Shown: piece by piece, positions 1 through 64,000 of the stretch | Layout: the number at the start of each line of letters is the position of its first letter | Position numbering within the stretch: the first letter of the stretch is position 1 | Source: a virus | Strand: one strand, 5' to 3' | DNA: 64,000 nt | IMG/VR virus record: IMGVR_UViG_3300018962_000001 | Coordinates: 140,686-204,685 of that record | Made by a program: the position numbers and the translations under genes | Notes under the pieces: generated by a model | The model's input: the letters and a program-made list of their open reading frames with translations, nothing else | What the model was told of the DNA's origin: nothing | The model's database searches: none

Positions 1-473
1 TGGCTAATCCAGAAACAGCGGAGCCAGTGCCCAACCGAGGCTGAAAAGGCAGCGACCGCTTCGCGCGTCCCTTGCAACATGGTTGCGTTGGGGACGCGCG
101 ACCACTGCTGAAGCAGCGAAAGGACGCTGGTCTCGGCAGCCGTTCCAGGCACCGTGTTTAAAAAGATCGGTCCTTCCCGCCAATAGCGTTGGGGAACCCC
201 AAAACTCCGCACCAGCGTATCGTCGGGAGTGACGCACACAGAGCCGGTGGTTCCACCTCCATGAATGGCGTCCGCTCCTTGCCACCCATAGGCCGCCCCA
301 GGACTTCCAGCGGCTTCCATGCCGGTTGGAATGACACCGGCTCGGCCCGTCCGCGAATAAATGCGATTCCACCGCAGAACTGTTGGGTTGGGGCGGATAA
401 CCGCCTGGACTCGCGGCGTTTGAATCGCCGCGGAATCGGCGCGGAGAAAGTCGAGACTCAGATCCGTGCGCAC
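1..473 (-). CDS. Distal tail-associated protein, N-terminal part (runs off the left edge)
   Basis: An open frame of about 157 residues continues past base 1. The likely start is GTG at 473-471, because the nearby ATG at 475 hits a stop after five codons. An AGGAT-type ribosome site lies within the end of the adhesin gene upstream. The protein begins with MRTDLSLDFLRADSA and later has Gly/Thr-rich beta-type sequence. It sits last in the tail operon, right after the 2,235-residue adhesin, so a role at the tail tip or in adsorption is inferred. No family was recognised. Confidence 0.6.
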   Translation of the reverse strand, partial: MRTDLSLDFLRADSAAIQTPRVQAVIRPNPTVLRWNRIYSRTGRAGVIPTGMEAAGSPGAAYGWQGADAIHGGGTTGSVCVTPDDTLVRSFGVPQRYWREGPIFLNTVPGTAAETSVLSLLQQWSRVPNATMLQGTREAVAAFSASVGHWLRCFWIS

Positions 474-477
474 ATGC

Positions 478-3400
478 CTATCCTTTCAAGATATACCACC
501 GATGTAAGCAGGCCGTCCCTTCACTGACCGCCAGCATTGCCAGCGGCACCTCGCTCAGAGTCACCGGCCACGGAATCGTTCCGACACTCACCATCCGTTT
601 GCGATTCTGCCAGATTTCGAGTCGTGCCCCCCCAGGCCGCGCCGCCAGCACGACGAGATAGCGGCCTGCCACACGACCGTCGACACTGCCCGCGACTCGT
701 GCTGTCTGGCCGGTTGGATCAGCGGGGTCCACCCCCCATAGGAGAAAGCCCTGCGTTCGCCATTCTAACCAGATCCCGGCGCTGCCAAATCGTCGGTCGC
801 GGGAGCTTGGGAGGGACAATCCGATTTTGCCGGTTGCCGCCCCGCGCACGGCCTGAATCGTTAGATCGGCGACCAACGTGGGCTGGAATCGTGTCCCCGC
901 TGCGCGTTCCCGAATCGACGTACTTGCGAGGTGCGAGCCGTTCCCCGTCAAGACGATTCCAACATCCGGCTCATGGTCCACAACCCCCTGGATCGTATAC
1001 AGCGGAGCAGGCAGATCGCTATAGGCGAACGCCCCCGTGGCTGATCGCCAAAAGACATCGGCCAGGGCTACGTCATGGCGGACGCGCCAGGTCGTTTGAT
1101 ACTGATCGGTTCCGCGCGCATAGTGTCCCCGAACGCTGTGTGCGCGCAGCTCCGGCGTTTCGACCGCCACGCGCGTCCCATCCAGTAAAATCATGGGAAG
1201 AACGCCTGGGAGGGCCAGGAGACGCGGAAGGACTGCCGCCGTCGCCGCATCCGGCGGATAGGGTTCAACGGTCAGCGTTGTCAGATGGACGGCGCTCCGT
1301 TGGGCCACCGTTCGGCCACTCGTGGTTTCGGTAGCCTGAACCATGCCGCCACCAAAGCCGCGCTCAATCGTCCCTGCGCGGGTGTATAACGCCACCCCGC
1401 CCAGGAACAGCATATTCCTGGGCACCTCCGACTCTGCCGGAAGGGTGGCTCCCGGTACCGGCGGCGACCACGGCGAGGGGCCACTTGGCCCCACGGTACG
1501 AATCTGGTACCAGTACACACTTCCGCGTGGGAGGGGAACGTGATCCCACTGATAGGTGCGCTGCGTCGGATCGATCGGCAGCTGCGCGACGGGAGTCCAC
1601 GTCAGCGCAGCTAAGGCATACGCGATTTCAAACCGCTGGGCAGTCGGGCTTGCCTGGGGATCGAAGGTCCAGTGGACTCGAATCCGATCAGCAAAGCCGC
1701 TCTCCGTCCGTACCGACTCCGGCGGCGGCGGCAGGACCGGCAAGGAGCCACTGACAAAGGACGACCACGGAGACACGCGCATGCCACTGACGGCGCGAAC
1801 CGCATACGTCACAACGGTTCCGGGAGGCACCTGCGGATGCACCAACATCGGATGCGTCGCAGGCACGGATGGGAAACGGTACCACTGGCGGCGGTCAATG
1901 GTCCAGATCAGCTCATTACTTTCTACCAGCGGCGTTGGATTGGTCCACTGGACCACGAGATCCGGTGCTTGCGGAATTACCACTAGATCAACGGGAGCTG
2001 CGAGCGACACTTCTTCGTGCCGGACGAGCGCGGCATGCTGGGTGGGGCGTCGCCCCGCTGCTCCGAGCAACATCGGCACCATGCGCAGGAGGACATGGTT
2101 TCCAGGGCGTCGTGGAATCACCGCCCCACCCTGGGCCAGAGTATGCAGGAAATCAAGTCCGGCGACAGCGGGGTGGCGATTCCACCCCGGACTTCCGCCC
2201 AATGGATGCCGCAGACCACTGATCGTTGCCGCCGCTCCTGCCATTCGCACGGGCATGGCTCCCCCAAGCGGATGGTGGCGATCGAAGGCGGCGGTGGGTG
2301 CGCGGGGTGCGGCTGGGACCGATCCGCGTAGACTCACCTGGACCTGAAGCAGTGCGGCCCCGCCCTTCGCGGCTGCATGCTGGTGCCCCTGGATCGCGTG
2401 GCCGACTCGCACGGAGGCCGCCCCGGTAGGCCGGTGGCCGAAACTCGTCCCTTGGAGTGACGCGGCGGGAATCGCGGGCGTGCTACTCAGGAGCGCCACG
2501 GGCCGGACACGGCGGGCCGCCGCTGCCGCCCATAAGGTCGTCACTCCCCCACCCCAGGTAAGGCCACCCTGGATCGGGACGATCGCGGTCCCGTCCCGGC
2601 GACCCACGGTGCGCCGCAGGAGCCGCCCCTGGAGTCCCATACTGGCAGGAACCATACGGCGCAGGAGGGTACGGCGCAGGAGGGTTGTTCCCGGTGCTCC
2701 TGGGAGTGTAGGAAGGGCTACCGTGCGCCACTTCTGGCGATGAACGGCCAGGGCTGCTAGAATCGAGTGTGTGCCCGTGCGTTGGAGCACCACGCGCCGG
2801 AGCACACTTCCCTCCACGCCCACCGTTGCTGCCACACCGCGCGCACGCCCCGTTCGCCACCCCACGGTGATGAGCAGCGCCGCCCCGGCCTGCTGGAACC
2901 GAGCACGGCCCACACGGTATCCCAGGCTGGTCGTATTCGGGGTGGTCGCCGCAACAGCCCGCGGGACCGCCACACGGATCGTCAGATCCGTGGCGGCGCG
3001 ACTCCGGCTCAAACTCGCCCCGGTAATGGCATGGGTCGTCATGAGGGCATTCACGTTATCGTAGGCGAGGGTATTCGGGGCACTTAGCGCTCCACCCGTA
3101 CTGACATACGAATCGAATCGCACTCTGGTCGTGGCAAGCTGGCCCGCCGTGTAGAATCCTTGCCAGGCCAGATTCCATCCTGGCGGGTTCGTCCAGGTCG
3201 TGCCATCCGGCGAGAACTCAGCATAGATCGTCCCGCCGGTTTCCCGAATTCGTGCCCAGCGATTAGCATTCAAGTCAAGCGGTGCGGAGGCAATCGTGGT
3301 ATCCACGCCTGCCACACGCCGCTCAAAACTTAATGTCGCCCCAATGATTCGGATCTGAATCCAATGGCTTGAGTCAAAGCGGAGCGTGATTTGGTTGCGT

Positions 3401-6400
3401 TGCCGACTATCCAGCGTGCCGAAGTCCGTAAATTGCCAGTGCAACCCGGATTCGGTGAGATCATAGGTCCCAGCACTCTGAAGCACCGGGAAAATGCCCG
3501 GCGCACTGGTATCAAACGCGATCTGGAGCACTTCCTGCTGGGTAATGGTCGCCCCCATCGCTGCCGTCATCGCCCAGCGGGTGGAATCGATCGTCGTCCC
3601 GGTAAAGCGATCGACCAGATCACTCAATCGCCGAGATTCGAGTCGTCCTCCAAGACTAAAGGCCGTTTCCGACGCCTGGAGGTGCCCACTCACGCCAAAG
3701 CTCAGATCCTGAAGTGCCCGCAGCTGGCCGCTCACCAGAAATGACGCATCCAGTTGTTGCAGGAGCGCGGCCTTGATTTCGACCGCATGGAGCACCCAGT
3801 AGGTTGCGGCAGCAAAGGTGCCATCCAGAGTCACCTGCCCTGGCACCGGAACATCCGCGTACTCAATCGACACACTGGAGTTTGCGGATGCCGAGCTGGC
3901 TCCGGCGCGATGATTCAGGCGCAGGGGACTTTCGCCCTCACCCACGGCGAAGGTCGCATCCCGTGTCCCAACAATGGCAAGCGCACGCGCCTGGGCCGAG
4001 GTCGTCGATAACGCCACACTTGGCGTGGTTTCTTGGGCCGTATCCTTCGTCGTCACGGGAACGCCGAATGCGCCACTCCCGCCGCTTCCCGTCGTGGCCG
4101 CATTGGTAAGCGGGACTGCGAGAATAACCGCCGAGTCGGACACCGCACTGAGGGTGGCAGTGGTTGGCCCGGTGGTTGGCGCAGCGCCAATACCACGAAA
4201 CACGGCGAGCTGCGATCGTCCGCCACCATCAAAATCGTGAGTGATCCGAGTCCAGGTGATTCCATTCCCGGCCACCGAGTCGATCGTGAGGGGGACTTGC
4301 CGCCGCGCAACCACGGCGACCAGAATGGGCGTATTCGACGGCGGGGACCAGGTGCTCGTGGCGACCGTTTGCGCGGCAAGCGCTGATCCCACCACCTCGG
4401 TGCCGAATCCCAGCGGCGCAATCTGTGGCGGAGCTTGCAGCTTTGCTCCCACGCTGAAGCTGCACTCTCGTTCCTCAACGGTCATGATCGCAGGTTGAAT
4501 CACCAGAACCGAGGCCGCCGCCGCCGCCGCATACGTGAACCCCGATGTTTTCACGCCACTGGGGGAAAGAGCACTGAGGTGTTGTGATGCGGTGGCGAAG
4601 CTGATTTGGACGCCGGAGGTTTTTCCCTGTGCCTGGATCGTCATCTCGCCTGGTGGGGTGATCGTATTCAGCGCGCCAATGGAGGAAACAAAAAGCAATA
4701 AGAGTCCATCGGCGACATCTGGTTGGAGTGACGGAGCAAGGATCTGGGATTCGGTCGACAGATTGGTTGAGCCATCGATCACATTGACCAGGCTGGAACG
4801 GTCCACATTGTTGAGGGTATAGATCGTTCCCCCACTCGGGACCGCTTCTTCAAGGGTAAAGGTAAACGGCTGCGCTCCACCCGCCGGGGCGTAGCGTCCA
4901 AACACCGCGTCGGCGACCGAATAGTCTTTGTTGGTTCGGATCAGGAGACTCCACCCTTCGGGCGGCGTAATCTCCACGCGCGGTAACGTCCCTGTATTAC
5001 GAATGGCAACATGCGCAATCAGCGCCTGATCCGCGAGGGTCTGTGCCACGCTCGTGAGCGTGATCGTCCCCGCAGCGGCTTGGGGTGGCGTGACGCCCAC
5101 CCCGACAATCGAGATCGGCTTCGATTGCACACGCTGTCCAACGTGCAGCATGCCGCCAAGCGGAACCAGGAGCGAATGTTCGCCCGTGGTCGTGCCTGCT
5201 GCAATTTTGCCCCCTACCGTAAAGGACCGATCCACAACCGTGATCCCGGCACTCGCTGCTAAGACCGAGATCGATCCCAGGAGATAGGAATCATCGGCTT
5301 GTTTTCCGTTCTGAGCGAGCCGGAGATTCGGGGCTTTGCCCGCCTGATCCACGATGACCACATGCAGGTTATACGATCCAGCGGGAACCGTGAGCGGTAT
5401 ATTGATGGTATCAAGGACGGTCACCGGCGCTTCGCCGGTGGGCAGCAGTTTCGTGAGATCGAGACTCGATGCGGGACTTTGCCACGTGACCGTTCCCGTC
5501 GAGGGATGGCGGAATTGGTAATAGATTAGCCAGCGGAGAAAGCTGCGGCTCACGCCCAGGTTCTTCCACTCGCTGGTGATCGTCGTTTGTTGCCCTGCAC
5601 GAATCGTGGTCCCTCGGATGCCAGTCATCGCATAGCGATACCCCGACGTGGACATACAGAGGATAAAGTTCTGCTGTTCTTCAAGCGTTAAGTTGCTATA
5701 TGCCTGTGAGATGTTGCCATTCATCACCGAATCGACGCCGTAATAGCGGATGTGATCGAGGGTCAGGGCATAGTTCTCGCTGCCTCGGTACCATTCCCCG
5801 GTAAACGGCGCATCATAGATCTGGGTCCGCAGCAGTGCCCATAGGGTACGACTCGCCCCCATTTTGCGGCGGAGGTCAAAATGCTCGATCTTGCCGAGGC
5901 TTTCGCGTCGCGCGCCGACCCAGGGATAGGTCGATCGGGCATATTCGTAGGAATAGGTGTCATCGGTCATGATGTACACAAACGTGTTTGGAAACATCGC
6001 CACCAGTTGATCGATGACATATTGCTTGGTCGCGTTCGTTGCAAAATACGGGGCGTTGCCCGGAAGATACCCCTCCCCAAATTGTCCATACCAGAACAGA
6101 TCGATCGCCTCGAAGTTCACATTCTTATCGTAGCGAGTCGCAATCGCTTGAAAGCAAGCGAGCAACCGTTCCAAGAAGTAGGCATGATTCCAGTTCGGAC
6201 ACCACAGGTCGCCGAGCCACGCGCCATACGGGGAAACCGTGAGGTAGCCGGGCACTTTTGATCCGGTATAACCGCCCCCACCCATCGGGTTTAACCCAAA
6301 CTGGAAACGTCGCCCTTTCTGGGTTGCCCACCCGACCCAGGTATCCAGCGAGGACCAGTCATACACGCCCTGGCTGGTTTCAAAGTCATTCCAGAACCGC

Positions 6401-7185
6401 CGTCGATACGAGACGCGCCCCGGCATCGCAACGACCTGCGAACTAAACCATTCAACCGAGCCACGCATGGGATTGGGAATCTCATTGGCGGCAACCGTGG
6501 AATACGGGATCAGGGTGGGAGTAAACTGAAATGCGGGGGACGGCGGAACCGTGCCGGGCGCGAGCCGCAGGACAACCATTTGCCCGATATTGGTCGCCGC
6601 CGCCGCCGCCGAGGCGGTTAAGGAGGCAATCGTGCTGGCATTCAGGATCGTGCGATCGGCGACGGAGACGGTCAGGCTTAGGTTGGCGGCACGTGCTTGG
6701 GGAGTCCAGGTAGTCGGATCGGTGATCGTGGTTCCCGCAGCGGTCGCCGTAAAGACGAGGACATGGACATCCGCCACCTGGGGGAGCGTAACCCCAGGAA
6801 TCGCGATCCCCGTGCTGGTACTGGTAAAGACGCCGGTGGAGTCGAGGACGGGAGCGGTCGGATCGAGTCCACCCAGACAGGCAATGGCACCCGCAGCTTG
6901 GTACTTGGTGTCAAAGGTTGCAAGATGATAGCGTGGCTCAGTCGCCGTCACCTTACGGATATACAGCGCCGAGGCGATCGTCGATCCCGACTGCGTACGT
7001 CGGATGGGCGTCCAGTTGGGCAGCGTGATCGTCACCGTGGCACTGGTGACCGCGATCTGCGCGATCAGCCATTCGCCGGGCACGGCATTATACGGAGTCA
7101 CGAGGAGGAGAAAGTCGGCGAGCGCCGCTCCCCCACTCGTCGTTCCGTTGTGATCGGCGAGAATGCCGCGCCGGACAATTGGCAT
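478..7185 (-). CDS. Giant tail adhesin with glycosidase-like barrel and fibronectin-like domains
   Basis: This 2,235-residue protein is probably a receptor-binding tail component. The first 220 residues are Thr/Ala-rich beta sequence. Residues about 235-640 begin NPMRGSVEWF and contain YDWSSLDTW and a DLFWYGQFGEGY segment, resembling TIM-barrel glycosidase-like families such as DUF4874/DUF4832. About 1,188-1,375 is a concanavalin-like beta domain (DRFTGTTIDSTRW). About 1,380-1,720 is a low-complexity Ala/Arg/Gly region with recurring LLRR and RRxG units. About 1,740-1,900 looks like two fibronectin type III modules. It shares the beta domain and the Arg/Gly repeat region with the 1,686-residue protein at 28,553-33,613. 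Domain names come from motif reading, not a search. Enzyme activity is unproven. Confidence 0.75.
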   Translation of the reverse strand: MPIVRRGILADHNGTTSGGAALADFLLLVTPYNAVPGEWLIAQIAVTSATVTITLPNWTPIRRTQSGSTIASALYIRKVTATEPRYHLATFDTKYQAAGAIACLGGLDPTAPVLDSTGVFTSTSTGIAIPGVTLPQVADVHVLVFTATAAGTTITDPTTWTPQARAANLSLTVSVADRTILNASTIASLTASAAAAATNIGQMVVLRLAPGTVPPSPAFQFTPTLIPYSTVAANEIPNPMRGSVEWFSSQVVAMPGRVSYRRRFWNDFETSQGVYDWSSLDTWVGWATQKGRRFQFGLNPMGGGGYTGSKVPGYLTVSPYGAWLGDLWCPNWNHAYFLERLLACFQAIATRYDKNVNFEAIDLFWYGQFGEGYLPGNAPYFATNATKQYVIDQLVAMFPNTFVYIMTDDTYSYEYARSTYPWVGARRESLGKIEHFDLRRKMGASRTLWALLRTQIYDAPFTGEWYRGSENYALTLDHIRYYGVDSVMNGNISQAYSNLTLEEQQNFILCMSTSGYRYAMTGIRGTTIRAGQQTTITSEWKNLGVSRSFLRWLIYYQFRHPSTGTVTWQSPASSLDLTKLLPTGEAPVTVLDTINIPLTVPAGSYNLHVVIVDQAGKAPNLRLAQNGKQADDSYLLGSISVLAASAGITVVDRSFTVGGKIAAGTTTGEHSLLVPLGGMLHVGQRVQSKPISIVGVGVTPPQAAAGTITLTSVAQTLADQALIAHVAIRNTGTLPRVEITPPEGWSLLIRTNKDYSVADAVFGRYAPAGGAQPFTFTLEEAVPSGGTIYTLNNVDRSSLVNVIDGSTNLSTESQILAPSLQPDVADGLLLLFVSSIGALNTITPPGEMTIQAQGKTSGVQISFATASQHLSALSPSGVKTSGFTYAAAAAASVLVIQPAIMTVEERECSFSVGAKLQAPPQIAPLGFGTEVVGSALAAQTVATSTWSPPSNTPILVAVVARRQVPLTIDSVAGNGITWTRITHDFDGGGRSQLAVFRGIGAAPTTGPTTATLSAVSDSAVILAVPLTNAATTGSGGSGAFGVPVTTKDTAQETTPSVALSTTSAQARALAIVGTRDATFAVGEGESPLRLNHRAGASSASANSSVSIEYADVPVPGQVTLDGTFAAATYWVLHAVEIKAALLQQLDASFLVSGQLRALQDLSFGVSGHLQASETAFSLGGRLESRRLSDLVDRFTGTTIDSTRWAMTAAMGATITQQEVLQIAFDTSAPGIFPVLQSAGTYDLTESGLHWQFTDFGTLDSRQRNQITLRFDSSHWIQIRIIGATLSFERRVAGVDTTIASAPLDLNANRWARIRETGGTIYAEFSPDGTTWTNPPGWNLAWQGFYTAGQLATTRVRFDSYVSTGGALSAPNTLAYDNVNALMTTHAITGASLSRSRAATDLTIRVAVPRAVAATTPNTTSLGYRVGRARFQQAGAALLITVGWRTGRARGVAATVGVEGSVLRRVVLQRTGTHSILAALAVHRQKWRTVALPTLPGAPGTTLLRRTLLRRMVPASMGLQGRLLRRTVGRRDGTAIVPIQGGLTWGGGVTTLWAAAAARRVRPVALLSSTPAIPAASLQGTSFGHRPTGAASVRVGHAIQGHQHAAAKGGAALLQVQVSLRGSVPAAPRAPTAAFDRHHPLGGAMPVRMAGAAATISGLRHPLGGSPGWNRHPAVAGLDFLHTLAQGGAVIPRRPGNHVLLRMVPMLLGAAGRRPTQHAALVRHEEVSLAAPVDLVVIPQAPDLVVQWTNPTPLVESNELIWTIDRRQWYRFPSVPATHPMLVHPQVPPGTVVTYAVRAVSGMRVSPWSSFVSGSLPVLPPPPESVRTESGFADRIRVHWTFDPQASPTAQRFEIAYALAALTWTPVAQLPIDPTQRTYQWDHVPLPRGSVYWYQIRTVGPSGPSPWSPPVPGATLPAESEVPRNMLFLGGVALYTRAGTIERGFGGGMVQATETTSGRTVAQRSAVHLTTLTVEPYPPDAATAAVLPRLLALPGVLPMILLDGTRVAVETPELRAHSVRGHYARGTDQYQTTWRVRHDVALADVFWRSATGAFAYSDLPAPLYTIQGVVDHEPDVGIVLTGNGSHLASTSIRERAAGTRFQPTLVADLTIQAVRGAATGKIGLSLPSSRDRRFGSAGIWLEWRTQGFLLWGVDPADPTGQTARVAGSVDGRVAGRYLVVLAARPGGARLEIWQNRKRMVSVGTIPWPVTLSEVPLAMLAVSEGTACLHRWYILKG

Positions 7186-7187
7186 GC

Positions 7188-7586
7188 CTATGCTTCTCCG
7201 GTCGTCAGTTTCAGATCACCGTTCGGATAGATGTACAGACGCACCGCGCGGACGCTGGTGATCTCAAGCTTGTCCGCAACGAGGCTCTGGGTCACCGTTC
7301 CCTGCATCACCTGGAGACTTTTCTCAACCACCCATGTTTTCGCCCAGCGTTCGTCAGCCGCCACCTCCAGGATGATCCGGCGGTGCGTTAAGTAGATGGG
7401 GGTGAGCACGATACGTCGCAGGGCCGACTCGCGCACCACGTCGATCGATTGTTCAACCCATCGATCGTGCTCCCAGCGATATTGGGAAATCGTGGTCCCA
7501 TCCACCAGATCCGCGTTCCAGATGTACCCCCCGCGGAGATTCTCGACGCCCACCTGAGCCACCAGATCGACAACCGATAGATCCAT
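7188..7586 (-). CDS. Small tail-tip/baseplate protein, unknown
   Basis: 132 residues starting MDLSVVDLVAQVG and rich in beta-type sequence. It lies 3 bp upstream of the giant adhesin and 10 bp after the preceding virion gene, so it belongs to the distal tail operon. Ordered sequence such as WEHDRWVEQS and LYIYPNGDLKL suggests a small folded structural or adaptor protein. No family was recognised. Confidence 0.65.
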   Translation of the reverse strand: MDLSVVDLVAQVGVENLRGGYIWNADLVDGTTISQYRWEHDRWVEQSIDVVRESALRRIVLTPIYLTHRRIILEVAADERWAKTWVVEKSLQVMQGTVTQSLVADKLEITSVRAVRLYIYPNGDLKLTTGEA

Positions 7587-7595
7587 CCAGCCTCC

Positions 7596-8102
7596 TTAGG
7601 TTTCGTCATACCGATACGTCAGCGTATAGTTTGGAAGCACCCCGGCGGCGGCGGCGGCGGTCACGCCCATTTGCGCATGCACATAATCTTGTGTGCCAAC
7701 GCCGGTGCTGGCACTCAGCACCGTCCCCGCATTCACCACAAGGGGACTGGCGGCGGTATAGGAGGCCGCACTGACTCCATTGGAAATCCGCGTGGTTTCT
7801 TCCGCCGCATTGGGCTGGCTATAGGTCGAAGTTGTGCGGAGATACAAGGTTACGCCGGTTGCCCAAGCCCCTGATCCAAACAGCCGCAGATTGCTAATGC
7901 TGCCACTTGGCGCGGTGGTCGCTTCCATCTTAAAATACTTCGACCAGGAAAAGACCTCCCCCTGTCCCGGTATCTGCACGGGAACCGTTGCGACATCGGT
8001 GGTCGGATCACTATCACCTTTATGAAACCGCCCACCAGCAGCCAGCGCGGTCCCTGCCGCCACCGCACCGTGATAGGAAAGTGCCCGCGTGGTTGCTGGC
8101 AT
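7596..8102 (-). CDS. Virion structural protein, beta-rich
   Basis: 168 residues, Ala/Thr/Gly-rich, beginning MPATTRALSYHGAVAAG and ending in an LPNYTLTYRYDET beta strand. The style matches the 214-residue virion protein at 33,943-34,587: both have Thr/Ala-rich beta sequence and a run of Ala encoded by a GCC repeat or similar. It is an operon member between two tail genes. A tail-tip or decoration role is inferred. Confidence 0.6.
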   Translation of the reverse strand: MPATTRALSYHGAVAAGTALAAGGRFHKGDSDPTTDVATVPVQIPGQGEVFSWSKYFKMEATTAPSGSISNLRLFGSGAWATGVTLYLRTTSTYSQPNAAEETTRISNGVSAASYTAASPLVVNAGTVLSASTGVGTQDYVHAQMGVTAAAAAGVLPNYTLTYRYDET

Positions 8103-8113
8103 GGAGAGCCTCC

Positions 8114-8743
8114 TTAGCCTTCATAGAGCGCCAGTGCGCCGGGGGCAATCGACGGCGCACTATCGCCCGCGTTGATCGTGCGTGGCAAGCCCAGCAGCAC
8201 GCCTGCGGAGTCCGTGTGCCCGGTTGCTCCAGCACCGCGCGTCACGGTCCACACGGTGGTTCCTTGCCCGGCGGTCACCGTCAGTTGCTCATCGTCGATC
8301 GTGATGGTATAGCTCCCGGAGGTGGGAAAGCCACTCGCAGACGCGACGGTGATCGTCGTCGCCACGGCAGTGATTGCGCCGACCAACAAGGTGTACGCGC
8401 CGACCGGACCACCTTCCCAATAATTGCCCCCCACCGCCGCATCCCAGATTCCAAAGAAGGCCACCGTTCCCCAGTTCGCGCCGGTCGGCACCGGAAACGT
8501 AATGGCATTCACATTCGTAATGCGCTGCACCTCATTCCCCACGGCAACGGGCGCAAACCACGAGGCATCGCCAACCGGCACCGCCACGCGGGCATAGCCT
8601 CCTCCGGACACCTCATTCGCGCCGGTATCTCCTGGATCGCCGGTATGGAGGGATACATACACGGTGGTTGGTTTTGCCAGGGTGGCCGATCGGTAGCGAT
8701 GATTCAGGAGGGCTGCCTCCAAGTAGTTCGACTTTCCAGCCAT
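8114..8743 (-). CDS. Phage tail fibre-like protein (KTNYLE / SLHTGDPG family)
   Basis: 209 residues. The N-terminus reads GKSNYLEAALLNHRYRS, then VYVSLHTGDPGDTGANEVSGGGYAR, then a WGTVAFFGIWDAAVGG block. This is the order seen in a widespread phage tail protein family that begins with a NYLE motif and a TGDPG turn. The C-terminal 90 residues (TITVASASGFPTSG onwards) form an added beta domain of the kind found in baseplate and tail-tip proteins. It lies within the distal tail operon. Confidence 0.75.
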   Translation of the reverse strand: MAGKSNYLEAALLNHRYRSATLAKPTTVYVSLHTGDPGDTGANEVSGGGYARVAVPVGDASWFAPVAVGNEVQRITNVNAITFPVPTGANWGTVAFFGIWDAAVGGNYWEGGPVGAYTLLVGAITAVATTITVASASGFPTSGSYTITIDDEQLTVTAGQGTTVWTVTRGAGATGHTDSAGVLLGLPRTINAGDSAPSIAPGALALYEG

Positions 8744-8748
8744 ACGGC

Positions 8749-9057
8749 TTAGACTCCTTCCATGACAATTTCAAGGATCTCCAGCGTCAGCGTCACCGGG
8801 CGCTGCGGGTCGGGGATCGCAACCGGCGTGATCGCTCCTGCCGGAAGGTGGATTCCAGATGGCAAGGTGATCGGGAGCGGCATGCCACCCATCGCCAGCA
8901 GCAGGGCGGATTCTTGGGCGGGTGTTTCCACCACCACACCGATTTGCCAGCGCCGTGCCGCCTGCCAGATCTGTCCCCCGCCGAGTTGTTGGGTTTCCGA
9001 TCCGGCAACCGTGTAGAACGGGGTCGATCCGAGATAGAATGGGCTTAATAGTACCAT
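8749..9057 (-). CDS. Small distal tail protein, unknown
   Basis: 102 residues immediately downstream of the tape measure gene (12 bp gap), the position where distal tail or tail-tip adaptor proteins sit in siphoviruses. Beta-rich, with a WQIGVVVETPAQE central strand and a PVTLTLEILEIVMEG end. Function is inferred from position only. Confidence 0.6.
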   Translation of the reverse strand: MVLLSPFYLGSTPFYTVAGSETQQLGGGQIWQAARRWQIGVVVETPAQESALLLAMGGMPLPITLPSGIHLPAGAITPVAIPDPQRPVTLTLEILEIVMEGV

Positions 9058-9069
9058 CCCCTGGACTCC

Positions 9070-12000
9070 TTAAATATATCCAGCGGCACGCAGATCGCGC
9101 AAAAAGCCTGCCCAGGCTTCTTCTTGCCGGGCATCAATCATCCGGGCAATTTGATCAAGGGTATAATTGACGCCCTCAATCTGGTAGGTCGGAGCATAGG
9201 TGATGGGCGGCAGGTTCAGCCGGGTCGCCACGGCAGCCAGCGCGGGCGCTGCTGTTTGTGCCCGGAATCGGTCAAAGGTCGCAGCGCCGCCACCAAGCGA
9301 ACGGTCGAGCAATCCATGCTCCAGCTCCTGTGTCAATGCGACTAATTGATCCTCCATCGCCGCCCGCAATCGCGCGAGTCGTTCGCGTAACCGATCGACG
9401 GGAACGACGACCTCCGGCCCAGCCTCGCCCAATAAGTAATTGGTACCAGTATGCGCCCCGATCCCGGTCACCGGCTCCCGAATGACGCCACCTGTGGCAT
9501 ACCCAACCCAGCCACCACCACGCATCACCGACTGGACCCCAGGCAGATCACGAATATGGCCGTACCGGCGTTTAATATAATTAATCGCGGCGATCAGGTT
9601 TTCAATGGGATCATAGATGTCTCCGGGATTGCCAAGATCCCGTCCGTTCGCATAGCCCAGATCTCCGGTATAGGCACGGGCGGATGCCCGTTTGTTGGCA
9701 TTAAAGGTTTGCGGAATCGTTTGAGCCAGGCCGCGCGATGGATACCCCGCGCGAAAATTCGAGTCCCATAGATTGATAGATCGGGGATTCCAGCCTGACT
9801 CATACTTGCCAAGAATGGACAGCCCCTGAAGCCAATCGCGGGTAACCGCAGCCCCTGCCAGTGCCTCGCTGATCCACGATCGCGCTGGCCCCGGTGTGCC
9901 CGGCCAGTACTCGCCACCCCGTGGGTCCGGCGTGTCTTGAGTCACGCCCCGCAGTTCGCGGAGGAAGGCCGCGAGTTCCAGCTTGGGATCAACCCAATTG
10001 CCCCGTTTGTCACTAATCTGATAGTGGAGGTGATCGACCATTTCCCCGTCGCGGTAGGGCGTATGCCCGACGTTGCCGATGTCATAGCCCCGCTCGATCT
10101 GCTGGCCCGCGCGGAAGTTGGCTGGATCAACGAGGTGGGCATAGTAGTGTTCGCGACCCGATTGCCCGCGAATTTGAATATAGTTTCCACCGAATCCGTT
10201 CCAGCCCTGATAGGAAACGACGCCGCTCTCCAGTGCTCGGATGATCGTCCCTTCATCGGCGAGAATGTCGATGCCCTCGTGTCTCCCGGTGGTATCAGGA
10301 CGCGCATCCCCCCACCACGATACGATCTCCCGGCTGCCGACCATAAACTCGGCAGCGTCATAGACATCGGTCCCGACCTGGGCATCCTCAAAGGCACGCA
10401 GTAAGCCTTCGACCAGCGCGAGTGCCCACTCTTTCACTTTGCCGAAGATCGCCGTGCCCACACCAGCAAAGGCATCACCAGCAAAGTCGAACGACTCGAA
10501 TCCCACGGCGCTCAGCCCACGATCCAGCACCCACCCCGCACCTTGACTGATCCAGTTAATGACATCGCCGATCGCGTCGCCAATGCCAAGTTCATAGGCC
10601 GGGTAGTTCCCCGGTAGCAACCCACGCCGCCGCAGGCGCGCGGTCTCCTGATGCGGGAGGACCGTTGAGCCGCGCGGCAACATAACGATTTCCGGTCCCT
10701 TTTCTCCCACAATGGCCGGGCCACCTGGATGGTACCCCCGCCGCGTGCCCCGCGCATATTGGGGAATGGTCGGAAGATTAAAGGTATCGGGAAGCGGCGC
10801 GGCAGCACCGAGCTTCTCGGCAATCCAATTGATCGCGTCGCGGAATTTGTTGACAAAGAACTCAAACCCTTTAATGGCAGCATTAAGTCCCGACGATCCA
10901 TCCGCCGGGCCGATGGCCGTGTTTGCCATCTTTTTCATAATGGTGCCGATCTCGTTAGCAGCTCCCACGAACGGGGCGAGAATGGCCTCCTTGATCTCGC
11001 TGATTCGGTCGCTCATCCCTTTCCAGGCGCGATAGCCTCCATTGAGCACGCCATTGCCCCGGTCATCCCAGGTGCCGACAAAATCACGCATCGCGGTTTT
11101 GCCACCCTCGACGAGATTCGCAAAGAGTCCCAGCACGCCAGGGCCACCAACGGTGTACGTTCCCACCAAATTGTTCCGAATAAGATTCGGAAGATTAACG
11201 ACCAGTTGTGCCACCTGGCCGATTAAGGAGTCGCCGCTGGTATCACTCAGCCCAATCCACTGCTTCACGGTGCGACTGGTATCGTTGATTAACCCCCAGA
11301 ATAGCCCAAGGACGCCGCCGCCGCCGGACGCATAGCGCCCGACCAACTCGCCGATGAGTCGGAAGAATCCATTCGCGAGGCGTTGGATCGTGCCTAACAT
11401 CGATCCGGCAGCAGAATCCGATCCGACCCAGGCAATCAGCGCATCGAGGCCTTCATTGACAAGCCAATACAGCCAGCCCAGTACCCCGTTCTGCCCGGAC
11501 GCATACGTGCCAACCATCCATCTGATCGCAGCGAGATAGTCATCCGCAAGCGTGCGGATCAGACCGAGCATCCCCCCCTGTTGGTAGGCTCCGATCCATC
11601 GCTCAATATTTGTTAGCGCGGTATCCACCAGCGTTGCCAGGAGTCCAAGCAGACCGCCGCCGCCGGGAGTCCACGTGCCGACCATCCAACGGATGGTCTG
11701 AAGCATGGCATCCGCGAGACCCTGGATTTTCGCAAGCCCCCAGTCCCATAAGTTCTGGAACCACCGCACGATCCCGTTGACCATATCGGGAATAATCGAG
11801 TGCCCAACCAGATCCACCCACAGCTGGTAAAAGGCGTTTTTCACCCCTTCCCACAAGCCAACTGCCAGGCCGATCACCGTGGTCACTGCCCCGGTGAAGA
11901 TCGATACTACACTGTCAATAATCCCCTGGACAAAATCGCCAACCGCTTGCCAAAGCGGCTGCCAATCGCCGGTATAGAATCCGTAGATGATTCCCGCAAC

Positions 12001-15000
12001 AATCCGCACCACCCCGGTGATCACCGTCGCGATTAGTTGAATCACGCCAAGGAAGACCTCAATGATTCCGCCAAGCCCGACGATCACGCCCGGCAGCACC
12101 CCGGACAGCAGATTGATGATGAATCCCAGGACATAGAGAAACGTCGTTCCCAGAATCGTGCCCACCGTCACCAATACCGCAGCGATACCTCCTAAGATGG
12201 GCATGAGCGACCGCAGGGTATTGAAAAAGATGGTGACCAGAGGACTCAGCACCTGGAACGCGGTTTGGAGATTCGCCCAGAGGCGTCCGAACGCTAACCC
12301 AACCGCTCCCACGGCACGTTGAAAATCATGAAAGAGCGGTTGCAGGAAGGCGATGAATCGACTCCAGGTCGGCGTGACCGTGGTGTTCCAGTACTGAACA
12401 AACTCGGCGACGCGCCCCTGAATATTGCCCCAGTTCTTCAGCCACGCCACCGTTAACAGCCCGATCACCAGCGCGATCGCGCCAATCGCGAGGGTGACGG
12501 GGTTGATCGCGACCGCTAAGGCTGAGAAGATGGCTGGCCCGGTGCGGAATAGCCCCAGGAGGTTGCTGACAGGATTGGTCAGCATGGTGAGCGGGTTCAA
12601 TGCCCGCCAGATTGCGCTGAACACCGGTCCCAGCCGTGATCCCACGGCTGCCAGGACCGGGAAGCGCGTGCCGAGGGCCGTAAATAGGCCCGTAACCGTG
12701 TTGACAGGGTGGATTAACAGTTGGAATGGATTCAGGATTCCGCGCAGCGCAGGGGCTAGGGGACCAAGGTAGGTTGTCACCCCTTGGATTCCAAGATGAA
12801 TCGCACCGCCAACGCGGAAGACGGCAAAGGCCGTCCCAATCCCCGCGACGACACTGAGAATCGTCCCGCCATTGGTTTGCAAGAAGGCAAAGAAGGGCTG
12901 GATTTCGGCCCGCACCCCTTGCATCGTCGCCCGCAGATTGGCAAACTCATCGGGGAGTTGACCGAGTCCGCCGAACTCGGATTCCCAATCCACCCGTGCT
13001 TCGCCCCCCGCAGGCATCGGAGGCAGCGGGATGTCGGGAGCCGTCATGCCAAAGAGGGCAGTGACAAATTGGACAACCGCATTGCGGGCTAAGTCGATTC
13101 GCTCCTTAGCCGTATCAATCGTGGTGCTGAATGATTGCCATGCTTGTTGGCCTTGGGCCAGGCCAGTCGTGATATTGTCGGTGAGCTGCGTGATCGCCTG
13201 GGTCGCGTCACCAAAGGTCGATTGTTGTCCACGAGCCGCTTGATCGGCTGCTTTTTGCGCCTTTTCCTGAATGTTCAGGATCATCTGCTCAATTTCTGAG
13301 TACTCTTGTGATCCCTCGGCATAGCGACTGCGAAGGCCCATCAACAGCTCAAGGGCTTCGTTATATCGTCCTTGATCCGTCAGGAGGCGCGCTTGGGCCT
13401 TGATCTGCCGCTCATAGGCGTTTTCTGCCTTGATCCCCGAACTTGCGATCGAACGATCCCGCTGGGCTTGCAGACGCTCAATCTGCGCCTCGATGTTGAG
13501 CCACTCTTTCGATCCCTCGGCAAAGTGCGACTGTCGCTCCCGCAGCTTCGCAATCGCTCCATCATAATCGCCGGTTGCCTTTTCCAGATTGGCTTGCGCG
13601 GCGATCTGTTGATCCATCGCCTTCGCAGCCTTGCCGGTTGCCTCCTCCTGCAACCGTGCCCGGCGTTCTTCGAGCACCTGGATCTGGCGCAGCGTGTCAA
13701 AGTACTCCTTGCTCCCCGGCTCCAAGCCCGCCAACTTTTCGCGCAAGATGGCGATCTGCCCGTTGGTGTCCTCCAGTTCCAGGTTGTATTTTTCCTGGGC
13801 GGTTCCCACCTTGGCAGCATCGCGGGCGGCGTCCTCCGCTTGCTGGCGTTGGAGATTGGCGATCTGCTCCATGATGCGGTAGCGCTCTGCCGGATCAGTG
13901 GTTCGTTCAAGCTCCTCGTTAAGCAACGCGATTTTGCCGGGCGTATCCGCAATGGCGAGCTGGTAGTCGAGGAGGGCTTTTCGCTGCCGTTCCTGTTCTT
14001 CCGTCGCTTCACGCCGGGCTTGATTGAGTTCTCGCTCCGCTTCCAGATATTCCAGTGTGCCGGGGGTCAATTCACTTAAGCGTTGCTCTAGGATCGCGGT
14101 CTTTTCCGCCGCCGTCGCCGTTTCGAGGGCATTGCGGCGCTGCGCCTCGGCCAAGGCTTCCGCTTCTTTGCGCGACTTTTCTTCAGCCGCCGCCTGAAGC
14201 TGCGCCAACTGGGTCCGCAGCCGGTATCCTTCTTCAGACTCTTCGCCAACCGCCGCGATCCGGTCGCGCAACATTTGCTGGCGTGTTGCATCATCGGCAA
14301 TCGCGTATTGATAATCCCACTGTGCGTCCGCTAAGCGCTTGAGCCGATCTTCTTCCTTTTTGGTCCCACTTTCGCGTTCATCGGCCAGGCGATGCTCCAG
14401 GTCATAGATCTGCGCGAGAATCTTGTAGTATTCTTCACTTCCATGCTCAACATTCGCAAGTTCACCGCGCAGGATCGCCAGTTTCCCGGCAGTATCGGCA
14501 ATATGGAAGTTGTAGTCGCGCTGGGCTTTCGCGCGGCGGTTGGCTTCCAAGACCGCCTCGCGTTCCCCCGGCGTCATGCCCGGCAGCAGCCCAAGTTTGC
14601 GATCTTCATTGATCTGGCGTTGAATTTGCAGCACCTGCTCCATGAAGCGGAGTTCCCGCTCTTGGAGGCGGTCGGCGGCGGCAAATCCGGCCAAACGGTC
14701 GGCGACCACCTGCTGCTGCTGTTTCAAAATCTCAAGCTGCTGCTGGAGTTGGGTCTTTTGATCGTCTTGGGCCTGTTCCTGGGCCTCCAACATCGCCAGC
14801 TGATCGCGCGCGGCACGTTGTTGCGTAAAGGTGCGTGCGTTGCGCAGGGCACGTTCTGCCGAGCGTGTTGCTTCTTGGAGACGGCGGCGGGCGGCGGGAT
14901 CATCCAAGGCCCGCAGCTTCGCTTGCACCTCATCGATCTGTTGGGTAAGAACGGCCTGATTCAACCGCTCTTGAATACGTAGGAAGATGTCGCGGTTTTG

Positions 15001-16713
15001 TTCGCCGAGGCGCGACTCGATCTGCATCAATGATTCGGCACTGATCCTCCCCGTTTGATTGATGGAGTCGATCGCCTGCGCGACCAGTTGCGTGATCCCC
15101 GGATCTCCATTGGTGCCCACGGAGATGCGAATCGCTTCCTCAGCACTAATTTTGCCCGCCGTAACCAGCGCCGTCAGCCGATCTTGAACCTCCTCGGCGA
15201 TCGTCGTCAGTGCGCCAAAGTCCGAATCGTCCCACTCAAGATAGGCCCGGAGGACCGGACTAAACCACGTGTCAATGGTCGAGAGCGGCCCTTCTCGCGG
15301 CGGCGAGAAACCACGCAAGAACGCTTCGATCCGGCTAGTGATTGCCAGGATTGCCATCTCGACGTAGCTACTGGCTCCTGCTAACATGCCATCGGCGAAG
15401 GCTGCAATGCTGTTCACACCGCCAAGGAACAGTTCACGCGACAGGTTCTGAATCAGGCGAAGAATGAGTCCACTTAATCCCAGCAGGAGATTCGTAATCT
15501 GGGTGGCAGCCGTGCCGAAATCGCCGCTAAACAGGGAGATCAAGGCTCCCCGGAGCGGCGCGAGCGCGGCCAGCACCTGCGCTGCAAACTGGCCGTATCC
15601 TCCCACGACCCGATCCACAAAGGCCAGCGCTGGGGCGGTTGCCTGGCTGAATCCGGTTGCCATTGCCTGAACCGTGCTGATAGCGAGGCGCATGCCTGCG
15701 GCAATGCCCTGCCCCAGCGTGGCGGCGGCGGCGAATAACGCCGGGTCTTTCAGTAAATTTTCGAGGCCAACCAACTGCTCTTTGATGACATCAAAGATTG
15801 GTGCTCCGAACACGCTGCGCAGCATGAACCAGCGGTCAGAAATATTCGACAGAATACCGTCCATCGATCGGGCGGCAAGTTGGGCGGCACCGCCGAACTT
15901 CTCGGCAAGAATCTCGTTGAGGGCGGTGAGCGCCTGATCCGCCGTGCCGAGATACGTTCCCTGCGCATCGAACTTGAGTCCCTTCATCTCAAGATCGGAG
16001 CGAGTCGCAATCGCAAGCTCTCGGAGGCGGCGGAAGGCATCGCCGAAGTCACCCGTTCCAACACGAGCAATCGCGAAGGTGACTTGTTCCAATTGGCTGC
16101 TTAAATCACGGATCGCCGGACGAGTGACGACCGCTGCGTTGGCGACGTTGAGGAGAAATTCTTGCGTGCGCGCGCCAGCAACCTGGAGTTGCCGATCCGC
16201 TTCCACCAGCGCGGGCAGATCAAACGGGGTTTGCACATTAATCGCCTGCAATTCGGCAAGGCGACTTCGGGCGCGCGCGAGCATCTGCGCTGTCGTATCG
16301 CCTTCCTGTCGCAGCAGGGTCATGTAGGAGATGATGCTGTTTTCGAGTTGCTGGTTGGGACCAACCAGCCCGGAGAGTGCTGCCGAGGCAATCCGGCCTA
16401 ACTCACGGAATCCAAAGGTCAACGCGCCCACGCGCGTGATCAGGCCGACCATCCCCCCGCCTAAGACGTTGATCGACGATGACAATCCTGACGAGGTTTG
16501 CTGGGCACGGACGAACGTGTCGCGAAGCACGGAAGCCAGGGTTCGGGCTGACGCGGTAAGTGAACTCATGGATCGCGTGCTCGTCTGCGTGTTGACGTTA
16601 AACCCCTGGAGCTGTGATCCAAGCGCTTGAAGATTTGACCCGATGGCGCGGAGGGCGTTCAGCGCCGACTGGGCATTGCCCGTAAAATTTAAGAGAACCT
16701 GAATTTGATTCAC
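9070..16713 (-). CDS. Tail tape measure protein with M23 peptidase and SLT transglycosylase domains
   Basis: About 2,547 residues; length of this protein sets tail length in siphoviruses. The start is GTG at 16,713 with AAGGAGG seven bases upstream; the frame also reads further upstream without a ribosome site. Residues 1-300 are typical tape-measure helices. About 735-1,150 hold seven 45-residue coiled-coil repeats (pattern KIAILRExL, then PGSxEY, then LxxQIxxLE). Hydrophobic stretches lie near 1,400-1,420 and 1,510-1,585. About 1,680-1,900 is a second repeat (VGTYxSGGxGVLGL). Near 2,144 is an M23 domain with GRHEGID, HYYAHL and HLHYQI, so the zinc ligands look intact. Near 2,304 is a lysozyme-like domain with YESGWNP and RGLAQTIPQTF. 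The two domains would cut peptide and glycan bonds of host peptidoglycan during DNA entry. Confidence 0.93.
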   Translation of the reverse strand: MNQIQVLLNFTGNAQSALNALRAIGSNLQALGSQLQGFNVNTQTSTRSMSSLTASARTLASVLRDTFVRAQQTSSGLSSSINVLGGGMVGLITRVGALTFGFRELGRIASAALSGLVGPNQQLENSIISYMTLLRQEGDTTAQMLARARSRLAELQAINVQTPFDLPALVEADRQLQVAGARTQEFLLNVANAAVVTRPAIRDLSSQLEQVTFAIARVGTGDFGDAFRRLRELAIATRSDLEMKGLKFDAQGTYLGTADQALTALNEILAEKFGGAAQLAARSMDGILSNISDRWFMLRSVFGAPIFDVIKEQLVGLENLLKDPALFAAAATLGQGIAAGMRLAISTVQAMATGFSQATAPALAFVDRVVGGYGQFAAQVLAALAPLRGALISLFSGDFGTAATQITNLLLGLSGLILRLIQNLSRELFLGGVNSIAAFADGMLAGASSYVEMAILAITSRIEAFLRGFSPPREGPLSTIDTWFSPVLRAYLEWDDSDFGALTTIAEEVQDRLTALVTAGKISAEEAIRISVGTNGDPGITQLVAQAIDSINQTGRISAESLMQIESRLGEQNRDIFLRIQERLNQAVLTQQIDEVQAKLRALDDPAARRRLQEATRSAERALRNARTFTQQRAARDQLAMLEAQEQAQDDQKTQLQQQLEILKQQQQVVADRLAGFAAADRLQERELRFMEQVLQIQRQINEDRKLGLLPGMTPGEREAVLEANRRAKAQRDYNFHIADTAGKLAILRGELANVEHGSEEYYKILAQIYDLEHRLADERESGTKKEEDRLKRLADAQWDYQYAIADDATRQQMLRDRIAAVGEESEEGYRLRTQLAQLQAAAEEKSRKEAEALAEAQRRNALETATAAEKTAILEQRLSELTPGTLEYLEAERELNQARREATEEQERQRKALLDYQLAIADTPGKIALLNEELERTTDPAERYRIMEQIANLQRQQAEDAARDAAKVGTAQEKYNLELEDTNGQIAILREKLAGLEPGSKEYFDTLRQIQVLEERRARLQEEATGKAAKAMDQQIAAQANLEKATGDYDGAIAKLRERQSHFAEGSKEWLNIEAQIERLQAQRDRSIASSGIKAENAYERQIKAQARLLTDQGRYNEALELLMGLRSRYAEGSQEYSEIEQMILNIQEKAQKAADQAARGQQSTFGDATQAITQLTDNITTGLAQGQQAWQSFSTTIDTAKERIDLARNAVVQFVTALFGMTAPDIPLPPMPAGGEARVDWESEFGGLGQLPDEFANLRATMQGVRAEIQPFFAFLQTNGGTILSVVAGIGTAFAVFRVGGAIHLGIQGVTTYLGPLAPALRGILNPFQLLIHPVNTVTGLFTALGTRFPVLAAVGSRLGPVFSAIWRALNPLTMLTNPVSNLLGLFRTGPAIFSALAVAINPVTLAIGAIALVIGLLTVAWLKNWGNIQGRVAEFVQYWNTTVTPTWSRFIAFLQPLFHDFQRAVGAVGLAFGRLWANLQTAFQVLSPLVTIFFNTLRSLMPILGGIAAVLVTVGTILGTTFLYVLGFIINLLSGVLPGVIVGLGGIIEVFLGVIQLIATVITGVVRIVAGIIYGFYTGDWQPLWQAVGDFVQGIIDSVVSIFTGAVTTVIGLAVGLWEGVKNAFYQLWVDLVGHSIIPDMVNGIVRWFQNLWDWGLAKIQGLADAMLQTIRWMVGTWTPGGGGLLGLLATLVDTALTNIERWIGAYQQGGMLGLIRTLADDYLAAIRWMVGTYASGQNGVLGWLYWLVNEGLDALIAWVGSDSAAGSMLGTIQRLANGFFRLIGELVGRYASGGGGVLGLFWGLINDTSRTVKQWIGLSDTSGDSLIGQVAQLVVNLPNLIRNNLVGTYTVGGPGVLGLFANLVEGGKTAMRDFVGTWDDRGNGVLNGGYRAWKGMSDRISEIKEAILAPFVGAANEIGTIMKKMANTAIGPADGSSGLNAAIKGFEFFVNKFRDAINWIAEKLGAAAPLPDTFNLPTIPQYARGTRRGYHPGGPAIVGEKGPEIVMLPRGSTVLPHQETARLRRRGLLPGNYPAYELGIGDAIGDVINWISQGAGWVLDRGLSAVGFESFDFAGDAFAGVGTAIFGKVKEWALALVEGLLRAFEDAQVGTDVYDAAEFMVGSREIVSWWGDARPDTTGRHEGIDILADEGTIIRALESGVVSYQGWNGFGGNYIQIRGQSGREHYYAHLVDPANFRAGQQIERGYDIGNVGHTPYRDGEMVDHLHYQISDKRGNWVDPKLELAAFLRELRGVTQDTPDPRGGEYWPGTPGPARSWISEALAGAAVTRDWLQGLSILGKYESGWNPRSINLWDSNFRAGYPSRGLAQTIPQTFNANKRASARAYTGDLGYANGRDLGNPGDIYDPIENLIAAINYIKRRYGHIRDLPGVQSVMRGGGWVGYATGGVIREPVTGIGAHTGTNYLLGEAGPEVVVPVDRLRERLARLRAAMEDQLVALTQELEHGLLDRSLGGGAATFDRFRAQTAAPALAAVATRLNLPPITYAPTYQIEGVNYTLDQIARMIDARQEEAWAGFLRDLRAAGYI

Positions 16714-17029
16714 GGTTGTCCCTCCTTGCCGAAGGGACGAACGTGATCTACAGTGCGGTGAACGCGGCCTGGATCGGCCTGAGACGGCATCGACGGGCAA
16801 GGCACGGTTGGGCTATCCGTGGCTAGGTATGGTTGGGCGTGGCGCAGCACCTCACATGTGTGAGGTGCTGTTTGATTCTTGGGATGCCAACGGTGCCCCA
16901 TCCGAGCCTCGCACGATACGGATCATGTGTCGGATGGGCGAGCACGGGGGAATGGTGGCCCATATAGGAGAAGTCGGGGCAGATGCGCGGACTTCTGCCC
17001 CGTAGTATAGCAAAGACCAGCGGCGTCGT
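16714..17029. other. Intergenic region: tape measure leader, hairpins and a short GGNNN array
   Basis: No gene is credible here. The region holds the putative minus promoter (17,004-17,032), a hairpin near its start point (arms CGGGGCAGA 16,975-16,983 and TCTGCCCCG 16,994-17,002), a 26-nt palindrome (16,845-16,870) and a short run with GG every five bases at about 16,788-16,842. The array resembles the longer ones at 18,620-20,640. Confidence 0.6.
16845..16870. terminator. Perfect 12-bp-arm palindrome
   Basis: Arms CAGCACCTCACA and TGTGAGGTGCTG are separated by two bases and followed on the plus strand by TTTGATTCTT. It may be a terminator for plus-strand transcription or an operator. For the tape measure transcript it lies in the leader, so termination on the minus strand would be attenuation. 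Confidence 0.45.
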
Positions 17030-17032
17030 CTA
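17004..17032 (-). promoter_or_regulatory. Putative promoter for the tape measure operon
   Basis: On the minus strand, -10 TATACT (17,004-17,009) lies 17 bp from a weak -35 TAGACG (17,027-17,032). It points toward the tape measure gene and overlaps the end of the small gene at 17,030. Confidence 0.5.
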
Positions 17033-17221
17033 GGATGGGTCGGTGGGGGACTCCCACGGGAAGGGAATCCCATTGGCGAGAAAATACTTCCGCCAAAACT
17101 CGGTGTCGAAGGGATGGCGATCCGGCGGCGGCGGCGTGAGATGGCGCGTCTTAATGGCTGCCGCGATTGCCACCAGCGAACGGTAGATCACGGCCCAGAA
17201 CAAGCGATCGGCGTTCTTCAT
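17030..17221 (-). CDS. Small protein, unknown
   Basis: 63 residues from the ATG at 17,221, with AAGGAGGAAC just upstream; longer frames reach into the preceding gene without a ribosome site. The N-terminal half (NADRLFWAVIYRSLVAIAAAI) is hydrophobic and could be one membrane segment. A Pro run follows, then an aromatic C-terminus. It directly follows the zinc-ribbon membrane gene, 10 bp away, so the two are probably co-expressed. Function unknown. Confidence 0.55.
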   Translation of the reverse strand: MKNADRLFWAVIYRSLVAIAAAIKTRHLTPPPPDRHPFDTEFWRKYFLANGIPFPWESPTDPS

Positions 17222-17231
17222 TGTTCCTCCT

Positions 17232-18239
17232 TTAAGGAGCAGTGCGCTCCGCTGCTTCGATGGTGTGAATCCCGGTGAGAAGTTGATAATACGCCAAGCT
17301 TCCAGGCTGAAATAAGAGCAGATAGCCTTGGAGCAACTCTTTCCGCGTGGCACGCGCGGGTTCTAAGGTGATGCGTGCTCGAATCAGCGCCATCCGTTCG
17401 TCATCCGTCAACTGCGGATCGGCCAGCCGATCTTCAAGCAGCAGGATCTTCTGGACGCGCGCAGCGGCAGCGAGGGCCATTGTGGTCGGCGAGATGATCG
17501 AGTCGGAGTCGTCCTCCGGTGGCGTATAAGGCCGGGGGGCAGCTAATCGGGTGGTTGGCCCCGTCGCCGGACGCAGACGTTGATAAATCTCGACCCACGA
17601 CAGGCCCAACCGCCGGAGTGCGAGGATTTCCGCACGCCGGTTCGGCAGATTCTGATAGGCCACCGACTGACGCAGATCCTCCCAGAGCGGCTGAATCTCG
17701 CTGAACCACTGCTGACGGCGGAGAACATCCTGTGGCCCCGGATCAAGCACTCGCACCTCCTCCGGCCAGAAAGCAATCGCCTGATCGATCTGGAGATTAA
17801 TGAGTCCCAGTGGCACGCCCGCAGCATCGCACTCAACACCATCTTGATCGATCCACGGCTTGTGCGGTGATCGCCGGATGAGATGGGGTTTCGTTCCCTG
17901 GATGACCGGGAAGATCGCCGGATCGAGTGGGGGGACAAAGGCCGCATGCGACGTGGGATCATCCACGCGGGCCAGATCTGGGATCGTGTGCCCACACCCG
18001 GAACAAAACTTCGCACCGGGTTCGATTCCACGATACCCACAGCGGGTACACTGATTTGCTGCGCGCGCGCGCTGTAGGCACTGATTTGCGAGCAATGTCC
18101 GGGACCGAAACTCTGCCAGATCAGATCGATAGAGCAGGGTGGTCCGGTAGGCTGCATACAAGGTCGCCATCAGGACTCCTACCTGAACTCCCTCACTCGA
18201 AAGATGGAATAGGAGATCCACGAACCAATCATTCATCAC
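17232..18239 (-). CDS. Zinc-ribbon protein with N-terminal membrane segment
   Basis: 335 residues. An N-terminal hydrophobic stretch (about residues 4-35) is followed by a charged turn. Residues about 63-84 form a zinc ribbon, CTRCGYRGIEPGAKFCSGCG (two CxxC pairs). The rest is helical, including a segment that could bind a partner (RAEILALRRLGLSWVEIYQRL), and a charged helical tail. It starts 3 bp into the end of the regulator gene (ATGA-type overlap), so the two are co-translated. It could be a membrane-tethered regulator or adaptor. No family was identified. Confidence 0.65.
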   Translation of the reverse strand: MMNDWFVDLLFHLSSEGVQVGVLMATLYAAYRTTLLYRSDLAEFRSRTLLANQCLQRARAANQCTRCGYRGIEPGAKFCSGCGHTIPDLARVDDPTSHAAFVPPLDPAIFPVIQGTKPHLIRRSPHKPWIDQDGVECDAAGVPLGLINLQIDQAIAFWPEEVRVLDPGPQDVLRRQQWFSEIQPLWEDLRQSVAYQNLPNRRAEILALRRLGLSWVEIYQRLRPATGPTTRLAAPRPYTPPEDDSDSIISPTTMALAAAARVQKILLLEDRLADPQLTDDERMALIRARITLEPARATRKELLQGYLLLFQPGSLAYYQLLTGIHTIEAAERTAP

Positions 18240-18451
18240 TCCTCCCGTTCCTCCGGCGGCGGCGGCGCGAACAATGCCAGCAACGGCACACCGAGCGCGG
18301 CAGCCATTTTGTCAAGCGATCCGATCGTTAACGTCTCGACGTGGCGATTATGCCAGGCTTTGCGAACCGTCCCCACCCCCAGATCGGCCCGTCGTGCCAG
18401 CTTCGAGATATTTAACGCCTGGGCGGTGGCGATAACAGCTACTTGAAACAT
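18236..18451 (-). CDS. Cro/CI-type helix-turn-helix regulator
   Basis: 71 residues. Helix-turn-helix signature around residues 11-40: ALNISKLARRADLGVGTVRKAW, broken here as ALNISKLARR and ADLGVGTVRKAW. It is followed by LTIGSLDKMAAALGVPLLAL, the usual third and fourth helices of XRE-family repressors, then a Pro/Glu tail. A GGAGG ribosome site precedes the ATG. It lies next to the divergent promoter region (18,490-18,560), with repeated TATA-rich motifs that are natural operator candidates. It may control the plus-strand module or the tail operon. Confidence 0.85.
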   Translation of the reverse strand: MFQVAVIATAQALNISKLARRADLGVGTVRKAWHNRHVETLTIGSLDKMAAALGVPLLALFAPPPPEEREE

Positions 18452-18491
18452 TCGATCCTCCTTCCTCGTGTGGAGCGCGCATCATTGTGCA

Positions 18492-18519
18492 TTGACAGAC
18501 CGCATATCTATGTTATACT
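18492..18519 (+). promoter_or_regulatory. Sigma70-type promoter for the plus-strand module
   Basis: TTGACA (18,492-18,497), 16-bp spacer, TATACT (18,514-18,519). It faces the genes at 19,036-20,289 across about 520 bp of array DNA. TATA-rich repeats just downstream (GTATAGTATA, AGTATAGCATA) may bind the adjacent Cro/CI regulator. Confidence 0.65.
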
Positions 18520-18619
18520 GTCATTATAATGTATAGTATATAGAGTATAGCATACAAAACCTATGCTACATTATACTCCCACTCCCGGCAGAATGCTAGA
18601 CATTCGACAGATGAATTCG

Positions 18620-18694
18620 GACATGGTTGGGTGTGGATTGGCTAGGCTAGGAGAGGCACGGTGAGGTCTGGCACGGATGACTCTGCACTGAGTC
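18620..18694 (+). repeat. GGNNN array and hairpin module 1
   Basis: GG recurs every five bases (units such as GGCTA, GGCTA, GGAGA, GGCAC, GGTGA) and ends in GGCACGGATG. A hairpin follows: GACTC (18,679-18,683), loop TGCACT, GAGTC (18,690-18,694). A second small hairpin, ATCCC-TTC-GGGGT, follows at once. Confidence 0.7.
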
Positions 18695-18725
18695 CAATCC
18701 CTTCGGGGTATCTGGGTATGGCATG

Positions 18726-18845
18726 GGAACGGTTGGGTCCGGTAAGGATCGGCTGGGAGCGGCAAGGTGTGGCAAGGTCGGGCTGGGCCGGGCAACGCAG
18801 GGCACGGATGGCGGTGTATTCCGCCACCATTCCCCACCAGGGGAA
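18726..18845 (+). repeat. GGNNN array and twin-hairpin module 2
   Basis: Five-base GG period ending in GGCACGGATG. Hairpin GGCGG-TGTATT-CCGCC (18,810-18,825) is followed by hairpin ATTCCCC-ACCA-GGGGAAT. Confidence 0.7.
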
Positions 18846-18847
18846 TA

Positions 18848-18960
18848 CGAGGATGGCTGGGCGCGGGCATGGCGAGGCGTGGCAAGTCGAGGCTGGGCCG
18901 CGCTAGGTGCGGCAAGGCACGGATGATCGTGGATTCGATCACCATCCCTCACACGAGGGT
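18848..18960 (+). repeat. GGNNN array and twin-hairpin module 3
   Basis: Five-base GG period, partly shifted in phase, ending in GGCACGGATG. Hairpin GATCG-TGGATT-CGATC (18,925-18,940) is followed by CCCTC-ACAC-GAGGG. A further GGNNN array continues to about 19,025. Confidence 0.7.
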
Positions 18961-19035
18961 TATTTGGCTCGGATCGGTCAGGATTGGCTAGGTCAGGTGG
19001 GGCTGGGTGAGGCTTGGTTTGGTACAAGGAGCAGT

Positions 19036-19674
19036 ATGATGGCATCCAACATGATTCAAGCGACGGTTGAGATCCAGGGAACGAAGCCACTGTTGTGGCA
19101 CGCCTTTACGCCCGACAGCATTCCGGCGGACGGCAAGAAGGAAAAGACCGGGGTGGCGGGTAACGATCCCCAGGAATGGCGGCGATCCTTCCTGGCGGAT
19201 CACGAAGGCCGCTTGTTTGTGAACCCGGAATACATCTTCGGCTGCCTGCGCGATGGCGCGCGACACACCAAAAAAGGCCGTGGATCGATTATGTCGAATG
19301 TGGCGGCAACGCTTCAGATCGTGGACGAGCGGATCTACACCGATCGCTATTTCCCACGCAACGGCGCGACTGGCCCCTTTGATCCGGCATCGGCGGATCG
19401 CCCGCCGATCGAGATCACCGAGCCGGTTTATCTCGACGTGCGATCGGTGAAGAACCCGTCCACGAAAGGTCGGAACGTCCGCTACCGGGTGGCGGCGAGT
19501 CCAGGGTGGCGGGCGAGCTTTACGATTCTGTGGGACAAAACCATTGTCAGCCGCACCGAGATGGAGGCGGTCATTACTGATGCGGGCCGACTCGTCGGGC
19601 TGGGTGATGGCCGATCGATCGGCTTTGGTCGATTCATGGTGGTGCCAGGGTCCATCACGTTTACCGAGGTCTAG
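19036..19674 (+). CDS. RAMP-like (ferredoxin-fold) phage protein
   Basis: 212 residues; AAGGAGCAGT precedes a double ATG (19,036 or 19,039). It starts with a beta strand (QATVEIQGTKPLLWHAF), has LFVNPEYIFGCLRDGARHTKKGRGS in the middle (shown in part), and ends with a Gly-rich segment, GLGDGRSIGFGRFMV. A first beta strand followed by a late Gly-rich loop and final strand is the general layout of RAMP/Cas7-like ferredoxin folds, and similar proteins of unknown function occur in phages. RNA or DNA binding is inferred only. It is the first gene of a three-gene plus-strand module lying antisense inside the tail operon. Confidence 0.6.
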   Translation: MMASNMIQATVEIQGTKPLLWHAFTPDSIPADGKKEKTGVAGNDPQEWRRSFLADHEGRLFVNPEYIFGCLRDGARHTKKGRGSIMSNVAATLQIVDERIYTDRYFPRNGATGPFDPASADRPPIEITEPVYLDVRSVKNPSTKGRNVRYRVAASPGWRASFTILWDKTIVSRTEMEAVITDAGRLVGLGDGRSIGFGRFMVVPGSITFTEV

Positions 19675-19749
19675 AGTCTTTCGAGGCGAGGCATGGTGAG
19701 GTGAGGTATGGGGTGGTTGGCGAGGTACGGCCTGGCAAGGAGTTTGAAC
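19675..19749 (+). repeat. Short GGNNN array between module genes
   Basis: The 70-bp gap carries the same five-base GG rhythm (GGCGA, GGCAT, GGTGA, GGTGA, GGTAT) and ends in the AAGGAG ribosome site of the HNH gene. Confidence 0.6.
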
Positions 19750-20067
19750 ATGGGCATGAAACGACAACCTCCGAAGATCTGGGAAGGAACCCGCAAACGA
19801 ATATTCGAACGCGATCGGGGGATCTGCCAATCTCCCCTGGCTCCACCCCTGTGTCAAGGGAAACGCGGCGAGTTAACGCTTGCCACGGCGCATATCGACC
19901 ACCGGCGAAGCGGTCGGTTTGGCACGAATGCGGATAGCAACCTCCGGGTGCTCTGCCGCGCGTGCCACGTCCTCCGCGACGATCCGCGCCACCGAGGCAT
20001 GATCGGCGGAGCCTTGCGCGACGGGATCATCCCTCCCCATTGGCGGGAGCTAACCTGGGGAGAGTAG
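19750..20067 (+). CDS. HNH endonuclease
   Basis: 105 residues from the ATG at 19,750, with AAGGAG eight bases upstream. It has RKRIFERDRGICQ, then HIDHRRSGRFGTNADSNLRV, then CRACH: the order of an HNH motif, in which the first His coordinates metal, the Asn orients the loop and CRACH closes the ββα-metal core. One Cys pair is atypical (ICQ...LCQ in place of CxxC). It could cut or nick DNA in packaging, mobility or host takeover. It stands alone as a free-standing HNH in the array module, where homing nucleases often sit. Confidence 0.82.
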   Translation: MGMKRQPPKIWEGTRKRIFERDRGICQSPLAPPLCQGKRGELTLATAHIDHRRSGRFGTNADSNLRVLCRACHVLRDDPRHRGMIGGALRDGIIPPHWRELTWGE

Positions 20068-20289
20068 ATGGGTCGTCCAAGGCACAGAACGGGTGCCGTG
20101 CGCCAGCTGCCGTGGCGCAGAGTCGTCACGGCAGCACGTGATGGCGGAATCATGGGGGCGGTGCTGGGAGGGGTGTTCTTTGGCCCTTCTGGCGCGCTGG
20201 TGACCAGCTTAGTAGGAGCGGTGGCAGCGGCGGCGGTTCGCTGGTATCGAAGCGTCAAGGCGAGAGGTCGCATGGGAAGGCATGGATGA
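20068..20289 (+). CDS. Small membrane protein with glycine-zipper segment
   Basis: 73 residues starting one base after the HNH stop. Basic N-terminus (GRPRHRTGAVRQLPWRR), then a Gly/Ala-rich hydrophobic stretch (GGIMGAVLGGVFFGPSGALV and onward to AAVRW) that resembles glycine-zipper membrane segments, then a basic tail that runs into the next GGNNN array. It could be holin-like or a membrane anchor. Evidence is only hydrophobicity and spacing. Confidence 0.5.
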   Translation: MGRPRHRTGAVRQLPWRRVVTAARDGGIMGAVLGGVFFGPSGALVTSLVGAVAAAAVRWYRSVKARGRMGRHG

Positions 20290-20302
20290 TCGTGGATCGA
20301 TC
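20255..20302 (+). repeat. GGNNN and hairpin module 4
   Basis: A short GG-periodic lead ending in GGCATGGATG. Hairpin GATCG-TGGAT-CGATC at 20,288-20,302, with a five-base loop instead of six. It overlaps the end of the small membrane protein gene. Confidence 0.55.
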
Positions 20303-20311
20303 CCACTTCTC

Positions 20312-20481
20312 GGTTGGGCAAGCGAGGGTCTGGCAAGGACAGGCAAGGCTTGGCTCGGCAGGGTCGGGTTCGGCTGGGCAAGGATACTGGTGTTTCCAGT
20401 ACCATCGATTGGGTGTGGCGGGGCGGTGGTAGGGTGGGGCTTGGCTTGGTCCGGCACGGCAGGGATGATGGTGTCTCCATT
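20312..20481 (+). repeat. GGNNN array and hairpin module 5
   Basis: Long run of GG every five bases (GGCAA, GGCTT, GGCTC, GGCAG, GGTCG, GGTTC, GGCTG), interrupted by CCAGTACCATCGATTGG. Hairpin ATGG-TGTCT-CCAT lies at 20,468-20,480. Confidence 0.6.
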
Positions 20482-20493
20482 CCACCTCATGGT

Positions 20494-20640
20494 CGGGCGA
20501 GGAGGGGCGAGGCAGGGCTAGGCGGGGCAAGGTGAGGCCCGGCAAGGTTCGGCACCGATCCTCGTGTCATCGAGGCCACCACGGGGTATGCCGAGGCGTG
20601 GTAAGGTGAGGCTAGGCTGCGGTGAGGTCCGGCGAGACGG
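20494..20640 (+). repeat. GGNNN array and hairpin module 6
   Basis: GG-periodic run, hairpin CCTCG-TGTCAT-CGAGG (20,560-20,575), then a further GG-periodic tail to about 20,640. With modules 4 and 5 it fills the 370 bp between the plus-strand module and the converging tail operon. Confidence 0.6.
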
Positions 20641-20642
20641 GG

Positions 20643-20673
20643 AACAGGACGGGTGCTGGTCACCCGTCCTGTT
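20643..20673. terminator. Bidirectional terminator-type hairpin
   Basis: Perfect 13-bp stem: AACAGGACGGGTG (20,643-20,655), loop of five, CACCCGTCCTGTT (20,661-20,673). It overlaps the stop codon of the minus-strand gene and lies where the plus and minus transcripts meet. No U-tract follows on either strand. Confidence 0.5.
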
Positions 20674-21109
20674 GATTCTCCGGTGCCTGGTCGGCGAACT
20701 CATCAACCTTGTTGGCACGTTTGTAGGCTTGCCAGAAGGCTGACTGCATCGGCGGCGGCGGCGGCGGGGCGAATGGATCTTGATAGACCTTCTCAAACGG
20801 CGGCAGCGCCTGCGGTTTCTTGCCACCGAACGCGGGTCCAAGGACGCGGGCCAGGGCGGTTTCGAGGGCCATAATCTGACTCATTTGCTGGTCCCAGCGA
20901 TTCCGCGCGACCTGCTGGTACTCGCGATGGAGTCGCCGCCACCGCCAGCCCAGCACCTCCTCCAGGGGCAAATGCCGGGTTGCCACGATCTCGGTCACCA
21001 TGTCGTCGATCAGGGTGCCAATGGCTCCTATGATGTCGAAGGCGAGTTGACCACCGTTGCGCCAGCTGGTGGTGGAGTCTTGGCCGGTTGTTGATTGCGC
21101 TTGCCCCAC
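20660..21109 (-). CDS. Tail assembly chaperone, second (T-type) reading frame
   Basis: 149 residues, Gln-rich, with a Pro run near the end (encoded by a GCC repeat). The frame overlaps the end of the preceding gene by about 80 bp in the -1 frame, as G and GT-type chaperone genes do in siphoviruses; there the second part is made by ribosomal frameshifting. No classic slippery heptamer was seen in the overlap, so separate initiation (GTG at 21,109) or an unusual shift remains possible. It would keep the tape measure soluble during tail assembly. Confidence 0.65.
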   Translation of the reverse strand: MGQAQSTTGQDSTTSWRNGGQLAFDIIGAIGTLIDDMVTEIVATRHLPLEEVLGWRWRRLHREYQQVARNRWDQQMSQIMALETALARVLGPAFGGKKPQALPPFEKVYQDPFAPPPPPPMQSAFWQAYKRANKVDEFADQAPENQQDG

Positions 21110-21693
21110 AGCTCCACCGCTTGCCGGGCGAGCGTGAAGTTTCCCAGTGCCGCTGCCAAGTCTTCGGACTGCCGGATGCGCCAGGCCAGTGCCTTCACAA
21201 TCGGCGCGACCTTTACATCGTCCTCCGACAGCTGCCGGAAAAACAACTCCGCCTCTTTCTTCTGGTGATCCTTGCCACCGAACAACACGATCGCGGCAAT
21301 CCGCAAAAAGTGTTGCACATTGATGGTTGCAAGCAAGGCGAAGATCGTGGCTTCAAATGGCTGCGCCGACTGGACCTTGCCGTTCACCAGCGCTGTAAAC
21401 GCACTGCCCAGCTGCCCGGCGAGGTATTTTTCAGCCCGCAACGACACGTCCCCAATCACATTACACAGTGCCAAGATCGCGTGAATATCGGGTTCTCCGA
21501 TCTCAAAGACTCGTCCGCCAAAGGTGACTCGATAGTCCACCACTTCCTCGACCACCGCCTCCGTAGGCCCGTCCTCGGCAGCTGGTGGAAACAAGGGTTC
21601 ATCGGGCGCAGCGATCGGTTCCGATCCCCAGAGCGATTGGTCGTTGGGCAAGGGAGCCTGGCCCCCCAGGTCGAAGCTATTGCCGTCTGCCAT
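21028..21693 (-). CDS. Tail assembly chaperone, first frame (G-type)
   Basis: 221 residues, just downstream of the major tail protein, the conserved site of tail chaperone genes. Acidic, with helical blocks such as PDIHAILALCNVIGDVSLRA and VAPIVKALAWRIRQSEDLA. Its 3' end overlaps the next frame by about 80 bp. In most siphoviruses the tape measure follows directly; here the 3.9-kb inserted module separates them. Confidence 0.7.
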   Translation of the reverse strand: MADGNSFDLGGQAPLPNDQSLWGSEPIAAPDEPLFPPAAEDGPTEAVVEEVVDYRVTFGGRVFEIGEPDIHAILALCNVIGDVSLRAEKYLAGQLGSAFTALVNGKVQSAQPFEATIFALLATINVQHFLRIAAIVLFGGKDHQKKEAELFFRQLSEDDVKVAPIVKALAWRIRQSEDLAAALGNFTLARQAVELWGKRNQQPAKTPPPAGATVVNSPSTS

Positions 21694-21705
21694 AGCGAAT
21701 CCTTC

Positions 21706-22371
21706 TTAGGTAAGCTCAAACAAGAGTCCGAAGTCCGAGCCGTCCGTGACGCCGGGATCGGGCAGGATGTTAAAGCTAAACTCGTTCGTGGTCGTGCCAC
21801 GCGATTGAATTTGGAAGTCTCCGGCGGAGGCGATCCGCGCTTTCCGCAAGAAGAACATGCGAATCTTGCCGGTCACATCATTTTGCTGGAGCACCACCAG
21901 CGGGCGCTCGATCAAGGCAGATGGCGCACCAAGCCCTACCCGTCGCTGCGCAGCGTTGGCGGGCGTCCCGCTCGGGTTTGCGGAAATCGCGGTGATCGCG
22001 CCGAGTGCCCACAACCATTTCATACGGTCGAGACTGGTATCCATACTGGTCCCGCCGAGCGTCATGGCAAAGTTATTCGGACGACCGCCGCGCAGCGGAT
22101 AATCGCGTTGATCGATATTGATGCCGTCTTGTATATCAAAGCTGCGACCGAGCGTAATTCCATCCTCACTGGTCGCCCCGAAGTCATGATAGCCATCTTC
22201 CAGGGCGTAGCTCGTCAGATTCAGGATGTCCTCAATGTAGCGCGGCACCGCCTGAGTCGGCACCGGCGTTTCCGGCGCGACCGCGGCATAAACGAGGCGT
22301 GCCCCGCCTTGCCAGATGCGCGCATCTGCGCTGGCATCAATACTAATGGCACTAACCAGTTGCGTTGCCAT
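21706..22371 (-). CDS. Major tail tube protein
   Basis: 221 residues, beginning MATQLVSAISIDASADARIWQGG. It contains QAVPRYIEDILNLTSYALE and NFAMTLGGTSMDTSLDRMKWL, and the beta-rich end is GTTTNEFSFNILPDPGVTDG. This spacing of a strand-loop N-terminus, a helix and a beta sandwich fits tail tube subunits. Position (after the neck genes, before the chaperones) supports the call; the sequence alone would not settle it. It would form the tail tube ring. Confidence 0.75.
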   Translation of the reverse strand: MATQLVSAISIDASADARIWQGGARLVYAAVAPETPVPTQAVPRYIEDILNLTSYALEDGYHDFGATSEDGITLGRSFDIQDGINIDQRDYPLRGGRPNNFAMTLGGTSMDTSLDRMKWLWALGAITAISANPSGTPANAAQRRVGLGAPSALIERPLVVLQQNDVTGKIRMFFLRKARIASAGDFQIQSRGTTTNEFSFNILPDPGVTDGSDFGLLFELT

Positions 22372-22384
22372 CTACTCCCTCCTT

Positions 22385-22894
22385 CTAGTCCGTTGAGTCG
22401 GTGCCACTGGTCCGACTTCCGCGACTTCCTGCACCAGTGGCACGGGGGGGAGTTCCAGGCGTGCTACCCGGTGTGGGATCGGCGGCGGTGCTCGTGTGGA
22501 CCGTACCGGGTGCGTCCACACCGCCCTGCCCAACGCTTCCGCCGCCGCCGTGTGGCGTGGTTGCGCCCGTCGTCAGCGCGGCCCCCGACTGGAGATGCGC
22601 ACTGATCTCCGCGGAGTAACGCTGCTCGGCAAGCCGCCGCTGTTTCGGCGACAACCCCCGCAGCGCTTCGTCCCGGCTGGGCGGCGGCGTCGCTTCCTTG
22701 ATGTGAAATTTAAAGTCAGGATGCCCGCGGAGATACTCGGCCATGTCGCCATCCACCGGAACGGCGACACCCCGCGCAAAGGTCAGGTCATCGATCTCGA
22801 CCGCATCGGCGTAAAAGTGTCGCCCGGCCACGAACTCAGCCAGGTAGCTTGTGGGCTGATCCTGGGTGGGCGCATCATCTTGCTGCTTTGGCAT
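22385..22894 (-). CDS. Pro/Gly-rich virion protein, unknown
   Basis: 169 residues from the ATG at 22,894; the frame also opens further upstream inside the gp10-like gene. The first 95 residues look folded and acidic (YADAVEIDDLTFARGVAVPVD, shown in part). The last 70 are low-complexity Gly/Thr/Ser/Pro, ending in SRTSGTDSTD, and are probably disordered. It lies between the neck gene and the major tail protein. A tail completion role is possible from position, but no family was recognised. Confidence 0.6.
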   Translation of the reverse strand: MPKQQDDAPTQDQPTSYLAEFVAGRHFYADAVEIDDLTFARGVAVPVDGDMAEYLRGHPDFKFHIKEATPPPSRDEALRGLSPKQRRLAEQRYSAEISAHLQSGAALTTGATTPHGGGGSVGQGGVDAPGTVHTSTAADPTPGSTPGTPPRATGAGSRGSRTSGTDSTD

Positions 22895-22898
22895 CGCA

Positions 22899-23408
22899 TT
22901 ATCCCATCGTTCCCAGCGCATCGCGCGCCACCTGCCGCAAACGAGCGATCGTCTCGGCCTGCGTCCGCTGCCACGCGCGTTCAATAAATGGATTGGGCCG
23001 AGTACCGGGATGATTGACCTTCCGAAAGAAGTAGATCCCCCCGGTCCCAAACGGCGCATTCGGCCATTCAAACGCCAAGGCCCGGCCACGGCGCGATCGA
23101 ATGACGTGAGGCGGTGATCCTTCCACGACCAGCGGGATCAGATCGGCATGCGGGCCTTCGGCAATGATTTGTGCTTGTGCCCGACCTGGCCCGAGCGAAC
23201 GAATCCGATACGTGATCGAATCGGCCATGTGCGGATCGGCCCGATTCGCCTCAGTTCGCACACCGCGCGGCGCTTCGGCACGCAGCGCCTCCACGACTCG
23301 CTCGGCTTCTTCCCGCAGCCGTTGGATCTGGGCACGCTCTAAACTGCTGGAATACCGGGCATAGCGACCTTGCGCATCGCGGAGTCCCGTCGTCGTCAGG
23401 GTAATCAT
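22899..23408 (-). CDS. HK97 gp10-type tail/neck protein
   Basis: 169 residues. The start at 23,408 overlaps the previous stop (ATGA). The N-terminus MITLTTTGLRDAQGRYARYSS, a helix LQRLREEAERVVEALRAEAP-like, then GRAQAQIIAEGPHADLIPLVVEGSPPHV (shown here in part) and the end NPFIERAWQRTQAETIARLRQVARDAL match the layout of HK97-gp10-like proteins. The late PFIERAW motif is typical. These join the head-tail connector to the tail. It is likely needed for tail attachment. Confidence 0.85.
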   Translation of the reverse strand: MITLTTTGLRDAQGRYARYSSSLERAQIQRLREEAERVVEALRAEAPRGVRTEANRADPHMADSITYRIRSLGPGRAQAQIIAEGPHADLIPLVVEGSPPHVIRSRRGRALAFEWPNAPFGTGGIYFFRKVNHPGTRPNPFIERAWQRTQAETIARLRQVARDALGTMG

Positions 23409-23938
23409 CGCGTGTACCTCACTTGCAGGCCGATCGTGGTTGATCCTCCGGCGAGCAGGCCCAACTCCGCGCCAATGTTCGGGCCGGTGTCCGGGCGCAG
23501 GCTCGATGCTTGGCCTTCGTCCACCGGCGGCGTGATCGACATGATCTCGTAGGGCCAGCGTGGCTCTGCGGCGAGGATCGTTTCCAGCAGGGCTTCGCCA
23601 TACCGCCAGCCCATCAGGGTTGCTTCTCGTACAGTTGGTCCCAGGACCTGCCATTCCACCAGCACGCTGTGGAGCGCCAGCGCAATCTTCTGACTTGTCT
23701 GGCCCGGTAGCGGCGACCGAGGCGCAGCGATCACGGCTACGCGCGGAAAGTCGTCGATAAACAAATCCAGCACGTTCTCCCGAAAGCCGAACGTGATCTC
23801 GGCAGGCGGGGGGAGCACAATCGGCTCACGGGCTGCCCAGCGCGTTTGCACCGTGCTCAGCCAGGTAGGCAGATCCGCGCGAATGGCCTCCTCGACGGCC
23901 CGCGCCACATACTCGGTTTGCAGCGCTGGTGTTGCCAC
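23405..23938 (-). CDS. Neck/tail terminator-type protein
   Basis: 177 residues. The start is GTG at 23,938, one base into the previous gene's stop. Hydrophobic/beta alternation (TFGFRENVLDLFIDDFPRVAVIAAPRSP, shown in part) and a later LLETILAAEPRWPYEIMSITP suggest a ferredoxin-like tail terminator or neck fold. It sits between the connector genes and the gp10-type gene, the conserved neck position. Confidence 0.7.
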   Translation of the reverse strand: MATPALQTEYVARAVEEAIRADLPTWLSTVQTRWAAREPIVLPPPAEITFGFRENVLDLFIDDFPRVAVIAAPRSPLPGQTSQKIALALHSVLVEWQVLGPTVREATLMGWRYGEALLETILAAEPRWPYEIMSITPPVDEGQASSLRPDTGPNIGAELGLLAGGSTTIGLQVRYTR

Positions 23939-24309
23939 TAGCTCGGTCCTCCTCGATTCCGGCGAAGATGAATGTCCAGGCGATACACGATCCCCATCCC
24001 ACCCTCGTCGTTGATTCGCCGGATACCATATTCGCCTTCTGTGACCATCCGATCATGCACAACCGTTGCTTTATCAGCGGTCGTGACCACGGGAATCCCG
24101 GTGGGAACGAGCGCTGCCGGAACGTACACCAAGAAATCCACATCATCATGATCGGGATCAGTCTGAATCACCGCCGCGAGATCCTGCCACTCCGGAATAG
24201 GCACCCAGGTTCGCGTTTCGTGAACAAAGCGCCAGATCGTGACCGTTCCATTAAACGCTTCGAGGTCTTGGAGCAGGCCGAGGGCATCCTCATCCGAAAT
24301 CAGGCCCAT
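23938..24309 (-). CDS. Head-tail joining/stopper-type protein
   Basis: 123 residues in the connector cluster. It has an early helix (ISDEDALGLLQDLEAFNGTV), then mixed beta strands (TVTIWRFVHETRTW, PIPEWQDLAAVIQTDPDHDDVDF). This size and a beta-barrel style after a short helix fit head-closure (stopper) proteins. The start overlaps the end of the adaptor gene by 10 bp. Family assignment is by context. Confidence 0.65.
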   Translation of the reverse strand: MGLISDEDALGLLQDLEAFNGTVTIWRFVHETRTWVPIPEWQDLAAVIQTDPDHDDVDFLVYVPAALVPTGIPVVTTADKATVVHDRMVTEGEYGIRRINDEGGMGIVYRLDIHLRRNRGGPS

Positions 24310-24797
24310 TCATCCTCCCGGACACCACCCAATGGGATCGGCGTCACGGACGCTTGGCGTCCGGCAACATGGTTGAGATGGATTAACGCCAGTTCCCAGG
24401 AGGCATCGGCTTCCACGATCAGGCCGCGCTGCTGCATGGCAACCGCTGCCCCATACACTTTGTTATCCAGCAGATCCTTAAGATGGGCGAAGGTTTGGGA
24501 TCGGGCCTTGCTCATCGCCAGCCCACCGCCCATTTGGACATTCACCTGCGGCACGGCCTTCCGAAGAAAGCGCAGCAGCGCGAAATAGGTCGCCGCCCAC
24601 TGCACGTCATCCACCGAGCTATAGTGCAGGCCGGGGATTAACTCAGCAGGCGGCGGATGAATTCCACTAAACAACCGCAGGGTTGCGTCGAGGACGGGCT
24701 TATAGCCATCGGGATCGTCGCGATCCGACAGCTTAAGTTCAGCAGTGACCGCTGAAAACTCATTCCGTAGCCAACTCAGCAATTCCCCACGTAGCAT
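24300..24797 (-). CDS. Head-tail connector (adaptor) protein
   Basis: 165 residues, mostly helical, with long amphipathic blocks (FALLRFLRKAVPQVNVQMG, KDLLDNKVYGAAVAMQQRG). All-helical proteins of this size, next to the capsid gene and ahead of the stopper, are usually adaptor (gp6-type) proteins. ATG at 24,797 abuts the stop of the preceding Ala-rich gene. Confidence 0.6.
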   Translation of the reverse strand: MLRGELLSWLRNEFSAVTAELKLSDRDDPDGYKPVLDATLRLFSGIHPPPAELIPGLHYSSVDDVQWAATYFALLRFLRKAVPQVNVQMGGGLAMSKARSQTFAHLKDLLDNKVYGAAVAMQQRGLIVEADASWELALIHLNHVAGRQASVTPIPLGGVREDEWA

Positions 24798-25351
24798 TAG
24801 CGCCTCTGCTGCTTGGTCGCGATCGGGACGCCATCGGCGTCCACTTCCACGCCACCGACGATATAGACCGGGCCGCCAGGTCCAGCCTGGTCTAAGCCCA
24901 GCCCGGCCAGTTCCGCAGCGGCACTCGCCGCCTGGGCGGATCGCAGGATTGCCTCACTAATCACGATCTGGCCGCCGCCGTGGGCCGCCGCCGCCGCCGA
25001 CTGGGCTGCCTGAACATCCTGCGCCAACGTCCGTTCGCGCTGCGTTTGCTGCTGGATCGAGACCTGCGTGGTCGCCTGGGCTGCTTCCTCCGCGCGCGGC
25101 GCGCGCACTTCGCCCGTCGTTAGCTCTTTGCCATCCGGCGGATTCTGCGCCAAGGTGTCTGCGAGCGCCTGCTCCCGCGCCAAGCGTTCTTTTGTCGCCG
25201 CACGTAGCTCCTCGCGCCGGGCTTCCTGCTGCTCCTGTTCCTGGCGGGCTTGGGCCTCGGCGACCTCTTTCGTGGTCTGATCCGCGACCTTCGTGGCTTC
25301 CCGGTCCAGTGCCGCATCCCGCTTGGCCTGCTCGTCTTTCTTCTCAGCCAT
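24797..25351 (-). CDS. Ala/Gln/Glu-rich coiled-coil virion protein
   Basis: 184 residues. The first 110 are a charged coiled coil (QARQEQEQQEARREELRAA). A later patch (VSIQQQTQRERTLAQDVQAAQSAAAAAHGG, shown in part) includes an Ala run encoded by a GCC repeat, and the C-terminus (GPVYIVGGVEVDADGVPI) is beta-type. It lies directly after the capsid gene. It could be a head-associated linker. No family was recognised. Confidence 0.55.
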   Translation of the reverse strand: MAEKKDEQAKRDAALDREATKVADQTTKEVAEAQARQEQEQQEARREELRAATKERLAREQALADTLAQNPPDGKELTTGEVRAPRAEEAAQATTQVSIQQQTQRERTLAQDVQAAQSAAAAAHGGGQIVISEAILRSAQAASAAAELAGLGLDQAGPGGPVYIVGGVEVDADGVPIATKQQRR

Positions 25352-25393
25352 GATCGGTTCCTTTATGCCGTGCGCCCGGAGGCGCGATTCGGC

Positions 25394-26455
25394 CTAGATC
25401 GTTGGAGCCGTATAGGTTGCGCCCCCAACATAGAGGACGGCCCCGTTCGTCCTATTCCAGACCCCGATCCCAAACTCCCTGTCCATCGTCTGGGCGCGCA
25501 GTGGATAGTGCTCGTGGTCGGCAGCAATCGTCAGATCCCCGGCGAGACCACCATCACGGGTGCGCAGCACCAGCGGTTTCAGCGGCGAGGCGGCATCGAA
25601 GCAGAAAAGGTAGCCGGATGGAACCCACGGCTTCACCCACACCTCCGCTGGCCCGAAGATCCCGATGGCGCGGTTATACATCGTGCCCATATCGAGAGTC
25701 CGACCCGGTGCGGTTCGCTCGTTGGCTCCCGGCTGAATCCGCATATCGAAATAGGGCGTGAAGTTCGAGAATGCCCGGAACGTGGCTTCCGACGCGCGAT
25801 TGATATACAGCCGGACCCCTACGCCAAACCCGTGCTCGACCACCGTCTCAACCACGTTCAGCGCTGCCGCTTCGGTCAGCGTGGTGGTTGCGAGGTAGTG
25901 GGTATGTGTGCTTGAATCAAACGGCTGCCCGTAGGGATCGTTGGGGATGGCCGTCCCATCCGCATTGACCAACGCCCGCAGCGGCACGTTGACGTTATCC
26001 ACCAACCGATCGATGTAGGCAAGGTTGTTCGTTGGGGTAAATAACGCACGCTTAATCTGCCGTTGGATATTCCGAATATCCGCCGTGCGGGCCGCGACAT
26101 ATTGTGCGTCCAGCTCGGCGACGGTTCGGTTCATCATGTAGAGTCGCGTCCATTGAATCGAGTACTGGAACAGGCGCATCGGAAAGCCCACGGTAACACC
26201 GGCGGCGATCTTCTGCGCGTCTGCCGTGCCGTACTCGTCAACTTCGACCATCTCGCCCTCGGCCACGCCACCGTAGCGGCGCTGGCGATCGACGGTCGGA
26301 TCGACCAGATCCCCGATCATTTCGCGCACAATCATATTGTGGGCATCGAGGTTGGCTTGAATCGCGGCGAACGCACGGTCCTCCCCAAACTGCGCAATCG
26401 TCTGATTGGCGGCCTGGGTGTCAAGGACCTGTAAGGTACCGTATGAGGTTGCCAT
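25394..26455 (-). CDS. Major capsid protein (HK97-type fold)
   Basis: 353 residues. N-terminal helix, then GDLVDPTVDRQRRYGGVAEG; central WTRLYMMNRTVAELDAQYVA and the following helix (DIRNIQRQIKRALFTPTNN) fit an HK97-type P-domain spine. Later VGVRLYINRASEATFRAFSNF, then VWVKPWVPSGYLFCFD and the final GIGVWNRTNGAVLYVGGA are characteristic of major capsid proteins without a long delta domain. The scaffold and decoration genes directly upstream and connectors downstream support it. Confidence 0.9.
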   Translation of the reverse strand: MATSYGTLQVLDTQAANQTIAQFGEDRAFAAIQANLDAHNMIVREMIGDLVDPTVDRQRRYGGVAEGEMVEVDEYGTADAQKIAAGVTVGFPMRLFQYSIQWTRLYMMNRTVAELDAQYVAARTADIRNIQRQIKRALFTPTNNLAYIDRLVDNVNVPLRALVNADGTAIPNDPYGQPFDSSTHTHYLATTTLTEAAALNVVETVVEHGFGVGVRLYINRASEATFRAFSNFTPYFDMRIQPGANERTAPGRTLDMGTMYNRAIGIFGPAEVWVKPWVPSGYLFCFDAASPLKPLVLRTRDGGLAGDLTIAADHEHYPLRAQTMDREFGIGVWNRTNGAVLYVGGATYTAPTI

Positions 26456-26467
26456 TGCAGATCCTCC

Positions 26468-26866
26468 CTAGTATGAGCGCATCGTATGGATGCGCGTGCC
26501 GTCGAGCGTTCGTCCAACCGGCACGGTGCCACCCGTCGAGGCCACCGTATCATAGCCACCCGGCACCGTGCCGGACAGGTACAAGAAGATTCCGGGCGTT
26601 AGGCCCGCGCCATAGCGCACGTTCACATCGTAGTTCAACGTGCATGCTTCACCAATGGCCGCTGCCTGTAACGCCATACCGTCCACCACGGCGGCGGCAT
26701 TGGCCGCCGCCCCGGACGAGCGGTAGATCCGCCCGTCCACTGCGGAGATATAGCACAGGTCACCGGCAGCGATCGGCTCGCCTGCGATCAAGCCCGTATA
26801 GCGATTAACGGCGGGCGGGACCACATGCGAGAGGGTTGGAACCCCACTTTTCGCGATAGCAGCCAT
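26468..26866 (-). CDS. Capsid decoration/head fibre-type protein
   Basis: 132 residues between scaffold and capsid genes. It reads as a small beta barrel: IAGEPIAAGDLCYISAVDGR is the strand-turn-strand of DUF2190-type decoration proteins (a leading AGE and a GDL turn), followed by an AANAAAVVDGMALQAAAIGE stretch and a YGAGLTPGIFLYLSG segment. It would stabilise the capsid lattice. Confidence 0.75.
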   Translation of the reverse strand: MAAIAKSGVPTLSHVVPPAVNRYTGLIAGEPIAAGDLCYISAVDGRIYRSSGAAANAAAVVDGMALQAAAIGEACTLNYDVNVRYGAGLTPGIFLYLSGTVPGGYDTVASTGGTVPVGRTLDGTRIHTMRSY

Positions 26867-26881
26867 AATGCTGAGACCTCA

Positions 26882-27685
26882 CTACAGGGAATACATGCCT
26901 GTCTGGTGCAGGCGTGCGCGCTGTTCATCGGTCGCTTGCTGCGAGGCCGATGGCTGCGCACTCCCATCTGGTTTCGGGGGGCGCGGATTACCGGGCGGGA
27001 TTGGGGTCATGAGTCGCTGGGCAAGCGATCGTGCTTGTTTCGCCCACTGGACCCGCTGCTCCAGGGCAGCCGCTCCGGGGTCGAGCACTTTCACTTCAGT
27101 CGGCCATTCACCCGTTTCCGTGTCGATTAATTCATTGACCATCGCGGCATACCGCTCGGCCTGGGCACGCGCCGTGGCGAGTTCGCCCTGCGCTTGCTCC
27201 TGCTGCACGGTCAGCTGGGTCGTCAGTTGCGTGGTCTGGGCTTCCAACTCGGTGACTCGGCGTTTGTGATCACCGATCTCGCGTTCGCGTTTATCGGCGA
27301 GCTTTTGCCACTGTCGTTGTTTTTCAGCTTCCTCCTCCTCGGCTTTGCGCGCGGCCTCCGCGGCCTCCGCTGCTGCCGTCGCCGCCGCCGCCGCCGCTTC
27401 CTCCTGGGCCACCCGTTCCTGGGTTTCGCGGTCCAGAATTTGTTGCCGCAAGCGCGCCGCTTCCGCCTCCGCATCCTGCTTGGCCTTGTTCACTTCGTCA
27501 AACCGGGCCTTGGGGATCATATGGTCCGCCGGGGCAGGCGTTGGTGCGGGGCTGGGCGTTGGTGCAGGATCGGTCCCCGTAGGCGCAGGATCACCGTCAC
27601 CCGGCGCAGGATCAGTCGTGAATGACCGGGTAAGGAGGAATAACGACCACAGCGCCAATTGTGGGAGCATGAATGTGCCAAACAT
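26882..27685 (-). CDS. Capsid scaffolding protein with unusual hydrophobic N-terminus
   Basis: 267 residues from the ATG at 27,685 (alternative ATG 27,733). Residues about 3-22 (LPQLALWSLFLLTRSF included) are hydrophobic and could be a membrane or signal segment. A linker of DPAPT/PAPTP repeats follows, then MIPKARFDEVN, a signature near the start of many phage scaffolds, then a long charged coiled coil with Ala and Glu runs (AEEEEAEKQRQWQKL). The C-terminal Gln/Pro region is the usual capsid-binding end. The hydrophobic leader is not typical of soluble scaffolds and might target assembly to the membrane. Confidence 0.8.
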   Translation of the reverse strand: MFGTFMLPQLALWSLFLLTRSFTTDPAPGDGDPAPTGTDPAPTPSPAPTPAPADHMIPKARFDEVNKAKQDAEAEAARLRQQILDRETQERVAQEEAAAAAATAAAEAAEAARKAEEEEAEKQRQWQKLADKREREIGDHKRRVTELEAQTTQLTTQLTVQQEQAQGELATARAQAERYAAMVNELIDTETGEWPTEVKVLDPGAAALEQRVQWAKQARSLAQRLMTPIPPGNPRPPKPDGSAQPSASQQATDEQRARLHQTGMYSL

Positions 27686-27734
27686 ACAGGAATCTCCGGT
27701 ACGATCCGTTTCGAGTTTTTCGTGCAACGCCACG

Positions 27735-27860
27735 GGATCAATACTGCTAGGATGGGGGGATTGAGCAGCTGCTTCAGCGGGGGAGGTTAAACAACAACAG
27801 CGCTCGAACTACCTCGTGAGGTAGTCTGAGCGCTGACGAAACCGTGCTCCGCAGCTATAC
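27735..27860 (-). promoter_or_regulatory. 5' leader of the capsid operon with a long hairpin
   Basis: Transcribed about 130 nt before the scaffold ATG. A nested hairpin lies at 27,799-27,835: outer arms CAGCGCTC and GAGCGCTG, inner arms ACTACCTC and GAGGTAGT with a GT tip. On the minus strand it is followed by TTGTTGTTT, so it may act as an attenuator or a 5' stabilising structure. Confidence 0.5.
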
Positions 27861-27871
27861 GTAATGCCCAT

Positions 27872-27900
27872 AGTATAAGGACCGCTGGTGCTGGTGTCAA
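27872..27900 (-). promoter_or_regulatory. Near-consensus promoter of the capsid/tail operon
   Basis: -35 TTGACA (27,895-27,900), 17-bp spacer, -10 TATACT (27,872-27,877). It is one of the best promoters in the window and drives scaffold to chaperone. It sits just below the stop of the gene at 27,915. Confidence 0.8.
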
Positions 27901-27914
27901 TAGCGGGGGTTGAC

Positions 27915-28169
27915 TCAGGCGGGATCTCGCCTCGATTCTGGGTCGGAATCGAGCAGCGGTGAGCTGGAATCATGGCGCAGCCGCTGACGATCCGCGCGGC
28001 GTTCCGTTCGCGACAGCACGCTATGCGGGAGTCCCAAATAGTCCTCCAGGCTGGTCAACAGCAAAATCAGCGCCTGACGTGCCGCCATGCCGAGTCGATA
28101 GTGATCTCCTTGGGCACTTGGCCGGAGCGGTACCGGAGATTTCGTGGGCGAATCGTGAGCCATACCCAT
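27915..28169 (-). CDS. Small protein, unknown
   Basis: 84 residues, starting MGMAHDSPTKSP. A central helix (GMAARQALILLLTSLEDYLG) is followed by an Arg/Asp/Ser-rich tail. It lies in the operon of the 1,686-residue adhesin, downstream of the baseplate-type gene. Function unknown. The start at 28,169 is 14 bp from the preceding stop. Confidence 0.5.
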   Translation of the reverse strand: MGMAHDSPTKSPVPLRPSAQGDHYRLGMAARQALILLLTSLEDYLGLPHSVLSRTERRADRQRLRHDSSSPLLDSDPESRRDPA

Positions 28170-28182
28170 TCCTTCTTGCTCC

Positions 28183-28548
28183 CTACAGGGGATTCAGATC
28201 TTCGATCACTCGAATGGTAAAATAATCGTCGGTTGGAATTGTGAGTCGCTGATCTGGCGACCCATACTGGACCTCGATTTCGGCGAGATAATCCCCCGGC
28301 GGGAGCGCGGTCTCGCCCGGAAGCCACTGAAACTGAAAGCGCGTGGTTACCCGCCCATCATACGTTCCGGTTTCCGCCGTTCCAGGACGTTGAATGACCA
28401 ACACCCCCCGCTCATTCCGCACGAAAAACCAGAACACGCCATTGAGTGTTGGGAGGGGCGTGCCATCCGCCTGCCACAGATCGGCCCGAAACGGCGTGAG
28501 TGTATCATTGCGCTTCTGATAATGAACCAGATTTGACCCGCGATTCAT
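28183..28548 (-). CDS. BppU-type baseplate/receptor-binding attachment protein
   Basis: 121 residues from the ATG at 28,548, with GGAGGTGAC upstream; it overlaps nothing. The order RNDTLTPFRADLWQADGTPLP, then a VFWFFVRNERG strand, then LPPGDYLAEIEVQYG matches the BppU N-terminal immunoglobulin-like domain that anchors receptor-binding proteins to the tail or baseplate. It is co-transcribed with the adjacent 1,686-residue adhesin and may hold it on the virion. Confidence 0.75.
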   Translation of the reverse strand: MNRGSNLVHYQKRNDTLTPFRADLWQADGTPLPTLNGVFWFFVRNERGVLVIQRPGTAETGTYDGRVTTRFQFQWLPGETALPPGDYLAEIEVQYGSPDQRLTIPTDDYFTIRVIEDLNPL

Positions 28549-28552
28549 TGTG

Positions 28553-31500
28553 TCACCTCCGTACCTGGGCGCGTGTTCGGCTGGGGAGCACCATGCTGCG
28601 ACAACGATGGCTGACCACTGCTGCGCGCATCCGCAGATCACGCACGACGGCGCGAATTGGGAGCGCGAGCGTCGGGATCGCGCCCTGAAGATCGCCTGCC
28701 ACGACCGCAAAACTGAGCACGGCGTGGCCGATCGATCGACTCAGCACCTGCCCGGCCCGCAGGGAAGCCTCCACGCTGAGCACGACCAACAGCGCACGCT
28801 GTCGGTGCGCTGTCGCGCCTGGCCCGACATCAAGCGCGATTCCGGCAGTCACCGATCGATACCCCGCACGTCGGGTGCCAGCAGCAATGATACTCGGTGC
28901 TGCGCTGACCAGGCTCCGAGCCACCGTGCTTTTGGCATGGAGGCTTCCCGTTCCAGCGGCGGTGCTGGTGAGCTGCCGCTGGGAATCTCGTCGCACCTGG
29001 GCGGTCATCAGATCGAGGACGCTTATCGCAATCGTATGCCCCCGCGCACTGATTCGATCGACGGTCCCCTGTACCGGGCCATGCCATCCACCAGGCCGGT
29101 GCGATTCTTGTGCCCGCGCGCCGGTGATGGTGGTGGCATGATCCACCTCGCCGAACCGAGTAGCCCCACCCCGACGCAGCACGTGGGCTTCCCCAACGAC
29201 CCCCGCCGACACTCCCTGCCGGACCAGTGCTTGCCGGGCCAGCTGGAGACCGGTCTCCAGCGGAACGCCGAGACCGCGCACGGTGCTTGCCTGCGACCCA
29301 ATCACAGCCTCAGCTTCCGCGTCCACCGTCCCGCTTCGATCGCGTCGACTCCACCGTTCAGCAAAGGTGCTCCCCGGAATAACGAATCCCGCATGGCGGG
29401 CACTTTGCCCCCCCGGACTCACCAGCGGGACCGCTGCCAGGCTGTCGCTCACGGCCCGAATCAGGCGTTGATCGCCACGCAGCCACGCCACCGCCAGCGC
29501 CCCCCACGGAGCTGCGCGACCAAAGCCCCGTCGCGTCGCGCTGGCCGGGTCGATCCCTTGGCTCACTGAGGGCGCGCGCGCGAGGATCTGGCGGCCTCCG
29601 GTTGTCGCGACCGGAGCAATTGCCTCTGCCACCCACTGGATCATGGTTGTGACTCGATCCCCGATCGTGGTTGTGACGATGGCGATCGGAGCCGTGCGGC
29701 GCTGGGCAAGGATGCGCGTCCCAACACTCATGACTCCCGTACCCCAGCCTGGCACACGGCGCACGGCCTGATGGGCCGCGAGGCCGATCGCTGGAAGATT
29801 TGCAGTTGCCGTTTGGCGAGACGCCGCCGTTCCCGCAGCGATGCCGGTGCCGATCGGCATCACTTGACTACGCAGGCGGGTTAACGCTTGGGCAGTGCGT
29901 AGCAGGCCGATCCCTGGCAGGTCCAGTAGCACGCCCCGCAGCGCCTCACGGCGCTGGGTAAGTCCGGCGGCGGCGGCGGCGATCGCCATGATCCCCCGGC
30001 GAATCGTTTGCTGTCCGCCCAGCGCGAGGGTGCTGCCGGTTCCCGCCGCGATCTGGCGCTGGGTCATGGTGCGATACCCAAGCCCACTGTTCGCCGCCTG
30101 GGTGCTGCCGATCCCGCGCAGGCCGTGGGTCATACGACTCGTGGTCATGGTGATGGGGACGGGCACCGCTGGGACCTTCAGTGCGTGTCCGCCTTTTGCC
30201 AGAGGGACCCCGATCTCGGTGGCGATTGCCACCGAGCGCGTCACCACTTGGCCCGCAGCAACGGTTGTATAATCGAGGTGATAGTCGTCAACATCAAAGA
30301 TTTGCTGGGTTCCCGCAGGGACATTATCGATCTGCAAGGCGGCAACAATCCGGGGTGAGTTCCACATATCCACCACGCCCGGATAGCTTTCGTTCAGGAC
30401 AAACAGCACGCCATCCGAAAGAAGCCAGCGGTAGGTAATCTGGTCATTCGCGATGTCCACAACAAACTCCAGGCGATGCCATACATCTGGGTCTAGCTCC
30501 TGCGTGAATCCATAGGCTTGCTCCGTTGAGGGCCGGTTGGCATCCCAGCCACGAGTCGCGCCAAACGGTCGCCAGTGCCGCGTTGGCGCGGTGATGATGT
30601 ACGTAAAGGCAGCCTCCAAGCGCCGTCCCTGCTGGTACACCGAAAACGGAAACTCGACGGCTTGCGGGGCATTGACCGTGCCCGCATAGCGCCAGTTGAT
30701 CCGGTAGATCCATCGCACGGCATCGACCCACGGAAGATCCTGGTACCGATACACATTGACATAGACCGGCTCACTCCCCGTATTGACCCCACCTGAGGTG
30801 GTGATTTCGATTTGATAGATCTGTCCATCGCCCGATGGAGCCGATGCGTCCGCGACGATTCGATGGGTCTGCGTCATCGTATAGCCGGGCGACCCATCAT
30901 TCGGGTTGAAGGTTGTGAGCGCGCCGTGAGTCCAAAATGCCTCGGTGTAGAGTTTCCATGCACTCAGCGCCGCCTGATCCAGCGGACCAAAAAATCCCTG
31001 GCTGCTACTGTCTCGCCGGGTCAGCGCTCCACTTGCAGGGAGGTTGACCCCTCCAGCGCGCTGGAGTGCCCGCCGCCCAATAGGCAGAGCGGCACTGTTT
31101 GCGAGGGTTGTGACTGCCTGGCGGCGTGCGGCGATCGTCCGCCAGATGCCGCGACTTCCGGGCAGCAACACACTGAGTTGTTTCGTGGCCTGGCCGCGCA
31201 GGCTTAACGCGGCCAGGGCTGGCCCGACCCAGGAGCCAGCAAGATGGGCACCTATGCGACGGACCAGCAGGCCGTTAACAGGGATGATGTGGTCCACCCC
31301 GCGCGGCTGTCCGATCCTCCGCCCAGCACTCGTCTCCAAGGCGATCGAGGTCGTGGCAGCGCGCGTGATCGCGTTGCCAGCCGCAGGCGGGGCATTTAGA
31401 TTGTCAAAGCTCGCGGTGTAGGCAGCGGCAGCGGCTCCCGCCGAGGACGTGCGTGCCCCAAATTGGACATATACCGACTCCAGCTCCGCGCCGGTGAGGA

Positions 31501-33613
31501 TGGAGGTACTTTTCCACGCGGTTGTCCCATCCGGCAAGGCATCAGGATGACTCCAGGTCAGCCCGTCTGCCGATACATCTCCATACAGAACCCCCGCCGT
31601 TTCCCGAATCCGCCACCATCGATGGGCTGCCTCCTGGTAGCTGATCGTAATCGCTCCAATCCCGGTTTGCTGCCATTCCAGCGCCTGGGTATTCCCGTTA
31701 TACTGAATCCAGACCGCATCCGCACTGGGATTGACGACCGCGGTTGCTTGCACCCGCAGCAGCACCCGCACGTTCGTTGTTGCGACTAAGGGGAGCACTT
31801 CCACGTGAATCGCTTGGCCGGTCAGGCGATAGGCGCTCGCAGAGGTGTAATAGCCGTAGTCACTCCCTGCTCCGGCGGAGGAAAGACTGATCTGAAGAAC
31901 GGCTCCCGTTTCTGTCAGCGTTGGGGTTGCTGTCTTGTGGACGGTCCACATCGGACTCGCCACCGTGTCACTAAACGTATCGACCAGGCTTCCAAGGTTG
32001 GCGGTACTACTCATCATCTGGATCGTCGGTTCGACGCCAACACCCACCGCCGGACCGATAAAGGCACCGCGCGCCACCGAGTCGATCGAATTTACTCCCA
32101 GAGACGCATTCCCGCTGATCAGCGCTCCTCGGCCAGTGCTTCGGATCGGTGCGGGTCCTGCCGTGGCGGGTATCGCGACGGTGCTGGATCGTGGATAGGC
32201 GGATCGATCGCCAAGTCCTGATGTGTTTGGCGAGGCAATCGTGCTGGCACGGCGAATACTAACGCCCACGCCAACACCGGGGGTGACACTGACTCCGACC
32301 GTTGGCTGACGGATGACCGCCGTGGCTCCGGCGGCGGCCTCCTTATAGGTCACAATACCGCCAATCCAGGTTGCCGTGGCCGACAGGGTAAAGCCCACGG
32401 TTTCCGCTGCCCCACCCACAAGGTCGCGGGTCCCCACGGTTAACGCGGCAGTCGTGGCGTCAGGATAACTCCCGCGACTCGCGTATGGACTGGCAACGCT
32501 GACCGACGCGACGGTCGCCGCATTCGCCAGCAGGCCGATCGCGAGGCGATTGCCACTGCCAAGGGCGGCACTGGTCGTCGCACTCGCAGCAGTCCCCATC
32601 CCGCCGCTGAACCCCGTGCGATCAACGGGATTGGTTGTGGCAATGCCAACAAACTCAAATGCGATGATCGAAAGATTGCCGGACCCAGCGCCACGCTGCA
32701 CGGTGATCAAGGGATTCGTGGTTGTCTGATTGTTTGCGTAGCGCCAGATCTGAATTTCATCACTCCCGCTAACCTGAACAAAATCGCGCGTGAAGCCGAG
32801 ACCGCTGTTGTAGCTGACACTGGTAATCTCACTGGTTCCCGACATGCGATTATTCAGGGCGACGATCAGGGACGATCCTGATCGCGCGGCTTGCGGGAAG
32901 GAAAGGTTAAAGGTCGTGGTCGAGATTCCCTGGTTCCGGGCGGATTGGCAGAGGCCAAACGCACTGGGGGTCGCTGGGACGAGAAACACCGTGAGTCCAC
33001 TATAGGCTCCGCTTCCCGCGTCATGCGATCGTGATCCGGTGACTCCTTCGGCAAGATCGTAGCCATACGCGACAAACTGGCGGCAATGAGCCGTGGTGGT
33101 CCCACCACTATTTTGATCGGTCTCCTTGAACATCCGCCAATCCGCGGTGTACGTCGTGCCGGGCACCGCGCTCGTCTCTACCGTTAACCGCATCGCGCCG
33201 CGATAGCCAAGCCCTGCCCCATTGGTGGCAGCCGCATCCGTATGGGTGGTTCCGGTGGTACCACTGTACGACAAGAGACCGACCGCGCGCGCGCCCGCCG
33301 TGGTGAGCACGCCAGAGATCCCGCAACATGACCAGACACCGCGGCCCGATGTTCCCCAGGAAATGACGGGCGCGGCGGCGTTCCAGGCCGCTGAGAACAG
33401 CGCGGTACAGGTGGCGTTCGTCGAATCCTGGACCTGGCCTTCCTTGGTCCATCCGGTCGTTGCCGTTGTCACGGTGATGGCCGTGCTCGTTTTGATCGAC
33501 ACAAACACCCACAGCGTATCCTCGCTTGTCAGTGCAGGCGAGGATGGCAACGTGGGCGTTACCGACGCGGCGCTGAAGGTGCCCGTGGTTTTGTTTTTAT
33601 GGCGAATGGGCAC
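28553..33613 (-). CDS. Second giant adhesin-like tail protein (1,686 residues)
   Basis: N-terminus MPIRHKNKTTGTFSAA is followed by 540 residues of Thr/Ser-rich beta sequence. About residues 543-735 hold the same concanavalin-like domain as in the 2,235-residue protein (DTFSDTVASPMW). About 868-1,120 form a second jelly-roll domain (SAWKLYTEAFW to DVDDYHLDY). About 1,130-1,686 are degenerate Arg/Gly/Ala repeats (units such as RRGIMAIAAAAAGLTQRREA). A glycan-binding fibre role is inferred. It is co-transcribed with the BppU-type protein, so it is likely a structural fibre or receptor-binding protein. Confidence 0.7.
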   Translation of the reverse strand: MPIRHKNKTTGTFSAASVTPTLPSSPALTSEDTLWVFVSIKTSTAITVTTATTGWTKEGQVQDSTNATCTALFSAAWNAAAPVISWGTSGRGVWSCCGISGVLTTAGARAVGLLSYSGTTGTTHTDAAATNGAGLGYRGAMRLTVETSAVPGTTYTADWRMFKETDQNSGGTTTAHCRQFVAYGYDLAEGVTGSRSHDAGSGAYSGLTVFLVPATPSAFGLCQSARNQGISTTTFNLSFPQAARSGSSLIVALNNRMSGTSEITSVSYNSGLGFTRDFVQVSGSDEIQIWRYANNQTTTNPLITVQRGAGSGNLSIIAFEFVGIATTNPVDRTGFSGGMGTAASATTSAALGSGNRLAIGLLANAATVASVSVASPYASRGSYPDATTAALTVGTRDLVGGAAETVGFTLSATATWIGGIVTYKEAAAGATAVIRQPTVGVSVTPGVGVGVSIRRASTIASPNTSGLGDRSAYPRSSTVAIPATAGPAPIRSTGRGALISGNASLGVNSIDSVARGAFIGPAVGVGVEPTIQMMSSTANLGSLVDTFSDTVASPMWTVHKTATPTLTETGAVLQISLSSAGAGSDYGYYTSASAYRLTGQAIHVEVLPLVATTNVRVLLRVQATAVVNPSADAVWIQYNGNTQALEWQQTGIGAITISYQEAAHRWWRIRETAGVLYGDVSADGLTWSHPDALPDGTTAWKSTSILTGAELESVYVQFGARTSSAGAAAAAYTASFDNLNAPPAAGNAITRAATTSIALETSAGRRIGQPRGVDHIIPVNGLLVRRIGAHLAGSWVGPALAALSLRGQATKQLSVLLPGSRGIWRTIAARRQAVTTLANSAALPIGRRALQRAGGVNLPASGALTRRDSSSQGFFGPLDQAALSAWKLYTEAFWTHGALTTFNPNDGSPGYTMTQTHRIVADASAPSGDGQIYQIEITTSGGVNTGSEPVYVNVYRYQDLPWVDAVRWIYRINWRYAGTVNAPQAVEFPFSVYQQGRRLEAAFTYIITAPTRHWRPFGATRGWDANRPSTEQAYGFTQELDPDVWHRLEFVVDIANDQITYRWLLSDGVLFVLNESYPGVVDMWNSPRIVAALQIDNVPAGTQQIFDVDDYHLDYTTVAAGQVVTRSVAIATEIGVPLAKGGHALKVPAVPVPITMTTSRMTHGLRGIGSTQAANSGLGYRTMTQRQIAAGTGSTLALGGQQTIRRGIMAIAAAAAGLTQRREALRGVLLDLPGIGLLRTAQALTRLRSQVMPIGTGIAAGTAASRQTATANLPAIGLAAHQAVRRVPGWGTGVMSVGTRILAQRRTAPIAIVTTTIGDRVTTMIQWVAEAIAPVATTGGRQILARAPSVSQGIDPASATRRGFGRAAPWGALAVAWLRGDQRLIRAVSDSLAAVPLVSPGGQSARHAGFVIPGSTFAERWSRRDRSGTVDAEAEAVIGSQASTVRGLGVPLETGLQLARQALVRQGVSAGVVGEAHVLRRGGATRFGEVDHATTITGARAQESHRPGGWHGPVQGTVDRISARGHTIAISVLDLMTAQVRRDSQRQLTSTAAGTGSLHAKSTVARSLVSAAPSIIAAGTRRAGYRSVTAGIALDVGPGATAHRQRALLVVLSVEASLRAGQVLSRSIGHAVLSFAVVAGDLQGAIPTLALPIRAVVRDLRMRAAVVSHRCRSMVLPSRTRAQVRR

Positions 33614-33615
33614 CG

Positions 33616-33927
33616 TCAGGCTCCAAGATCATCAAATCCGTAGGAGAACTCGTCGCTAACCGTATTGACGTTAAACAGCCCCGCACCGATCGGCGGGGTG
33701 CTCGCTATGGGACTGCCGGTCGTGGGATGGCGTGGACTGGGGGGCACCTCATAGGTCCACCGCCGCCGCCGCCGGACGTTGGCGGCCCAGAACCGCAGGG
33801 TGTTGGGCGTGAGGTTCGTAATCACGATTCCGTTTTCGACATTCGCGCCGGTCACCGTGTCATACGAAACAAGGACTCGAATCAACCCCTGCTCGTATTC
33901 AGCCACCAGATCCGTCACCACAGCCAT
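33616..33927 (-). CDS. Small virion protein, unknown
   Basis: 103 residues. Beta strand pairs (LIRVLVSYDTVTGANVENGI) are followed by a run of Arg (RRRRRW; from a GCC-type DNA repeat) and a Pro/Ser linker. It lies 2 bp upstream of the second adhesin. It may be an adaptor for that fibre. No family was recognised. Confidence 0.55.
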   Translation of the reverse strand: MAVVTDLVAEYEQGLIRVLVSYDTVTGANVENGIVITNLTPNTLRFWAANVRRRRRWTYEVPPSPRHPTTGSPIASTPPIGAGLFNVNTVSDEFSYGFDDLGA

Positions 33928-33942
33928 GATCCCTCCTTCGCG

Positions 33943-34587
33943 CTAGTTGGAGATGGTCCAATCCACGCGCAGGGTGTCATTGGTGGCTAAGACGGCATTC
34001 GACGAGAAATTGTCCTCCGCATACAGCACCGATCCCGCCACTGTCGCCGAGTCAAATAATCCGGCTCCATACGCCGTGGCCGCGCCGGTGGCGGTATAGG
34101 TGTACTGGACAAGCTGGCTGAATTGTGCGCCGTTGGTGGCGGGAGCCGTGTAGTTGCCCGTAATCACCGTTGCCGCCGCACGCGCGAGGCCCAGGGTCGT
34201 GAACTCGTTGGTGGTAACCCCCGCCGAGGTTGACCCGAGCGACAGATTGGCTTTCGATTTGGTGAGGGCAGCGCTGGCAACAGCGATAATCTTAAACTGG
34301 TTGGTATTGACCGCCCCCGGCGAGGCTCCGCCCCCAAAGATCTGAAGCGCCTGACGATTCGCACCCGAATCGACGCGCTCGTTACAGGACAGATCGACCC
34401 AGAGGGTGTCCCACCTCAAGATCTGCCCCGCCTCCATCACAGGTCGCCGTTGCACGGCGACGACCAACCCAAATTCTCCCGGCTGCCGGGTGGCTTTCCG
34501 GCCACCAGGGTAGATCCGCATGGCATCCCAGGAGGCCGGGCGAAAAATGCGTCCCAGCAGGGGATGCGTATAGAGCACCTGCGTCAT
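33943..34587 (-). CDS. Virion protein, Thr/Ala-rich beta structure
   Basis: 214 residues. The N-terminal third is compact and charged (MTQVLYTHPLLGRIFRPASW). The rest is Ala/Thr/Asn-rich beta sequence, ending in DTLRVDWTISN, like a tail fibre or capsid spike shaft. It resembles the style of the gene at 7,596, suggesting similar structural roles. The start overlaps the previous gene's stop (ATGA). Confidence 0.55.
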   Translation of the reverse strand: MTQVLYTHPLLGRIFRPASWDAMRIYPGGRKATRQPGEFGLVVAVQRRPVMEAGQILRWDTLWVDLSCNERVDSGANRQALQIFGGGASPGAVNTNQFKIIAVASAALTKSKANLSLGSTSAGVTTNEFTTLGLARAAATVITGNYTAPATNGAQFSQLVQYTYTATGAATAYGAGLFDSATVAGSVLYAEDNFSSNAVLATNDTLRVDWTISN

Positions 34588-35255
34588 GACCCGGACTCCT
34601 TCTGCTGTGTGGCGGTGGCATCGCTACTCAGATCCTCGCCTTGGCGGGACCGTTCGGCACGAGCGAGCGTTTCGGCGGCCTGGTCGGCTTGCTGCCGGAG
34701 CTGTTCCTCCGGCGGCGGCGCAGTCTGATTCGTCGGATTGAGATTCATCGCCCGAAACCCGTCCCCCTTCCGGTATAACCGCTCCTGGCTGGGATCAACG
34801 TCCCAGGATCGTCCATGTGGATCAGTGACCGTGACCGGGGTGGACCGGGGACTCGTCTGGTACTGGCGGAGCGCACTATCCCGCAAGATCGTCCACTGGG
34901 CGACCAGGGTATTCACCGCAACCTCCGCCGCCGCCAGTGCGCCTTCATCTGCCGCATCGACGACTCCGTCGTCTTCCACGCCTTTGAGAAAGGTGGTAAT
35001 CGCGGTTCGTGCGCCATCAAAAACCGGCTTTAAGTCACGGGCCAGGGTTTTGAGGTCAGCCCGATAGGGATTCCAGCCCTGCGCCTGGAGCGCGGCCACG
35101 GCTGTTTGGGGGGCTTTAATACAGATTTCGCCGCGCGCATCCCAGAGATCAACGAGCACATCACCATTGACCTCAACCGTGGTCGCTGCCTGAGAGGCAA
35201 GCTGAACAGCCCCGCCACTTTCGACGGTCGCGCCGATGGCTTGTGGATCAGCCAT
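34584..35255 (-). CDS. Virion-operon protein, helical, first gene of operon
   Basis: 223 residues, starting MADPQAIGATVESGG, first in the operon transcribed from the promoter at 35,292-35,319. Early beta strand (VEVNGDVLVDLWDARGEI), then a helical, Ala-rich core and a Gln/Pro-rich C-terminus with a PPPEEQLRQQADQAAETL helix. No family was recognised. A structural role is inferred from the operon. Confidence 0.55.
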   Translation of the reverse strand: MADPQAIGATVESGGAVQLASQAATTVEVNGDVLVDLWDARGEICIKAPQTAVAALQAQGWNPYRADLKTLARDLKPVFDGARTAITTFLKGVEDDGVVDAADEGALAAAEVAVNTLVAQWTILRDSALRQYQTSPRSTPVTVTDPHGRSWDVDPSQERLYRKGDGFRAMNLNPTNQTAPPPEEQLRQQADQAAETLARAERSRQGEDLSSDATATQQKESGS

Positions 35256-35291
35256 ACGTATCCTCCTGGTGTCGGTGGGGGGCGTGCCTAC

Positions 35292-35319
35292 AGTATAGCA
35301 TCTGCCACGCGGTTGTCAC
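35292..35319 (-). promoter_or_regulatory. Promoter of the first virion operon
   Basis: -35 GTGACA (35,314-35,319), 16-bp spacer, -10 TATACT (35,292-35,297), reading toward 35,255. Confidence 0.55.
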
Positions 35320-35349
35320 ATGGTCCGTGCAAACTCCGATCGATGCCCC

Positions 35350-35378
35350 TTGACATACGCTGATACATGCGCTAAGCT
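35350..35378 (+). promoter_or_regulatory. Promoter of the plus-strand block
   Basis: CCCC then TTGACA (35,350-35,355), 17-bp spacer with GCTGATACATGCGC, -10 TAAGCT (35,373-35,378). It is one of the repeated CCCTTGAC family of promoters. Confidence 0.7.
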
Positions 35379-35405
35379 GGGAGCAAGCAAGGGAGGTACC
35401 GGACA

Positions 35406-35801
35406 ATGAGGGATCGTGAACTGCTGAACCGGGTCCGCGAAATATTAGCCCGCATCGGATTGAAGCCGACGCACCAGCAAAGCGGCCTGGATACGCGACG
35501 GATCGATCCGACCATGCTTGCCAGGAGCGGCGGGCGCATGCCGTATCGGATGAAACCACAGCACCGCGCCGGGTATCGACTCGCCAACCATGTCCTCCGA
35601 GTTGCGGATCAGCACCAGCACACGATGCGGATCGTGTGGCAACCGGAGTCGGACAACTACGCAGCGACCACCATGCCCCAATACCAGTATGTGTTGGAGC
35701 GTGCCCGTGCCGCCTGCGAATCCGCAGGCGTTCGGGTCATCACCGATACGCAGTATCCATATGATCTCATTCTTTTGCCCACTGAGGAGGATCGCCCATG
35801 A
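35406..35801 (+). CDS. Unknown early protein
   Basis: 131 residues from ATG 35,406, with GGGAGGTACCGG upstream. Basic N-terminal half, then a beta/alpha segment (YQYVLERARAACESAGVRVI and TQYPYDLILLP) that could be a small alpha/beta fold. It is the first gene of the plus-strand block, so an early, host-takeover or anti-defence role is possible. No family was recognised. Confidence 0.6.
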   Translation: MRDRELLNRVREILARIGLKPTHQQSGLDTRRIDPTMLARSGGRMPYRMKPQHRAGYRLANHVLRVADQHQHTMRIVWQPESDNYAATTMPQYQYVLERARAACESAGVRVITDTQYPYDLILLPTEEDRP

Positions 35802-36520
35802 CTCGATCGATTGGCCCTGGATGGAATGGCTACGCCACCATCGATAACCTGGAGGCCATTGCCACGGCCATCAGGACGCTTCTCGCCGGACGCCGCTATG
35901 TATTTATCGCGGTTAACGAATCGTATCCCTACCGAGTCGACGCCCGCACCGGCCAGCGACTTAGCCCGGAAAAAGCCACCTCGCGCCAGTCCCTGCGAGT
36001 CTGGTATAACGATGACGTGAAGCACCCGGCGACCGCGCGCTTTGGCGGCCTCACCGCGATCGATACCTATGGAACCTGGGGAATTACGACCAGCGCGCGG
36101 GACACCATGAAAGTTAATGAGCTGGACACGTTGCAAACCCCTTACATCAGCTTCGATGGGCGCGGGGAGCACGCGAAAATCCAGATCCGGCACTACAATG
36201 GCATGAGCGAGGTGTTAAACTGGACCATCGCCGTTGAAGCCGAGCCGGATGCCGATGCGACTTGGTGGCCGCGCCTGTCGCCGGAGCGGGTCATGGAGCG
36301 GCTTACGCAGCAGCGAGTCAACGTCACCGCCTGCTATATGGACGGGGGAACGCATCATCCCTATTGGGTGATCGCAGGCTATACCAGCGGCGGCGAATTT
36401 GCGGTGCTATACGACGATACCACCTGGAGCGTTCGGGGTGATCGATCGATGCAGCCGGTGGTTGAGGAGTGGCTCGCGCCGATCCTGGGTGGGCGAGTCT
36501 ATCGGGAACGCCCGGTATGA
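35798..36520 (+). CDS. Unknown early protein
   Basis: 240 residues, starting with a 4-base ATGA overlap with the previous stop. Helix then beta strands (LLAGRRYVFIAVNESYPY), a middle YGTWGITTSARDTMKV segment and a final VLYDDTTWSVRGDRSM strand. No recognised catalytic motif. The tight coupling indicates co-translation with its neighbours. Confidence 0.6.
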   Translation: MTRSIGPGWNGYATIDNLEAIATAIRTLLAGRRYVFIAVNESYPYRVDARTGQRLSPEKATSRQSLRVWYNDDVKHPATARFGGLTAIDTYGTWGITTSARDTMKVNELDTLQTPYISFDGRGEHAKIQIRHYNGMSEVLNWTIAVEAEPDADATWWPRLSPERVMERLTQQRVNVTACYMDGGTHHPYWVIAGYTSGGEFAVLYDDTTWSVRGDRSMQPVVEEWLAPILGGRVYRERPV

Positions 36521-36828
36521 GCCCTCATACCCCTGGCTACTTTTACGCGATCCGGTGTGTCTGTGGGTGTATTCACGGCTGGATCACCCACCCTGCCGTT
36601 CGCAAAGTGACCCGCGAATCGCGAACGGCGATGGAAACTGTCTGGTACTGCCCGGCATGCGGTCGCCAACATCGCACCACCGATGGTACCTGGCTAGGCC
36701 AACCTCGCAAAGCCTATGAGGAAATCACGGACGAATCGCAGCTGCCCACACAAGGCAGTCGTGGTCATGGGCCAAGGCGGATACGGAACGGGCAGATCTT
36801 CGAGGTTCCTGAGGAGGATAGCTGGTGA
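36517..36828 (+). CDS. Zinc-ribbon protein
   Basis: 103 residues; ATGA overlap with the previous gene. Cys pairs CVCGC (residues 14-18 region) and CPAC fit a zinc ribbon: IRCVCGCIHGWITHP, then VWYCPACGRQHRT. A disordered charged C-terminus follows. It could be a DNA- or RNA-contacting adaptor. Confidence 0.6.
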   Translation: MSPHTPGYFYAIRCVCGCIHGWITHPAVRKVTRESRTAMETVWYCPACGRQHRTTDGTWLGQPRKAYEEITDESQLPTQGSRGHGPRRIRNGQIFEVPEEDSW

Positions 36829-37265
36829 GTGATTCATTGGTGTCGGAGGGAGCGTATCGGCATCCGCGTGGCGTCTATTTTGCGCACGAGTGGGATGCGT
36901 GGCGCAAGCGCGTTGTCGCCGCCCAGGAGGCCGTGAGTGCCGCCAATCGGGCAGCAGAGCGTGCTACGGAGGAGTATGATGCCGCGATGGCCGAGTATGC
37001 CGAACGGCTGGTGACGCGCTGGGCCACATATAGCGCGGGTGGGGTGCTGCCAGATGTCATCTATGCCCGGCTGCGGCAGGAGGGACATCCCGGCCAGCTC
37101 ATTGCCGATAGCATCTGGTGGGTCTGGCGGCGACTCGATCGCGAGTTTTATGCCATCGAGCATATTACGGACGATCAGGCGCGGACAGGGTATGAACAGC
37201 TCGATCAGTTTCGCACGTGGTGGTCGATCGCCAATCGCTGTGCCGAACAGGAAGGCACCGCATGA
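36825..37265 (+). CDS. Helical protein, unknown
   Basis: 146 residues, start GTG at 36,825 overlapping the previous stop. The first half is a coiled coil (WRKRVVAAQEAVSAANRAAE). A C-terminal segment contains WWVWRRLDREFYAIE. It continues the tightly packed plus-strand operon. Unknown function. Confidence 0.55.
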   Translation: MSDSLVSEGAYRHPRGVYFAHEWDAWRKRVVAAQEAVSAANRAAERATEEYDAAMAEYAERLVTRWATYSAGGVLPDVIYARLRQEGHPGQLIADSIWWVWRRLDREFYAIEHITDDQARTGYEQLDQFRTWWSIANRCAEQEGTA

Positions 37266-37741
37266 TTCTGCAAGTTGGGAATATGTGGGATATGTGGGAT
37301 ACTGCCGACCTGTTTCTCATTACGACCAACAGCACGATCAAAAAGAACGGCGCGCTCGTGATGGGTCGCGGGATTGCGCACCAGGCACGCGACCGTTTTT
37401 CAGGGATCGATCATACGTGGGGCCAGCACATTGAGCAGCTGTGTGGACATCTCGGAGTCTATGGCCTGCTCATCAGCGCCGCGTGGCCCGACAAGAAGAT
37501 TGGGGCGTTCCAGGTCAAACAACATTTCCGCGATCGGGCAGATCCGGCGCTGATTGCCGCCAGTGCTGCTCGCCTGCGGGCGTGGTGTACGACTCATCCC
37601 CAGGCCACCGTGCATCTCAACTTTCCCGGCATTGGGAATGGTCGTTTAGATCGATCGGTCGTCCTGCCCCTGCTTCATCGCTTACCGGATTCGGTAACGG
37701 TCTGGGAATTGCCCAAGGAGACTCACGATGACCCGGCCTGA
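37262..37741 (+). CDS. Macro-domain (ADP-ribose-binding) protein
   Basis: 159 residues; ATGA overlap with the previous gene. FLITTNSTIKKNGALVMGRG (positions about 18-37) matches the phosphate-binding N-terminal macro-domain motif of phage macro proteins. The late segment (NFPGIGNGRLDRSVVLPLL) is the GxGxG second loop and adjacent helix. Macro domains bind or hydrolyse ADP-ribose or its derivatives. A phage role could be to reverse ADP-ribosylation or to handle NAD-derived signals in defence. Catalytic ability is not established. Confidence 0.8.
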   Translation: MILQVGNMWDMWDTADLFLITTNSTIKKNGALVMGRGIAHQARDRFSGIDHTWGQHIEQLCGHLGVYGLLISAAWPDKKIGAFQVKQHFRDRADPALIAASAARLRAWCTTHPQATVHLNFPGIGNGRLDRSVVLPLLHRLPDSVTVWELPKETHDDPA

Positions 37742-38069
37742 TTCCCCCATTGTCACCATTTCCGGCGATGTCAGCAGCCCGACAGAGGGGTCGGCTACCT
37801 ATGCCATCGGAGCACTGCGCGGTGGGCCGGTTCGCCGGGTCTTTGTGTATGGTCCCGGCGAAGGGATGCCGCCCATGTTTGAAATGATCGGTGTCGTCCG
37901 TGGGCGCACCCCTGGGGACGCAATCGCGACGTGGCTCCAAGATCGCTTTCGCGAGGCCAGGGAAATTCACGCCAGCATCTTCTGGCATCCGAAAAATGTC
38001 CAGCTGCGCCGATTTGTGTACGATGTTCATATCCAGATTGCGGGAGAAGAACGCGATGCCACGATTTAA
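37728..38069 (+). CDS. Unknown early protein
   Basis: 113 residues, overlapping the macro gene by 14 bp and with AAGGAGACTC upstream. N-terminal beta hairpin, then VRRVFVYGPGEGMPPMFEMI, and an alpha/beta end (RFVYDVHIQIAGEERD). The position next to the macro-domain gene may be meaningful. No family was recognised. Confidence 0.55.
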   Translation: MTRPDSPIVTISGDVSSPTEGSATYAIGALRGGPVRRVFVYGPGEGMPPMFEMIGVVRGRTPGDAIATWLQDRFREAREIHASIFWHPKNVQLRRFVYDVHIQIAGEERDATI

Positions 38070-38364
38070 CCGCTCCAAGACCTTATTCCGGGTGTATCGA
38101 TTGCTGTGCATTCCCTTGCCCCAAGGCGGCGGCGGCACGAAGTCTGCCGCAACGACCGGCTATGTATCCTTTAGCGAAGATATGCGCCATGCCTTGCCGC
38201 TGATTCAGGACGTGATCCGCCAGTGTTATCAAGGCGAGGATTACCAGGGATCGGTAGAGGAAACGTTAACCAAACTGGAAGCCTGGCATGCCGCGCGTAC
38301 CCGTGCGAATTGGGATTTTGCCGGGTCTGGGTGGAAACAACGGGTGTCGGAGGACGGCCAATGA
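38056..38364 (+). CDS. Tandem paralog A, unknown
   Basis: 102 residues from ATG 38,056. A basic N-terminus and a Gly run (encoded by a GGC repeat) precede a helical half: MRHALPLIQDVIRQC, then EETLTKLEAWHAARTRANWDF. The second half is clearly similar to the next gene's (see LMYALPKIEAVIDEC and LQLMERWHAIRVEEGWSYL), so this is a tandem duplication. Function unknown. Confidence 0.6.
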   Translation: MPRFNRSKTLFRVYRLLCIPLPQGGGGTKSAATTGYVSFSEDMRHALPLIQDVIRQCYQGEDYQGSVEETLTKLEAWHAARTRANWDFAGSGWKQRVSEDGQ

Positions 38365-38624
38365 CGATTCAAGAAGCACTCCAACGACTCGGACGGGTGA
38401 TCCGCATCCCGATTCACAATGGCAGTAATCAGTATGCTGCCGACCTGATGTATGCCCTGCCAAAGATCGAAGCGGTTATTGATGAATGCTCTCGCAACAC
38501 CCCCGATATGGAGATCATCGAGCAAACACTCCAGCTCATGGAACGCTGGCACGCCATCCGCGTCGAGGAGGGGTGGAGCTACCTGGGCGCGGGCATTGTG
38601 GGCGTGATCCGGCGCGCTCCCTGA
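38361..38624 (+). CDS. Tandem paralog B, unknown
   Basis: 87 residues, overlapping the previous stop by four bases (ATGA). Shares the pattern ALPxIxxVIxxC, spacing and LxxxExWHAxRxxxxW with the preceding gene. It lacks that gene's Gly-run N-terminus. Probably a helical pair that works as a dimer or heterodimer. Confidence 0.6.
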   Translation: MTIQEALQRLGRVIRIPIHNGSNQYAADLMYALPKIEAVIDECSRNTPDMEIIEQTLQLMERWHAIRVEEGWSYLGAGIVGVIRRAP

Positions 38625-38698
38625 TATTATTTCCGGTTGTGGCCCTCCGAGACGATTAACAGAGTGGGAGCCTTTTCCCGTCGTAGGAGTGTCACGAT

Positions 38699-39007
38699 AT
38701 GCCACGGAAACCAATCACGGAAATCCTGCGCGAAGTAACGGAGCAACTGGAGCGCGAAACCCCGGAAGAACGCGAGGCGCGGCATCGCGCGCAAATCCCT
38801 GGCGATCTGGTGTGTGAGTGGTTGATCCAGAAAGAGGACGAGCGGCAGGCACGCGAGTCAGGGACTCCCATCCCGACCCTGCGCCTGCACACCTTTGTCA
38901 CCCGGTTATACCACCACTACGGCCAGGAGGTGGCCCATGAGGTCGTCGAGTTGATCCTGCTCCATCACCAGATGACCGACTATGAAAGCCTCGAACCCGA
39001 AGTCTAG
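38699..39007 (+). CDS. Acidic helical protein, unknown
   Basis: 102 residues; TAGGAG ribosome site after a 74-bp gap. Very charged N-terminal half (ITEILREVTEQLERETPEE) followed by RLYHHYGQEVAHEVVELILL. It ends at CTAG (39,004-39,007), where the opposite-strand gene also ends. Function unknown. Confidence 0.55.
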   Translation: MPRKPITEILREVTEQLERETPEEREARHRAQIPGDLVCEWLIQKEDERQARESGTPIPTLRLHTFVTRLYHHYGQEVAHEVVELILLHHQMTDYESLEPEV

Positions 39008-39372
39008 GTTTCGTCGCGGGGGCGCGTCTCGCCCGCCCGCTTACATGCCAGGAGCTGGCGCGCGGTATCAGTTGGCATCGATTCGATATGGAGATCATCG
39101 CCCACGACAACCGTGGGCGATCGTTTCGTCCATCCCGCCACCAATGCTTCACCGAACGACTGCGCAAACGCCGCCGCCGCCGGATCATCGGCATCGAACC
39201 CGATCAGGACAATGGCGCGTGCCGACGAGACCACCTCGCGAATAGTTGTCCGCAGCCCCAACTGTTCTTCAAGCCACTGAATGCGCGCGTAGCAGCGCTC
39301 CAGATGGTCGTGTGCAGCCCGTTCTCCATCGGTTAAGGGACGGGCATCGGGCGGCCAGGTTGCTTCACTCAT
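39004..39372 (-). CDS. Unknown protein, convergent gene
   Basis: 122 residues on the minus strand inside the plus-strand block. Helical N-terminus (LERCYARIQWLEEQLGL), then a beta-alpha unit (AIVLIGFDADDPAAAAFAQSFGEAL) with a nucleotide-binding-like turn. It ends inside the shared CTAG with the plus-strand neighbour. A -10 box TATACT (39,407-39,412) lies upstream, without a good -35. Function unknown. Confidence 0.55.
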   Translation of the reverse strand: MSEATWPPDARPLTDGERAAHDHLERCYARIQWLEEQLGLRTTIREVVSSARAIVLIGFDADDPAAAAFAQSFGEALVAGWTKRSPTVVVGDDLHIESMPTDTARQLLACKRAGETRPRDET

Positions 39373-39451
39373 CGAATTAATCCTCCCTGATAGGCATACC
39401 AGGAGCAGTATAGCGACCTTTGGAATCTGTGCAATCTGCGCGATGTGCCTC

Positions 39452-39480
39452 TTGACATTCGCGTGTATATGCGCTATTCT
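39452..39480 (+). promoter_or_regulatory. Promoter of the DUF932 operon
   Basis: TTGACA (39,452-39,457), 17-bp spacer, TATTCT (39,475-39,480). It belongs to the CCCTTGAC-type family, although here the bases before are CCTC. Confidence 0.7.
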
Positions 39481-39539
39481 ACCCTCATCGGAACCGCGTG
39501 ACGAAGAAACGGGCCATATACGAAAGGACAGGAAGCCAC

Positions 39540-40619
39540 ATGGACAACATTCTCGGCGATCGCTTCATTATGCACGGGACGGATGAACGGGACAAAGCCT
39601 GGCACCGCAAGGGAAACACCTTCACAAAGGATGTCATGTCAGCAATGGAAGCCTACGAGCGCCTGGGGCGCATGCCGGTTCGCCTGGTCCCACTGCAAAC
39701 CGCGCCGGAGATCGCGCCTGATGGCAGCACCATCCCTGGGATCACGATCCCGAATCGGGCGATCATGCGCGGCCCGATCCCGGAGGACCAAACGGATGTG
39801 TGCTTCGGAGTCGTCGGGCCGGAGTATGTCCTCATCACCCCGGAGCAAGTCGCCCGTATCTGGGACGAGGTTTCAGGGCAGGGTCGAATCGAAACGATGG
39901 GCTTTCTGGGCCAGGGCGAGCGTCTGTTCGTCACGCGCAAGGAACGCCCGCTGGAAATCGACGGCGACGAGGTGGAGATGTACACGGTCCTCGACTCGCC
40001 GATGCAGCAGGGCTATAGCGCCCAGATCTTGATCACGCCCTGGCGAGTTGTCTGCCAAAATACGCTGATTGCAGCGATCGAAGGGGCACGCGAACGCTGG
40101 CAAATTGCCCACAGCGAGGGGGCACATATCAAGCTGATGGAATGGCTCTCGCTCGCCTTCGCGCGCACCGACGAGAAGGTTAACAACATCAAGACCGCCT
40201 TTGAAGCCCTGGCTGCCGGAGGCTCCTGCACGATCGAGGAGATCGAATACGTCGCGATCCAGACCTATCCCGATCCGAAAAAGCCCCGCCGCAACTGCCC
40301 GCCCGCGCAGTACACGCAGCGCATGGAAATCTTCGAGGACGTGCTGACTCGGCAGCGCAACCGGCGCGCGGCGGCGATCGAGTTTGCGCAGGGGAAGGGT
40401 GCAGGGCTGGCGGATCGCGCGATCACCCCCTGGGTCATCTATAATGCAATGGCCGAGCACGCCCAATACTGCTCATCCACACGGGGCAAGATCGGTGCGG
40501 ACACGTTGTTCGGAGAGCGGGCAAAGTGGATCGCGAATGCCTTTAACGCATCGATGGATCTGGTGACGGGCAAGCGGCACGCGACTCCCGAAGTCGAAAT
40601 GGCCGCGCTCGCCAACTAG
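39540..40619 (+). CDS. DUF932 phage/plasmid-like protein
   Basis: 359 residues from the ATG at 39,540, preceded by AGGAAG; a GTG start at 39,498 is also open. The phrase MDNILGDRFIMHGTDERDKAWHRKGNTF (residues 1-28; shown in part) and the later VGPEYVLITPEQVARIWDEV and SPMQQGYSAQILITPWRVVCQNTL fit DUF932, a family common in phages and plasmids and of unknown biochemical role. Sequence ends DLVTGKRHATPEVEMAALAN. It has its own promoter and is followed by a hairpin at 40,630-40,655. Confidence 0.88.
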   Translation: MDNILGDRFIMHGTDERDKAWHRKGNTFTKDVMSAMEAYERLGRMPVRLVPLQTAPEIAPDGSTIPGITIPNRAIMRGPIPEDQTDVCFGVVGPEYVLITPEQVARIWDEVSGQGRIETMGFLGQGERLFVTRKERPLEIDGDEVEMYTVLDSPMQQGYSAQILITPWRVVCQNTLIAAIEGARERWQIAHSEGAHIKLMEWLSLAFARTDEKVNNIKTAFEALAAGGSCTIEEIEYVAIQTYPDPKKPRRNCPPAQYTQRMEIFEDVLTRQRNRRAAAIEFAQGKGAGLADRAITPWVIYNAMAEHAQYCSSTRGKIGADTLFGERAKWIANAFNASMDLVTGKRHATPEVEMAALAN

Positions 40620-40629
40620 AATCGCTCTG

Positions 40630-40655
40630 GGGGGAAGCAACCTCTCGCTTCCCCC
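40630..40655 (+). terminator. GGGGGAAGC / GCTTCCCCC hairpin
   Basis: Arms GGGGGAAGC (40,630-40,638) and GCTTCCCCC (40,647-40,655) between the DUF932 and lipoprotein genes. No U-tract follows (ACCGTATCTCTCC), so it may be an mRNA stabiliser or weak terminator. Confidence 0.45.
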
Positions 40656-40687
40656 ACCGTATCTCTCCTTAAGAGAAAGGAATCGCT

Positions 40688-41269
40688 ATGTTAAGCTTCA
40701 TGCACCGCTGGATTGGCCTGCTGCTCGTACTCCTGATGCTGGCCGCTTGCGGCACGAACAACGCCCCGCCACCACAAAGTGATGCGCGCGGGACGAGCTG
40801 GAATGTCTCAACCTTCGGCGGTGATCTCGCCGTCGATGTCGATCGCGCCTACTACCGGATTGAAGGCGAGGTGATTGGGGAGCTGCGCGATCTGGAGCGC
40901 TATCGCAGCAGCAGTTCCTTTACTGCCGTGAATGGGGTTGCGTCCGGCTCCAGTTGGAGTGAAACAGACGGAAAAGGGTTTGTCCGGGTGCGTGTCTCTC
41001 GGATCGAACCCGCAGCGCCCCATATCGGCACGGTCGAGCAAGTGCTCCTGCTCAAATCCACGGATAGCAAGATTAAGGCGGTCTTGCCCGGCGATCGGGT
41101 GACCTTTATCTGCCGGGCGAATTTTGAAGCGGTTGCCCCCGTCCTCGTCGATCAGGTGTACACCGCCGAGGATAAAGAGCAAGGCGGCGTATGGGAATTC
41201 GATTACTGCCGTATGGACACGCCGCAGCTGGGCGTTCCCGACCCCACCCCCACCATCCCCAAGGAGTAA
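40688..41269 (+). CDS. Phage lipoprotein with OB-fold-like domain
   Basis: 193 residues. Signal peptide MLSFMHRWIGLLLVLLMLAAC with lipobox LAAC at residues 18-21. The body begins RIEGEVIGELRDLERY and has RVRVSRIEPAAPHIGTVE, then VLPGDRVTFICRA and a later beta strand. This recalls OB-fold lipoproteins used in envelope binding. In phages, small lipoproteins of this layout can block superinfection or shield a receptor. The family is not certain. Confidence 0.7.
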   Translation: MLSFMHRWIGLLLVLLMLAACGTNNAPPPQSDARGTSWNVSTFGGDLAVDVDRAYYRIEGEVIGELRDLERYRSSSSFTAVNGVASGSSWSETDGKGFVRVRVSRIEPAAPHIGTVEQVLLLKSTDSKIKAVLPGDRVTFICRANFEAVAPVLVDQVYTAEDKEQGGVWEFDYCRMDTPQLGVPDPTPTIPKE

Positions 41270-41290
41270 CGACTCAATCCACACACGGAA

Positions 41291-41313
41291 GGGGGGATCA
41301 TCACGATCCCCCC
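41291..41313 (+). terminator. GGGGGGATC / GATCCCCCC hairpin
   Basis: Arms GGGGGGATC (41,291-41,299) and GATCCCCCC (41,305-41,313) after the lipoprotein gene, followed by TCGGCTTGC. It is a second G/C-rich hairpin without a U-tract. Confidence 0.45.
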
Positions 41314-41338
41314 TCGGCTTGCTGAAAGGAAGAACGCG

Positions 41339-42076
41339 ATGCCTAAATATCACACGGCACACGATACGCTGCGCACCAAGAACCAGCTTCACGTGGTAGG
41401 GCACTGTCCAATCTCGCACAAGCGCCAGTTTGCTGCCTTGGAACCGGCGACCAGCGAGGCCAAGCGACTCAGCGACGAGTCCGGGTATGTCATCCTTCCC
41501 TACCAAGCAGTGTGTTGCCCGTATTACCACGTCGGCAAGCAGCGGTGTCCCCGTTGTTCGGGGTATCTGAAGCTGGCAGGCCATGTGTGCCCCAATCCTG
41601 ATATGACCGTGCCACCACGCGGCTTCGATCTAGCCGATCTTCCCGCGATTGACTCCGAGTATGCTGCGCTGGGCGCGCAGCTCACGGCCCTTTCACGCGA
41701 TCTCGCGCAGATTCGCCAGGGCATTCTCGATCCGGCGCTCCGGGCGGGCCAGCCCGTGGCGGTGTATCGGGCAATGGCAATCGCTGAATGTGAGCGAATC
41801 AAAGATCGCCGCCGGGAGCTTCAGCCGATTCGCCATCGCCTCCATCAGTTTCGCGACTATCAGGCAAAAGTCGCGCGGATCAGCACGTGGAGCGCCGATC
41901 CCCCGGATCTCGCCGACACCCGTGATCTCCTCATGCAGATTCGGACCTATTTTGCCATCCGTGAGATCGAGGGCGATCTCACGCCTGTGGAACAGGCACT
42001 CCGAACGGCAATCTCACGCTGGCTTGTGGCAAATCAGCCCCCCGACCCACTGGAAGCTGCCGATGAAGCCCCTTGA
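41339..42076 (+). CDS. Zinc-binding protein with coiled coil, unknown
   Basis: 245 residues. A Cys-rich N-terminal half (AVCCPYYHVGKQRCPRCSGYLKLAGHVC, residues shown in part) is a zinc-ribbon-like cluster. The second half is helical (LTALSRDLAQIRQGI; REIEGDLTPVEQALRTAI). It may be an assembly or nucleic-acid-binding factor. It is the last gene before the promoter at 42,073. Confidence 0.6.
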   Translation: MPKYHTAHDTLRTKNQLHVVGHCPISHKRQFAALEPATSEAKRLSDESGYVILPYQAVCCPYYHVGKQRCPRCSGYLKLAGHVCPNPDMTVPPRGFDLADLPAIDSEYAALGAQLTALSRDLAQIRQGILDPALRAGQPVAVYRAMAIAECERIKDRRRELQPIRHRLHQFRDYQAKVARISTWSADPPDLADTRDLLMQIRTYFAIREIEGDLTPVEQALRTAISRWLVANQPPDPLEAADEAP

Positions 42077-42101
42077 CTTGCGCGCCGGAATACGCTAAGA
42101 T
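42073..42101 (+). promoter_or_regulatory. Promoter inside the plus-strand block
   Basis: CCCC then TTGACT (42,073-42,078), 17-bp spacer TGCGCGCCGGAATACGC, TAAGAT (42,096-42,101). It shares the promoter-family pattern and lies within the 3' end of the upstream gene. Confidence 0.65.
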
Positions 42102-42129
42102 GAGTGAGTAGCAAGACAGGAGCGCACGT

Positions 42130-42783
42130 ATGACATATCCACTCACGCAGGAGGGACCGGCGGCGGCGGGCCGGTATCTGACACGCGAGGAAGCCCGGCA
42201 GATCTACCACCAGTACGACTCGGAGCATACCGCCCTGAAGGGTCAGATCGATCGTCTCAGCGAGTGTGTGCTGGCACGCGAGATCGCTGAAGGGGCAGCG
42301 GCGGCGGTTCGCTTTGCCGATGATCTGACCTCTGACCCGTGGACCGGATTCTTTCTGTCGGTTGCGGAGCAACCGACGCGGTTTCCCGGCGTCTTTTGCA
42401 ATGCCCGCTGCGAGGCAGAGGGACGAATCGCGTATCCCGACAAGTCCGATGCCGCGTGGCATGGCGCGCAAACGGGACATTGCCATGCCCCGACCTGCGG
42501 CCAATGGGATGTACGGCACGAGGCTCCGTTATGGAGTCCCCAGAACCCCATCTATCTGATCGTGCGGCACCGCAGCGCGGCGCTGGACTATCTGGATGGC
42601 TATGCCGTGATCGCCGCGCGCGTGGGAGCCTTCCTGATCGCCGCTGTGCGGCCCCAGGATGCCGTCTATTGCCGCGACCGCATGATCAGCGGTATCCGGG
42701 TGCTGGGCGCGCGCGAGTTCTTTCCCACGCTCGCCACGGCGGTCACGGTGGCGGCGGGGCTGGATCGGTTTGAAAGAGTCTAA
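42130..42783 (+). CDS. Cys/His-rich protein, unknown
   Basis: 217 residues. Early helix YLTREEARQIYHQYD, a basic/aromatic centre, then Cys pattern GVFCNARCEAEGR, HGAQTGHCHAPTCGQW and a hydrophobic YLDGYAVIAARVGAFLIAAV. CxxxC and HCHxxxC suggest metal binding. It is the first gene of a second plus-strand transcription unit. Confidence 0.55.
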   Translation: MTYPLTQEGPAAAGRYLTREEARQIYHQYDSEHTALKGQIDRLSECVLAREIAEGAAAAVRFADDLTSDPWTGFFLSVAEQPTRFPGVFCNARCEAEGRIAYPDKSDAAWHGAQTGHCHAPTCGQWDVRHEAPLWSPQNPIYLIVRHRSAALDYLDGYAVIAARVGAFLIAAVRPQDAVYCRDRMISGIRVLGAREFFPTLATAVTVAAGLDRFERV

Positions 42784-42784
42784 C

Positions 42785-43102
42785 ATGGTACAGCCATTTA
42801 CCGAGAAAACTCCTGCCCACACGATTGCGCAGGAACCATTGTCGGAGCAGCGCCAGAGTGATCAAAGCATTGTGATTGTTGCCGCGCGCCGCCTCCTGCG
42901 AATCTCGCCCTATCCGTGGACCTTTCGCCGATGTACACCGGGAAGTCAAGTCGTCGAGTTTCAAGCCCTGATCCCAGGGGACGGCGTGATTGCGACCTAT
43001 TACCCGTTTACACGGCTCATCACCTTCGCGTTCATGTCCGGGTTACAGGCGCGGATTGAGTTTACCGCGCCGCTGGAGCCGGACTCAACCGGCACTAGCT
43101 AA
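42785..43102 (+). CDS. Unknown protein
   Basis: 105 residues, starting one base after the previous stop. Beta-rich centre (IVIVAARRLLRISPYPWTF, then VEFQALIPGDGVIATYYPFTR). Possibly a small beta-sandwich or cupin-like fold. No motif recognised. Confidence 0.5.
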   Translation: MVQPFTEKTPAHTIAQEPLSEQRQSDQSIVIVAARRLLRISPYPWTFRRCTPGSQVVEFQALIPGDGVIATYYPFTRLITFAFMSGLQARIEFTAPLEPDSTGTS

Positions 43103-43115
43103 AAGGAGCGTGTGC

Positions 43116-43526
43116 ATGTCGACTCAGGATGATCTGATCCCACCACGATCCAAGGAGCGATTCCTGGTTCAGTTTGAATCTACCCGTGAGGAAGTGGACG
43201 CCCTGCTGCGGTTGCTCGCTTGCGCGCCATCGATTGTGTCGATCGTCGATCCCGACAGCTTCCATCTTCTGCGCATCGAACCAGCCGTGCATAGCGCGCT
43301 CCTCCTCCCTCTGCCGCTGGATGGGCCGACCGTGCCATCCTTGGAGCTGTATCAGCTTGAAATGCAGCTCGCGCAGGCGCGGCAGAACGCCTGGGAGTCG
43401 CTGACGCGCTCGGTAGCGGAGGCGGATCGCAACGCCGCCTTCGAGGCGCTGGAACGGGCGCGAGTCGCCTACGATCAAGCACTGGGGCGACTTCCAGGCC
43501 GCGAAGCACCTGAGGAGTCCCGATGA
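43116..43526 (+). CDS. Coiled-coil protein, unknown
   Basis: 136 residues from ATG 43,116, with AAAAGGAG upstream. An alpha/beta N-terminal half (RFLVQFESTREEVDALLRLLA) is followed by a helical Gln/Ala/Glu-rich half (LEMQLAQARQNAWESLTR). Overlaps the next start (ATGA). Function unknown. Confidence 0.5.
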   Translation: MSTQDDLIPPRSKERFLVQFESTREEVDALLRLLACAPSIVSIVDPDSFHLLRIEPAVHSALLLPLPLDGPTVPSLELYQLEMQLAQARQNAWESLTRSVAEADRNAAFEALERARVAYDQALGRLPGREAPEESR

Positions 43527-43996
43527 AACCACCCCTGTTTGACGAGCCGCCCCCAGTTGACGAGCCGCCGCCGGATCTCAGCCTTGCACTCCGGCAGGTG
43601 GCGGCCTGGGAGCAGATCGCCGCCGCCGCCGCCGGGAGGGTTGCCATTCTCCGGGCAATCTTCGTTCTTCTCATCCTGTATATCTTGATGTACGGGTACT
43701 TCCTCTCTCCAAGCGCCGACGATCTGCGCATTCAAACCCTGCCCGGCGCAACCTGCGTCTGGATTGAAGGCCAAATGCGACTTACGATGCAGTGCGTCCC
43801 GAATGGTCGGGCCACGATTCCATCACAGGAGGAGACCCCCGATGACTCTGTCCCGATGGGGCGAACTAACCACCGTTCAGGTAGCCTACTTTCGCACGGG
43901 CGATCACCCCTGGACGGCGCTGGACGGACCGATTGCCACGAGCGCAGAGTCGGACTCTGCGCTCGTGGGGACCGTCATTGCCGGGTTGTCGATTGA
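43523..43996 (+). CDS. Single-pass membrane protein; C-terminus overlaps the next gene
   Basis: 157 residues. A Pro/Asp-rich N-terminus (FDEPPPVDEPPPD) precedes a membrane segment (ILRAIFVLLILYILMYGYFL, about residues 47-66). Residues after about 107 overlap the next gene, whose strong AGGAGGA site and ATG lie at 43,842. The overlapping C-terminus (ERRVGLCARGDRHCRVVD) reads like a non-coding frame. A frameshift, or an earlier true stop lost by mutation, cannot be ruled out. Confidence 0.55.
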   Translation: MKPPLFDEPPPVDEPPPDLSLALRQVAAWEQIAAAAAGRVAILRAIFVLLILYILMYGYFLSPSADDLRIQTLPGATCVWIEGQMRLTMQCVPNGRATIPSQEETPDDSVPMGRTNHRSGSLLSHGRSPLDGAGRTDCHERRVGLCARGDRHCRVVD

Positions 43997-44855
43997 GCCA
44001 TTTTCGACCGATGAGCTGGAGCGGCTCGTCGACGCAGCGGAGATGCCCGCACCCTCCGAAGCCAGTCCTCTGCGACTGTGCGGCTGTTGCGGGGCGGTAT
44101 TAAGCGGATCGCCGCCGTTTGATCCGGTCTGGTGGCAAGGTGGCGAACTCTGGTGGTTGGCCGACCAAGACTATGGCACCGTGGAAACCGCCTGGGACGA
44201 GGCGACCGGCCTGCTGTTGTGCGACGCGGCACGATTCGAGATCGCGGCGATCGCCTGGGGATCGACCGATGAGCCAGGAAACGGTCCCAGCTATCTCGCC
44301 ACAGAGATCGGGAATGTCAGTATGCGCGACCTGTTTGCGCCGTTTCTCGGGGATCTGAAGGTCGCTGCCGATTGGGTCCGCTGGCGGCGCGGTGAAGGGC
44401 GCGATCGGTTCGTCAGCTTCGTGGTCTTGTGGGAATGTTCCCAGGAGATCGGAGGCGGCTATTTTGGCGATGATTGGGAGGTGGCGGTGGATTTCGTCGG
44501 GATTGTGCGGCCCACACGCACCGGCCTCGATGTGATCCCTCCCGCCCAGTACGATACACGAGGAGGACCGCAGATGCAAATTACAACCCAGCGCCGATCC
44601 GGCGATTGGATGGCGTGCCTGGATGGGGATCTCACCAAGTTTGAAACCGGACGGACGGAGGAGGAGGCGGTTGGGACGCTGATTCGGACTCGTGCCGCCG
44701 AAGTGCCCGATCATACCGTGATCCAAACGCAGCTGACCAACTGGCGGGCAAGCCGGGCGGGCGTGGCGGTGCTCGGAGCGGAGGCGATCGCCTCCGGCAG
44801 CGTCCAGATCCGGCGGCTTCCTCCCGAATCGGGTGGAACTGGAGCCCCACGATGA
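43842..44855 (+). CDS. Unknown protein with Cys pair
   Basis: 337 residues from ATG 43,842 behind AGGAGGAG. Contains a CGCCG pattern (RLCGCCGAVLSG) and WWQGGELWWLADQDYG, then many acidic loops. Contains an internal duplication-like WVRWRRGEGRDRFVSFVVLW stretch. The C-terminus (QTQLTNWRASRAGVAVLGAE) is helical. No family was recognised. Its upstream 155 bp are shared with the preceding frame. Confidence 0.55.
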   Translation: MTLSRWGELTTVQVAYFRTGDHPWTALDGPIATSAESDSALVGTVIAGLSIEPFSTDELERLVDAAEMPAPSEASPLRLCGCCGAVLSGSPPFDPVWWQGGELWWLADQDYGTVETAWDEATGLLLCDAARFEIAAIAWGSTDEPGNGPSYLATEIGNVSMRDLFAPFLGDLKVAADWVRWRRGEGRDRFVSFVVLWECSQEIGGGYFGDDWEVAVDFVGIVRPTRTGLDVIPPAQYDTRGGPQMQITTQRRSGDWMACLDGDLTKFETGRTEEEAVGTLIRTRAAEVPDHTVIQTQLTNWRASRAGVAVLGAEAIASGSVQIRRLPPESGGTGAPR

Positions 44856-45208
44856 GCACCGAGACTCCCGATTCCTTGGATCTGTTGCGCCATTGGCCGA
44901 CCCCGTGGACCGTTCGCCCCGTAACCCGGTATCACATTGGACTCTATGATGCCGTGGGAAAGCTGGTGCTATCCGCAGAAACGAGTCACCAGACCTTGCT
45001 GCTCAGTCTCATCGCTACCTGTGTGAATCAGGCCGCGGCAACGAAGGACCTGATCGCCGCTGCGCGCGCGCTGTCGGCGGATTGGGAGCCGTTCACCGAT
45101 GATCAGGAACGGCTGGTCGTTGCCCCGCCGTATATCCGGGCTGTCCAGCGGGCGGTCGCCCGCTACGACGGCAAACCAACCTGGCCCTATGAAGGAGGTC
45201 CGGCATGA
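44852..45208 (+). CDS. Unknown protein
   Basis: 118 residues; ATGA overlap with the previous gene. Alpha/beta with RYHIGLYDAVGKLVLSAET and a helical core (LIAARALSADWEPFTDDQE). Small, acidic. No recognised family. Confidence 0.5.
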   Translation: MSTETPDSLDLLRHWPTPWTVRPVTRYHIGLYDAVGKLVLSAETSHQTLLLSLIATCVNQAAATKDLIAAARALSADWEPFTDDQERLVVAPPYIRAVQRAVARYDGKPTWPYEGGPA

Positions 45209-45492
45209 CCCAGTGCAGTCATCAGCGGGCCGTGGAACACCACCAGTACAAATCCCTGATTCCACGCTTGGATCAAGGACACCTTTTTACCGAGCGCGTG
45301 CCCTGCCCGGATTGCGCGCTCCCCGTTACCCTGATCCCGCAATATAGTCGTCCGGTTCCTCATCTGTTGGTCGTCACCGACGACTACGCGATCACGGCGG
45401 ATTTCGCGTTCTACGGCGGCCAGCTCTATCAGACGGTGCAAACCGAGCCACGGACCTATCCGCCGCCGTACGAACGGGAGGTGGGTGGATGA
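45205..45492 (+). CDS. Small Cys-containing protein, unknown
   Basis: 95 residues; ATGA overlap. A TECS-type N-terminal CSHQRAVEHHQYKS and a CPDC pair (RVPCPDCALPVTLIP) suggest one zinc site. Beta strands follow (LLVVTDDYAITADFAFYGG). Confidence 0.5.
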   Translation: MTQCSHQRAVEHHQYKSLIPRLDQGHLFTERVPCPDCALPVTLIPQYSRPVPHLLVVTDDYAITADFAFYGGQLYQTVQTEPRTYPPPYEREVGG

Positions 45493-45851
45493 CGATCTCG
45501 TTTCCGAATGATCCACAAGCCTTCTTTCTCCACCTTGCCAACTATTGTGACGGGCCGGTCACGGCGGTAACCCTGAGCTTCCACGCCGATCCGGTGGCCT
45601 TTGGGTGGCGAATCTCGGCAAATTACTATCCTGAGTCCCGGCGGCTGATGCGCGACCACTTTTATCTCACCGCTGATCCGCAGATGGATCGGTTGATCCA
45701 ACTCAGCATTGAGGGGCGCATCATTGAGGCCGTGCCAGGCGGGATTCCAGGGCCGGATGGTGATCCGCCGTATCGCCTGTGTGCGGGGATTATGCCCGAT
45801 ACCGATTCCCGGTCCAACCCGCTGCGCCTGGAGGACCGACATGGCGCTTAG
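45489..45851 (+). CDS. Unknown protein
   Basis: 120 residues; ATGA overlap with the previous gene and 11 bp overlap with the next. Beta-rich (TAVTLSFHADPVAFGWRISA) with a helical centre. Function unknown. Confidence 0.5.
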   Translation: MTISFPNDPQAFFLHLANYCDGPVTAVTLSFHADPVAFGWRISANYYPESRRLMRDHFYLTADPQMDRLIQLSIEGRIIEAVPGGIPGPDGDPPYRLCAGIMPDTDSRSNPLRLEDRHGA

Positions 45852-46137
45852 CCCGGATCTGGTGTGTGCGATTAATACGTGGTTTGCCTTTCGGCGAACT
45901 CCGCGATGGATCAATCACGAAGGCCGGAGTCGCCGGGCTGGTGGTCGCGCGGTGCAGATTCTGACCTGGCCGGATGACCGGACCAAGCAGATGATCGAGG
46001 AGCATGTCATCACCGTGGCCGCTGCGCACGGGATCGCGGTCACGATCCGGCAGTCGGGCATGCTGCTGCTGGCGTGCGGCGATGATCGCTGGATCATCAC
46101 GGAGCCGATTCCTCCGTGGGAGGACCGAACGCAATGA
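45841..46137 (+). CDS. Tandem paralog family member 1
   Basis: 98 residues. It starts MALSPDLVCAINTWFAFRRTP and contains LTWPDDRTKQMIEEHVITVAAAHGIAVTI and the end WIITEPIP. The two following genes repeat this pattern: NTYFAF or NTYYAF, an xGWPD or GWRDD block, then helix, beta, and final ITGPIE or VNGPIE. These three are one duplicated family of a small alpha/beta fold, unknown in function. Confidence 0.65.
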   Translation: MALSPDLVCAINTWFAFRRTPRWINHEGRSRRAGGRAVQILTWPDDRTKQMIEEHVITVAAAHGIAVTIRQSGMLLLACGDDRWIITEPIPPWEDRTQ

Positions 46138-46601
46138 ATCTCAGTATGAACCTGCTGGCCGCGCTAAACACCTATTTCGCCTTCCAGACCATGCCACACC
46201 AGCACGGCACGGTCCAGGTGGTTGGATGGCGCGATGACCCCACGCGCCAGCGGGTCTGTGCCGCGCTGACGGCTACTGCCGAGGAGGATGGGTGGCGGAT
46301 CGCCATCCGTTCGGACGGTATTGCCCTGTTTCGTGATGACGAGTCCCATCTCATCACCGGCCCGATCGAGATTCCACGCCACGCGCCCGGACGGATTCCT
46401 ACCCGGCTGGCGGAGTATCTCTGGACCTATACGTGTCTGTGTTTGGGTGATCCGCGCATGACCGGGCCAATTGCCCTGTTTGCCCTGTCGGTGGATGCCG
46501 ACGCCCACCGGGAGCAGCTTGCCAGCACGTATCACCAACGCGAGGTGGTGCTCCTTGGCTTCGACGACTGGTGTGATCGTTTTGAAGGAGGATCGGTCTA
46601 A
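46134..46601 (+). CDS. Tandem paralog family member 2 (longer)
   Basis: 155 residues; ATGA overlap. NMNLLAALNTYFAFQTMP and GWRDDPTRQRVCAALTATAEED align with its neighbours, followed by SHLITGPIEIPRH. It then adds a 60-residue extension (LWTYTCLCLGDPRMTGPIALF), possibly a second domain. Confidence 0.65.
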   Translation: MNLSMNLLAALNTYFAFQTMPHQHGTVQVVGWRDDPTRQRVCAALTATAEEDGWRIAIRSDGIALFRDDESHLITGPIEIPRHAPGRIPTRLAEYLWTYTCLCLGDPRMTGPIALFALSVDADAHREQLASTYHQREVVLLGFDDWCDRFEGGSV

Positions 46602-46861
46602 TGCGCCTGAGTGCTGCGATGAAAGCCGCGATTAATACCTATTATGCGTTCCGGCGGACCCCAACCCGCGTGGCAACACTGGAACGTGGTGGATCGCTCT
46701 ACAACGTCGGCTGGCCCGACAGTGCGACCAAGGAGCGGATCTGCCAACACGTGTGTGATGTTGCCGCTACGCACGGGATCAGTGTGTCGATTGTGCCGGG
46801 GACCATCTTCCTCCGGCGTGGCACGCAACGCCTGCAAGTGAATGGACCAATCGAGCCATGA
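46601..46861 (+). CDS. Tandem paralog family member 3
   Basis: 86 residues, 1 bp overlap with the previous stop. LSAAMKAAINTYYAFRRTP, then GWPDSATKERICQHVCDVAATHGISVSI and LQVNGPIEP. It is the closest in length to member 1. Confidence 0.65.
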   Translation: MRLSAAMKAAINTYYAFRRTPTRVATLERGGSLYNVGWPDSATKERICQHVCDVAATHGISVSIVPGTIFLRRGTQRLQVNGPIEP

Positions 46862-47733
46862 GTGACCACCGAACCCTGCGCAGCGATGGGACGCTGCGCT
46901 ATGCTGATGGAATCTACCGACTCGCGCAGTTCGAGGGCGGCGACCCTGACGGCGAGTGGTGGAATCAACGAGTTGATCCGTATCTAGGAAAGCGGGTGGA
47001 GGTGGAGCTGGACGACGGGATTCAACTCGGAAAATTGGCCGTGTCTGATCCACGCACGGGCGACTTCCTCTTTTATATGTTTCGCGATCAGGACGTTGGT
47101 CCGCCGCCGCCGCCACTGGATACCCAGGTGGCGGAAGATGGCGCGGTGTATTATTCCTGGCGCTGGTGGATGCCGGAAGCCCCCGCTTCAGTCTGGCGGC
47201 GCTGGATCGGCAAGGTGGTGCATCTCCATGATGATCCCGACGCGCCCCAGGATCGAGTTCAGGTCGTTGATCCGGCGACCGGCACCACCCTGTGGTGGGC
47301 GCTCATCGTGCCACTCCCGCCGCGCGATCCCCTTGCGCGACCGACGCGGCAACCAACCGTGATCGACAAACTCCAGGAGGCTCTCACGGGTCTCGAAGCG
47401 ATGCAGGCGCAGATTGATCGGTGGCGCGACCAGCTCACCTGGCTGGTCGATGCCTGGGATCAAGATCTGGGCACCCGCATTGATCCCGATCACCTGATCG
47501 ACCTGATCGCCGACTTCGCCGGTATTCCTGGGCGCGGCCCCAAGGAACGCGCCGACGTGGGGACGTTTACCGTGCGACTTTCTGCGGAGCAGATCGCGCT
47601 GCTGCGTACGGCGACGCAGGCAGACGCGCAGCACGTCCTCCCCGCCATCCTGTCGCAGCTCACGATCGCGGCACGGGCGCGATCGGCGCACGGCCTCATC
47701 GATCTCCGGCAGCCGTCCCCGCCCCGCCCCTAA
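46858..47733 (+). CDS. Unknown protein with internal repeat
   Basis: 291 residues; ATGA overlap. Two similar modules are visible: YADGIYRLAQFEGGDPDGEWW and YYSWRWWMPEAPASVWRRW, each followed by a GKxVxxxxD block and an FLFYMF or LWWALI strand. A Pro run lies between (GCC repeat). The C-terminal third is helical. It is the last gene of the plus-strand block and shares CTAA (47,730-47,733) with the converging gene. Confidence 0.6.
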   Translation: MSDHRTLRSDGTLRYADGIYRLAQFEGGDPDGEWWNQRVDPYLGKRVEVELDDGIQLGKLAVSDPRTGDFLFYMFRDQDVGPPPPPLDTQVAEDGAVYYSWRWWMPEAPASVWRRWIGKVVHLHDDPDAPQDRVQVVDPATGTTLWWALIVPLPPRDPLARPTRQPTVIDKLQEALTGLEAMQAQIDRWRDQLTWLVDAWDQDLGTRIDPDHLIDLIADFAGIPGRGPKERADVGTFTVRLSAEQIALLRTATQADAQHVLPAILSQLTIAARARSAHGLIDLRQPSPPRP

Positions 47734-48539
47734 CGAAACACCACCTGTGGCGCGGTGGTCAATGGATCAAGCTGGACCACCCGCCGCCACTGCTGGCCGA
47801 TTCGCCACGGATGGACGTGATCCAGATCGGTAAACAAGGTCCGACCCAGCAGTGGCCCCAGCAGTGGCGCACAGGTGTCGAGCAGCCGAGGAGCCAGGGT
47901 CGAACTGGATACGCACAGCACCACAAAGCGCCGGGCCGCGCCCGCGCCCTCGGCTGCGCGCCGATACATCCGCAGCTTCTCCTCCCAGACCCCGATCCGC
48001 CGTGCCCGATCCACCTCCAGATAGTACTGGATGGCTCCCTTCGGATGCTCAAGGGAAAAGACCGCATCCGGCGTGGAGGTATCGGATTCTTCCCGCAGGC
48101 GTGGCGCAAGCTGCCAGCCTTGCAATCCAGTCGGCGTGGTTTCCTCCAGACGGCTCCGCACCGCCGCATACACGCGCCCGACATCAAGCCGCTGCTGAAG
48201 CGCCTCATCGGACTCTGGAGGCATCGCGACATACCGGATCGTGGCCTCTGGGCGGCCCGTGGTGACATGCAGCCGCTCAGCACCCCGCGCCGTGAGGCCA
48301 TAGGCGATCTCGGCCCGTCCAGGCCGTTGCAGGCGCTGGAGATAGCCCGCGCGCGTCAATCGCCGCAGCCGATCGTACAGCCACGAGGCGGCGGGGACGC
48401 GCCCGCCATCCTCGCCGGTGCGCGTCCGCCAGCCGGTGTAGTGCAGCCATTCGATGGCCGGGACCGTAAGATACTGGGCGTCCGCCAGGCTCCCAAACAT
48501 CGCCAGATCGCGATCCGTCACTTCAACGCCCACCGTCAT
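47730..48539 (-). CDS. Replication-relaxation-type protein
   Basis: 269 residues from ATG 48,539 with GGAGG upstream. N-terminal winged-helix-like part (MTVGVEVTDRDLAMFGSLAD, then YDRLRRLTRAGYLQRL), and a later PDAVFSLEHPKGAIQYYLEVDRA with LRMYRRAAEGAG. This order is that of the replication-relaxation (Replic_Relax) family found on plasmids and mobile elements, thought to help initiation or relaxase work. The PD and E-x-D residues resemble a nuclease core, but activity is unproven. It starts 17 bp inside the preceding gene. Confidence 0.75.
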   Translation of the reverse strand: MTVGVEVTDRDLAMFGSLADAQYLTVPAIEWLHYTGWRTRTGEDGGRVPAASWLYDRLRRLTRAGYLQRLQRPGRAEIAYGLTARGAERLHVTTGRPEATIRYVAMPPESDEALQQRLDVGRVYAAVRSRLEETTPTGLQGWQLAPRLREESDTSTPDAVFSLEHPKGAIQYYLEVDRARRIGVWEEKLRMYRRAAEGAGAARRFVVLCVSSSTLAPRLLDTCAPLLGPLLGRTLFTDLDHVHPWRIGQQWRRVVQLDPLTTAPQVVFR

Positions 48540-48762
48540 GCGAATCCTCCGATAAGACCGTGATCGAGTCAAACGCGCCGATCTCGATCCACAGATCGTC
48601 CAACCGATCAGTCCTGGGAACCTGGAATCGCTCGCCCGTGGTCATAGGCGGAATCTCGCCTACCACACGTCCATGCAACACGATCTTCAATCCCACGCTT
48701 AGCTGTTCATGGAAGATCGGCTCATCCCCGCTTGGCTGTTCATCGAATATCGGCTCGTCCAT
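48523..48762 (-). CDS. Small acidic protein, unknown
   Basis: 79 residues. Begins MDEPIFDEQPSGDEPIFHEQ, two copies of DEPIFxEQ. Then a small beta domain. Gene partner of the replication-relaxation-type protein, and first in that transcript. Confidence 0.55.
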   Translation of the reverse strand: MDEPIFDEQPSGDEPIFHEQLSVGLKIVLHGRVVGEIPPMTTGERFQVPRTDRLDDLWIEIGAFDSITVLSEDSHDGGR

Positions 48763-48828
48763 TATCCCTCCGCGCTGGACCCGTCAGATACCCCAGGAGA
48801 TCCTAGACTTCCGCACAGGTTGACGCAT

Positions 48829-48857
48829 ATTCTAGGAGATCGCGCCGACTTTTGCAA
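48829..48857 (-). promoter_or_regulatory. Promoter of the replication-relaxation operon
   Basis: -35 TTGCAA (48,852-48,857), 17-bp spacer, -10 TAGAAT (48,829-48,834), reading toward 48,762. Confidence 0.55.
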
Positions 48858-48922
48858 ATCCGTGTCGCACTTTGCGAAGTTTTGGGGAAAGAGAAGTAAG
48901 ACAGGTATATAAGGAGGCCATC

Positions 48923-49213
48923 ATGGGGTTTGTCGATCTTCGATTTCACACGGAACAGAGTTGCAGCTGGTGCCACACGATGAACGCGACCACCGTGCAG
49001 CGCTGCGCGCGCTGCGGCCACGATGCGCACCAGCCACGGATGGTGTGTACCTGCCCACGCTGTCAGGGCGGCTGGCAACCGTTGGGGCTACAAAAACACC
49101 ACGCGGAAGCGGATCGCGCCGACCAGTCGCCAAAACACCGCGAGGTACGGGATCAGGACGGAGGTGACGATCATCTCGGCGATATGCGCGGGCCGGTGCG
49201 AGGTGCCGGTTAA
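48923..49213 (+). CDS. Double zinc-finger protein (RanBP2-like spacing)
   Basis: 96 residues; AAGGAGGCC upstream of ATG 48,923. CSWCHTMNATTVQRCARCGH gives CxxC, three residues, N, six residues, CxxC, the spacing of RanBP2-type fingers that bind RNA or protein. A second cluster CTCPRCQGG follows. The C-terminal half is charged and low complexity. It ends at TTAA (49,210-49,213), shared with the opposite-strand gene. Confidence 0.6.
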   Translation: MGFVDLRFHTEQSCSWCHTMNATTVQRCARCGHDAHQPRMVCTCPRCQGGWQPLGLQKHHAEADRADQSPKHREVRDQDGGDDHLGDMRGPVRGAG

Positions 49214-50142
49214 GCGCTCCAGACAAAAATCATGATCCAGAGGATCGCCAGCGTTGCCAAAAATAGGGCGATGACGCCAGCTCCCGCAACGCTGGCGATC
49301 CCGGCCAGCACGGTGCTGATCACAATCGCATAATAGTGGCCGGGAGGCCAGCGCTGAATCTGCGCCCGATACAGGGCGGGGTATTTTTTATACAGGAGCG
49401 CATTGTATTGTGACTTGCGTTGTTGCCCAATCGACACGCCCCACGGGGCAGGGCGGATCGGATGGACGACGATCGCCTCCGGTGCGGGAACGACCCGCAT
49501 CCCTGCCGTGAGCAGCGTAAAGTACAGGTCGCTATCTTCACGCCAGGCGGCGCGGTAGCGTTCATCAAAGCCGTCGATCGACTCTAAGGCTTGGCGCTTC
49601 ACAAAACAGTTCGCGGTGATAAATCCGAGACCGGCGAGGCCAGCGGCATTTCGTTCATAATCCGTTGGCACCGCCGGGAGGGGCATCGTCGTCAACCCAA
49701 AGGCCGCTGCCGCCTCGCCGGTGTCGATGGCTGCCACGCCCGACGCGAGCCAGTCCGGATCAGGCACGGTGTCATCGTCCGTAAAGGCGATAATGATCCC
49801 CTCGGCGCTGCGCCAGCCCACATTCCGGGCCGCCGCCGGGCCAGCAGGAGATCCCGGCTGTCCGGCGCGCAGGTAGCGAAGCCGCCGTCCGGTGATCACC
49901 GCAGGTTGCTCGTGATGCCGAATCAGCGCGAGCATTCCGGCAGCGGACATGCCTGCGTCCTCCACCACCAGCACCTCGTAGGCAAACGATACGCGCTGGT
50001 GCATCACTGCGGCGACGCACCGATCCAGGAGATCGAGTCGTCGATAGGTTGGGATGACCACCGACACCAGCGGACGAGCAAACGGGACCTGTTTGGCCCG
50101 ATGCTCCACCGCCCCGTGAGTCCACCGATTCTGCCGATCCAT
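49210..50142 (-). CDS. Family 2 glycosyltransferase with C-terminal membrane segments
   Basis: 310 residues. GT-A fold: RPLVSVVIPTYRRLDLLDRC (residues 23-42), then the DXD-like FTDDDTVPDPDWL, the NCFVKRQALESIDGFDERY segment and the acceptor-side WREDSDLYFTLL. Two C-terminal hydrophobic stretches (IVISTVLAGIASVAGAGVIAL and LATLAILWIMIFVW, shown in part) would anchor it in the membrane. It directly follows the portal gene. Phage-encoded GT2 enzymes can modify host surface glycans (serotype conversion) or virion parts. Confidence 0.85.
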   Translation of the reverse strand: MDRQNRWTHGAVEHRAKQVPFARPLVSVVIPTYRRLDLLDRCVAAVMHQRVSFAYEVLVVEDAGMSAAGMLALIRHHEQPAVITGRRLRYLRAGQPGSPAGPAAARNVGWRSAEGIIIAFTDDDTVPDPDWLASGVAAIDTGEAAAAFGLTTMPLPAVPTDYERNAAGLAGLGFITANCFVKRQALESIDGFDERYRAAWREDSDLYFTLLTAGMRVVPAPEAIVVHPIRPAPWGVSIGQQRKSQYNALLYKKYPALYRAQIQRWPPGHYYAIVISTVLAGIASVAGAGVIALFLATLAILWIMIFVWSA

Positions 50143-50144
50143 CC

Positions 50145-51788
50145 CTATCCTCCTGCCGATCCGCGCTGCCCGCTTGTTTGATCTGCCGCCGCGGTCTGAT
50201 CCGCCGTTTCGGCAGCCGCCGCCGCCGCCGCCGCCGCCTGGGCCAACAGGCGCTGACTCGCACTGGTTTTCTCGGTCAGCGGGTTGGCCGATCCCGCTGC
50301 CCCCGCAATCCGCCCTGCCTGGAGGGCGGTTTGGACCCCAGCGCGATCGGCTTCCAACTCCAACCGGGCACGCTCGTATTCCAACTGCTCCAACGCCGTG
50401 AGCGCCACCAACGGGCGTGGCATGATCTCATGATCCAGCTCACCACGGGCATAGCTTTCGAGATCGAAGGGCAGGAACTTCTTTTGCTGGCGCGTGAGCT
50501 GGGCAGGCGTGGCCGACCAGGCTCCCGAGTTGGCGCGAAAGCCGCCCATTGCGACCGCCATCTGCTGCAATTTCATCATTTGCTGATCGTAGTTTGCCTG
50601 CGCCTCCAGCACCGTGCCCGACACATCGCCCATCAAGCGAATCGCCGCCGGACCCGTGACCTGACTCATCGCGCGGAGTTCCCGATACATCGACAGTTCC
50701 GGGTGATCATGCTCGATCTCGGCCAACAAGGACTCAATCCAGGGCAGCGCTTCCGCCGGATTGAGTTCGCCCAGCAGGGACTCGACCTTCCCACCGATCG
50801 GTCCCTTCAGCATCAGCACGGAATCGCGATCGGTATTATCGGGCAGATCAATATCCACCTTCTGCTGCTCGGTGTCGCGATTCTTCCGCGCGCCGAAGAT
50901 GTTGGTAATCGATCCTCCCGACCAAAAAACGACCGGGTTGGCGATCGCTTTGTGCATCTGATCGTGAATATGGGCGGCCATACTATTCAGCTGGTCGAGC
51001 TTCCCGATCGCCCGAATCGCCGGAGCGCCAAAGTCTCCGCCGAGATCGACATGCTTACACCACACTGCCGGAACAAACCCGTACGGATTCTCGATCTCAG
51101 GCGGCGTGCCGTCATAGCTGAACAGCTCGTGATTCCGAAGCGTGCGAATGGATTCCTTGGAGACTTCCTTGGTGTACACATAGGGGGTGCCGTCCGGGGC
51201 CAGCGCCCGGTATTCCATTGCATAAAAGAGGACGTTGCCCGTCGCATCGAGCTGGAGATCATCGCGGACCAGGCCCGGCCACACAATATTGCGGGTGATC
51301 TTGCCGCGATCCAGCTCATCGAGGAGCTCGACCAACACATCCCCACTACACCCGCCATACCGGACCAGCACCGACTTTCCCGCTTGCCAGTTCGCCCATT
51401 GCCACCATTGGCCGATCGCGTGTTTCAGGGCTTCGGGCGTATCTTCGGCCAACGGAATCGCCAGGGGCACGCCATCAGGAAGGCGGGACCCATCGATCGC
51501 CAGCACGCCCGGATATACCTGGGCGGCGTAGAAATCCACCAGTCGCCGTACCGGGTTGTACAGAATGCGCGTTTGTTTGTAGAGGCGATACTGGCTTTTA
51601 TACCGTGCCCATTGTGCGGCGGTGGTGGCGAGATCTTCGAAGGCCTCATTCCGATACCAGGACCAATACAAGGCATATTGATCGATTCGTCCATTAAACG
51701 ACCCTCGCCCGGCGGCGGGTTGCCCCGCACTCCCTGGATCAGCAAGGCGCTGTCGAAACGCCGTCAATCCTGCGCGCGTTGCTGCCAT
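50145..51788 (-). CDS. Portal protein
   Basis: 547 residues from ATG 51,788, which has GGGAGGCGC seven bases upstream; an upstream ATG at 51,872 is open with a poorer site. Portal signatures: NPVRRLVDFYAAQVYPG near the start, then VRYGGCSGDVLVELL, IENPYGFVPAVWCKHVDLGG, LDQLNSMAAHIHDQMHKAI and SMYRELRAMSQVTGPAAIRL, ending in an Ala run (GCC repeat) and Gln tail. Length fits. It forms the DNA-entry channel at the head vertex. The terminase usually next to it was not found. Confidence 0.88.
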   Translation of the reverse strand: MAATRAGLTAFRQRLADPGSAGQPAAGRGSFNGRIDQYALYWSWYRNEAFEDLATTAAQWARYKSQYRLYKQTRILYNPVRRLVDFYAAQVYPGVLAIDGSRLPDGVPLAIPLAEDTPEALKHAIGQWWQWANWQAGKSVLVRYGGCSGDVLVELLDELDRGKITRNIVWPGLVRDDLQLDATGNVLFYAMEYRALAPDGTPYVYTKEVSKESIRTLRNHELFSYDGTPPEIENPYGFVPAVWCKHVDLGGDFGAPAIRAIGKLDQLNSMAAHIHDQMHKAIANPVVFWSGGSITNIFGARKNRDTEQQKVDIDLPDNTDRDSVLMLKGPIGGKVESLLGELNPAEALPWIESLLAEIEHDHPELSMYRELRAMSQVTGPAAIRLMGDVSGTVLEAQANYDQQMMKLQQMAVAMGGFRANSGAWSATPAQLTRQQKKFLPFDLESYARGELDHEIMPRPLVALTALEQLEYERARLELEADRAGVQTALQAGRIAGAAGSANPLTEKTSASQRLLAQAAAAAAAAAETADQTAAADQTSGQRGSAGG

Positions 51789-51929
51789 TAAGCGCCTCCC
51801 CACTGCTGCTGGTCGATCTTGCACCACCGTCGCTCCTACTCCGTCCCGGAGTGCTAGGTTGAAATAGACCATCCGGTACGGTGGGGGGCGCGCAGGCGCA
51901 CGCAGAGTGGTCGGTGCCTATAGCATACC

Positions 51930-51962
51930 AAAGAAACGCGCTCCGGCATAGTCGGAGCGCGT
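51930..51962 (-). terminator. Rho-independent terminator
   Basis: Arms ACGCGCTCCG (51,936-51,945) and CGGAGCGCGT (51,953-51,962), seven-base loop, and on the minus strand TTTCTTT. It lies 20 bp past the stop of the gene at 51,982, between it and the portal gene. Confidence 0.75.
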
Positions 51963-51981
51963 CAGTCGGGAGAGGAGCGTG

Positions 51982-52419
51982 TCAGGATGGGGGAGTCGGG
52001 GCAATTAAGGGCGGACAGGACTCGACGATTTCGGCATGATCAAGGGAGACCGCCCCTCCTGGCGTGGACGCCCAGGTAACGCGATAGCCCTGCATCGTCG
52101 GATCTTCAAAGACCTGCGCGCGGGAGCCTTTCCAGATCGTCTCACCGAGATAGATCAGGGGGGCATGCGGCGACCGCGCCTCAGTATCCTGATCCCCCAG
52201 GTGCCAGGCCGCCAGGCCGGTGATCCCGCCATGCCGCTGCACCATACGCAGCCCTTCTTCCAGCGCAAACGCCTCGATCTGGCCTGCGGCCCACTCGTCG
52301 TTGGTCGGCACGGTCCATGACCCGGTGGCCTGCGGGATCTCAGCCTCCCAATACGTTACGTCCTGCCGCTGCGTATAGCTCGATCCATCGGCAAAATCGA
52401 ACCGAAAAAAATACGCCAT
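51982..52419 (-). CDS. Unknown protein
   Basis: 145 residues. An FFRFDFADGSSYTQRQDVTYW N-terminus (shown in part), a helical middle and a DDPTMQGYRVTWASTP beta end, ending IAPTPPS. Followed by a good terminator. Function unknown. Confidence 0.6.
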   Translation of the reverse strand: MAYFFRFDFADGSSYTQRQDVTYWEAEIPQATGSWTVPTNDEWAAGQIEAFALEEGLRMVQRHGGITGLAAWHLGDQDTEARSPHAPLIYLGETIWKGSRAQVFEDPTMQGYRVTWASTPGGAVSLDHAEIVESCPPLIAPTPPS

Positions 52420-52431
52420 GTTTCCTCCTGA

Positions 52432-52845
52432 TCAGGACCGGGGCAAGCGGAGCGCTGCCTCGATCTCCTCGGCGCTGAGTGGCTGCATCACGGTGACGCA
52501 ACGATCGAGCGCTTGCCAGCCAATCCACCAATCGGAACCGGGAGCCAGCGTCAAATCCCGCACGCGATTCCCGCCGGTATAGCCAAACCACGTCGCCAAG
52601 GTCCACACCGCATGGTTGCCCGGCCTCTGGCCGCCGGGCAAGGAGATGCGCAGATGCCGATAGACTCCGTGGGGCCGCTCCGCCAGATAGAAAACACAAC
52701 GGTAACTTCCGACCAGACAGGCATGGCGACCATGATCCCCCGGTGGTGGCGATCCGGCCACGGCGCGATGCCAGCGCTGCTGGGGGGTTGCCCAGGATCG
52801 GACGCGGGTGATGCGCGCAAGCGCGTGCGGCGAGCTTTCTAGCAT
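52432..52845 (-). CDS. Unknown protein
   Basis: 137 residues. The ATG at 52,845 overlaps the preceding TAG (ATGCTAG). Beta/alpha with SYRCVFYLAERPHGVYRHLRISLPGG (in part) and GWQALDRCVTVMQPL. No family was recognised. Confidence 0.55.
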   Translation of the reverse strand: MLESSPHALARITRVRSWATPQQRWHRAVAGSPPPGDHGRHACLVGSYRCVFYLAERPHGVYRHLRISLPGGQRPGNHAVWTLATWFGYTGGNRVRDLTLAPGSDWWIGWQALDRCVTVMQPLSAEEIEAALRLPRS

Positions 52846-53186
52846 TCGGGCCGACTCCGGGGCGACTCGATCCAGGTCACCGTCCCGGCGGCGATGCAAC
52901 TCGCCAGGAGCACCTGCCGCAGCGACCAGCCGCGCACGCGCCCGACCTGGCCGACAATCAGGCCAGCTCCGTAGCCCAGGAGCCGCCGTCGCCACCGCCG
53001 CCCCGCTGCGGTGATCCCGCGCTCCGGCGTCCACAGGCCCAGATCAACGGCATAGGCACAGAGCACGACCGTCCGCCAGTGCCGCCAGCGACTCCAGGGG
53101 AAGCTCGCGGCAGTATTGGGTCCCATCGTTGCAATGAATCGTGCGCCGTGGGCAAGCCAGCGCCCCCGCTCAAGCAGCTTGTTCAT
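52839..53186 (-). CDS. Basic Arg/Trp-rich protein, unknown
   Basis: 115 residues. Basic and Trp/Arg-rich (SRWRHWRTVVLCAYAVDLGLW), then LLGYGAGLIVGQVGRVRGW, then a hydrophobic segment VLLASCIAAGTVTW. It could be a membrane-associated or small structural protein. Confidence 0.5.
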   Translation of the reverse strand: MNKLLERGRWLAHGARFIATMGPNTAASFPWSRWRHWRTVVLCAYAVDLGLWTPERGITAAGRRWRRRLLGYGAGLIVGQVGRVRGWSLRQVLLASCIAAGTVTWIESPRSRPEC

Positions 53187-53204
53187 CCATTCATCCTTCC
53201 ATGT

Positions 53205-53486
53205 TCACACATAGGTATCCAGGCCCAGGCGTTGCCGGACCTGGCGAATCCACCAGATCACCGTAATAAACTCAATGTGGAGGTGCCAGTGATAGCCTGC
53301 CGGATGCCCAGGCCGAACGTCAAGCCGGGTGGTCAGCACCTGGATTCGGAGTTGGCAGTCACACCACGTCGTGAACGCAGTGAGTGAATCTCGATAGGCC
53401 GTCGCGAAATCGGCGGCCTTGCCATGCAGATCAGCGACATAGGGGACCAGATAGACCGGATTCTGGTCGGCGGGAAGAACCGCCAT
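53205..53486 (-). CDS. Unknown protein
   Basis: 93 residues. MAVLPADQNPVYLVPYVADL, then FTTWCDCQLRIQVLTTRLDV and HLHIEFITVIWWIRQVRQRL. A single WCDC pair could bind metal. Confidence 0.5.
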   Translation of the reverse strand: MAVLPADQNPVYLVPYVADLHGKAADFATAYRDSLTAFTTWCDCQLRIQVLTTRLDVRPGHPAGYHWHLHIEFITVIWWIRQVRQRLGLDTYV

Positions 53487-53496
53487 AGTGTCCTCC

Positions 53497-53841
53497 TTAC
53501 TGGGGCATTTCCGTCGACTGAGCCAGCAAGAATCGTTGCACCACGGAGGGAGCCGACTCCGTAGGGAGGAGCGCCCCGTCAGACTCAAGCCACTCCGCGA
53601 AGCGATGCACCAGCGCAGTGGCCTGGTCCTCAGCTGCACGGCCCTCTGGCGGGGACTCCTGCGCGCACGTTGGGCACCGCCACTGGCCCCTCGCATCAGC
53701 GATCCAGCCCTCGCGCTCCCACACCGCCAGCGCCGCCGCCGCCGATCGCCCCTGTTGCAAGACATCCGCCGTGGTCGGACACGTCAGACAGTGAATCCGT
53801 ATCAGGCGGACCCATCCCCCTGCAAGCACTAGCTTCCCCAT
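53497..53841 (-). CDS. Zinc-binding protein
   Basis: 114 residues. Two Cys pairs: IHCLTCPTTADVLQQG, then GQWRCPTCAQESPPEG, 30 residues apart, fitting a zinc ribbon. Helices between. Probably a nucleic-acid or protein adaptor. Confidence 0.55.
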   Translation of the reverse strand: MGKLVLAGGWVRLIRIHCLTCPTTADVLQQGRSAAAALAVWEREGWIADARGQWRCPTCAQESPPEGRAAEDQATALVHRFAEWLESDGALLPTESAPSVVQRFLLAQSTEMPQ

Positions 53842-53855
53842 AACTCCTCCACGTG

Positions 53856-54314
53856 TCACCGTATCCCAGATGCCTGCTTTCGTCCTAAACACCGCAGACA
53901 CAAGGGGTGCAGATTAGCGCGCCGATTTCGTCCGCCGCGTTCCAACGGAATCAGATGCTGGAGATACAGCCGCTCTCCCTCCGCTCGGCACCACCCACAT
54001 CGGTTCCCATACAAGGCCAAACAGGCATCCCAATCCTCAACGGTAATGCGCTCGGCAAGTCCCCGGAGCGCCGCCCGCTGGTTGGCTGCCGCAACATCAT
54101 AATAATCGCCCATTGGGCGGCGCGCTGGCACAACGGGCGGCATAGTCGGCGTGCCCACCGTGATCCTCGCCCGATCCCGTGGGATCGGCGTGGGATCGGG
54201 ATCGGCGTGCGCTGCCAGGCAGCGATCACACCAGCACTTGAATCCATGCGCGGTGCGACGATTCTCGTGGTTCACGCGCTCCCCATATGCCCGCCAGCAC
54301 CGATAACAACCCAC
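53856..54314 (-). CDS. HNH endonuclease (large)
   Basis: 152 residues, with GTG at 54,314 supported by AGGACGG upstream. An N-terminal zinc-like part (GCYRCWRAYGERVN, then FKCWCDRCL) precedes the HNH: YGNRCGWCRAEGERLYLQHLIPLERGG, NRRANLHPLCLRC, GRK (shown in pieces). The first Cys pair binds zinc; the H in LQHLIP and the N and H in NLHPLC are the catalytic and metal positions. It could be the terminase-linked HNH of phage packaging, or homing. Confidence 0.8.
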   Translation of the reverse strand: MGCYRCWRAYGERVNHENRRTAHGFKCWCDRCLAAHADPDPTPIPRDRARITVGTPTMPPVVPARRPMGDYYDVAAANQRAALRGLAERITVEDWDACLALYGNRCGWCRAEGERLYLQHLIPLERGGRNRRANLHPLCLRCLGRKQASGIR

Positions 54315-54316
54315 GC

Positions 54317-55021
54317 TTAGCCGTCCTGTTCCGCCCGATAGCGCGCGCCAATCCCAGTCAGAGCAGACCACGGAGCTTCCGTGGCAGCCCAGGCCCGAAT
54401 CTCCGCCAGCAGATTCAGCGCTTCCACCGTTTCGGCGGCATCCGTTGCCGCCGTCACCAACCCCCAGGTCCGATCGTCGCGGAAGATCAGGTGGACATCA
54501 CTGCCCGTCGCGACCAGCGCCGGATACGTCTCACAATGAAACGGCCCCGGTAGCCGGATTAATTGTGCGGGACCACCGTAGGTTGCCGACACTTCCACCA
54601 GCCCCGGATCGATTCGCATCCAGGCTTTCGGCGGAAACCACTCGGCATCCACTCCGGCGGCGGCGGCGGCGGCGCTTAAGACCGCATCTGGGCGATAATC
54701 GGTCGCGACCAAGCGATCCGGGCCGGGAGTATCCGCCCACGGATCGGCGGGATTCCAGACCACGGGAGTCTCACGAAACCACCGATCGATCTCGCGGGCC
54801 AACGCCGACTCAAAACACGCCACCTGTTCCCCGGTTGGGATCGGTTCCGACCACAGCCGCTCCGCTGCCAATATCCCGATTGAGTCGGCCAGATCCCGTT
54901 TCGTTGGCGCTGCCTGGCGCAGCGCAATGCGCTGGATGATCTGATCAGCCCACCAGCGTGCTGCCGCGCGCACCTCCCGTGCCCACCGTGGATCACATGC
55001 TCCCTGCCTGGATTTCTCCAT
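54317..55021 (-). CDS. Unknown protein
   Basis: 234 residues. The first third is helical with a WW pair (VRAAARWWADQIIQRIALRQ), then ATERLWSEPIPTGEQVACFE and a beta part (SATYGGPAQLIRLPGPFHCE). The C-terminus is helical. It ends one codon before the HNH start. No family was recognised. Confidence 0.55.
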   Translation of the reverse strand: MEKSRQGACDPRWAREVRAAARWWADQIIQRIALRQAAPTKRDLADSIGILAAERLWSEPIPTGEQVACFESALAREIDRWFRETPVVWNPADPWADTPGPDRLVATDYRPDAVLSAAAAAAGVDAEWFPPKAWMRIDPGLVEVSATYGGPAQLIRLPGPFHCETYPALVATGSDVHLIFRDDRTWGLVTAATDAAETVEALNLLAEIRAWAATEAPWSALTGIGARYRAEQDG

Positions 55022-55094
55022 ACGTCGTGACTCCGATCTGTAAAGGATAAACCCCCCAAATCCCGGCTTTTTGGCCCTTAACGCTTGACACCGC

Positions 55095-55421
55095 TTAGGA
55101 TTCGTTCACCGCGCGGGCACGGCGCACCGGGATCATTAACTCGATCGCATGCTGCCGCTCAAACCGCTCGTACACGTGCGCGACCACACTCCCACCGTCC
55201 AGTTGCGCCGATCCAAGATACCGGCGCGGCAGCTCCGACATCGGCTTCCCGGTCCCGAAGGTTTCAATCCAGCGTTCTTCCGCCGGAAAATCGGTCTCCA
55301 CTTCTGCCCACAGACAGGCTTCGTTCTCCTGAGCCTGCACCGTGAGAATCTGCGCCCCGCGCGGCATCCTGATCGACTGGAGACTTTGCCGCGTGAGCGG
55401 ATATTTGTAGATGGTTCGCAT
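55095..55421 (-). CDS. DUF7352-type protein
   Basis: 108 residues. The opening TIYKYPLTRQSLQSIRMPRG and later ILTVQAQENEACLWAEVET and FGTGKPMSELPRRYLGSAQ follow the pattern of a phage/plasmid family of unknown role (DUF7352). Single small beta-rich domain. Confidence 0.75.
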   Translation of the reverse strand: MRTIYKYPLTRQSLQSIRMPRGAQILTVQAQENEACLWAEVETDFPAEERWIETFGTGKPMSELPRRYLGSAQLDGGSVVAHVYERFERQHAIELMIPVRRARAVNES

Positions 55422-55422
55422 A

Positions 55423-55692
55423 TTAATCCTGTTTCTCCCGCGCGGATTGCCGCGCGGTACGGCGATCCCGACGAGTCACAACAGCCTGCCGGACACCGCA
55501 CTGCTGACAGCGACGGCTGGTTTTCTGCTGGAGCGCCGTCGCTGCGACCTCGCGCTCCGCCCCACAGCTGCACCGACACCAATAGTACACTTTTGAGCTT
55601 GGACCGTAGGCACTGACCCGGTTGGGAAGCCGATGCAGCACCGTCCACTCGCCAATCACCTGCCCGCTCAGATCAACCGCCCGGAGTGGCAT
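55423..55692 (-). CDS. Zinc-ribbon protein (AP2-associated type)
   Basis: 89 residues from ATG 55,692. VIGEWTVLHRLPNR, YYWCRCSCGAEREVAATAL and SRRCQQCGVRQ follow the layout of zinc-ribbon domains found next to AP2 or HNH homing-nuclease DNA-binding parts. Basic C-terminus. It starts inside the preceding gene by 20 bp. Confidence 0.65.
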   Translation of the reverse strand: MPLRAVDLSGQVIGEWTVLHRLPNRVSAYGPSSKVYYWCRCSCGAEREVAATALQQKTSRRCQQCGVRQAVVTRRDRRTARQSAREKQD

Positions 55693-56452
55693 CCTGATCT
55701 CCTTCCTCCTTCGCCACCAGCGTCCACAGTGGATTTCCGTTGCCACTGGTGCCATCCTCGTTCCAGTGGTTCGACTGGCTCCACGCGGACCAGCCCGACC
55801 ACTGCGTGCTCCGCTGGAGCCGCGCAACCAGCTCAACCCGTTCGCCCTCCTGGGTCCGGTACCAGCCCGGCCCGGTGATGAACACCGGAGCCGGTGGTGC
55901 GGTGACCGTAATGGTCGCCTCCAACGACTCCCCCGCCGCCGAGGCAGCCAGCACCCGCGGCACTAGCTCGTCGAGGAGATAGGCAATCACCGCACGCCGA
56001 TCAGTCCCGCTGGTCAGGCCACTGGTGCGATCCGGCGCGACGATTTGCACCGCCACGAAACTCAGCAATCGACTGTCCGCCTCCCGCCTTTCGTTATCCC
56101 CACATTGGGGATGGTTTGGGGATAGTGGGGATGATTCGCGACCAAGCAGCAACCCTAGCGCGCTCCGCGCGCGCGCGCCCATATCGCCTGCTCCCAGGTC
56201 GGTATGCCCATACTCCGCAGCATATCCGTCCGGGTTGGCATACAAGCGCAACGCATCCACCACCGGGTCTTCTTGATCGCTATGGATGGTGATCGCCACC
56301 CGATTCGATCCGGTTGCCAGGGCGGCGGCGCGCACCCACCCGATGAGGTATCCGGCCAGCGCATCGTCGATTCCAGTCACTGCCGAGTCCAGCGTTACCT
56401 CCTGCCGCGATCCAAGGGTCGGATCAGAGATAATAATCGTTAGCTCATCCAT
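55673..56452 (-). CDS. Unknown protein; paralog of 57,333 gene
   Basis: 259 residues. It contains an N-terminal region with DALRLYANPDGYAAEYGHTD and GARARSALGLLLG, matching the gene at 57,333. A second region (FVAVQIVAPDRTSGL...) and a C-terminal WSGWSAWSQSNHWNE domain are unique. A duplicate-plus-fusion origin is inferred. Function unknown. Confidence 0.55.
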   Translation of the reverse strand: MDELTIIISDPTLGSRQEVTLDSAVTGIDDALAGYLIGWVRAAALATGSNRVAITIHSDQEDPVVDALRLYANPDGYAAEYGHTDLGAGDMGARARSALGLLLGRESSPLSPNHPQCGDNERREADSRLLSFVAVQIVAPDRTSGLTSGTDRRAVIAYLLDELVPRVLAASAAGESLEATITVTAPPAPVFITGPGWYRTQEGERVELVARLQRSTQWSGWSAWSQSNHWNEDGTSGNGNPLWTLVAKEEGDQDATPGG

Positions 56453-56508
56453 TGGCTCCTCCCTCCAGGGCCGAGATACTCCGAATCGGACATTCTAAGG
56501 CGGATATT

Positions 56509-56955
56509 TTACTCGTCGCGGGCCGGGGTCCGCCACCGGGTCCGTTCCCCCTGCTCACGGGCCTTCCGGGCCAACGCTAACGCCCGCTGCTCACCATGAC
56601 GCGGGATGGAAAACTTGGTCCGTCGTTGCTTGCCAGTGGTTGTGGTCCAGGTGGCCTCGTAGTATTCGGTATGGCCTTCGCGCCGCCGCCGAACACCGGG
56701 CACGCCCGTGGAAGAATGGATGATCCCCAGCACCTGCCGCTCGGTGCGCGGCTTGCCAATATCGCGCTCGGTCGCATTGCGCCAGTCGAGCGCGGCCCCC
56801 AAGGCCGCTAACCGATCGCCATAGACCTGATCCGAGAAGAACTTGGAGCGACGTTCGCCTTTCCATTGAATGCGCACAAAATATCCATGCGTTCCCTTGG
56901 CGGCACGGTCGATGCGCGTCAGGTTCTTGTGCTTAACGGTGCGTGGTCGCTTCAT
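56509..56955 (-). CDS. Tandem AP2-like DNA-binding protein
   Basis: 148 residues. Two AP2-like units: the first begins NLTRIDRAAKGTHGYFVRIQW and ends DRLAALGAALDWRN; the second begins STGVPGVRRRREGHTEYYEAT and ends RALALARKAREQGERTRW. Each has three beta strands with an Arg/Trp pattern and a helix. Such pairs bind DNA and are common in phage homing nucleases; no nuclease domain is attached. ATGA overlap with the preceding gene. Confidence 0.8.
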   Translation of the reverse strand: MKRPRTVKHKNLTRIDRAAKGTHGYFVRIQWKGERRSKFFSDQVYGDRLAALGAALDWRNATERDIGKPRTERQVLGIIHSSTGVPGVRRRREGHTEYYEATWTTTTGKQRRTKFSIPRHGEQRALALARKAREQGERTRWRTPARDE

Positions 56956-57200
56956 AGCATCCTCCGCGACATCATCGGAAGCACGACATACACGCCATAG
57001 GCATCGGAGTCGTTCGCAAGCTCCTGCCAACACGCAGCTTCGGTGGGGTGATCCTCGAATCGACCGTAGGGACCGCCATACCCACTTTGCTGCGGCTCCT
57101 TCAGCAACCCTTCCCGGATCTCATAGATCCGGTACCAGACGCGGACGTTGGATGGTGGCCCGGATGGCGATTCGGGCACTGATTCCGGCGGTTGACACAT
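56952..57200 (-). CDS. Small protein, unknown
   Basis: 82 residues from ATG 57,200; GAAAGGAT lies about ten bases upstream, the same site type as the cassettes at 60,000-61,000. Contains VWYRIYEIREGLLKEP and EAACWQELANDSDAYGVYV. ATGA overlap with the AP2 gene. Confidence 0.5.
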   Translation of the reverse strand: MCQPPESVPESPSGPPSNVRVWYRIYEIREGLLKEPQQSGYGGPYGRFEDHPTEAACWQELANDSDAYGVYVVLPMMSRRML

Positions 57201-57332
57201 GGGCAAGTAATCCTTTCGTGCCCCTGGCGATACCGTCAAGGGGTCATAAACGATGCGGAAGTTTTAATCCCCCCCCGCGCAGGGCGGCAACGCGATTCAA
57301 GCAAAAACCTTACAAATAACGAGGTTCGGGCC

Positions 57333-57659
57333 TTAGCGTGCCTCCTGCGCCCCCAACAAGGCCATTAACGCAGCCTGGGCGCGCTGACCCCCATCGCCGG
57401 TTGCCAGGTCGGTATGCCCATGCTGATCGTAATAGGCATTAAGGTCCGCGTAGAAGCGTAGGGCGTCGATACACGCGGTGATCGCATCAGAATTGACCTG
57501 AATCAGCACATGGAGGCGGAGACCAATCAGGCGGGCAGCAACCAACTGTGGGAGGACATGCTCCCGCAGGTACACGTCGGTTGCTTCAGTATCCGCGAGC
57601 ACCTGCCGCCGGTGCGATTGGGTGTGCGGATCGATGATGAGGCATTCAATGTCGGCCAT
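57333..57659 (-). CDS. Unknown protein; paralog of the N-terminal part of 55,673 gene
   Basis: 108 residues. IECLIIDPHTQSHRRQVLAD, a helix, then DALRFYADLNAYYDQHGHTD, TGDGGQRAQAALMALLG. Compare the gene at 55,673-56,452. GAGGACC precedes ATG 57,659. Unknown function. Confidence 0.6.
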   Translation of the reverse strand: MADIECLIIDPHTQSHRRQVLADTEATDVYLREHVLPQLVAARLIGLRLHVLIQVNSDAITACIDALRFYADLNAYYDQHGHTDLATGDGGQRAQAALMALLGAQEAR

Positions 57660-57755
57660 CGTGGTCCTCGCGTTCAGGTCGATGCGGGAGGAATTGCTCC
57701 CCCCCGCGCTCAGATCAAACATCCAGCAAGTCAAAAATTCGTATAGTTAGGATAG

Positions 57756-57787
57756 GGGGGGATTCGGGCGCGGTACCCGAATCCCCC
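57756..57787. terminator. GGGGGATTCGGG / CCCGAATCCCCC hairpin
   Basis: Arms GGGGGATTCGGG and CCCGAATCCCCC flank a short loop, 9 bp downstream of the stop of the gene at 57,796. Each gene of this right-hand module has such a strong hairpin on its 3' side. Confidence 0.55.
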
Positions 57788-57795
57788 GATCGATT

Positions 57796-58170
57796 CTAGC
57801 GCGGGCGGAAAAAATCGCCGCGCGCGATCGCGCTATCGATCGGCGCGGCGATCGGATCGTTTAATTCGCCGCGCCCCGATCGGGTATTTTCGTAGGCGGC
57901 GGCGGCGGCGGGTAGCGGGCGGCGATTCGCGCGCGCCCAAATTTTATCCGCGCGATCGATACCGCGATTCGCGGCGGCGTACGCGGCGGAATCGGATAGT
58001 AGATCCGGGCGGGCGTAAAATTCGGCGGCGGCTAGTACGATCGGATCGGGGTAAAAATCGCGGCGATCGATAATTAAGCCGTTAAGCGCGTAGCGTAGAT
58101 AAATTTGGGCGGCGGCGGATTCGATTCGGGCTAGGATCGTAGCGGTAGCGGTAGCGGTAGCGGTAGTCAT
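57796..58170 (-). CDS. CA/TG-poor cassette gene 1
   Basis: 124 residues, starting with a run of Thr-Ala pairs. Ala, Arg, Asp, Tyr and Ile are abundant; Val, His and Cys are absent or nearly so, and Met is only the start. Leu is mostly encoded by CTA or TTA. Only about three CA or TG steps occur in the coding region. A strong promoter (58,222-58,250), a shared leader and a 3' hairpin make it a single-gene unit. It is not a shadow frame, because the matching regulatory pattern recurs for other genes. Function unknown; AAAEFYARPDLL recalls the DALRFYAD segment of the neighbouring paralogs. Confidence 0.55.
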   Translation of the reverse strand: MTTATATATATILARIESAAAQIYLRYALNGLIIDRRDFYPDPIVLAAAEFYARPDLLSDSAAYAAANRGIDRADKIWARANRRPLPAAAAAYENTRSGRGELNDPIAAPIDSAIARGDFFRPR

Positions 58171-58221
58171 TTTGGTATCCCCTAGTAGCGGCGCGGCGGG
58201 CGCGATTCATTTGATAGGTAT

Positions 58222-58250
58222 AGTATAGCGTATATCGGCGCGCTAGTCAA
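58222..58250 (-). promoter_or_regulatory. Promoter of CA/TG-poor gene 1
   Basis: -35 TTGACT (58,245-58,250), spacer AGCGCGCCGATATACGC (17 bp), -10 TATACT (58,222-58,227). Followed by the leader ATCAAATGAATCG and an AGGGGATAC near the start codon. Confidence 0.8.
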
Positions 58251-58340
58251 TCAAAATCTAGTAAAAATAGCGGCGGATTTTGTATAGATATATTAACTAT
58301 ATCTAGGCGGATCGGGCGCGCTAGGCGGCGCGCTAGGGGC

Positions 58341-58366
58341 GATAGGGGCGCTATCCGCGCCCCTAT
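58341..58366. terminator. ATAGGGGCG / CGCCCCTAT hairpin
   Basis: Nine-bp arms around CTATCCG, about 24 bp past the stop of the gene at 58,390. No U-tract. Confidence 0.45.
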
Positions 58367-58389
58367 ACGCGATCGGGGGATACGCGGCG

Positions 58390-59043
58390 CTACGCGGCGC
58401 GGGTAGCCTTAAGGCCCGTCTTAACCGTACCGTGCCCCTTAATTTCTACCGCGATCGGCGTATCGCGTACTACGCGGGCGCGTACCGTATAGCGGATACG
58501 GGTAGCGGTACGATCCGCTACGATCGCCTTAATTTCGCCGTAGATCGCGCCGCCGGTAGCGGCTATATCGCGGATAAAATCGGCGCGGGCGCTATCGATC
58601 GTACTATCGATCGGGCGGCTATAGCGGATAAATTCGGATCGGGCGCATTTCGGTACCGCTACCGGATAGACGCGGGCGCGGCGGGCGCTAGGCGCTACGG
58701 GCGCGGGCGCTACGGGCGCGGGCGCGGTATAGATCCGGGCGCGGCGCGGGCTATCGTAGGCATGCGATAGTAGGCGGGCGATTCGGGCGCGGCGGGCGGA
58801 TTCGTAGCGGGCGGCGGCGCGGCGGGCATTAATTTCTAGCGATTCGCGGGCGTACGTACTAGCCGGATAGGTACCCGCCGAAAATTCGCGCCCGGTACGC
58901 GGATCGGTTAAGTAGGCCGTATTTTCAAATTGGCCGGGATTCGGGCGGCGGCGATCGTAGCGAATCGCGTAGGTAGTACCGTTAATTTCGATCGTAGCGG
59001 CGGCGGCGGATTTTTTGGCGGCGGTAGTAGCGGTAGTAGTCAT
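58390..59043 (-). CDS. CA/TG-poor cassette gene 2
   Basis: 217 residues, Arg/Ala/Tyr/Ile-rich. ATIEINGTTYAIRYDRRRPN, NTAYLTDPRTGREFSAGTYP, a PAPVAPAPVAP linker, and a final VEIKGHGTVKTGLKATRAA. Only about 8 CA/TG steps in 650 bp. Its promoter at 59,102-59,130 and leader repeat those of gene 1, and its upstream region (ATTTTGTATAG, TTTACCAAAT) is a near copy. Two folded domains are likely: a beta-rich one and a basic C-terminal one. Function unknown. Confidence 0.6.
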   Translation of the reverse strand: MTTTATTAAKKSAAAATIEINGTTYAIRYDRRRPNPGQFENTAYLTDPRTGREFSAGTYPASTYARESLEINARRAAARYESARRARIARLLSHAYDSPRRARIYTAPAPVAPAPVAPSARRARVYPVAVPKCARSEFIRYSRPIDSTIDSARADFIRDIAATGGAIYGEIKAIVADRTATRIRYTVRARVVRDTPIAVEIKGHGTVKTGLKATRAA

Positions 59044-59101
59044 TTCCGTATCCCCTAGATACTAGGCCGCTATCGGTAGCGGCGATTCATTTGATAGCGG
59101 T

Positions 59102-59130
59102 AGTATAGCGCGTATCGGCGCGTACGTCAA
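59102..59130 (-). promoter_or_regulatory. Promoter of CA/TG-poor gene 2
   Basis: -35 TTGACG (59,125-59,130), 17-bp spacer TACGCGCCGATACGCGC, -10 TATACT (59,102-59,107). Upstream repeats of TTTACCAAATCTATAC resemble an UP element. Confidence 0.8.
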
Positions 59131-59299
59131 GTATAGATTTGGTAAAAATAGGCCGGATTTTGTATAGATTTGGTAAAAATTTTATACGGGTATGGTTGTA
59201 AAAAATCGGTAAAAAAGTACCGGAATCAACCGCCCGGATCGACATAAGGAGGCGCGCATGTGCGCGTGTGTGAGCGTGCGTGTGCGCGCCGATTCGCAC

Positions 59300-59480
59300 G
59301 TACGGCCAACCAGCCATTCTCAACGAAGCGCCTGCGCGTGCGCGTTGATACCCGCGTGCGGCCAACCAGCGATTCCCAACAAACCGCCTGCACGCATCCA
59401 TGAATACCCGCGTACGGCCAACCATGCAGTTCCGAGAATGTCCCTGCGCCCCTGTGTTGATGCCCGCGTGCGGCCAACCA
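59300..59480 (-). repeat. Four-copy tandem repeat with a 56-bp period
   Basis: The core GT(A/G)CGGCCAACCA starts at 59,300, 59,356, 59,412 and 59,468, each exactly 56 bp apart, followed by degenerate flanks (AGCATTCCCAAC-type). The period is not a multiple of three, so it is not a coding repeat. Related cores recur at 62,432, 62,474, 62,898 and 62,932. Iterons, partition sites or other protein-binding arrays are possible. Confidence 0.7.
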
Positions 59481-59487
59481 TCTATGG

Positions 59488-59775
59488 TCAGGGGAGCGGA
59501 TCAGGATCATGCCAGCCATGCGGGCTATCCGCATAACAACCACGAAACACCAACGAGTCCCCAAGCACCGACGCTTCCGCATCGGTTCGGCGCGTCTTGA
59601 TACGCCAACCCAACCGCCGACAAACGGCGACCATCTGCTCGAACTGGTCGGGCGCGGCCTGGATCGCCAGGCCGCCGGGCACGATGTCGGAGGAAATGCC
59701 AACCTCGGCCAAGGCCGCTTGCGCAGCACACGCCTGCTGATAGGTGCGCGGTTGAATGGTGTACTCTTTGGTCAT
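59488..59775 (-). CDS. Unknown protein
   Basis: 95 residues from ATG 59,775 with GAGGAG upstream. Amphipathic helices (QQACAAQAALAEVGISSDIV) and FEQMVAVCRRLGWRIKTRRT. Its 3' end runs into the 56-bp repeat array. Function unknown. Confidence 0.55.
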   Translation of the reverse strand: MTKEYTIQPRTYQQACAAQAALAEVGISSDIVPGGLAIQAAPDQFEQMVAVCRRLGWRIKTRRTDAEASVLGDSLVFRGCYADSPHGWHDPDPLP

Positions 59776-59805
59776 GGTCTAACTCCTCGGCAGAATCCCT
59801 GCCCG

Positions 59806-59840
59806 ATGCGAGGGCCGGTCGTTGTGATCGGCCCTCGGTA
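59806..59840. terminator. Hairpin after gene at 59,847
   Basis: Arms GAGGGCCG and CGGCCCTC lie just beyond the stop of the gene at 59,847, like the hairpins after other genes in this module. Confidence 0.45.
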
Positions 59841-59846
59841 CCCGAC

Positions 59847-60089
59847 CTACCAATCGTAGTCAGCAGCAATCGACACGAAGCTGGACGAGCCGACCGCGAA
59901 TGCGTGATCCTCAACACGGGAATCGGCATCGGTCGCAGCCTCGATCATGGTTGACAGCACCCAGCACTCGGCAGGATCGGTCGTTTCCGCGTGGGCGGCG
60001 GCGGCGGCGTCGAGCACTTCTTGCCGGGCGGCAGGACTCAACTTGGCGGCAAGGGCAAGCAAGGCAACATATTCGGTTGATGACCTCAT
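59847..60089 (-). CDS. Unknown protein
   Basis: 80 residues from ATG 60,089; GAAAGGA site in the leader. YVALLALAAKLSPAARQEVL and ECWVLSTMIEAATDADSR. Its promoter is at 60,139-60,167. Acidic; function unknown. Confidence 0.55.
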   Translation of the reverse strand: MRSSTEYVALLALAAKLSPAARQEVLDAAAAAHAETTDPAECWVLSTMIEAATDADSRVEDHAFAVGSSSFVSIAADYDW

Positions 60090-60138
60090 GGCGGGTTCCT
60101 TTCGTGCTCGGCGCTGGGCCGGTATCTATCGTGCTTGG

Positions 60139-60167
60139 AGCTTACCGCTGGTCGGCCAGTATGTCAA
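60139..60167 (-). promoter_or_regulatory. Promoter of gene at 59,847
   Basis: CCCC then TTGACA (60,162-60,167), 17-bp spacer, TAAGCT (60,139-60,144). Promoter family member. Confidence 0.7.
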
Positions 60168-60196
60168 GGGGTTACAAGAACGACCTGCCGAACGCT

Positions 60197-60454
60197 TTAC
60201 GAATCCGCCAGGGCGCGCGGAGCGAGGTGGTTGGCGACATCGCGCGATTGCTCGGCCAGCTGCCGCAGCGTGTCGGCCAGCGGGCCAGCCGCAGGGGTGA
60301 TTCGGGCCAGGGCCGCAGCCTCGGCGGCCAACCGCAGGACATCTGCCGCAATGCAGGTTGCGAGGGTGGCGGCAACCTGCGCCTCGTGCTCGGCATTGGT
60401 ATGCTGCGCGCCGATCCGGCAAAACGCGCATGGTTGGGGGAGATTTGGTGACAC
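60197..60454 (-). CDS. Unknown helical protein
   Basis: 85 residues, GTG at 60,454, with GAAAGGA upstream. A PQPCAFCRIGAQH stretch gives one Cys pair, then long Ala-rich helices (EAAALARITPAAGPLADTL). Probably in the same transcript as the 37-residue acidic gene. Confidence 0.5.
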   Translation of the reverse strand: MSPNLPQPCAFCRIGAQHTNAEHEAQVAATLATCIAADVLRLAAEAAALARITPAAGPLADTLRQLAEQSRDVANHLAPRALADS

Positions 60455-60493
60455 GACCTGATTCCTTTCGTATGCAAGCATGGTTGGAGAGGG

Positions 60494-60607
60494 CTATGCC
60501 CCCTCCTCCTCGTCCTCGTCCCGGTTGTCCTGGTCGGCGGCGGCATCTTCGCGTTCGAGTCGCGCTACGGCTTCCTCGGCTTCTCGGTCGGCCCAATCGC
60601 GGTACAT
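60494..60607 (-). CDS. 37-residue highly acidic protein
   Basis: From ATG 60,607, preceded by GAAAGGAACCCGCC, reading MYRDWADREAEEAVARLERE, then DAAADQDNRDEDEEEGA, then stop. The end is almost all acidic (net charge strongly negative), like a small DNA mimic or inhibitor. Its own promoter is at 60,645-60,673. Too short to be recognised as a family. Confidence 0.6.
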   Translation of the reverse strand: MYRDWADREAEEAVARLEREDAAADQDNRDEDEEEGA

Positions 60608-60644
60608 GGCGGGTTCCTTTCGCTCCATCGTCGTATCTGAGCAC

Positions 60645-60673
60645 ATCATACCGGAGGTCGATCGGAACGTCAA
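60645..60673 (-). promoter_or_regulatory. Promoter of the acidic small gene
   Basis: CCCC then TTGACG (60,668-60,673), 17-bp spacer, TATGAT (60,645-60,650). Confidence 0.7.
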
Positions 60674-60677
60674 GGGG

Positions 60678-61001
60678 TTATGATACGACCTTTGATCGAC
60701 CCGATTCCCTGGGGGTCCGGGCGAGCCGCGCCCTGGCGTCGGCGATTAAGGCGACCAGATCGGCAGGCTTGCGCCGTGGGGGGAGCGACTGCTCTAGGGC
60801 AACCACGGCGGCCTCAACCCCTTGGGCGGCGCGTTCTCGCGCCTCGCAGGTTTGCCGGGAGGGCATCCATACCTGGCCGAATCCATAGGCGGGCATAGGC
60901 CGCTTCGACCGATCAACGGCTCGGTTGGCCTCCTGCAAGGTTTGGAGCGCTGCGCGAAGACAGTCGGCGCGATACGCACGGGTGGTTGCTCGATGGCCCA
61001 T
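60678..61001 (-). CDS. Basic helical protein, unknown
   Basis: 107 residues from ATG 61,001; GAAAGGAGG upstream. Helical (DCLRAALQTLQEANRAVDRS) and YGFGQVWMPSRQTCEARER. Function unknown. Its own promoter was not found, so it may be read from an upstream unit. Confidence 0.55.
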   Translation of the reverse strand: MGHRATTRAYRADCLRAALQTLQEANRAVDRSKRPMPAYGFGQVWMPSRQTCEARERAAQGVEAAVVALEQSLPPRRKPADLVALIADARARLARTPRESGRSKVVS

Positions 61002-61028
61002 GACGGCCTCCTTTCGGTTGCAGGTTGC

Positions 61029-61054
61029 CGCCGGGCGGATTAATCCGCCCGGCG
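61029..61054. terminator. Perfect GC-rich palindrome
   Basis: A palindrome of the type CGCCGGGCGGATT / AATCCGCCCGGCG lies 11 bp past the stop of the gene at 61,065. Confidence 0.5.
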
Positions 61055-61064
61055 ATTCGCGGAT

Positions 61065-61520
61065 CTAGCGGGTTGATTTTTCCCCGTAGCGCGGGTCGAG
61101 TCGCGGTAGCGCGTTAAGCGCGGCGGCTAGGGCCGAATCGTAGATCGCGGCTACGGCGGCGGCGTACCGATCGAGTCGATCCGAATCGTAGGCCGCGCCC
61201 GATTCGAGGTCGGCGGCGATCGCGGCGGCGGATTCCGATTCGTAGCCGCCGCCTAGCGCGGCAAAAATCGATTCGGCGGCGGCGGCGGCGGTCGATAGGA
61301 TATACAAATCGCTATAGGATTCGAGTCCGGCGGCGGCTAGGATTTCGCCAAATCCTACGGCGCTATCCCCCCCGATATACCCGGCGCGATTCCCCGCTAC
61401 GATTCCGGCGGAAATCCCGGCGGCGGCGGCGGCGATTAATTCGACCGAATCTAGGGGATAGACGGCTAGGGCGGCGGCGGCGGCGGCGGCGGATTTTGGG
61501 GCGATTTGGATCGGGTTCAT
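61065..61520 (-). CDS. CA/TG-poor cassette gene 3
   Basis: 151 residues, Ala-rich, with Ala runs, GYIGGDSAVGFGEILAAAGL and ESESAAAIAADLESGAAYDSD. Only about six CA or TG steps in 450 bp. Promoter at 61,573-61,601. Unknown function; many Ala runs come from GCC repeats. Likely expressed but of doubtful structure. Confidence 0.5.
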   Translation of the reverse strand: MNPIQIAPKSAAAAAAALAVYPLDSVELIAAAAAGISAGIVAGNRAGYIGGDSAVGFGEILAAAGLESYSDLYILSTAAAAAESIFAALGGGYESESAAAIAADLESGAAYDSDRLDRYAAAVAAIYDSALAAALNALPRLDPRYGEKSTR

Positions 61521-61572
61521 TAATTTTTCCCTACTAGCCCGTATCGCTACGGGCGATTAATTTGATAGCCGT

Positions 61573-61601
61573 AGTATAGCGCAAAAATACGCGCTAGTCA
61601 A
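61573..61601 (-). promoter_or_regulatory. Promoter of CA/TG-poor gene 3
   Basis: -35 TTGACT (61,596-61,601), 17-bp spacer AGCGCGTATTTTTGCGC, -10 TATACT (61,573-61,578), leader ATCAAATTAATCG. Confidence 0.8.
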
Positions 61602-61679
61602 GGGAGGTTGACGGGGAAAAAGAAGGTCGATCCGACGAATCGCACCGGGCCGGGTTGGATCGGCGCTGCGCAGCGGCGG

Positions 61680-61716
61680 TAGGTTGGCGGGCGGGTTGGC
61701 ATTACCCAACCCGCCC
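61680..61716. terminator. GGCGGGCGGGTTGG / CCAACCCGCCC hairpin
   Basis: GC-rich hairpin just beyond the stop of the gene at 61,723, with a CATTACC-type tip. Confidence 0.45.
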
Positions 61717-61722
61717 GGCGAT

Positions 61723-62163
61723 CTAGGGATTAAGCAGGTTGGTTACGATTCCCCCCGGATCGGTACGGTAAAATGCGATCAACTTCCCCCCGGAAATGCA
61801 ACCTTCGAAGGTCGGGCCGAGGGCCGCGTCTAGGTACGTATCCAAATCGGGAATCGCGGCGGCGGATTCGGCGCGCGGGCAACCTTCGGCTACCCATTTA
61901 ACGTAGCCCGCCGCGATTCCAACATGGGCGGCGGCGATTCCGCGCGCGATCCGGGGCGGATCAACCGGAATCCCGTAGGCGGCAAATCCGGCGGCGGCGA
62001 TCGGCGGCGCGGCGATCGGCGGCGCGGGCGCGGCGGGCGGCGCGGGCGGATAGGGATACGTTAAGCGATCGTAGGTATAGGCGGCGGCGGATTCGCGGAT
62101 CATTTCAAATTCGGCGGCGTAGGATTCGGGCGAATTGTTGGAATCGTAGACTCGGATAGGCAT
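61723..62163 (-). CDS. CA/TG-poor cassette gene 4
   Basis: 146 residues. The N-terminus (IRVYDSNNSPESYAAEFEMI) is followed by a Pro/Ala repeat (PAPPAAPAPPIAAPPIAAA), then GIAAAHVGIAAGYVKWVAEG, CPRAESAA and a folded C-terminus with GGKLIAFYRTDPGG. CA/TG depletion is clear in the 5' part and weaker near the 3' end. Promoter at 62,218-62,246. Function unknown. Confidence 0.55.
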   Translation of the reverse strand: MPIRVYDSNNSPESYAAEFEMIRESAAAYTYDRLTYPYPPAPPAAPAPPIAAPPIAAAGFAAYGIPVDPPRIARGIAAAHVGIAAGYVKWVAEGCPRAESAAAIPDLDTYLDAALGPTFEGCISGGKLIAFYRTDPGGIVTNLLNP

Positions 62164-62217
62164 TTTCGGACTCCCGTAGCGGTAGCGGCGCGTAGGCCGG
62201 ATTTATTTGATACCGCT

Positions 62218-62246
62218 ATATTACCGCGTATCGGCGCGCTAGTCAA
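62218..62246 (-). promoter_or_regulatory. Promoter of CA/TG-poor gene 4
   Basis: -35 TTGACT (62,241-62,246), 17-bp spacer AGCGCGCCGATACGCGG, -10 TAATAT (62,218-62,223). Confidence 0.75.
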
Positions 62247-62431
62247 GGGTAACCTTCGCCCGATCGCGCAGGTCGATCCGCCGATCGCACCCGGCGTACT
62301 GCTGAAGGTCGGGCTTGACAACCAGGCCCGTGGGCAGCGATGCTGCTGGCAGGGGCCACGCCAGGGGCCAGCAGCACGCTGAGCTGCGTCCACCTTCTGA
62401 CCTGCACCCACCTGGACAGGTGGACTTGTAC

Positions 62432-62486
62432 GTACGGCCAACCATTCAAACCCAGCGATGCGCAGCTTGGCGCGTACGGCCAACCA
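62432..62486 (-). repeat. Two dispersed copies of the GTACGGCCAACCA core
   Basis: Cores at 62,432 and 62,474, 42 bp apart, with CAAACCCAG(C/G)GATG flanks. Related to the 56-bp repeat at 59,300-59,480. Confidence 0.6.
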
Positions 62487-62559
62487 TCCAAACCCAGGGA
62501 TGGCCCGACCTTGCAGCGATCCGGTTTCACTGAACCTGCGCCAGCGTCCACGGTCACGC

Positions 62560-62588
62560 TTGACGACCGCACCGCATAGCGCTATGCT
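62560..62588 (+). promoter_or_regulatory. Promoter of gene at 62,626
   Basis: TTGACG (62,560-62,565), 17-bp spacer ACCGCACCGCATAGCGC, TATGCT (62,583-62,588). Confidence 0.75.
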
Positions 62589-62625
62589 GCCCCTATCGAA
62601 TGACGAGTCTACGAGGAGGATGTCC

Positions 62626-62859
62626 ATGATCGTCTGTGTGCCGGTATCACCCGCCGAAGAAGCCCGCATTGCCGCGCTGAACCTGCCGGATCGGGTCTGG
62701 CGTATCCGTCTTGACCCGCACGAAGAACGCGAGATCGCCGCTCCGCTGGTCGAGCTGGCGCAGCATCGGTACCTCCAAGCCTTAGACCTGGACCGGGATG
62801 CTCGTGCCTGGGACCGGGTGCAGGCGATCCCAGGCACCGACCCCCATCCGCAGCGATAG
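62626..62859 (+). CDS. Unknown small protein
   Basis: 77 residues, GAGGAGGATGTCC upstream. IVCVPVSPAEEARIAALNLP and LDPHEEREIAAPLVELAQHR. Basic/acidic helical. Own promoter; divergent from gene 4. Function unknown. Confidence 0.6.
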   Translation: MIVCVPVSPAEEARIAALNLPDRVWRIRLDPHEEREIAAPLVELAQHRYLQALDLDRDARAWDRVQAIPGTDPHPQR

Positions 62860-62897
62860 CCCTCCAGGTCCACCTGCGCAGACAGAGCGATGTGCGC

Positions 62898-62945
62898 GTA
62901 CGGCCCACCACGTGTGCGCACCGATTCGCAGGTCCGGCCCACCAT
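62898..62945 (-). repeat. Two more repeat cores (degenerate)
   Basis: GTACGGCCCACCA at 62,898 and GTCCGGCCCACCA at 62,932, 34 bp apart, following the gene at 62,626. Confidence 0.45.
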
Positions 62946-62950
62946 CGGGT

Positions 62951-63241
62951 TTATGCCGCACGGCGCTCCACAATCGACTCCCCGACGACCCAGTTCATCG
63001 CCACCGCCACATGTGCCGCCATCGCGACCGGATCGTGCCCGTCGCAGGTCGCGATGGCAAGAATATAGCTCCAAACGAGGACTGCATCTCCCGCGCATGC
63101 CCATCCCGACACGTGCAGCCCTTGCCCGGCGAGCCGCCGGGCAAGGTGTTCTCCTTGATCGACCGTCAACCGAACGCGATCGACGGTGTACACGACTCGG
63201 ATCGGCGCTAGGGGATCGTTCCCCGGTTGATCATCGGTCAT
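62951..63241 (-). CDS. Unknown protein
   Basis: 96 residues from ATG 63,241. IRVVYTVDRVRLTVDQGEHL, RLAGQGLHVSGWACAGDAVL and AMAAHVAVAMNWVVGESIVE. An alpha/beta style. It is the last gene of an operon from the right edge; its start lies inside the upstream gene by 11 bp. Confidence 0.55.
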   Translation of the reverse strand: MTDDQPGNDPLAPIRVVYTVDRVRLTVDQGEHLARRLAGQGLHVSGWACAGDAVLVWSYILAIATCDGHDPVAMAAHVAVAMNWVVGESIVERRAA

Positions 63242-63476
63242 GGTGCTTCGCGCCTCCCCGACGATGCCAGCTTCGAATATCGACCACATGCTGGGTGCTG
63301 GTGTACAGCATCCAGGTTGCCCCGGCCCGCTCAAAGATGATACCGGTCCAGCCGGTATCGAAGGCCATCATCATGCGGAGGCTCAGGATTTCACGGTCGA
63401 GCACCGTTGCCGCCTCGTCATGGAGGTCGGGCGGCAGCTGAAACCAGCCCTGGGGTGTTTCGAGTGCGATCACCAT
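63231..63476 (-). CDS. Unknown protein
   Basis: 81 residues. VIALETPQGWFQLPPDLHDE, then SLRMMMAFDTGWTGIIFERA and WMLYTSTQHVVDIRSW. Overlaps both neighbours slightly. A small beta-rich fold is likely. Confidence 0.55.
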   Translation of the reverse strand: MVIALETPQGWFQLPPDLHDEAATVLDREILSLRMMMAFDTGWTGIIFERAGATWMLYTSTQHVVDIRSWHRRGGAKHHDR

Positions 63477-64000
63477 GCTGGGCGATCCTCCAGCCGAACG
63501 ACCGATCCGGGTACGATGTCGTTGAAGACTGCGGCCAGCCGACCGGCCACCTCTGCGGGATCTTGCCCGTGGATCACGCCCTGATCAATCAACACCTCCC
63601 AGATCACTTCGGAGTCGCCCAGGCCGAAGTCGATTCGATAGGTCCACATCGGGGGTGCCGCCGCCTGGAGGATCGTCGCTGCCACGGCCCGCGAGTGGAC
63701 GGCAAAGGGTTGAATCTGATAGGTCGCATGGACGGCTTCAAGCGCGGGATTCGGCGGCAGCTCCGGGTTGGGATACCGATCCAGTACCCACGCCCGGCGA
63801 CACAACCGCCGCCGGTGCCAGGCCGCGCGCACCACAGTGCGGGCCTCGACGATCGCCGGTTGTCGATCGGGTGCGTCGCGCAGAAGCCGACCCAGCTCGT
63901 GCTCGGCCTGCGCGACGGCGAGATTGGCTTCCTGCCAGGCGGTTTCGATCGCGTCCGGTTGCGCAGGCCCAATCAGGAGATCCAGGAGCGGCGAAACCGC
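63470..64000 (-). CDS. Unknown protein, continues off the right edge
   Basis: The frame is open to base 64,000. N-terminal part (as far as visible): IETAWQEANLAVAQAEHELG, then VEARTVVRAAWHRRRLCRRA, then WVLDRYPNPELPPNPALEAV, IQPFAVHSRAVAATILQAAA and DFGLGDSEVIWEVLIDQGVI. A helical coiled coil followed by an alpha/beta domain. First visible gene of the right-hand operon; the start is outside the window. Confidence 0.6.
   Translation of the reverse strand, partial: AVSPLLDLLIGPAQPDAIETAWQEANLAVAQAEHELGRLLRDAPDRQPAIVEARTVVRAAWHRRRLCRRAWVLDRYPNPELPPNPALEAVHATYQIQPFAVHSRAVAATILQAAAPPMWTYRIDFGLGDSEVIWEVLIDQGVIHGQDPAEVAGRLAAVFNDIVPGSVVRLEDRPAW

What the first reader, a model, noticed from the sequence alone, without database searches (positions are those of the whole stretch)
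18620..20640. GGNNN-periodic arrays capped by hairpins whose stems co-vary
Six modules share a run with GG every five bases, a GGCACGGATG-like end and then a short hairpin. Stems differ but stay paired: GACTC/GAGTC, GGCGG/CCGCC, GATCG/CGATC (twice), ATGG/CCAT and CCTCG/CGAGG. The loops all begin TG and end T (TGCACT, TGTATT, TGGATT, TGGAT, TGTCT, TGTCAT). Modules 1-3 add a second small hairpin (for example ATTCCCC-ACCA-GGGGAAT). Co-variation of paired bases points to selection for structure rather than sequence. The (GGNNN)n runs could form two-layer G-quadruplex strings on the plus strand, and their complement is a C-rich, G-poor transcript of the kind Rho uses. The arrays lie between genes and also appear near 16,790.
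Basis: partly seen in the sequence, partly recalled or inferred. Interest (0 to 1): 0.82.

Follow-up and report, generated by a model that had tools for sequence, protein, structure and literature searches.

The report
Phage RNA-guided VIPR locus, HNH nuclease
The GG-every-five-bases runs in this large phage are guide RNAs of a newly described RNA-guided system, VIPR, a relative of the CRISPR ancestor that phages use against rival phages; here it comes with a Cas7-like Vipr protein and a conserved HNH nuclease gene.

Summary
In the 204,685-base phage record, period-5 GG arrays occur only at window 16766-16845 and 18625-20619, far above shuffled controls. The arrays flank a gene at 19036-19674. 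I fetched 120 IMG/VR stretches by array pattern alone: 81 of the 110 with usable arrays encode a homolog of that gene, on the same strand in 80 of 81 and at a median of about 12 bp. Control loci: 0 of 43. The family matches the solved Vipr protein of phage SUSP1 (E=1.3e-42), and its predicted fold matches Cas7/Csm3 RAMPs. The window is therefore a VIPR system (PMC13142463): arrays are vrRNA guides (GGY/NN code), and the hairpins are their 3' tails. I found a seventh hairpin; all 35 stem pairs hold. A neighbouring HNH nuclease gene is conserved in 11 of 13 members of this Vipr clade and in none of 80 other Vipr loci, so it is the likely accessory gene. Some clade members use GTY or GAY instead of GGY, which argues against G-quadruplexes. 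No target was found. It is a new member of a known, very recent kind.

The parts
18236..18451 (-). divergent Cro/C1-type HTH gene (71 aa), likely regulator of the VIPR operon
   Evidence: Pfam HTH_26 1.6e-5, above cut-off; divergent HTH genes also precede vipr in L189 and L190
18492..18519 (+). sigma-70-type promoter TTGACA-16-TATACT with extended -10, reading into the arrays
   Evidence: 11 of 12 consensus positions
18548..18568 (.). perfect 7-bp inverted repeat TAGCATA-N7-TATGCTA downstream of the promoter, possible operator (inferred)
   Evidence: read directly from the sequence
18625..18712 (+). vrRNA V1: 9 GGYNN guide repeats, then GGCACGGATG and tail hairpin GACTC-TGCACT-GAGTC plus CCC-TTC-GGGG
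18726..18846 (+). vrRNA V2: 15 repeats, tail hairpin GGCGG-TGTATT-CCGCC plus TTCCCC-ACCA-GGGGAA
18851..18961 (+). vrRNA V3: 13 repeats (4 without GG, partly decayed), tail hairpin GATCG-TGGATT-CGATC plus CCCTC-ACAC-GAGGG
18966..19025 (+). array V4: 12 repeats, no tail, runs into the Shine-Dalgarno site of vipr
19036..19674 (+). vipr gene, 212 aa, Cas7/RAMP-like RNA-binding protein with C-terminal Gly-rich loop
   Evidence: PDB 36pp_D SUSP1 Vipr: profile E=1.3e-42, single sequence 8.4e-6; predicted fold matches Csm3
19685..19743 (+). array V5: about 11 repeats with a phase slip, no tail, ends in the Shine-Dalgarno site of the HNH gene
19750..20067 (+). HNH endonuclease gene (105 aa), candidate vap (vipr accessory gene)
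   Evidence: Pfam HNH at cut-off; orthologs 53-56% identical, HNH residues kept; next to vipr in 11 of 13 clade members, 0 of 80 others
20068..20289 (+). 73-aa ORF, weak glycine-zipper likeness, function unknown; its 3' end overlaps tail V6
20279..20312 (+). tail V6: GATCG-TGGAT-CGATC hairpin with only a remnant of repeats before it
20412..20488 (+). vrRNA V8: about 8 repeats with one phase slip, tail hairpin GATGG-TGTCT-CCATT
20491..20588 (+). vrRNA V9: 12 repeats, tail hairpin CCTCG-TGTCAT-CGAGG
20595..20640 (+). array V10: short, partly decayed, in front of the terminator-like hairpin
20643..20673 (.). 13-bp inverted repeat AACAGGACGGGTG-CTGGT-CACCCGTCCTGTT, likely end of the operon (inferred)
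   Evidence: read directly from the sequence
16766..16871 (+). array V0: isolated partly decayed array followed by a terminator-like hairpin (16844-16871)

Best explanation
This is a VIPR (Viral Interference Programmable Repeat) operon carried by a large phage. Shown here: a Vipr protein gene (Cas7-like RAMP), about ten GGYNN arrays around it, seven tail hairpins, a conserved HNH gene, a promoter and a divergent HTH gene. Inferred from the published system: each array plus tail is transcribed as a vrRNA. Vipr subunits coat it, presumably one per five-base repeat, holding GGY and exposing NN. The NN pairs then read double-stranded DNA with one base skipped between pairs, so the complex binds and silences (and here, with the HNH partner, may nick or cut) DNA of competing phages or satellites. 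The tail hairpin marks or protects the 3' end of each guide.
For: Arrays chosen by pattern alone lie beside a homolog of the window gene in 81 of 110 usable loci, same strand in 80 of 81; 0 of 43 control loci. Profile match to solved SUSP1 Vipr, E=1.3e-42. Predicted fold (pLDDT 80.5) matches Csm3/Cas7, E about 1e-7, probability 1.0. G-loop residues G184, G188, G198 and W158 are invariant in 43 homologs. GGY/NN statistics and tail structure as published (PMC13142463). HNH gene is clade-specific and conserved.
Against: No target was found for five guides in IMG/VR (V1, V2, V3, V7, V9), nor for any array in the phage itself or the loci held, so guide function of these particular arrays is not shown. 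Some arrays are decayed or lack a tail (V0, V3, V4, V5, V10). The tail sequence was not seen in the relatives inspected. Transcription and protein binding cannot be tested here.
Confidence: 0.93

Rival explanations
1. The arrays are DNA or RNA structural elements in their own right: strings of two-layer G-quadruplexes, or on the other strand C-rich Rho-utilisation sites, with the hairpins as pause or stop signals.
For: GG every five bases fits the two-layer quadruplex pattern; strong positive GC skew at the arrays.
Against: Array strand equals vipr sense strand in 80 of 81 loci, so the transcript is not C-rich. Clade members use GTYNN or GAYNN in place of GGYNN with the same period. Near-constant adjacency to one protein family is not expected for such elements.
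Confidence: 0.03
2. It is a VIPR locus, but a decaying one: the phage keeps vipr while several guides have rotted and the system no longer works.
For: V3 has 4 of 15 units without GG; V6 is a tail with almost no repeats; V0 and V10 are short or broken.
Against: Vipr and HNH frames are open with conserved residues kept. V1, V2, V7 and V9 are nearly perfect, and seven stems all pair. Strong promoter.
Confidence: 0.12
3. The HNH gene is a selfish homing-type endonuclease that happens to sit in the locus, not a VIPR accessory protein.
For: HNH genes are common in phages, and homing enzymes often sit between genes.
Against: Same position just downstream of vipr in 11 of 13 clade members across IMG/VR contigs (one of them also binned in a Parcubacteria MAG), Microcoleus, and Nostoc and Paenibacillus plasmids, and in none of 80 other Vipr loci. 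Conserved C-terminal extension RHxGMIxxALRDGIIPxxWRxL in the four aligned members, outside the HNH core.
Confidence: 0.15

Closest known systems
VIPR of Escherichia phage SUSP1 (type II; PMC13142463; PDB 36pp)
   Same: Vipr RAMP homolog; GGY/NN arrays upstream and downstream of the genes; structured 3' tail; phage-borne; small operon with an accessory gene
   Different: Window Vipr is distant in sequence (single-sequence E=8e-6); accessory gene is an HNH nuclease, where type II encodes a predicted DNA-binding protein; tail is one or two hairpins whose stem sequence varies by paired changes, not an invariable sequence with a pseudoknot; about ten arrays instead of four
VIPR types III-V (nuclease or helicase vap genes, PMC13142463)
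   Same: An enzyme gene of predicted nuclease type beside vipr
   Different: Type could not be assigned because the paper's supplement is not readable here; types III and V are reported as enriched in host defence islands, whereas this locus lies inside the tail-gene region of a large phage
Type III CRISPR-Cas Csm3/Cas7 backbone proteins
   Same: RAMP fold with Gly-rich loop
   Different: No CRISPR repeats and no other cas genes seen around it; 5-base instead of 6-base period in the guide

Membership tests
VIPR | Vipr protein: minimal RAMP with RRM core and Gly-rich loop | tested here: met
   PDB 36pp_D SUSP1 Vipr E=1.3e-42 with profile; AlphaFold model matches Csm3/Cas7 RAMPs; G-loop glycines invariant
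VIPR | Tandem repeats of conserved GGY alternating with hypervariable NN | tested here: met
   84 of 90 units GG, position 3 pyrimidine in 73 of 84, positions 4-5 entropy 1.95/1.93 bits
VIPR | 9-16 repeats per vrRNA, several vrRNAs flanking vipr | tested here: met
   V1 9, V2 15, V3 13, V4 12, V7 13, V9 12 guide repeats, around 19036-19674; V8 about 8 and V10 shorter
VIPR | Structured 3' tail after the repeats | tested here: met
   Seven tails, 35 of 35 stem cells pair; stems differ in sequence, unlike the invariable tail described
VIPR | Pseudoknot in the tail (SUSP1 clade only) | tested here: inconclusive
   Only ordinary hairpins were predicted; no pseudoknot prediction was run
VIPR | vipr accessory (vap) gene | tested here: met
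   HNH gene in 11 of 13 clade members, 0 of 80 others; that it acts with Vipr is inferred
VIPR | Carried mainly by phages and proviruses | tested here: met
   IMG/VR virus record with tail genes
VIPR | Target recognition by NN with one skipped base | tested here: inconclusive
   Guide cores of V1, V2, V3, V7 and V9 scanned over IMG/VR gave chance-level matches only
VIPR | vrRNA expressed and bound by Vipr | not testable with these tools
   needs RNA sequencing and pull-down
VIPR types I-VII | Assignment to a named type | not testable with these tools
   type definitions are in the supplement of PMC13142463, not readable here
CRISPR-Cas | CRISPR array with identical repeats and unique spacers, other cas genes | tested here: not met
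   repeat families are degenerate period-5 only; neighbouring proteins are HNH, HTH, a zinc-ribbon protein and tail proteins
Known Rfam RNA families | match at gathering score | tested here: not met
   no match in the window

The most novel reading that the evidence does not exclude
A nuclease-armed VIPR clade carried by phages and plasmids: HNH works as a guide-directed DNA cutting or nicking partner of Vipr. Within this clade the protein-bound scaffold letter has drifted (GGY, GTY, GAY) together with the Vipr protein, giving several mutually exclusive guide codes; and arrays lying in the ribosome-binding sites of vipr and HNH let spare Vipr shut off its own operon.
Probability: 0.3. Interest if true: 0.78.

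Novelty: new member of a known kind. Interest (0 to 1): 0.6.

Why it matters
VIPR was reported only in April 2026 (bioRxiv, PMC13142463) and is argued to be the ancestor of CRISPR. This locus was found from raw sequence by its guide code alone. It adds a large uncultivated phage with about ten arrays, and a 13-member Vipr clade in which 11 carry an HNH nuclease gene. That makes it testable whether phage VIPRs cut DNA and do not only silence it. The GTY and GAY arrays show that the fixed scaffold letters can change while period and pyrimidine stay, which is a natural handle on how Vipr reads its RNA. The array-then-protein search is also a quick way to find more such systems.

Tried and rejected
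Rfam at gathering threshold on the window: nothing; on six relatives at E<=1: one tRNA and sub-threshold matches, taken as chance. blastn of the locus and tblastn of Vipr and of the presumed capsid protein against 50,697 phage records: no match. Self-targeting or targets in 1.3 Mb of held sequence under skips of 0-2 bases: no better than shuffled guides. Target cores of V1, V2, V3, V7 and V9 with one skipped base in IMG/VR: 6-29 stretches each, extensions at chance level. The best, V2 with 25 of 30 letters in five stretches (L139, L147, L154, L155, L162), is not convincing after allowing for 29 stretches tested. V1 core hit L228 comes from the same sample as the relative L132 but does not extend. 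Guide of Microcoleus L135 in 36 genomes of its order: no match. RNA folding of whole modules is not more stable than shuffles except V3, as expected if the repeat part is meant to be open. Coordinates of the first translations were off by one base and corrected.

Full report
Observation. The window is the last 64 kb of a 204,685-base virus record. A scan for GG at every fifth base over the record found strong runs only at 16766-16845 and 18625-20619, all on the plus strand, with scores up to 18; five shuffled copies of the whole record gave only four runs in the 5-6 bin and none higher. Position 3 of the unit is a pyrimidine in 73 of 84 GG units, and positions 4 and 5 are nearly random. All 35 stem cells pair, 34 by Watson-Crick pairs, while arms mixed between modules pair in 58% of cells.

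Linking arrays to a protein. I searched IMG/VR for (GGNNN)x11-GG and nothing else (120 stretches, L012-L131). In the first 80 loci, an iterated profile search started from the window gene at 19036-19674 found a homolog in 56. In all of these the nearest array lay on the gene's strand, at a median of 12 bp. The last 40 loci, not used to build the profile, gave 25 more (24 on the array strand, median 14 bp). Forty-three viral loci fetched by unrelated patterns gave none and had no strong arrays. Ten of the 120 loci are low-complexity matches without a usable array, so the rate is 81 of 110. The arrays and this gene therefore form one system.

What the protein is. Pfam has no model for it, and PHROGs calls it phrog_4652, unknown function. 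A profile of 43 members matches PDB 36pp chain D, 'SUSP1 Vipr protein', with E=1.3e-42; the window protein alone gives 8.4e-6. The AlphaFold model (mean pLDDT 80.5) matches Csm3/Cas7 subunits of type III CRISPR complexes with E about 1e-7 and probability 1.0. The full text of PMC13142463 describes VIPR: Vipr, an ancestral RAMP, with vrRNAs of 9-16 GGY/NN repeats and a structured 3' tail. The NN pairs recognise double-stranded DNA with one skipped base, mostly against competing phages and satellites. The protein, repeat and tail features tested here fit; the target rule could not be confirmed.

Anatomy of the window locus. A strong promoter (18492-18519) lies between a divergent Cro/C1-type HTH gene (18236-18451) and the arrays. 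In order there follow V1, V2, V3, V4, vipr, V5, an HNH gene, a 73-aa ORF, V6 (tail only), V7, V8, V9, V10 and a 13-bp hairpin at 20643-20673. V0 lies apart at 16766-16845. The island is on the plus strand, while the neighbouring tail genes (including the tape-measure gene at 9070-16800 and a major tail protein at 21706-22371) are on the minus strand. Divergent HTH genes also precede vipr in the Nostoc and Paenibacillus plasmids.

The HNH gene. Close relatives of the window Vipr (most 44-64% identical over the aligned part) were found in IMG/VR, Microcoleus, a Parcubacteria bin, and Nostoc and Paenibacillus plasmids. A tree puts 13 Viprs, the window's included, in one clade with 99% SH-aLRT support. 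Eleven of the 13 carry the same HNH gene directly after vipr or after one or more arrays; none of the 80 other Vipr loci do within 2.5 kb. The HNH core and a C-terminal extension are conserved in the four members aligned. I read it as the accessory (vap) gene of this clade. The paper says that types III-V encode predicted nucleases or helicases; without its supplement I cannot say which type this is.

Variation of the code. In L190 (Nostoc) the units are GTYNN, in L186 GAYNN, and in L188 and L183 mixtures. Under GNYNN none of 300 shuffles reaches any of them. The paper mentions 'a related consensus' in some types, so this may be known, but it argues against the quadruplex reading for this clade. 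L189 (Paenibacillus) has a single array between two sequences that I read by eye as hammerhead-like (GAAAC and CTGANGA cores); Rfam did not confirm them.

Arrays in ribosome-binding sites. V4 and V5 have no tail and end in the Shine-Dalgarno site of vipr and of HNH. The same layout precedes HNH in L132, L180, L181 and L185. An array ends within 25 bases of a start codon in 31 of 93 Vipr loci. No null rate was computed for this. It could allow autoregulation by free Vipr; this is inference only.

Targets. None was found. This is not evidence against the system, because the proteins tested have no match in the phage collection and the host is unknown.

Verdict. The finding is real. The quadruplex and Rho reading is not supported; the structured-RNA part is. 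It is a new member of VIPR, a kind first described in 2026, belonging to an HNH-bearing clade.

Noticed in passing
L190:4617-4720, L186:4159-4245, L188:3797-3985, L183:4891-4930: Vipr-linked period-5 arrays in which GGY is replaced by GTY or GAY or a mixture, in step along the whole array.
   Followed up: partly
L189:4880-5130 (Paenibacillus cellulosilyticus plasmid): A single vrRNA-like array flanked on both sides by hammerhead-like sequences (GAAAC and CTGANGA cores, stem II on the outside); Rfam did not report them.
   Followed up: no
L136:6013-6348 (Chlamydiae MAG): A truncated vipr remnant (first 111 residues) without arrays or HNH gene.
   Followed up: no
L020, L059, L070 arrays: Arrays divided into units of about 45-75 bases by a one-base shortened repeat (GGCA then GGC) without hairpins, probably the staggered or tail-less vrRNA arrays of another VIPR type.
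   Followed up: no
window 9070-16800 minus strand: Tape-measure protein of about 2,550 residues that by eye holds a peptidase M23-like stretch (HEGIDILADEGTIIRALESGVV...HLHYQIS); the VIPR island interrupts the minus-strand tail genes just before it.
   Followed up: no
window 17232-18239 minus strand: 335-aa zinc-ribbon protein with no clear family, between the tape-measure gene and the HTH gene.
   Followed up: no
window 20068-20289: 73-aa glycine-zipper-like ORF that follows the HNH gene and overlaps a vrRNA tail; not sought in the relatives.
   Followed up: no

Follow-up and report, generated by a model that had tools for sequence, protein, structure and literature searches.

Dinucleotide composition, as expressed in the ten unique dinucleotide steps, is normally smooth along a genome. 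Where phages carry morons, these genes typically differ from their surroundings in overall G+C. The Mom system of phage Mu, in turn, has the target context 5'-SASNY-3', with SAS as its core. Here we describe four phage genes that differ from their surroundings in another way: they lie in islands with hardly any CA/TG steps or isolated A:T pairs. We found no precedent in the literature for so sharp a local rule in whole genes, nor any described case of such gene units.

The window that we analyzed is the last 64 kb (64,000 nucleotides) of a 204,685-bp record from a large bacterial virus, a tailed phage. Positions 57,781–59,040 contain only 9 CA and 8 TG steps in 1,260 bp, exactly the 17 counted by hand in the initial annotation of this DNA, so that rho(CA/TG) is 0.11; the GC content is 0.611, and rho(TA), which the annotation had noted to be high, is 2.5. 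The deficit that it had reported at 61,020–61,600 and the weaker one at 61,725–62,260 correspond to rho(CA/TG) values of 0.18 and 0.33 (the latter calculated for 61,725–62,265). The genes between them (59,488–61,001) are indeed normal (1.04), and the swing to TG-rich DNA seen from about 59,240 amounts to a value of 1.46 over 59,240–59,487. In 250-bp windows across the whole record rho(CA/TG) has a mean of 1.07 (sd 0.17), a range that the islands fall far below, and the sole further dip is to 0.56, at record positions 46,251–46,550. As the annotation had recognized by including promoters and intergenic DNA, the deficit is general: it spans the three codon phases, both strands, leaders and intergenic sequence. 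The CA/TG steps that remain in the islands are largely start codons (ATG) and promoter elements (TTGAC, TATCAAAT).

By two-state segmentation we delimited three islands (Table 1). The edges of island B are the -35 box and the hairpin of unit 3, and in unit 4, too, the -35 box is precisely where depletion begins. In units 1 and 2 the island-like DNA continues upstream past the -35 box, so a recombination junction would not lie at this box everywhere. Gene 4, which had been interpreted as an intermediate stage of depletion, instead consists of a depleted 5' part joined to a normal 3' end, with the final ~110 bp of its ORF being normal in CA/TG.

Table 1. Islands, genes and predicted expression signals, in window coordinates.
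Feature	Position	Strand	Description	Basis
Island A	57734..59241		genes 1 + 2 units; CA/TG rho ~0.1-0.2	two-state segmentation, 587 bits
Island B	61029..61598		gene 3 unit only	two-state segmentation, 184 bits
Island C	61832..62243		promoter-proximal part, gene 4 unit	two-state segmentation, 108 bits
Gene 1	57796..58170	-	124 aa	ORF
Gene 1 promoter (predicted)	58222..58250	-	TTGACT-N17-TATACT	sequence
Gene 1 leader box	58204..58216	-	TATCAAATGAATC	sequence
Hairpin 3' of gene 1 stop	57755..57787	-	terminator-like	sequence
Gene 2	58390..59043	-	217 aa	ORF
Gene 2 promoter (predicted)	59102..59130	-	TTGACG-N17-TATACT	sequence
Gene 2 leader box	59084..59096	-	TATCAAATGAATC	sequence
Hairpin 3' of gene 2 stop	58342..58366	-	in island composition	sequence
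Gene 3	61065..61520	-	151 aa, Ala-rich	ORF
Gene 3 promoter (predicted)	61573..61601	-	TTGACT-N17-TATACT	sequence
Gene 3 leader box	61555..61567	-	TATCAAATTAATC	sequence
Hairpin 3' of gene 3 stop	61030..61053	-	terminator-like	sequence
Gene 4	61723..62163	-	146 aa, depleted 5' part + normal 3' part	ORF
Gene 4 promoter (predicted)	62218..62246	-	TTGACT-N17-TAATAT	sequence
Gene 4 leader box	62200..62212	-	TATCAAATAAATC	sequence
Hairpin 3' of gene 4 stop	61690..61715	-	terminator-like	sequence

The four units share a common layout. TTGAC-N18-TAWWMT, a match to the sigma-70-type consensus, lies directly upstream of the gene in all four, and by inspection each has a hairpin just past the stop codon. 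The leader box TATCAAATNAATC occurs exactly four times in 204 kb, every time inside an island. The native genes nearby differ in both promoter context (ACCCCTTGAC) and leader (GAAAGGAACCCGCCATG). In units 3 and 4, native-like CCC precedes TTGAC and island DNA follows it, a switch that looks like a recombination junction. The sequence common to the units is limited to promoter regions of ~66–95 nt; we found no duplicated DNA as a mutation target, and the island proteins have no paralogs within the record.

The ORFs themselves are, judging from their sequence features, real genes: each is accompanied by a putative promoter, a leader and a neighboring hairpin, and in-frame ATA is avoided. ATA accounts for 1 of the 51 Ile codons in the island genes, and for 1 of 38 in the in-frame comparison against a 34% share overall (P = 2.6 x 10−6). 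Coding constraint is therefore still active in these genes, and their codon choice is position-specific. Their proteins are as unusual as the annotation had stated in describing four ORFs with almost no Gln, His, Trp, Cys or Met: Gln is at 0.5% versus 4.5%, Trp at 0.3% versus 2.3%, and His at 0.5% versus 2.4%. We rejected pure codon bias as an explanation, because the same proteins written in this phage's codons would contain 33–60 CA/TG steps, as compared to the 3–19 found (z from −5 to −10).

The rule that the islands obey is wider than a loss of CA/TG. S-W-S trinucleotides, in which a single A or T stands between G/C, are depleted 12-fold (29 observed, 341 expected), and A-only or T-only runs between G/C are nearly absent. 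GAG/CTC is at 0.10, GAC/GTC at 0.27, CAT at 0.26, CAA at 0.57, and AAC and AAG at 0.40. STAS is enriched, CTAG is up about 12–15x, and neither GATC nor CTAG is among the words missing from the islands. The initial annotation had overlooked this breadth, seeing CA/TG alone and not the depletion of S-W-S, GAG/CTC and GAC/GTC. It had offered avoidance of a restriction or modification motif as one explanation, which falls short: avoidance of a single site cannot account for several unrelated missing trinucleotides, with normal DNA directly between the islands. The vocabulary of A/T runs that is left is small (GTAG, GATC, GTAC, CTAG, GATTC) and the islands carry GGC/TAGCGG tracts, as expected if duplication and slippage of a handful of words free of CA (GCG, TA, GAT) had built them up, with a founder effect. 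We consider such cryptic simplicity very improbable, because one rule holds in three separate islands with non-homologous proteins, because codons are chosen position by position, and because the N-terminal domain of gene 2 (residues 14–96) is predicted from its single sequence to fold confidently (pLDDT ~80).

The interpretation in the initial annotation, which put C-to-T change at CpA first, was only partly borne out. By fungal-style RIP indices the islands are classed as affected: TpA/ApT is 1.17 in the first island and 0.42 in the background, and (CpA+TpG)/(ApC+GpT) is 0.19 and 1.25, respectively. In trinucleotide counts the gains of TAG, TAC, TAT and TAA approximately match the losses of CAG, CAC, CAT and CAA. 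These observations would fit a host or phage activity that turns CpA to TpA on both strands of these units in situ, like fungal RIP, and a transcription-coupled process of this kind could explain why depletion in units 3 and 4 starts at the promoter and in unit 4 fades with distance. However, when we subjected the DNA of this phage to a simulated CpA-to-TpA mutator acting on both strands, the outcome was a GC content of 0.51 (observed 0.60), 107 CpG per kb (observed 169), 24 GAG per kb (observed 2.7) and 55 S-W-S per kb (observed 10), and even a simulation starting from a 67% GC phage did not rescue GAG, GAC and S-W-S. RIP-like decay thus cannot be the whole cause. Island G+C is unchanged at ~0.60–0.61, and CpG has risen as much as TpA: CA/TG falls from 333 to 56, with gains of 160 CpG and 158 TpA and with purine/pyrimidine class totals nearly conserved. 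We find that a balanced rule, in which CA/TG and VAS/STB are both lost, fits the data better than deamination in a single direction. ATA codons, which C-to-T change at CpA would be expected to generate, are not raised, the ORFs are intact, and there is no deaminase among the matches listed for the 95 phage proteins that we scanned, so we regard in-situ directed mutation as improbable.

The same scan, in which we sought a RID/Dim-2-like C5 methyltransferase, gave only methyltransferases of N6/N4 type among the matches listed; the phage encodes three proteins of this family. They are relevant to another possibility, that strongly promoted genes are kept free of CA/TG and SAS contexts by selection in situ, allowing their transcription by host RNA polymerase immediately after infection, unhindered by a modification, nuclease or transcription-blocking silencer that hits these contexts. 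This would be consistent with the run of depletion in unit 3 from -35 box to hairpin, with its presence on both strands and with the confinement of most residual CA/TG to start codons and promoter elements. It seems unlikely, though: genes of normal composition with their own promoters stand between the islands, CAA and CAT are depleted too, and the Mom family does not appear among the matches listed for the phage proteins. In more general terms, an undescribed DNA-level process of phage or host may strip selected transcription units of CA/TG and isolated A:T pairs on both strands, leaving G+C and genes intact (for example, genes that must be read first could avoid a degenerate modification or silencing target); we see this as possible but lean against it.

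Searches for relatives of the islands were consistently negative. We found no homolog of genes 1, 2 and 4 in IMG/VR, of any of the four in a phage collection, or of gene 2 in plasmids, and no match to the island genes in Pfam or PHROGs, nor any in Rfam. For gene 2, neither a sequence search of PDB nor a Foldseek search with its model gave anything significant, and genomes sampled from two phyla (399 and 287), which may not be those of the host, yielded only two weak compositional matches (E ~ 7 x 10−4). BLASTN of the first island against phages and plasmids gave chance matches only, as did the promoter 18-mer in IMG/VR (two matches), where a stricter promoter pattern had none. The leader-box search pointed to phage G001, and in genome contigs it revealed no comparable GC-rich, CA-depleted unit. 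A single metagenomic record with islands lacking relatives in the collections searched might be an artefact of assembly, sequencing or contamination by engineered DNA, but we find this scarcely credible: the promoters, leaders and ORFs sit in a phage context, the edges fall at biological landmarks, and we know of no chemistry that produces such a two-strand pattern while frames stay open.

The islands lie in an accessory block between the terminase and portal genes. The gap between portal and terminase is ~420 bp in the relative G002 and ~16 kb here (across the record ends), so it is for the block as a whole, not cassette by cassette, that an insertion is seen between genes lying side by side in a relative. 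Relatives identified by their capsid protein have no islands. The same class of promoter and leader, with normal CA/TG, is found at no fewer than seven genes (at least 7) of an unrelated 141-kb phage, whose closest leader is CAGGGGATACGAAATG as compared to CTAGGGGATACGGAAATG, and is widespread in other viral contigs.

The reading that we favor, with roughly an even chance of being correct, is that the units are cassettes resembling morons and were imported from a lineage whose DNA is subject, on both strands, to pressure against CA/TG steps and isolated A:T pairs. We favor it because their composition is unique in the record while promoter, leader and hairpin are common to all four; because composition switches at the -35 box in units 3 and 4 and, in unit 3, also at the hairpin; and because the promoter/leader class occurs elsewhere with normal CA/TG and terminase and portal are adjacent in G002. 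Four small autonomous cassettes would have been acquired by lateral transfer, probably entering through a recombination event at the -35 element of the conserved promoter. The donor would be a phage or plasmid lineage under long, symmetric, context-dependent pressure removing CA/TG and isolated A:T pairs, either mutational or through selection against contexts recognized by an activity that modifies, silences or cleaves DNA, and the genes may have adapted through substitution of Gln, His, Trp and Cys and through codon shifts (GAG to GAA, CTG to CTA, GTG to GTA, GAC to GAT). The foreign origin raised in the initial annotation fits better than its other proposals, given the shared, distinct expression signals and the switch at -35 in two units, although no donor was found; because IMG/VR, phages, plasmids and sampled genomes yielded no donor, homolog or second example, we use "foreign" of signals and composition only. 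Counting against import, the normal 3' end of gene 4 requires an additional recombination event, and to our knowledge no replicon has such a signature genome-wide.

Genes that nearly lack one dinucleotide step, with sharp edges and unchanged G+C, suggest strong two-strand pressure of a kind absent from current models of phage evolution (amelioration, restriction avoidance, codon bias). They raise the question of which enzyme recognizes CA/TG and SAS, and why only these genes escape. Should this pressure come from a defence or modification, the rule reads out its specificity and could help to find the system.

Compared with known systems, the islands resemble fungal RIP in losing CpA/TpG and gaining TpA on both strands, with positive RIP indices, but they differ in having no GC loss, a CpG gain, S-W-S loss and intact ORFs, in having no duplicated target that we could find, and in belonging to a bacterial virus. 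As in restriction-site avoidance by phages, short words are locally absent on both strands, but the missing words form a degenerate set (CA/TG plus VAS/STB), not one site, and the depletion is confined to the islands, the DNA between them being normal. Among trinucleotides the SAS class is the most strongly depleted, and we see a resemblance between the depleted contexts and the SAS core of the Mom target in phage Mu, although CAA, CAT, AAC and AAG are also low. Unlike known morons, the islands keep the G+C of their surroundings and depart from them by a dinucleotide and trinucleotide rule; like morons, they consist of units with their own predicted sigma-70-type promoter and terminator-like hairpin, have a composition unlike their surroundings, and occupy a site where relatives have adjacent genes.

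The initial annotation's count of 17 CA or TG steps in 57,781-59,040 was exact (observed/expected abundance, rho = 0.11), and dinucleotide counts agreed with it on two further depleted stretches (rho = 0.18 and 0.33) and on the normal genes lying between depleted stretches. Across the whole record the CA/TG rho averages 1.07 (sd 0.17, 250-bp windows), and the sole other dip is at 46,251-46,550 of the record (0.56). Segmentation placed the depleted DNA, at this one locus of one record, in three islands (table below). The deficit is present in every codon phase, in leaders and in intergenic DNA. Genes 1-4 contain 3, 9, 7 and 19 CA/TG steps; the same four proteins recoded with the phage's own codons would carry 33-60 per gene, so the deficit is not explained by amino-acid content and codon bias. 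The amino-acid content of the island proteins is shifted too. In the AT-rich contig L284, a 250-bp stretch (3940-4190) of nearly all TAG, TA and TAA words is almost without CA/TG, and looks low-complexity.

The island rule is broader than CA/TG. Relative to background, with both strands counted, CAC (0.02 of expectation), CAG (0.03), GAG (0.10) and GAC (0.27) are depleted and TAG (6.0) and TAC (3.9) are enriched. A lone A or T between G/C (S-W-S) occurs 29 times versus 341 expected, and A-only or T-only runs bounded by G/C are nearly missing, leaving a small vocabulary of A/T runs (GTAG, GATC, GTAC, CTAG, GATTC, GATAG). CA+TG goes from 333 expected to 56 and AC+GT from 266 to 180; CpG goes from 278 to 438, TpA from 60 to 218, GC from 263 to 322 and AT from 141 to 211. 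Because purine/pyrimidine class totals are nearly conserved, the change amounts to a re-sorting that puts A/T next to A/T and G/C next to G/C without shifting G+C, much as transitions running both ways would do.

The depletion had been read as C-to-T change at CpA, as in fungal repeat-induced point mutation. In that simple form the reading fails: turning 85% of CpA/TpG into TpA in the phage's own DNA gave GC 0.51 (observed 0.60) and, per kb, 107 CpG (169), 24 GAG (2.7) and 55 S-W-S (10). Starting from a 67% GC phage, the GAG, GAC and S-W-S mismatch stayed. Simulated balanced avoidance of CA/TG alone came near on GC, CpG, TpA and CTAG and missed GAG, GAC and S-W-S; with a further penalty on A followed by G/C, unless T came before the A, these three moved in the right direction, although some values stayed off across the grid tried. 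Such rules describe the composition and do not amount to a mechanism.

The four island ORFs, whose open frames were noted initially, are real genes; they share one layout and avoid ATA in frame (1 of 38 ATA+ATC codons, although ATA makes up 34% of these triplets overall; P = 2.6e-6). Upstream of each lies a predicted promoter (TTGAC-N18-TAWWMT), with TATCAAATNAATC five bases further on and then a short leader; a hairpin, the predicted terminator, comes after the ORF. Leftover CA/TG is concentrated in the -35 box, start codons and TATCAAAT box. Set against simulated island DNA, gene 2 has a stop-free run that ranks at about the 99th percentile, and its residues 14-96 are modelled with pLDDT mostly 70-85 (single-sequence prediction). 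No homologues of the four were found in Pfam, PHROGs or the phage collection, nor of genes 1, 2 and 4 in IMG/VR, nor of gene 2 in plasmids, PDB, Foldseek or sampled genomes of two phyla.

The 204,685-bp IMG/VR record, of which the window covers bases 140,686-204,685, is a tailed phage with terminase, portal, major capsid protein and DnaB helicase, and three N6/N4 DNA methyltransferase-family proteins among the family matches listed. Its 39 tRNA genes (99.6-129.1 kb of the record, L009-L011) form a nearly full set, some isoacceptors being multicopy. Portal and terminase are adjacent in the closest capsid relative found (61% identity); here ~16 kb separates them, counted across the ends of the record, which is therefore circularly permuted, and the interval is occupied by an accessory block of small genes that contains the islands. 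A repeated element, with core CGTACGGCCAACCA and variants, is clustered in the block beside the islands.

Coordinates of features in the phage (G000)
Feature	Position	Remark
Island A	window 57,734-59,241	genes 1 and 2
Island B	window 61,029-61,598	gene 3
Island C	window 61,832-62,243	5' part of gene 4
CGTACGGCCAACCA element, array	window 59303, 59359, 59415, 59471	56-bp spacing
CGTACGGCCAACCA element, further copies	window 62435, 62477, 62901, 62935; record 923, 1967	
Native CCCCTTGAC promoters	record 477, 818, 200852, 201358	
N6/N4 methyltransferase-family ORF	L006:16145-18382	two further such ORFs in same phage

Within the record, only the four island genes use the TTGAC-N18-TAWWMT/TATCAAAT class. 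The native accessory genes have ACCCCTTGAC promoters and a GAAAGGAACCCGCC leader in common; their promoters also share CCCCTTGAC, then a TA...T -10 box at normal spacing, and leaders such as GAAAGGAACCCGCCATG recur. The core TTGAC-N18-TAWWMT-N5-TATCAAAT is common among viral contigs. At least seven genes of an unrelated 141-kb phage (40% GC) have the island class at normal CA/TG, one with leader CAGGGGATACGAAATG compared with CTAGGGGATACGGAAATG in gene 2. The phage promoter/leader class TTGACA-N17-TATAAT-N5-TATCAAATgAAAGAGAGG, whose core matched at least 119 IMG/VR stretches, is widespread in viral contigs (e.g., L029, L038, L214, L268, L294).

Units 3 and 4 have normal, mutually related DNA upstream of TTGAC, and island composition starts at the -35 box, as would be expected from cassette exchange at conserved promoter sequence. 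In unit 4 normal composition resumes before the ORF end, which would fit a recombinant gene. The promoter class shared with other phages, the -35 switch and the unit 4 pattern lead us to place first, at roughly an even chance, import of moron-like (autonomous gene) cassettes. These observations bear on import, not on how the donor DNA came by its composition; a mutational regime there may be the source. The promoter-bounded edges of unit 3 are also compatible with two readings in situ. Mutation tied to transcription, placed third, seems to us improbable. Selection against contexts recognised by a modifying, silencing or cleaving activity is placed second and is unlikely, though less so; for cleavage, avoidance is at odds with the genes that lie between the islands, which have normal composition and promoters of their own. 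Among the depleted contexts, A between G/C (SAS) resembles the Mom target of phage Mu, but the depletion in the islands is wider than SAS.
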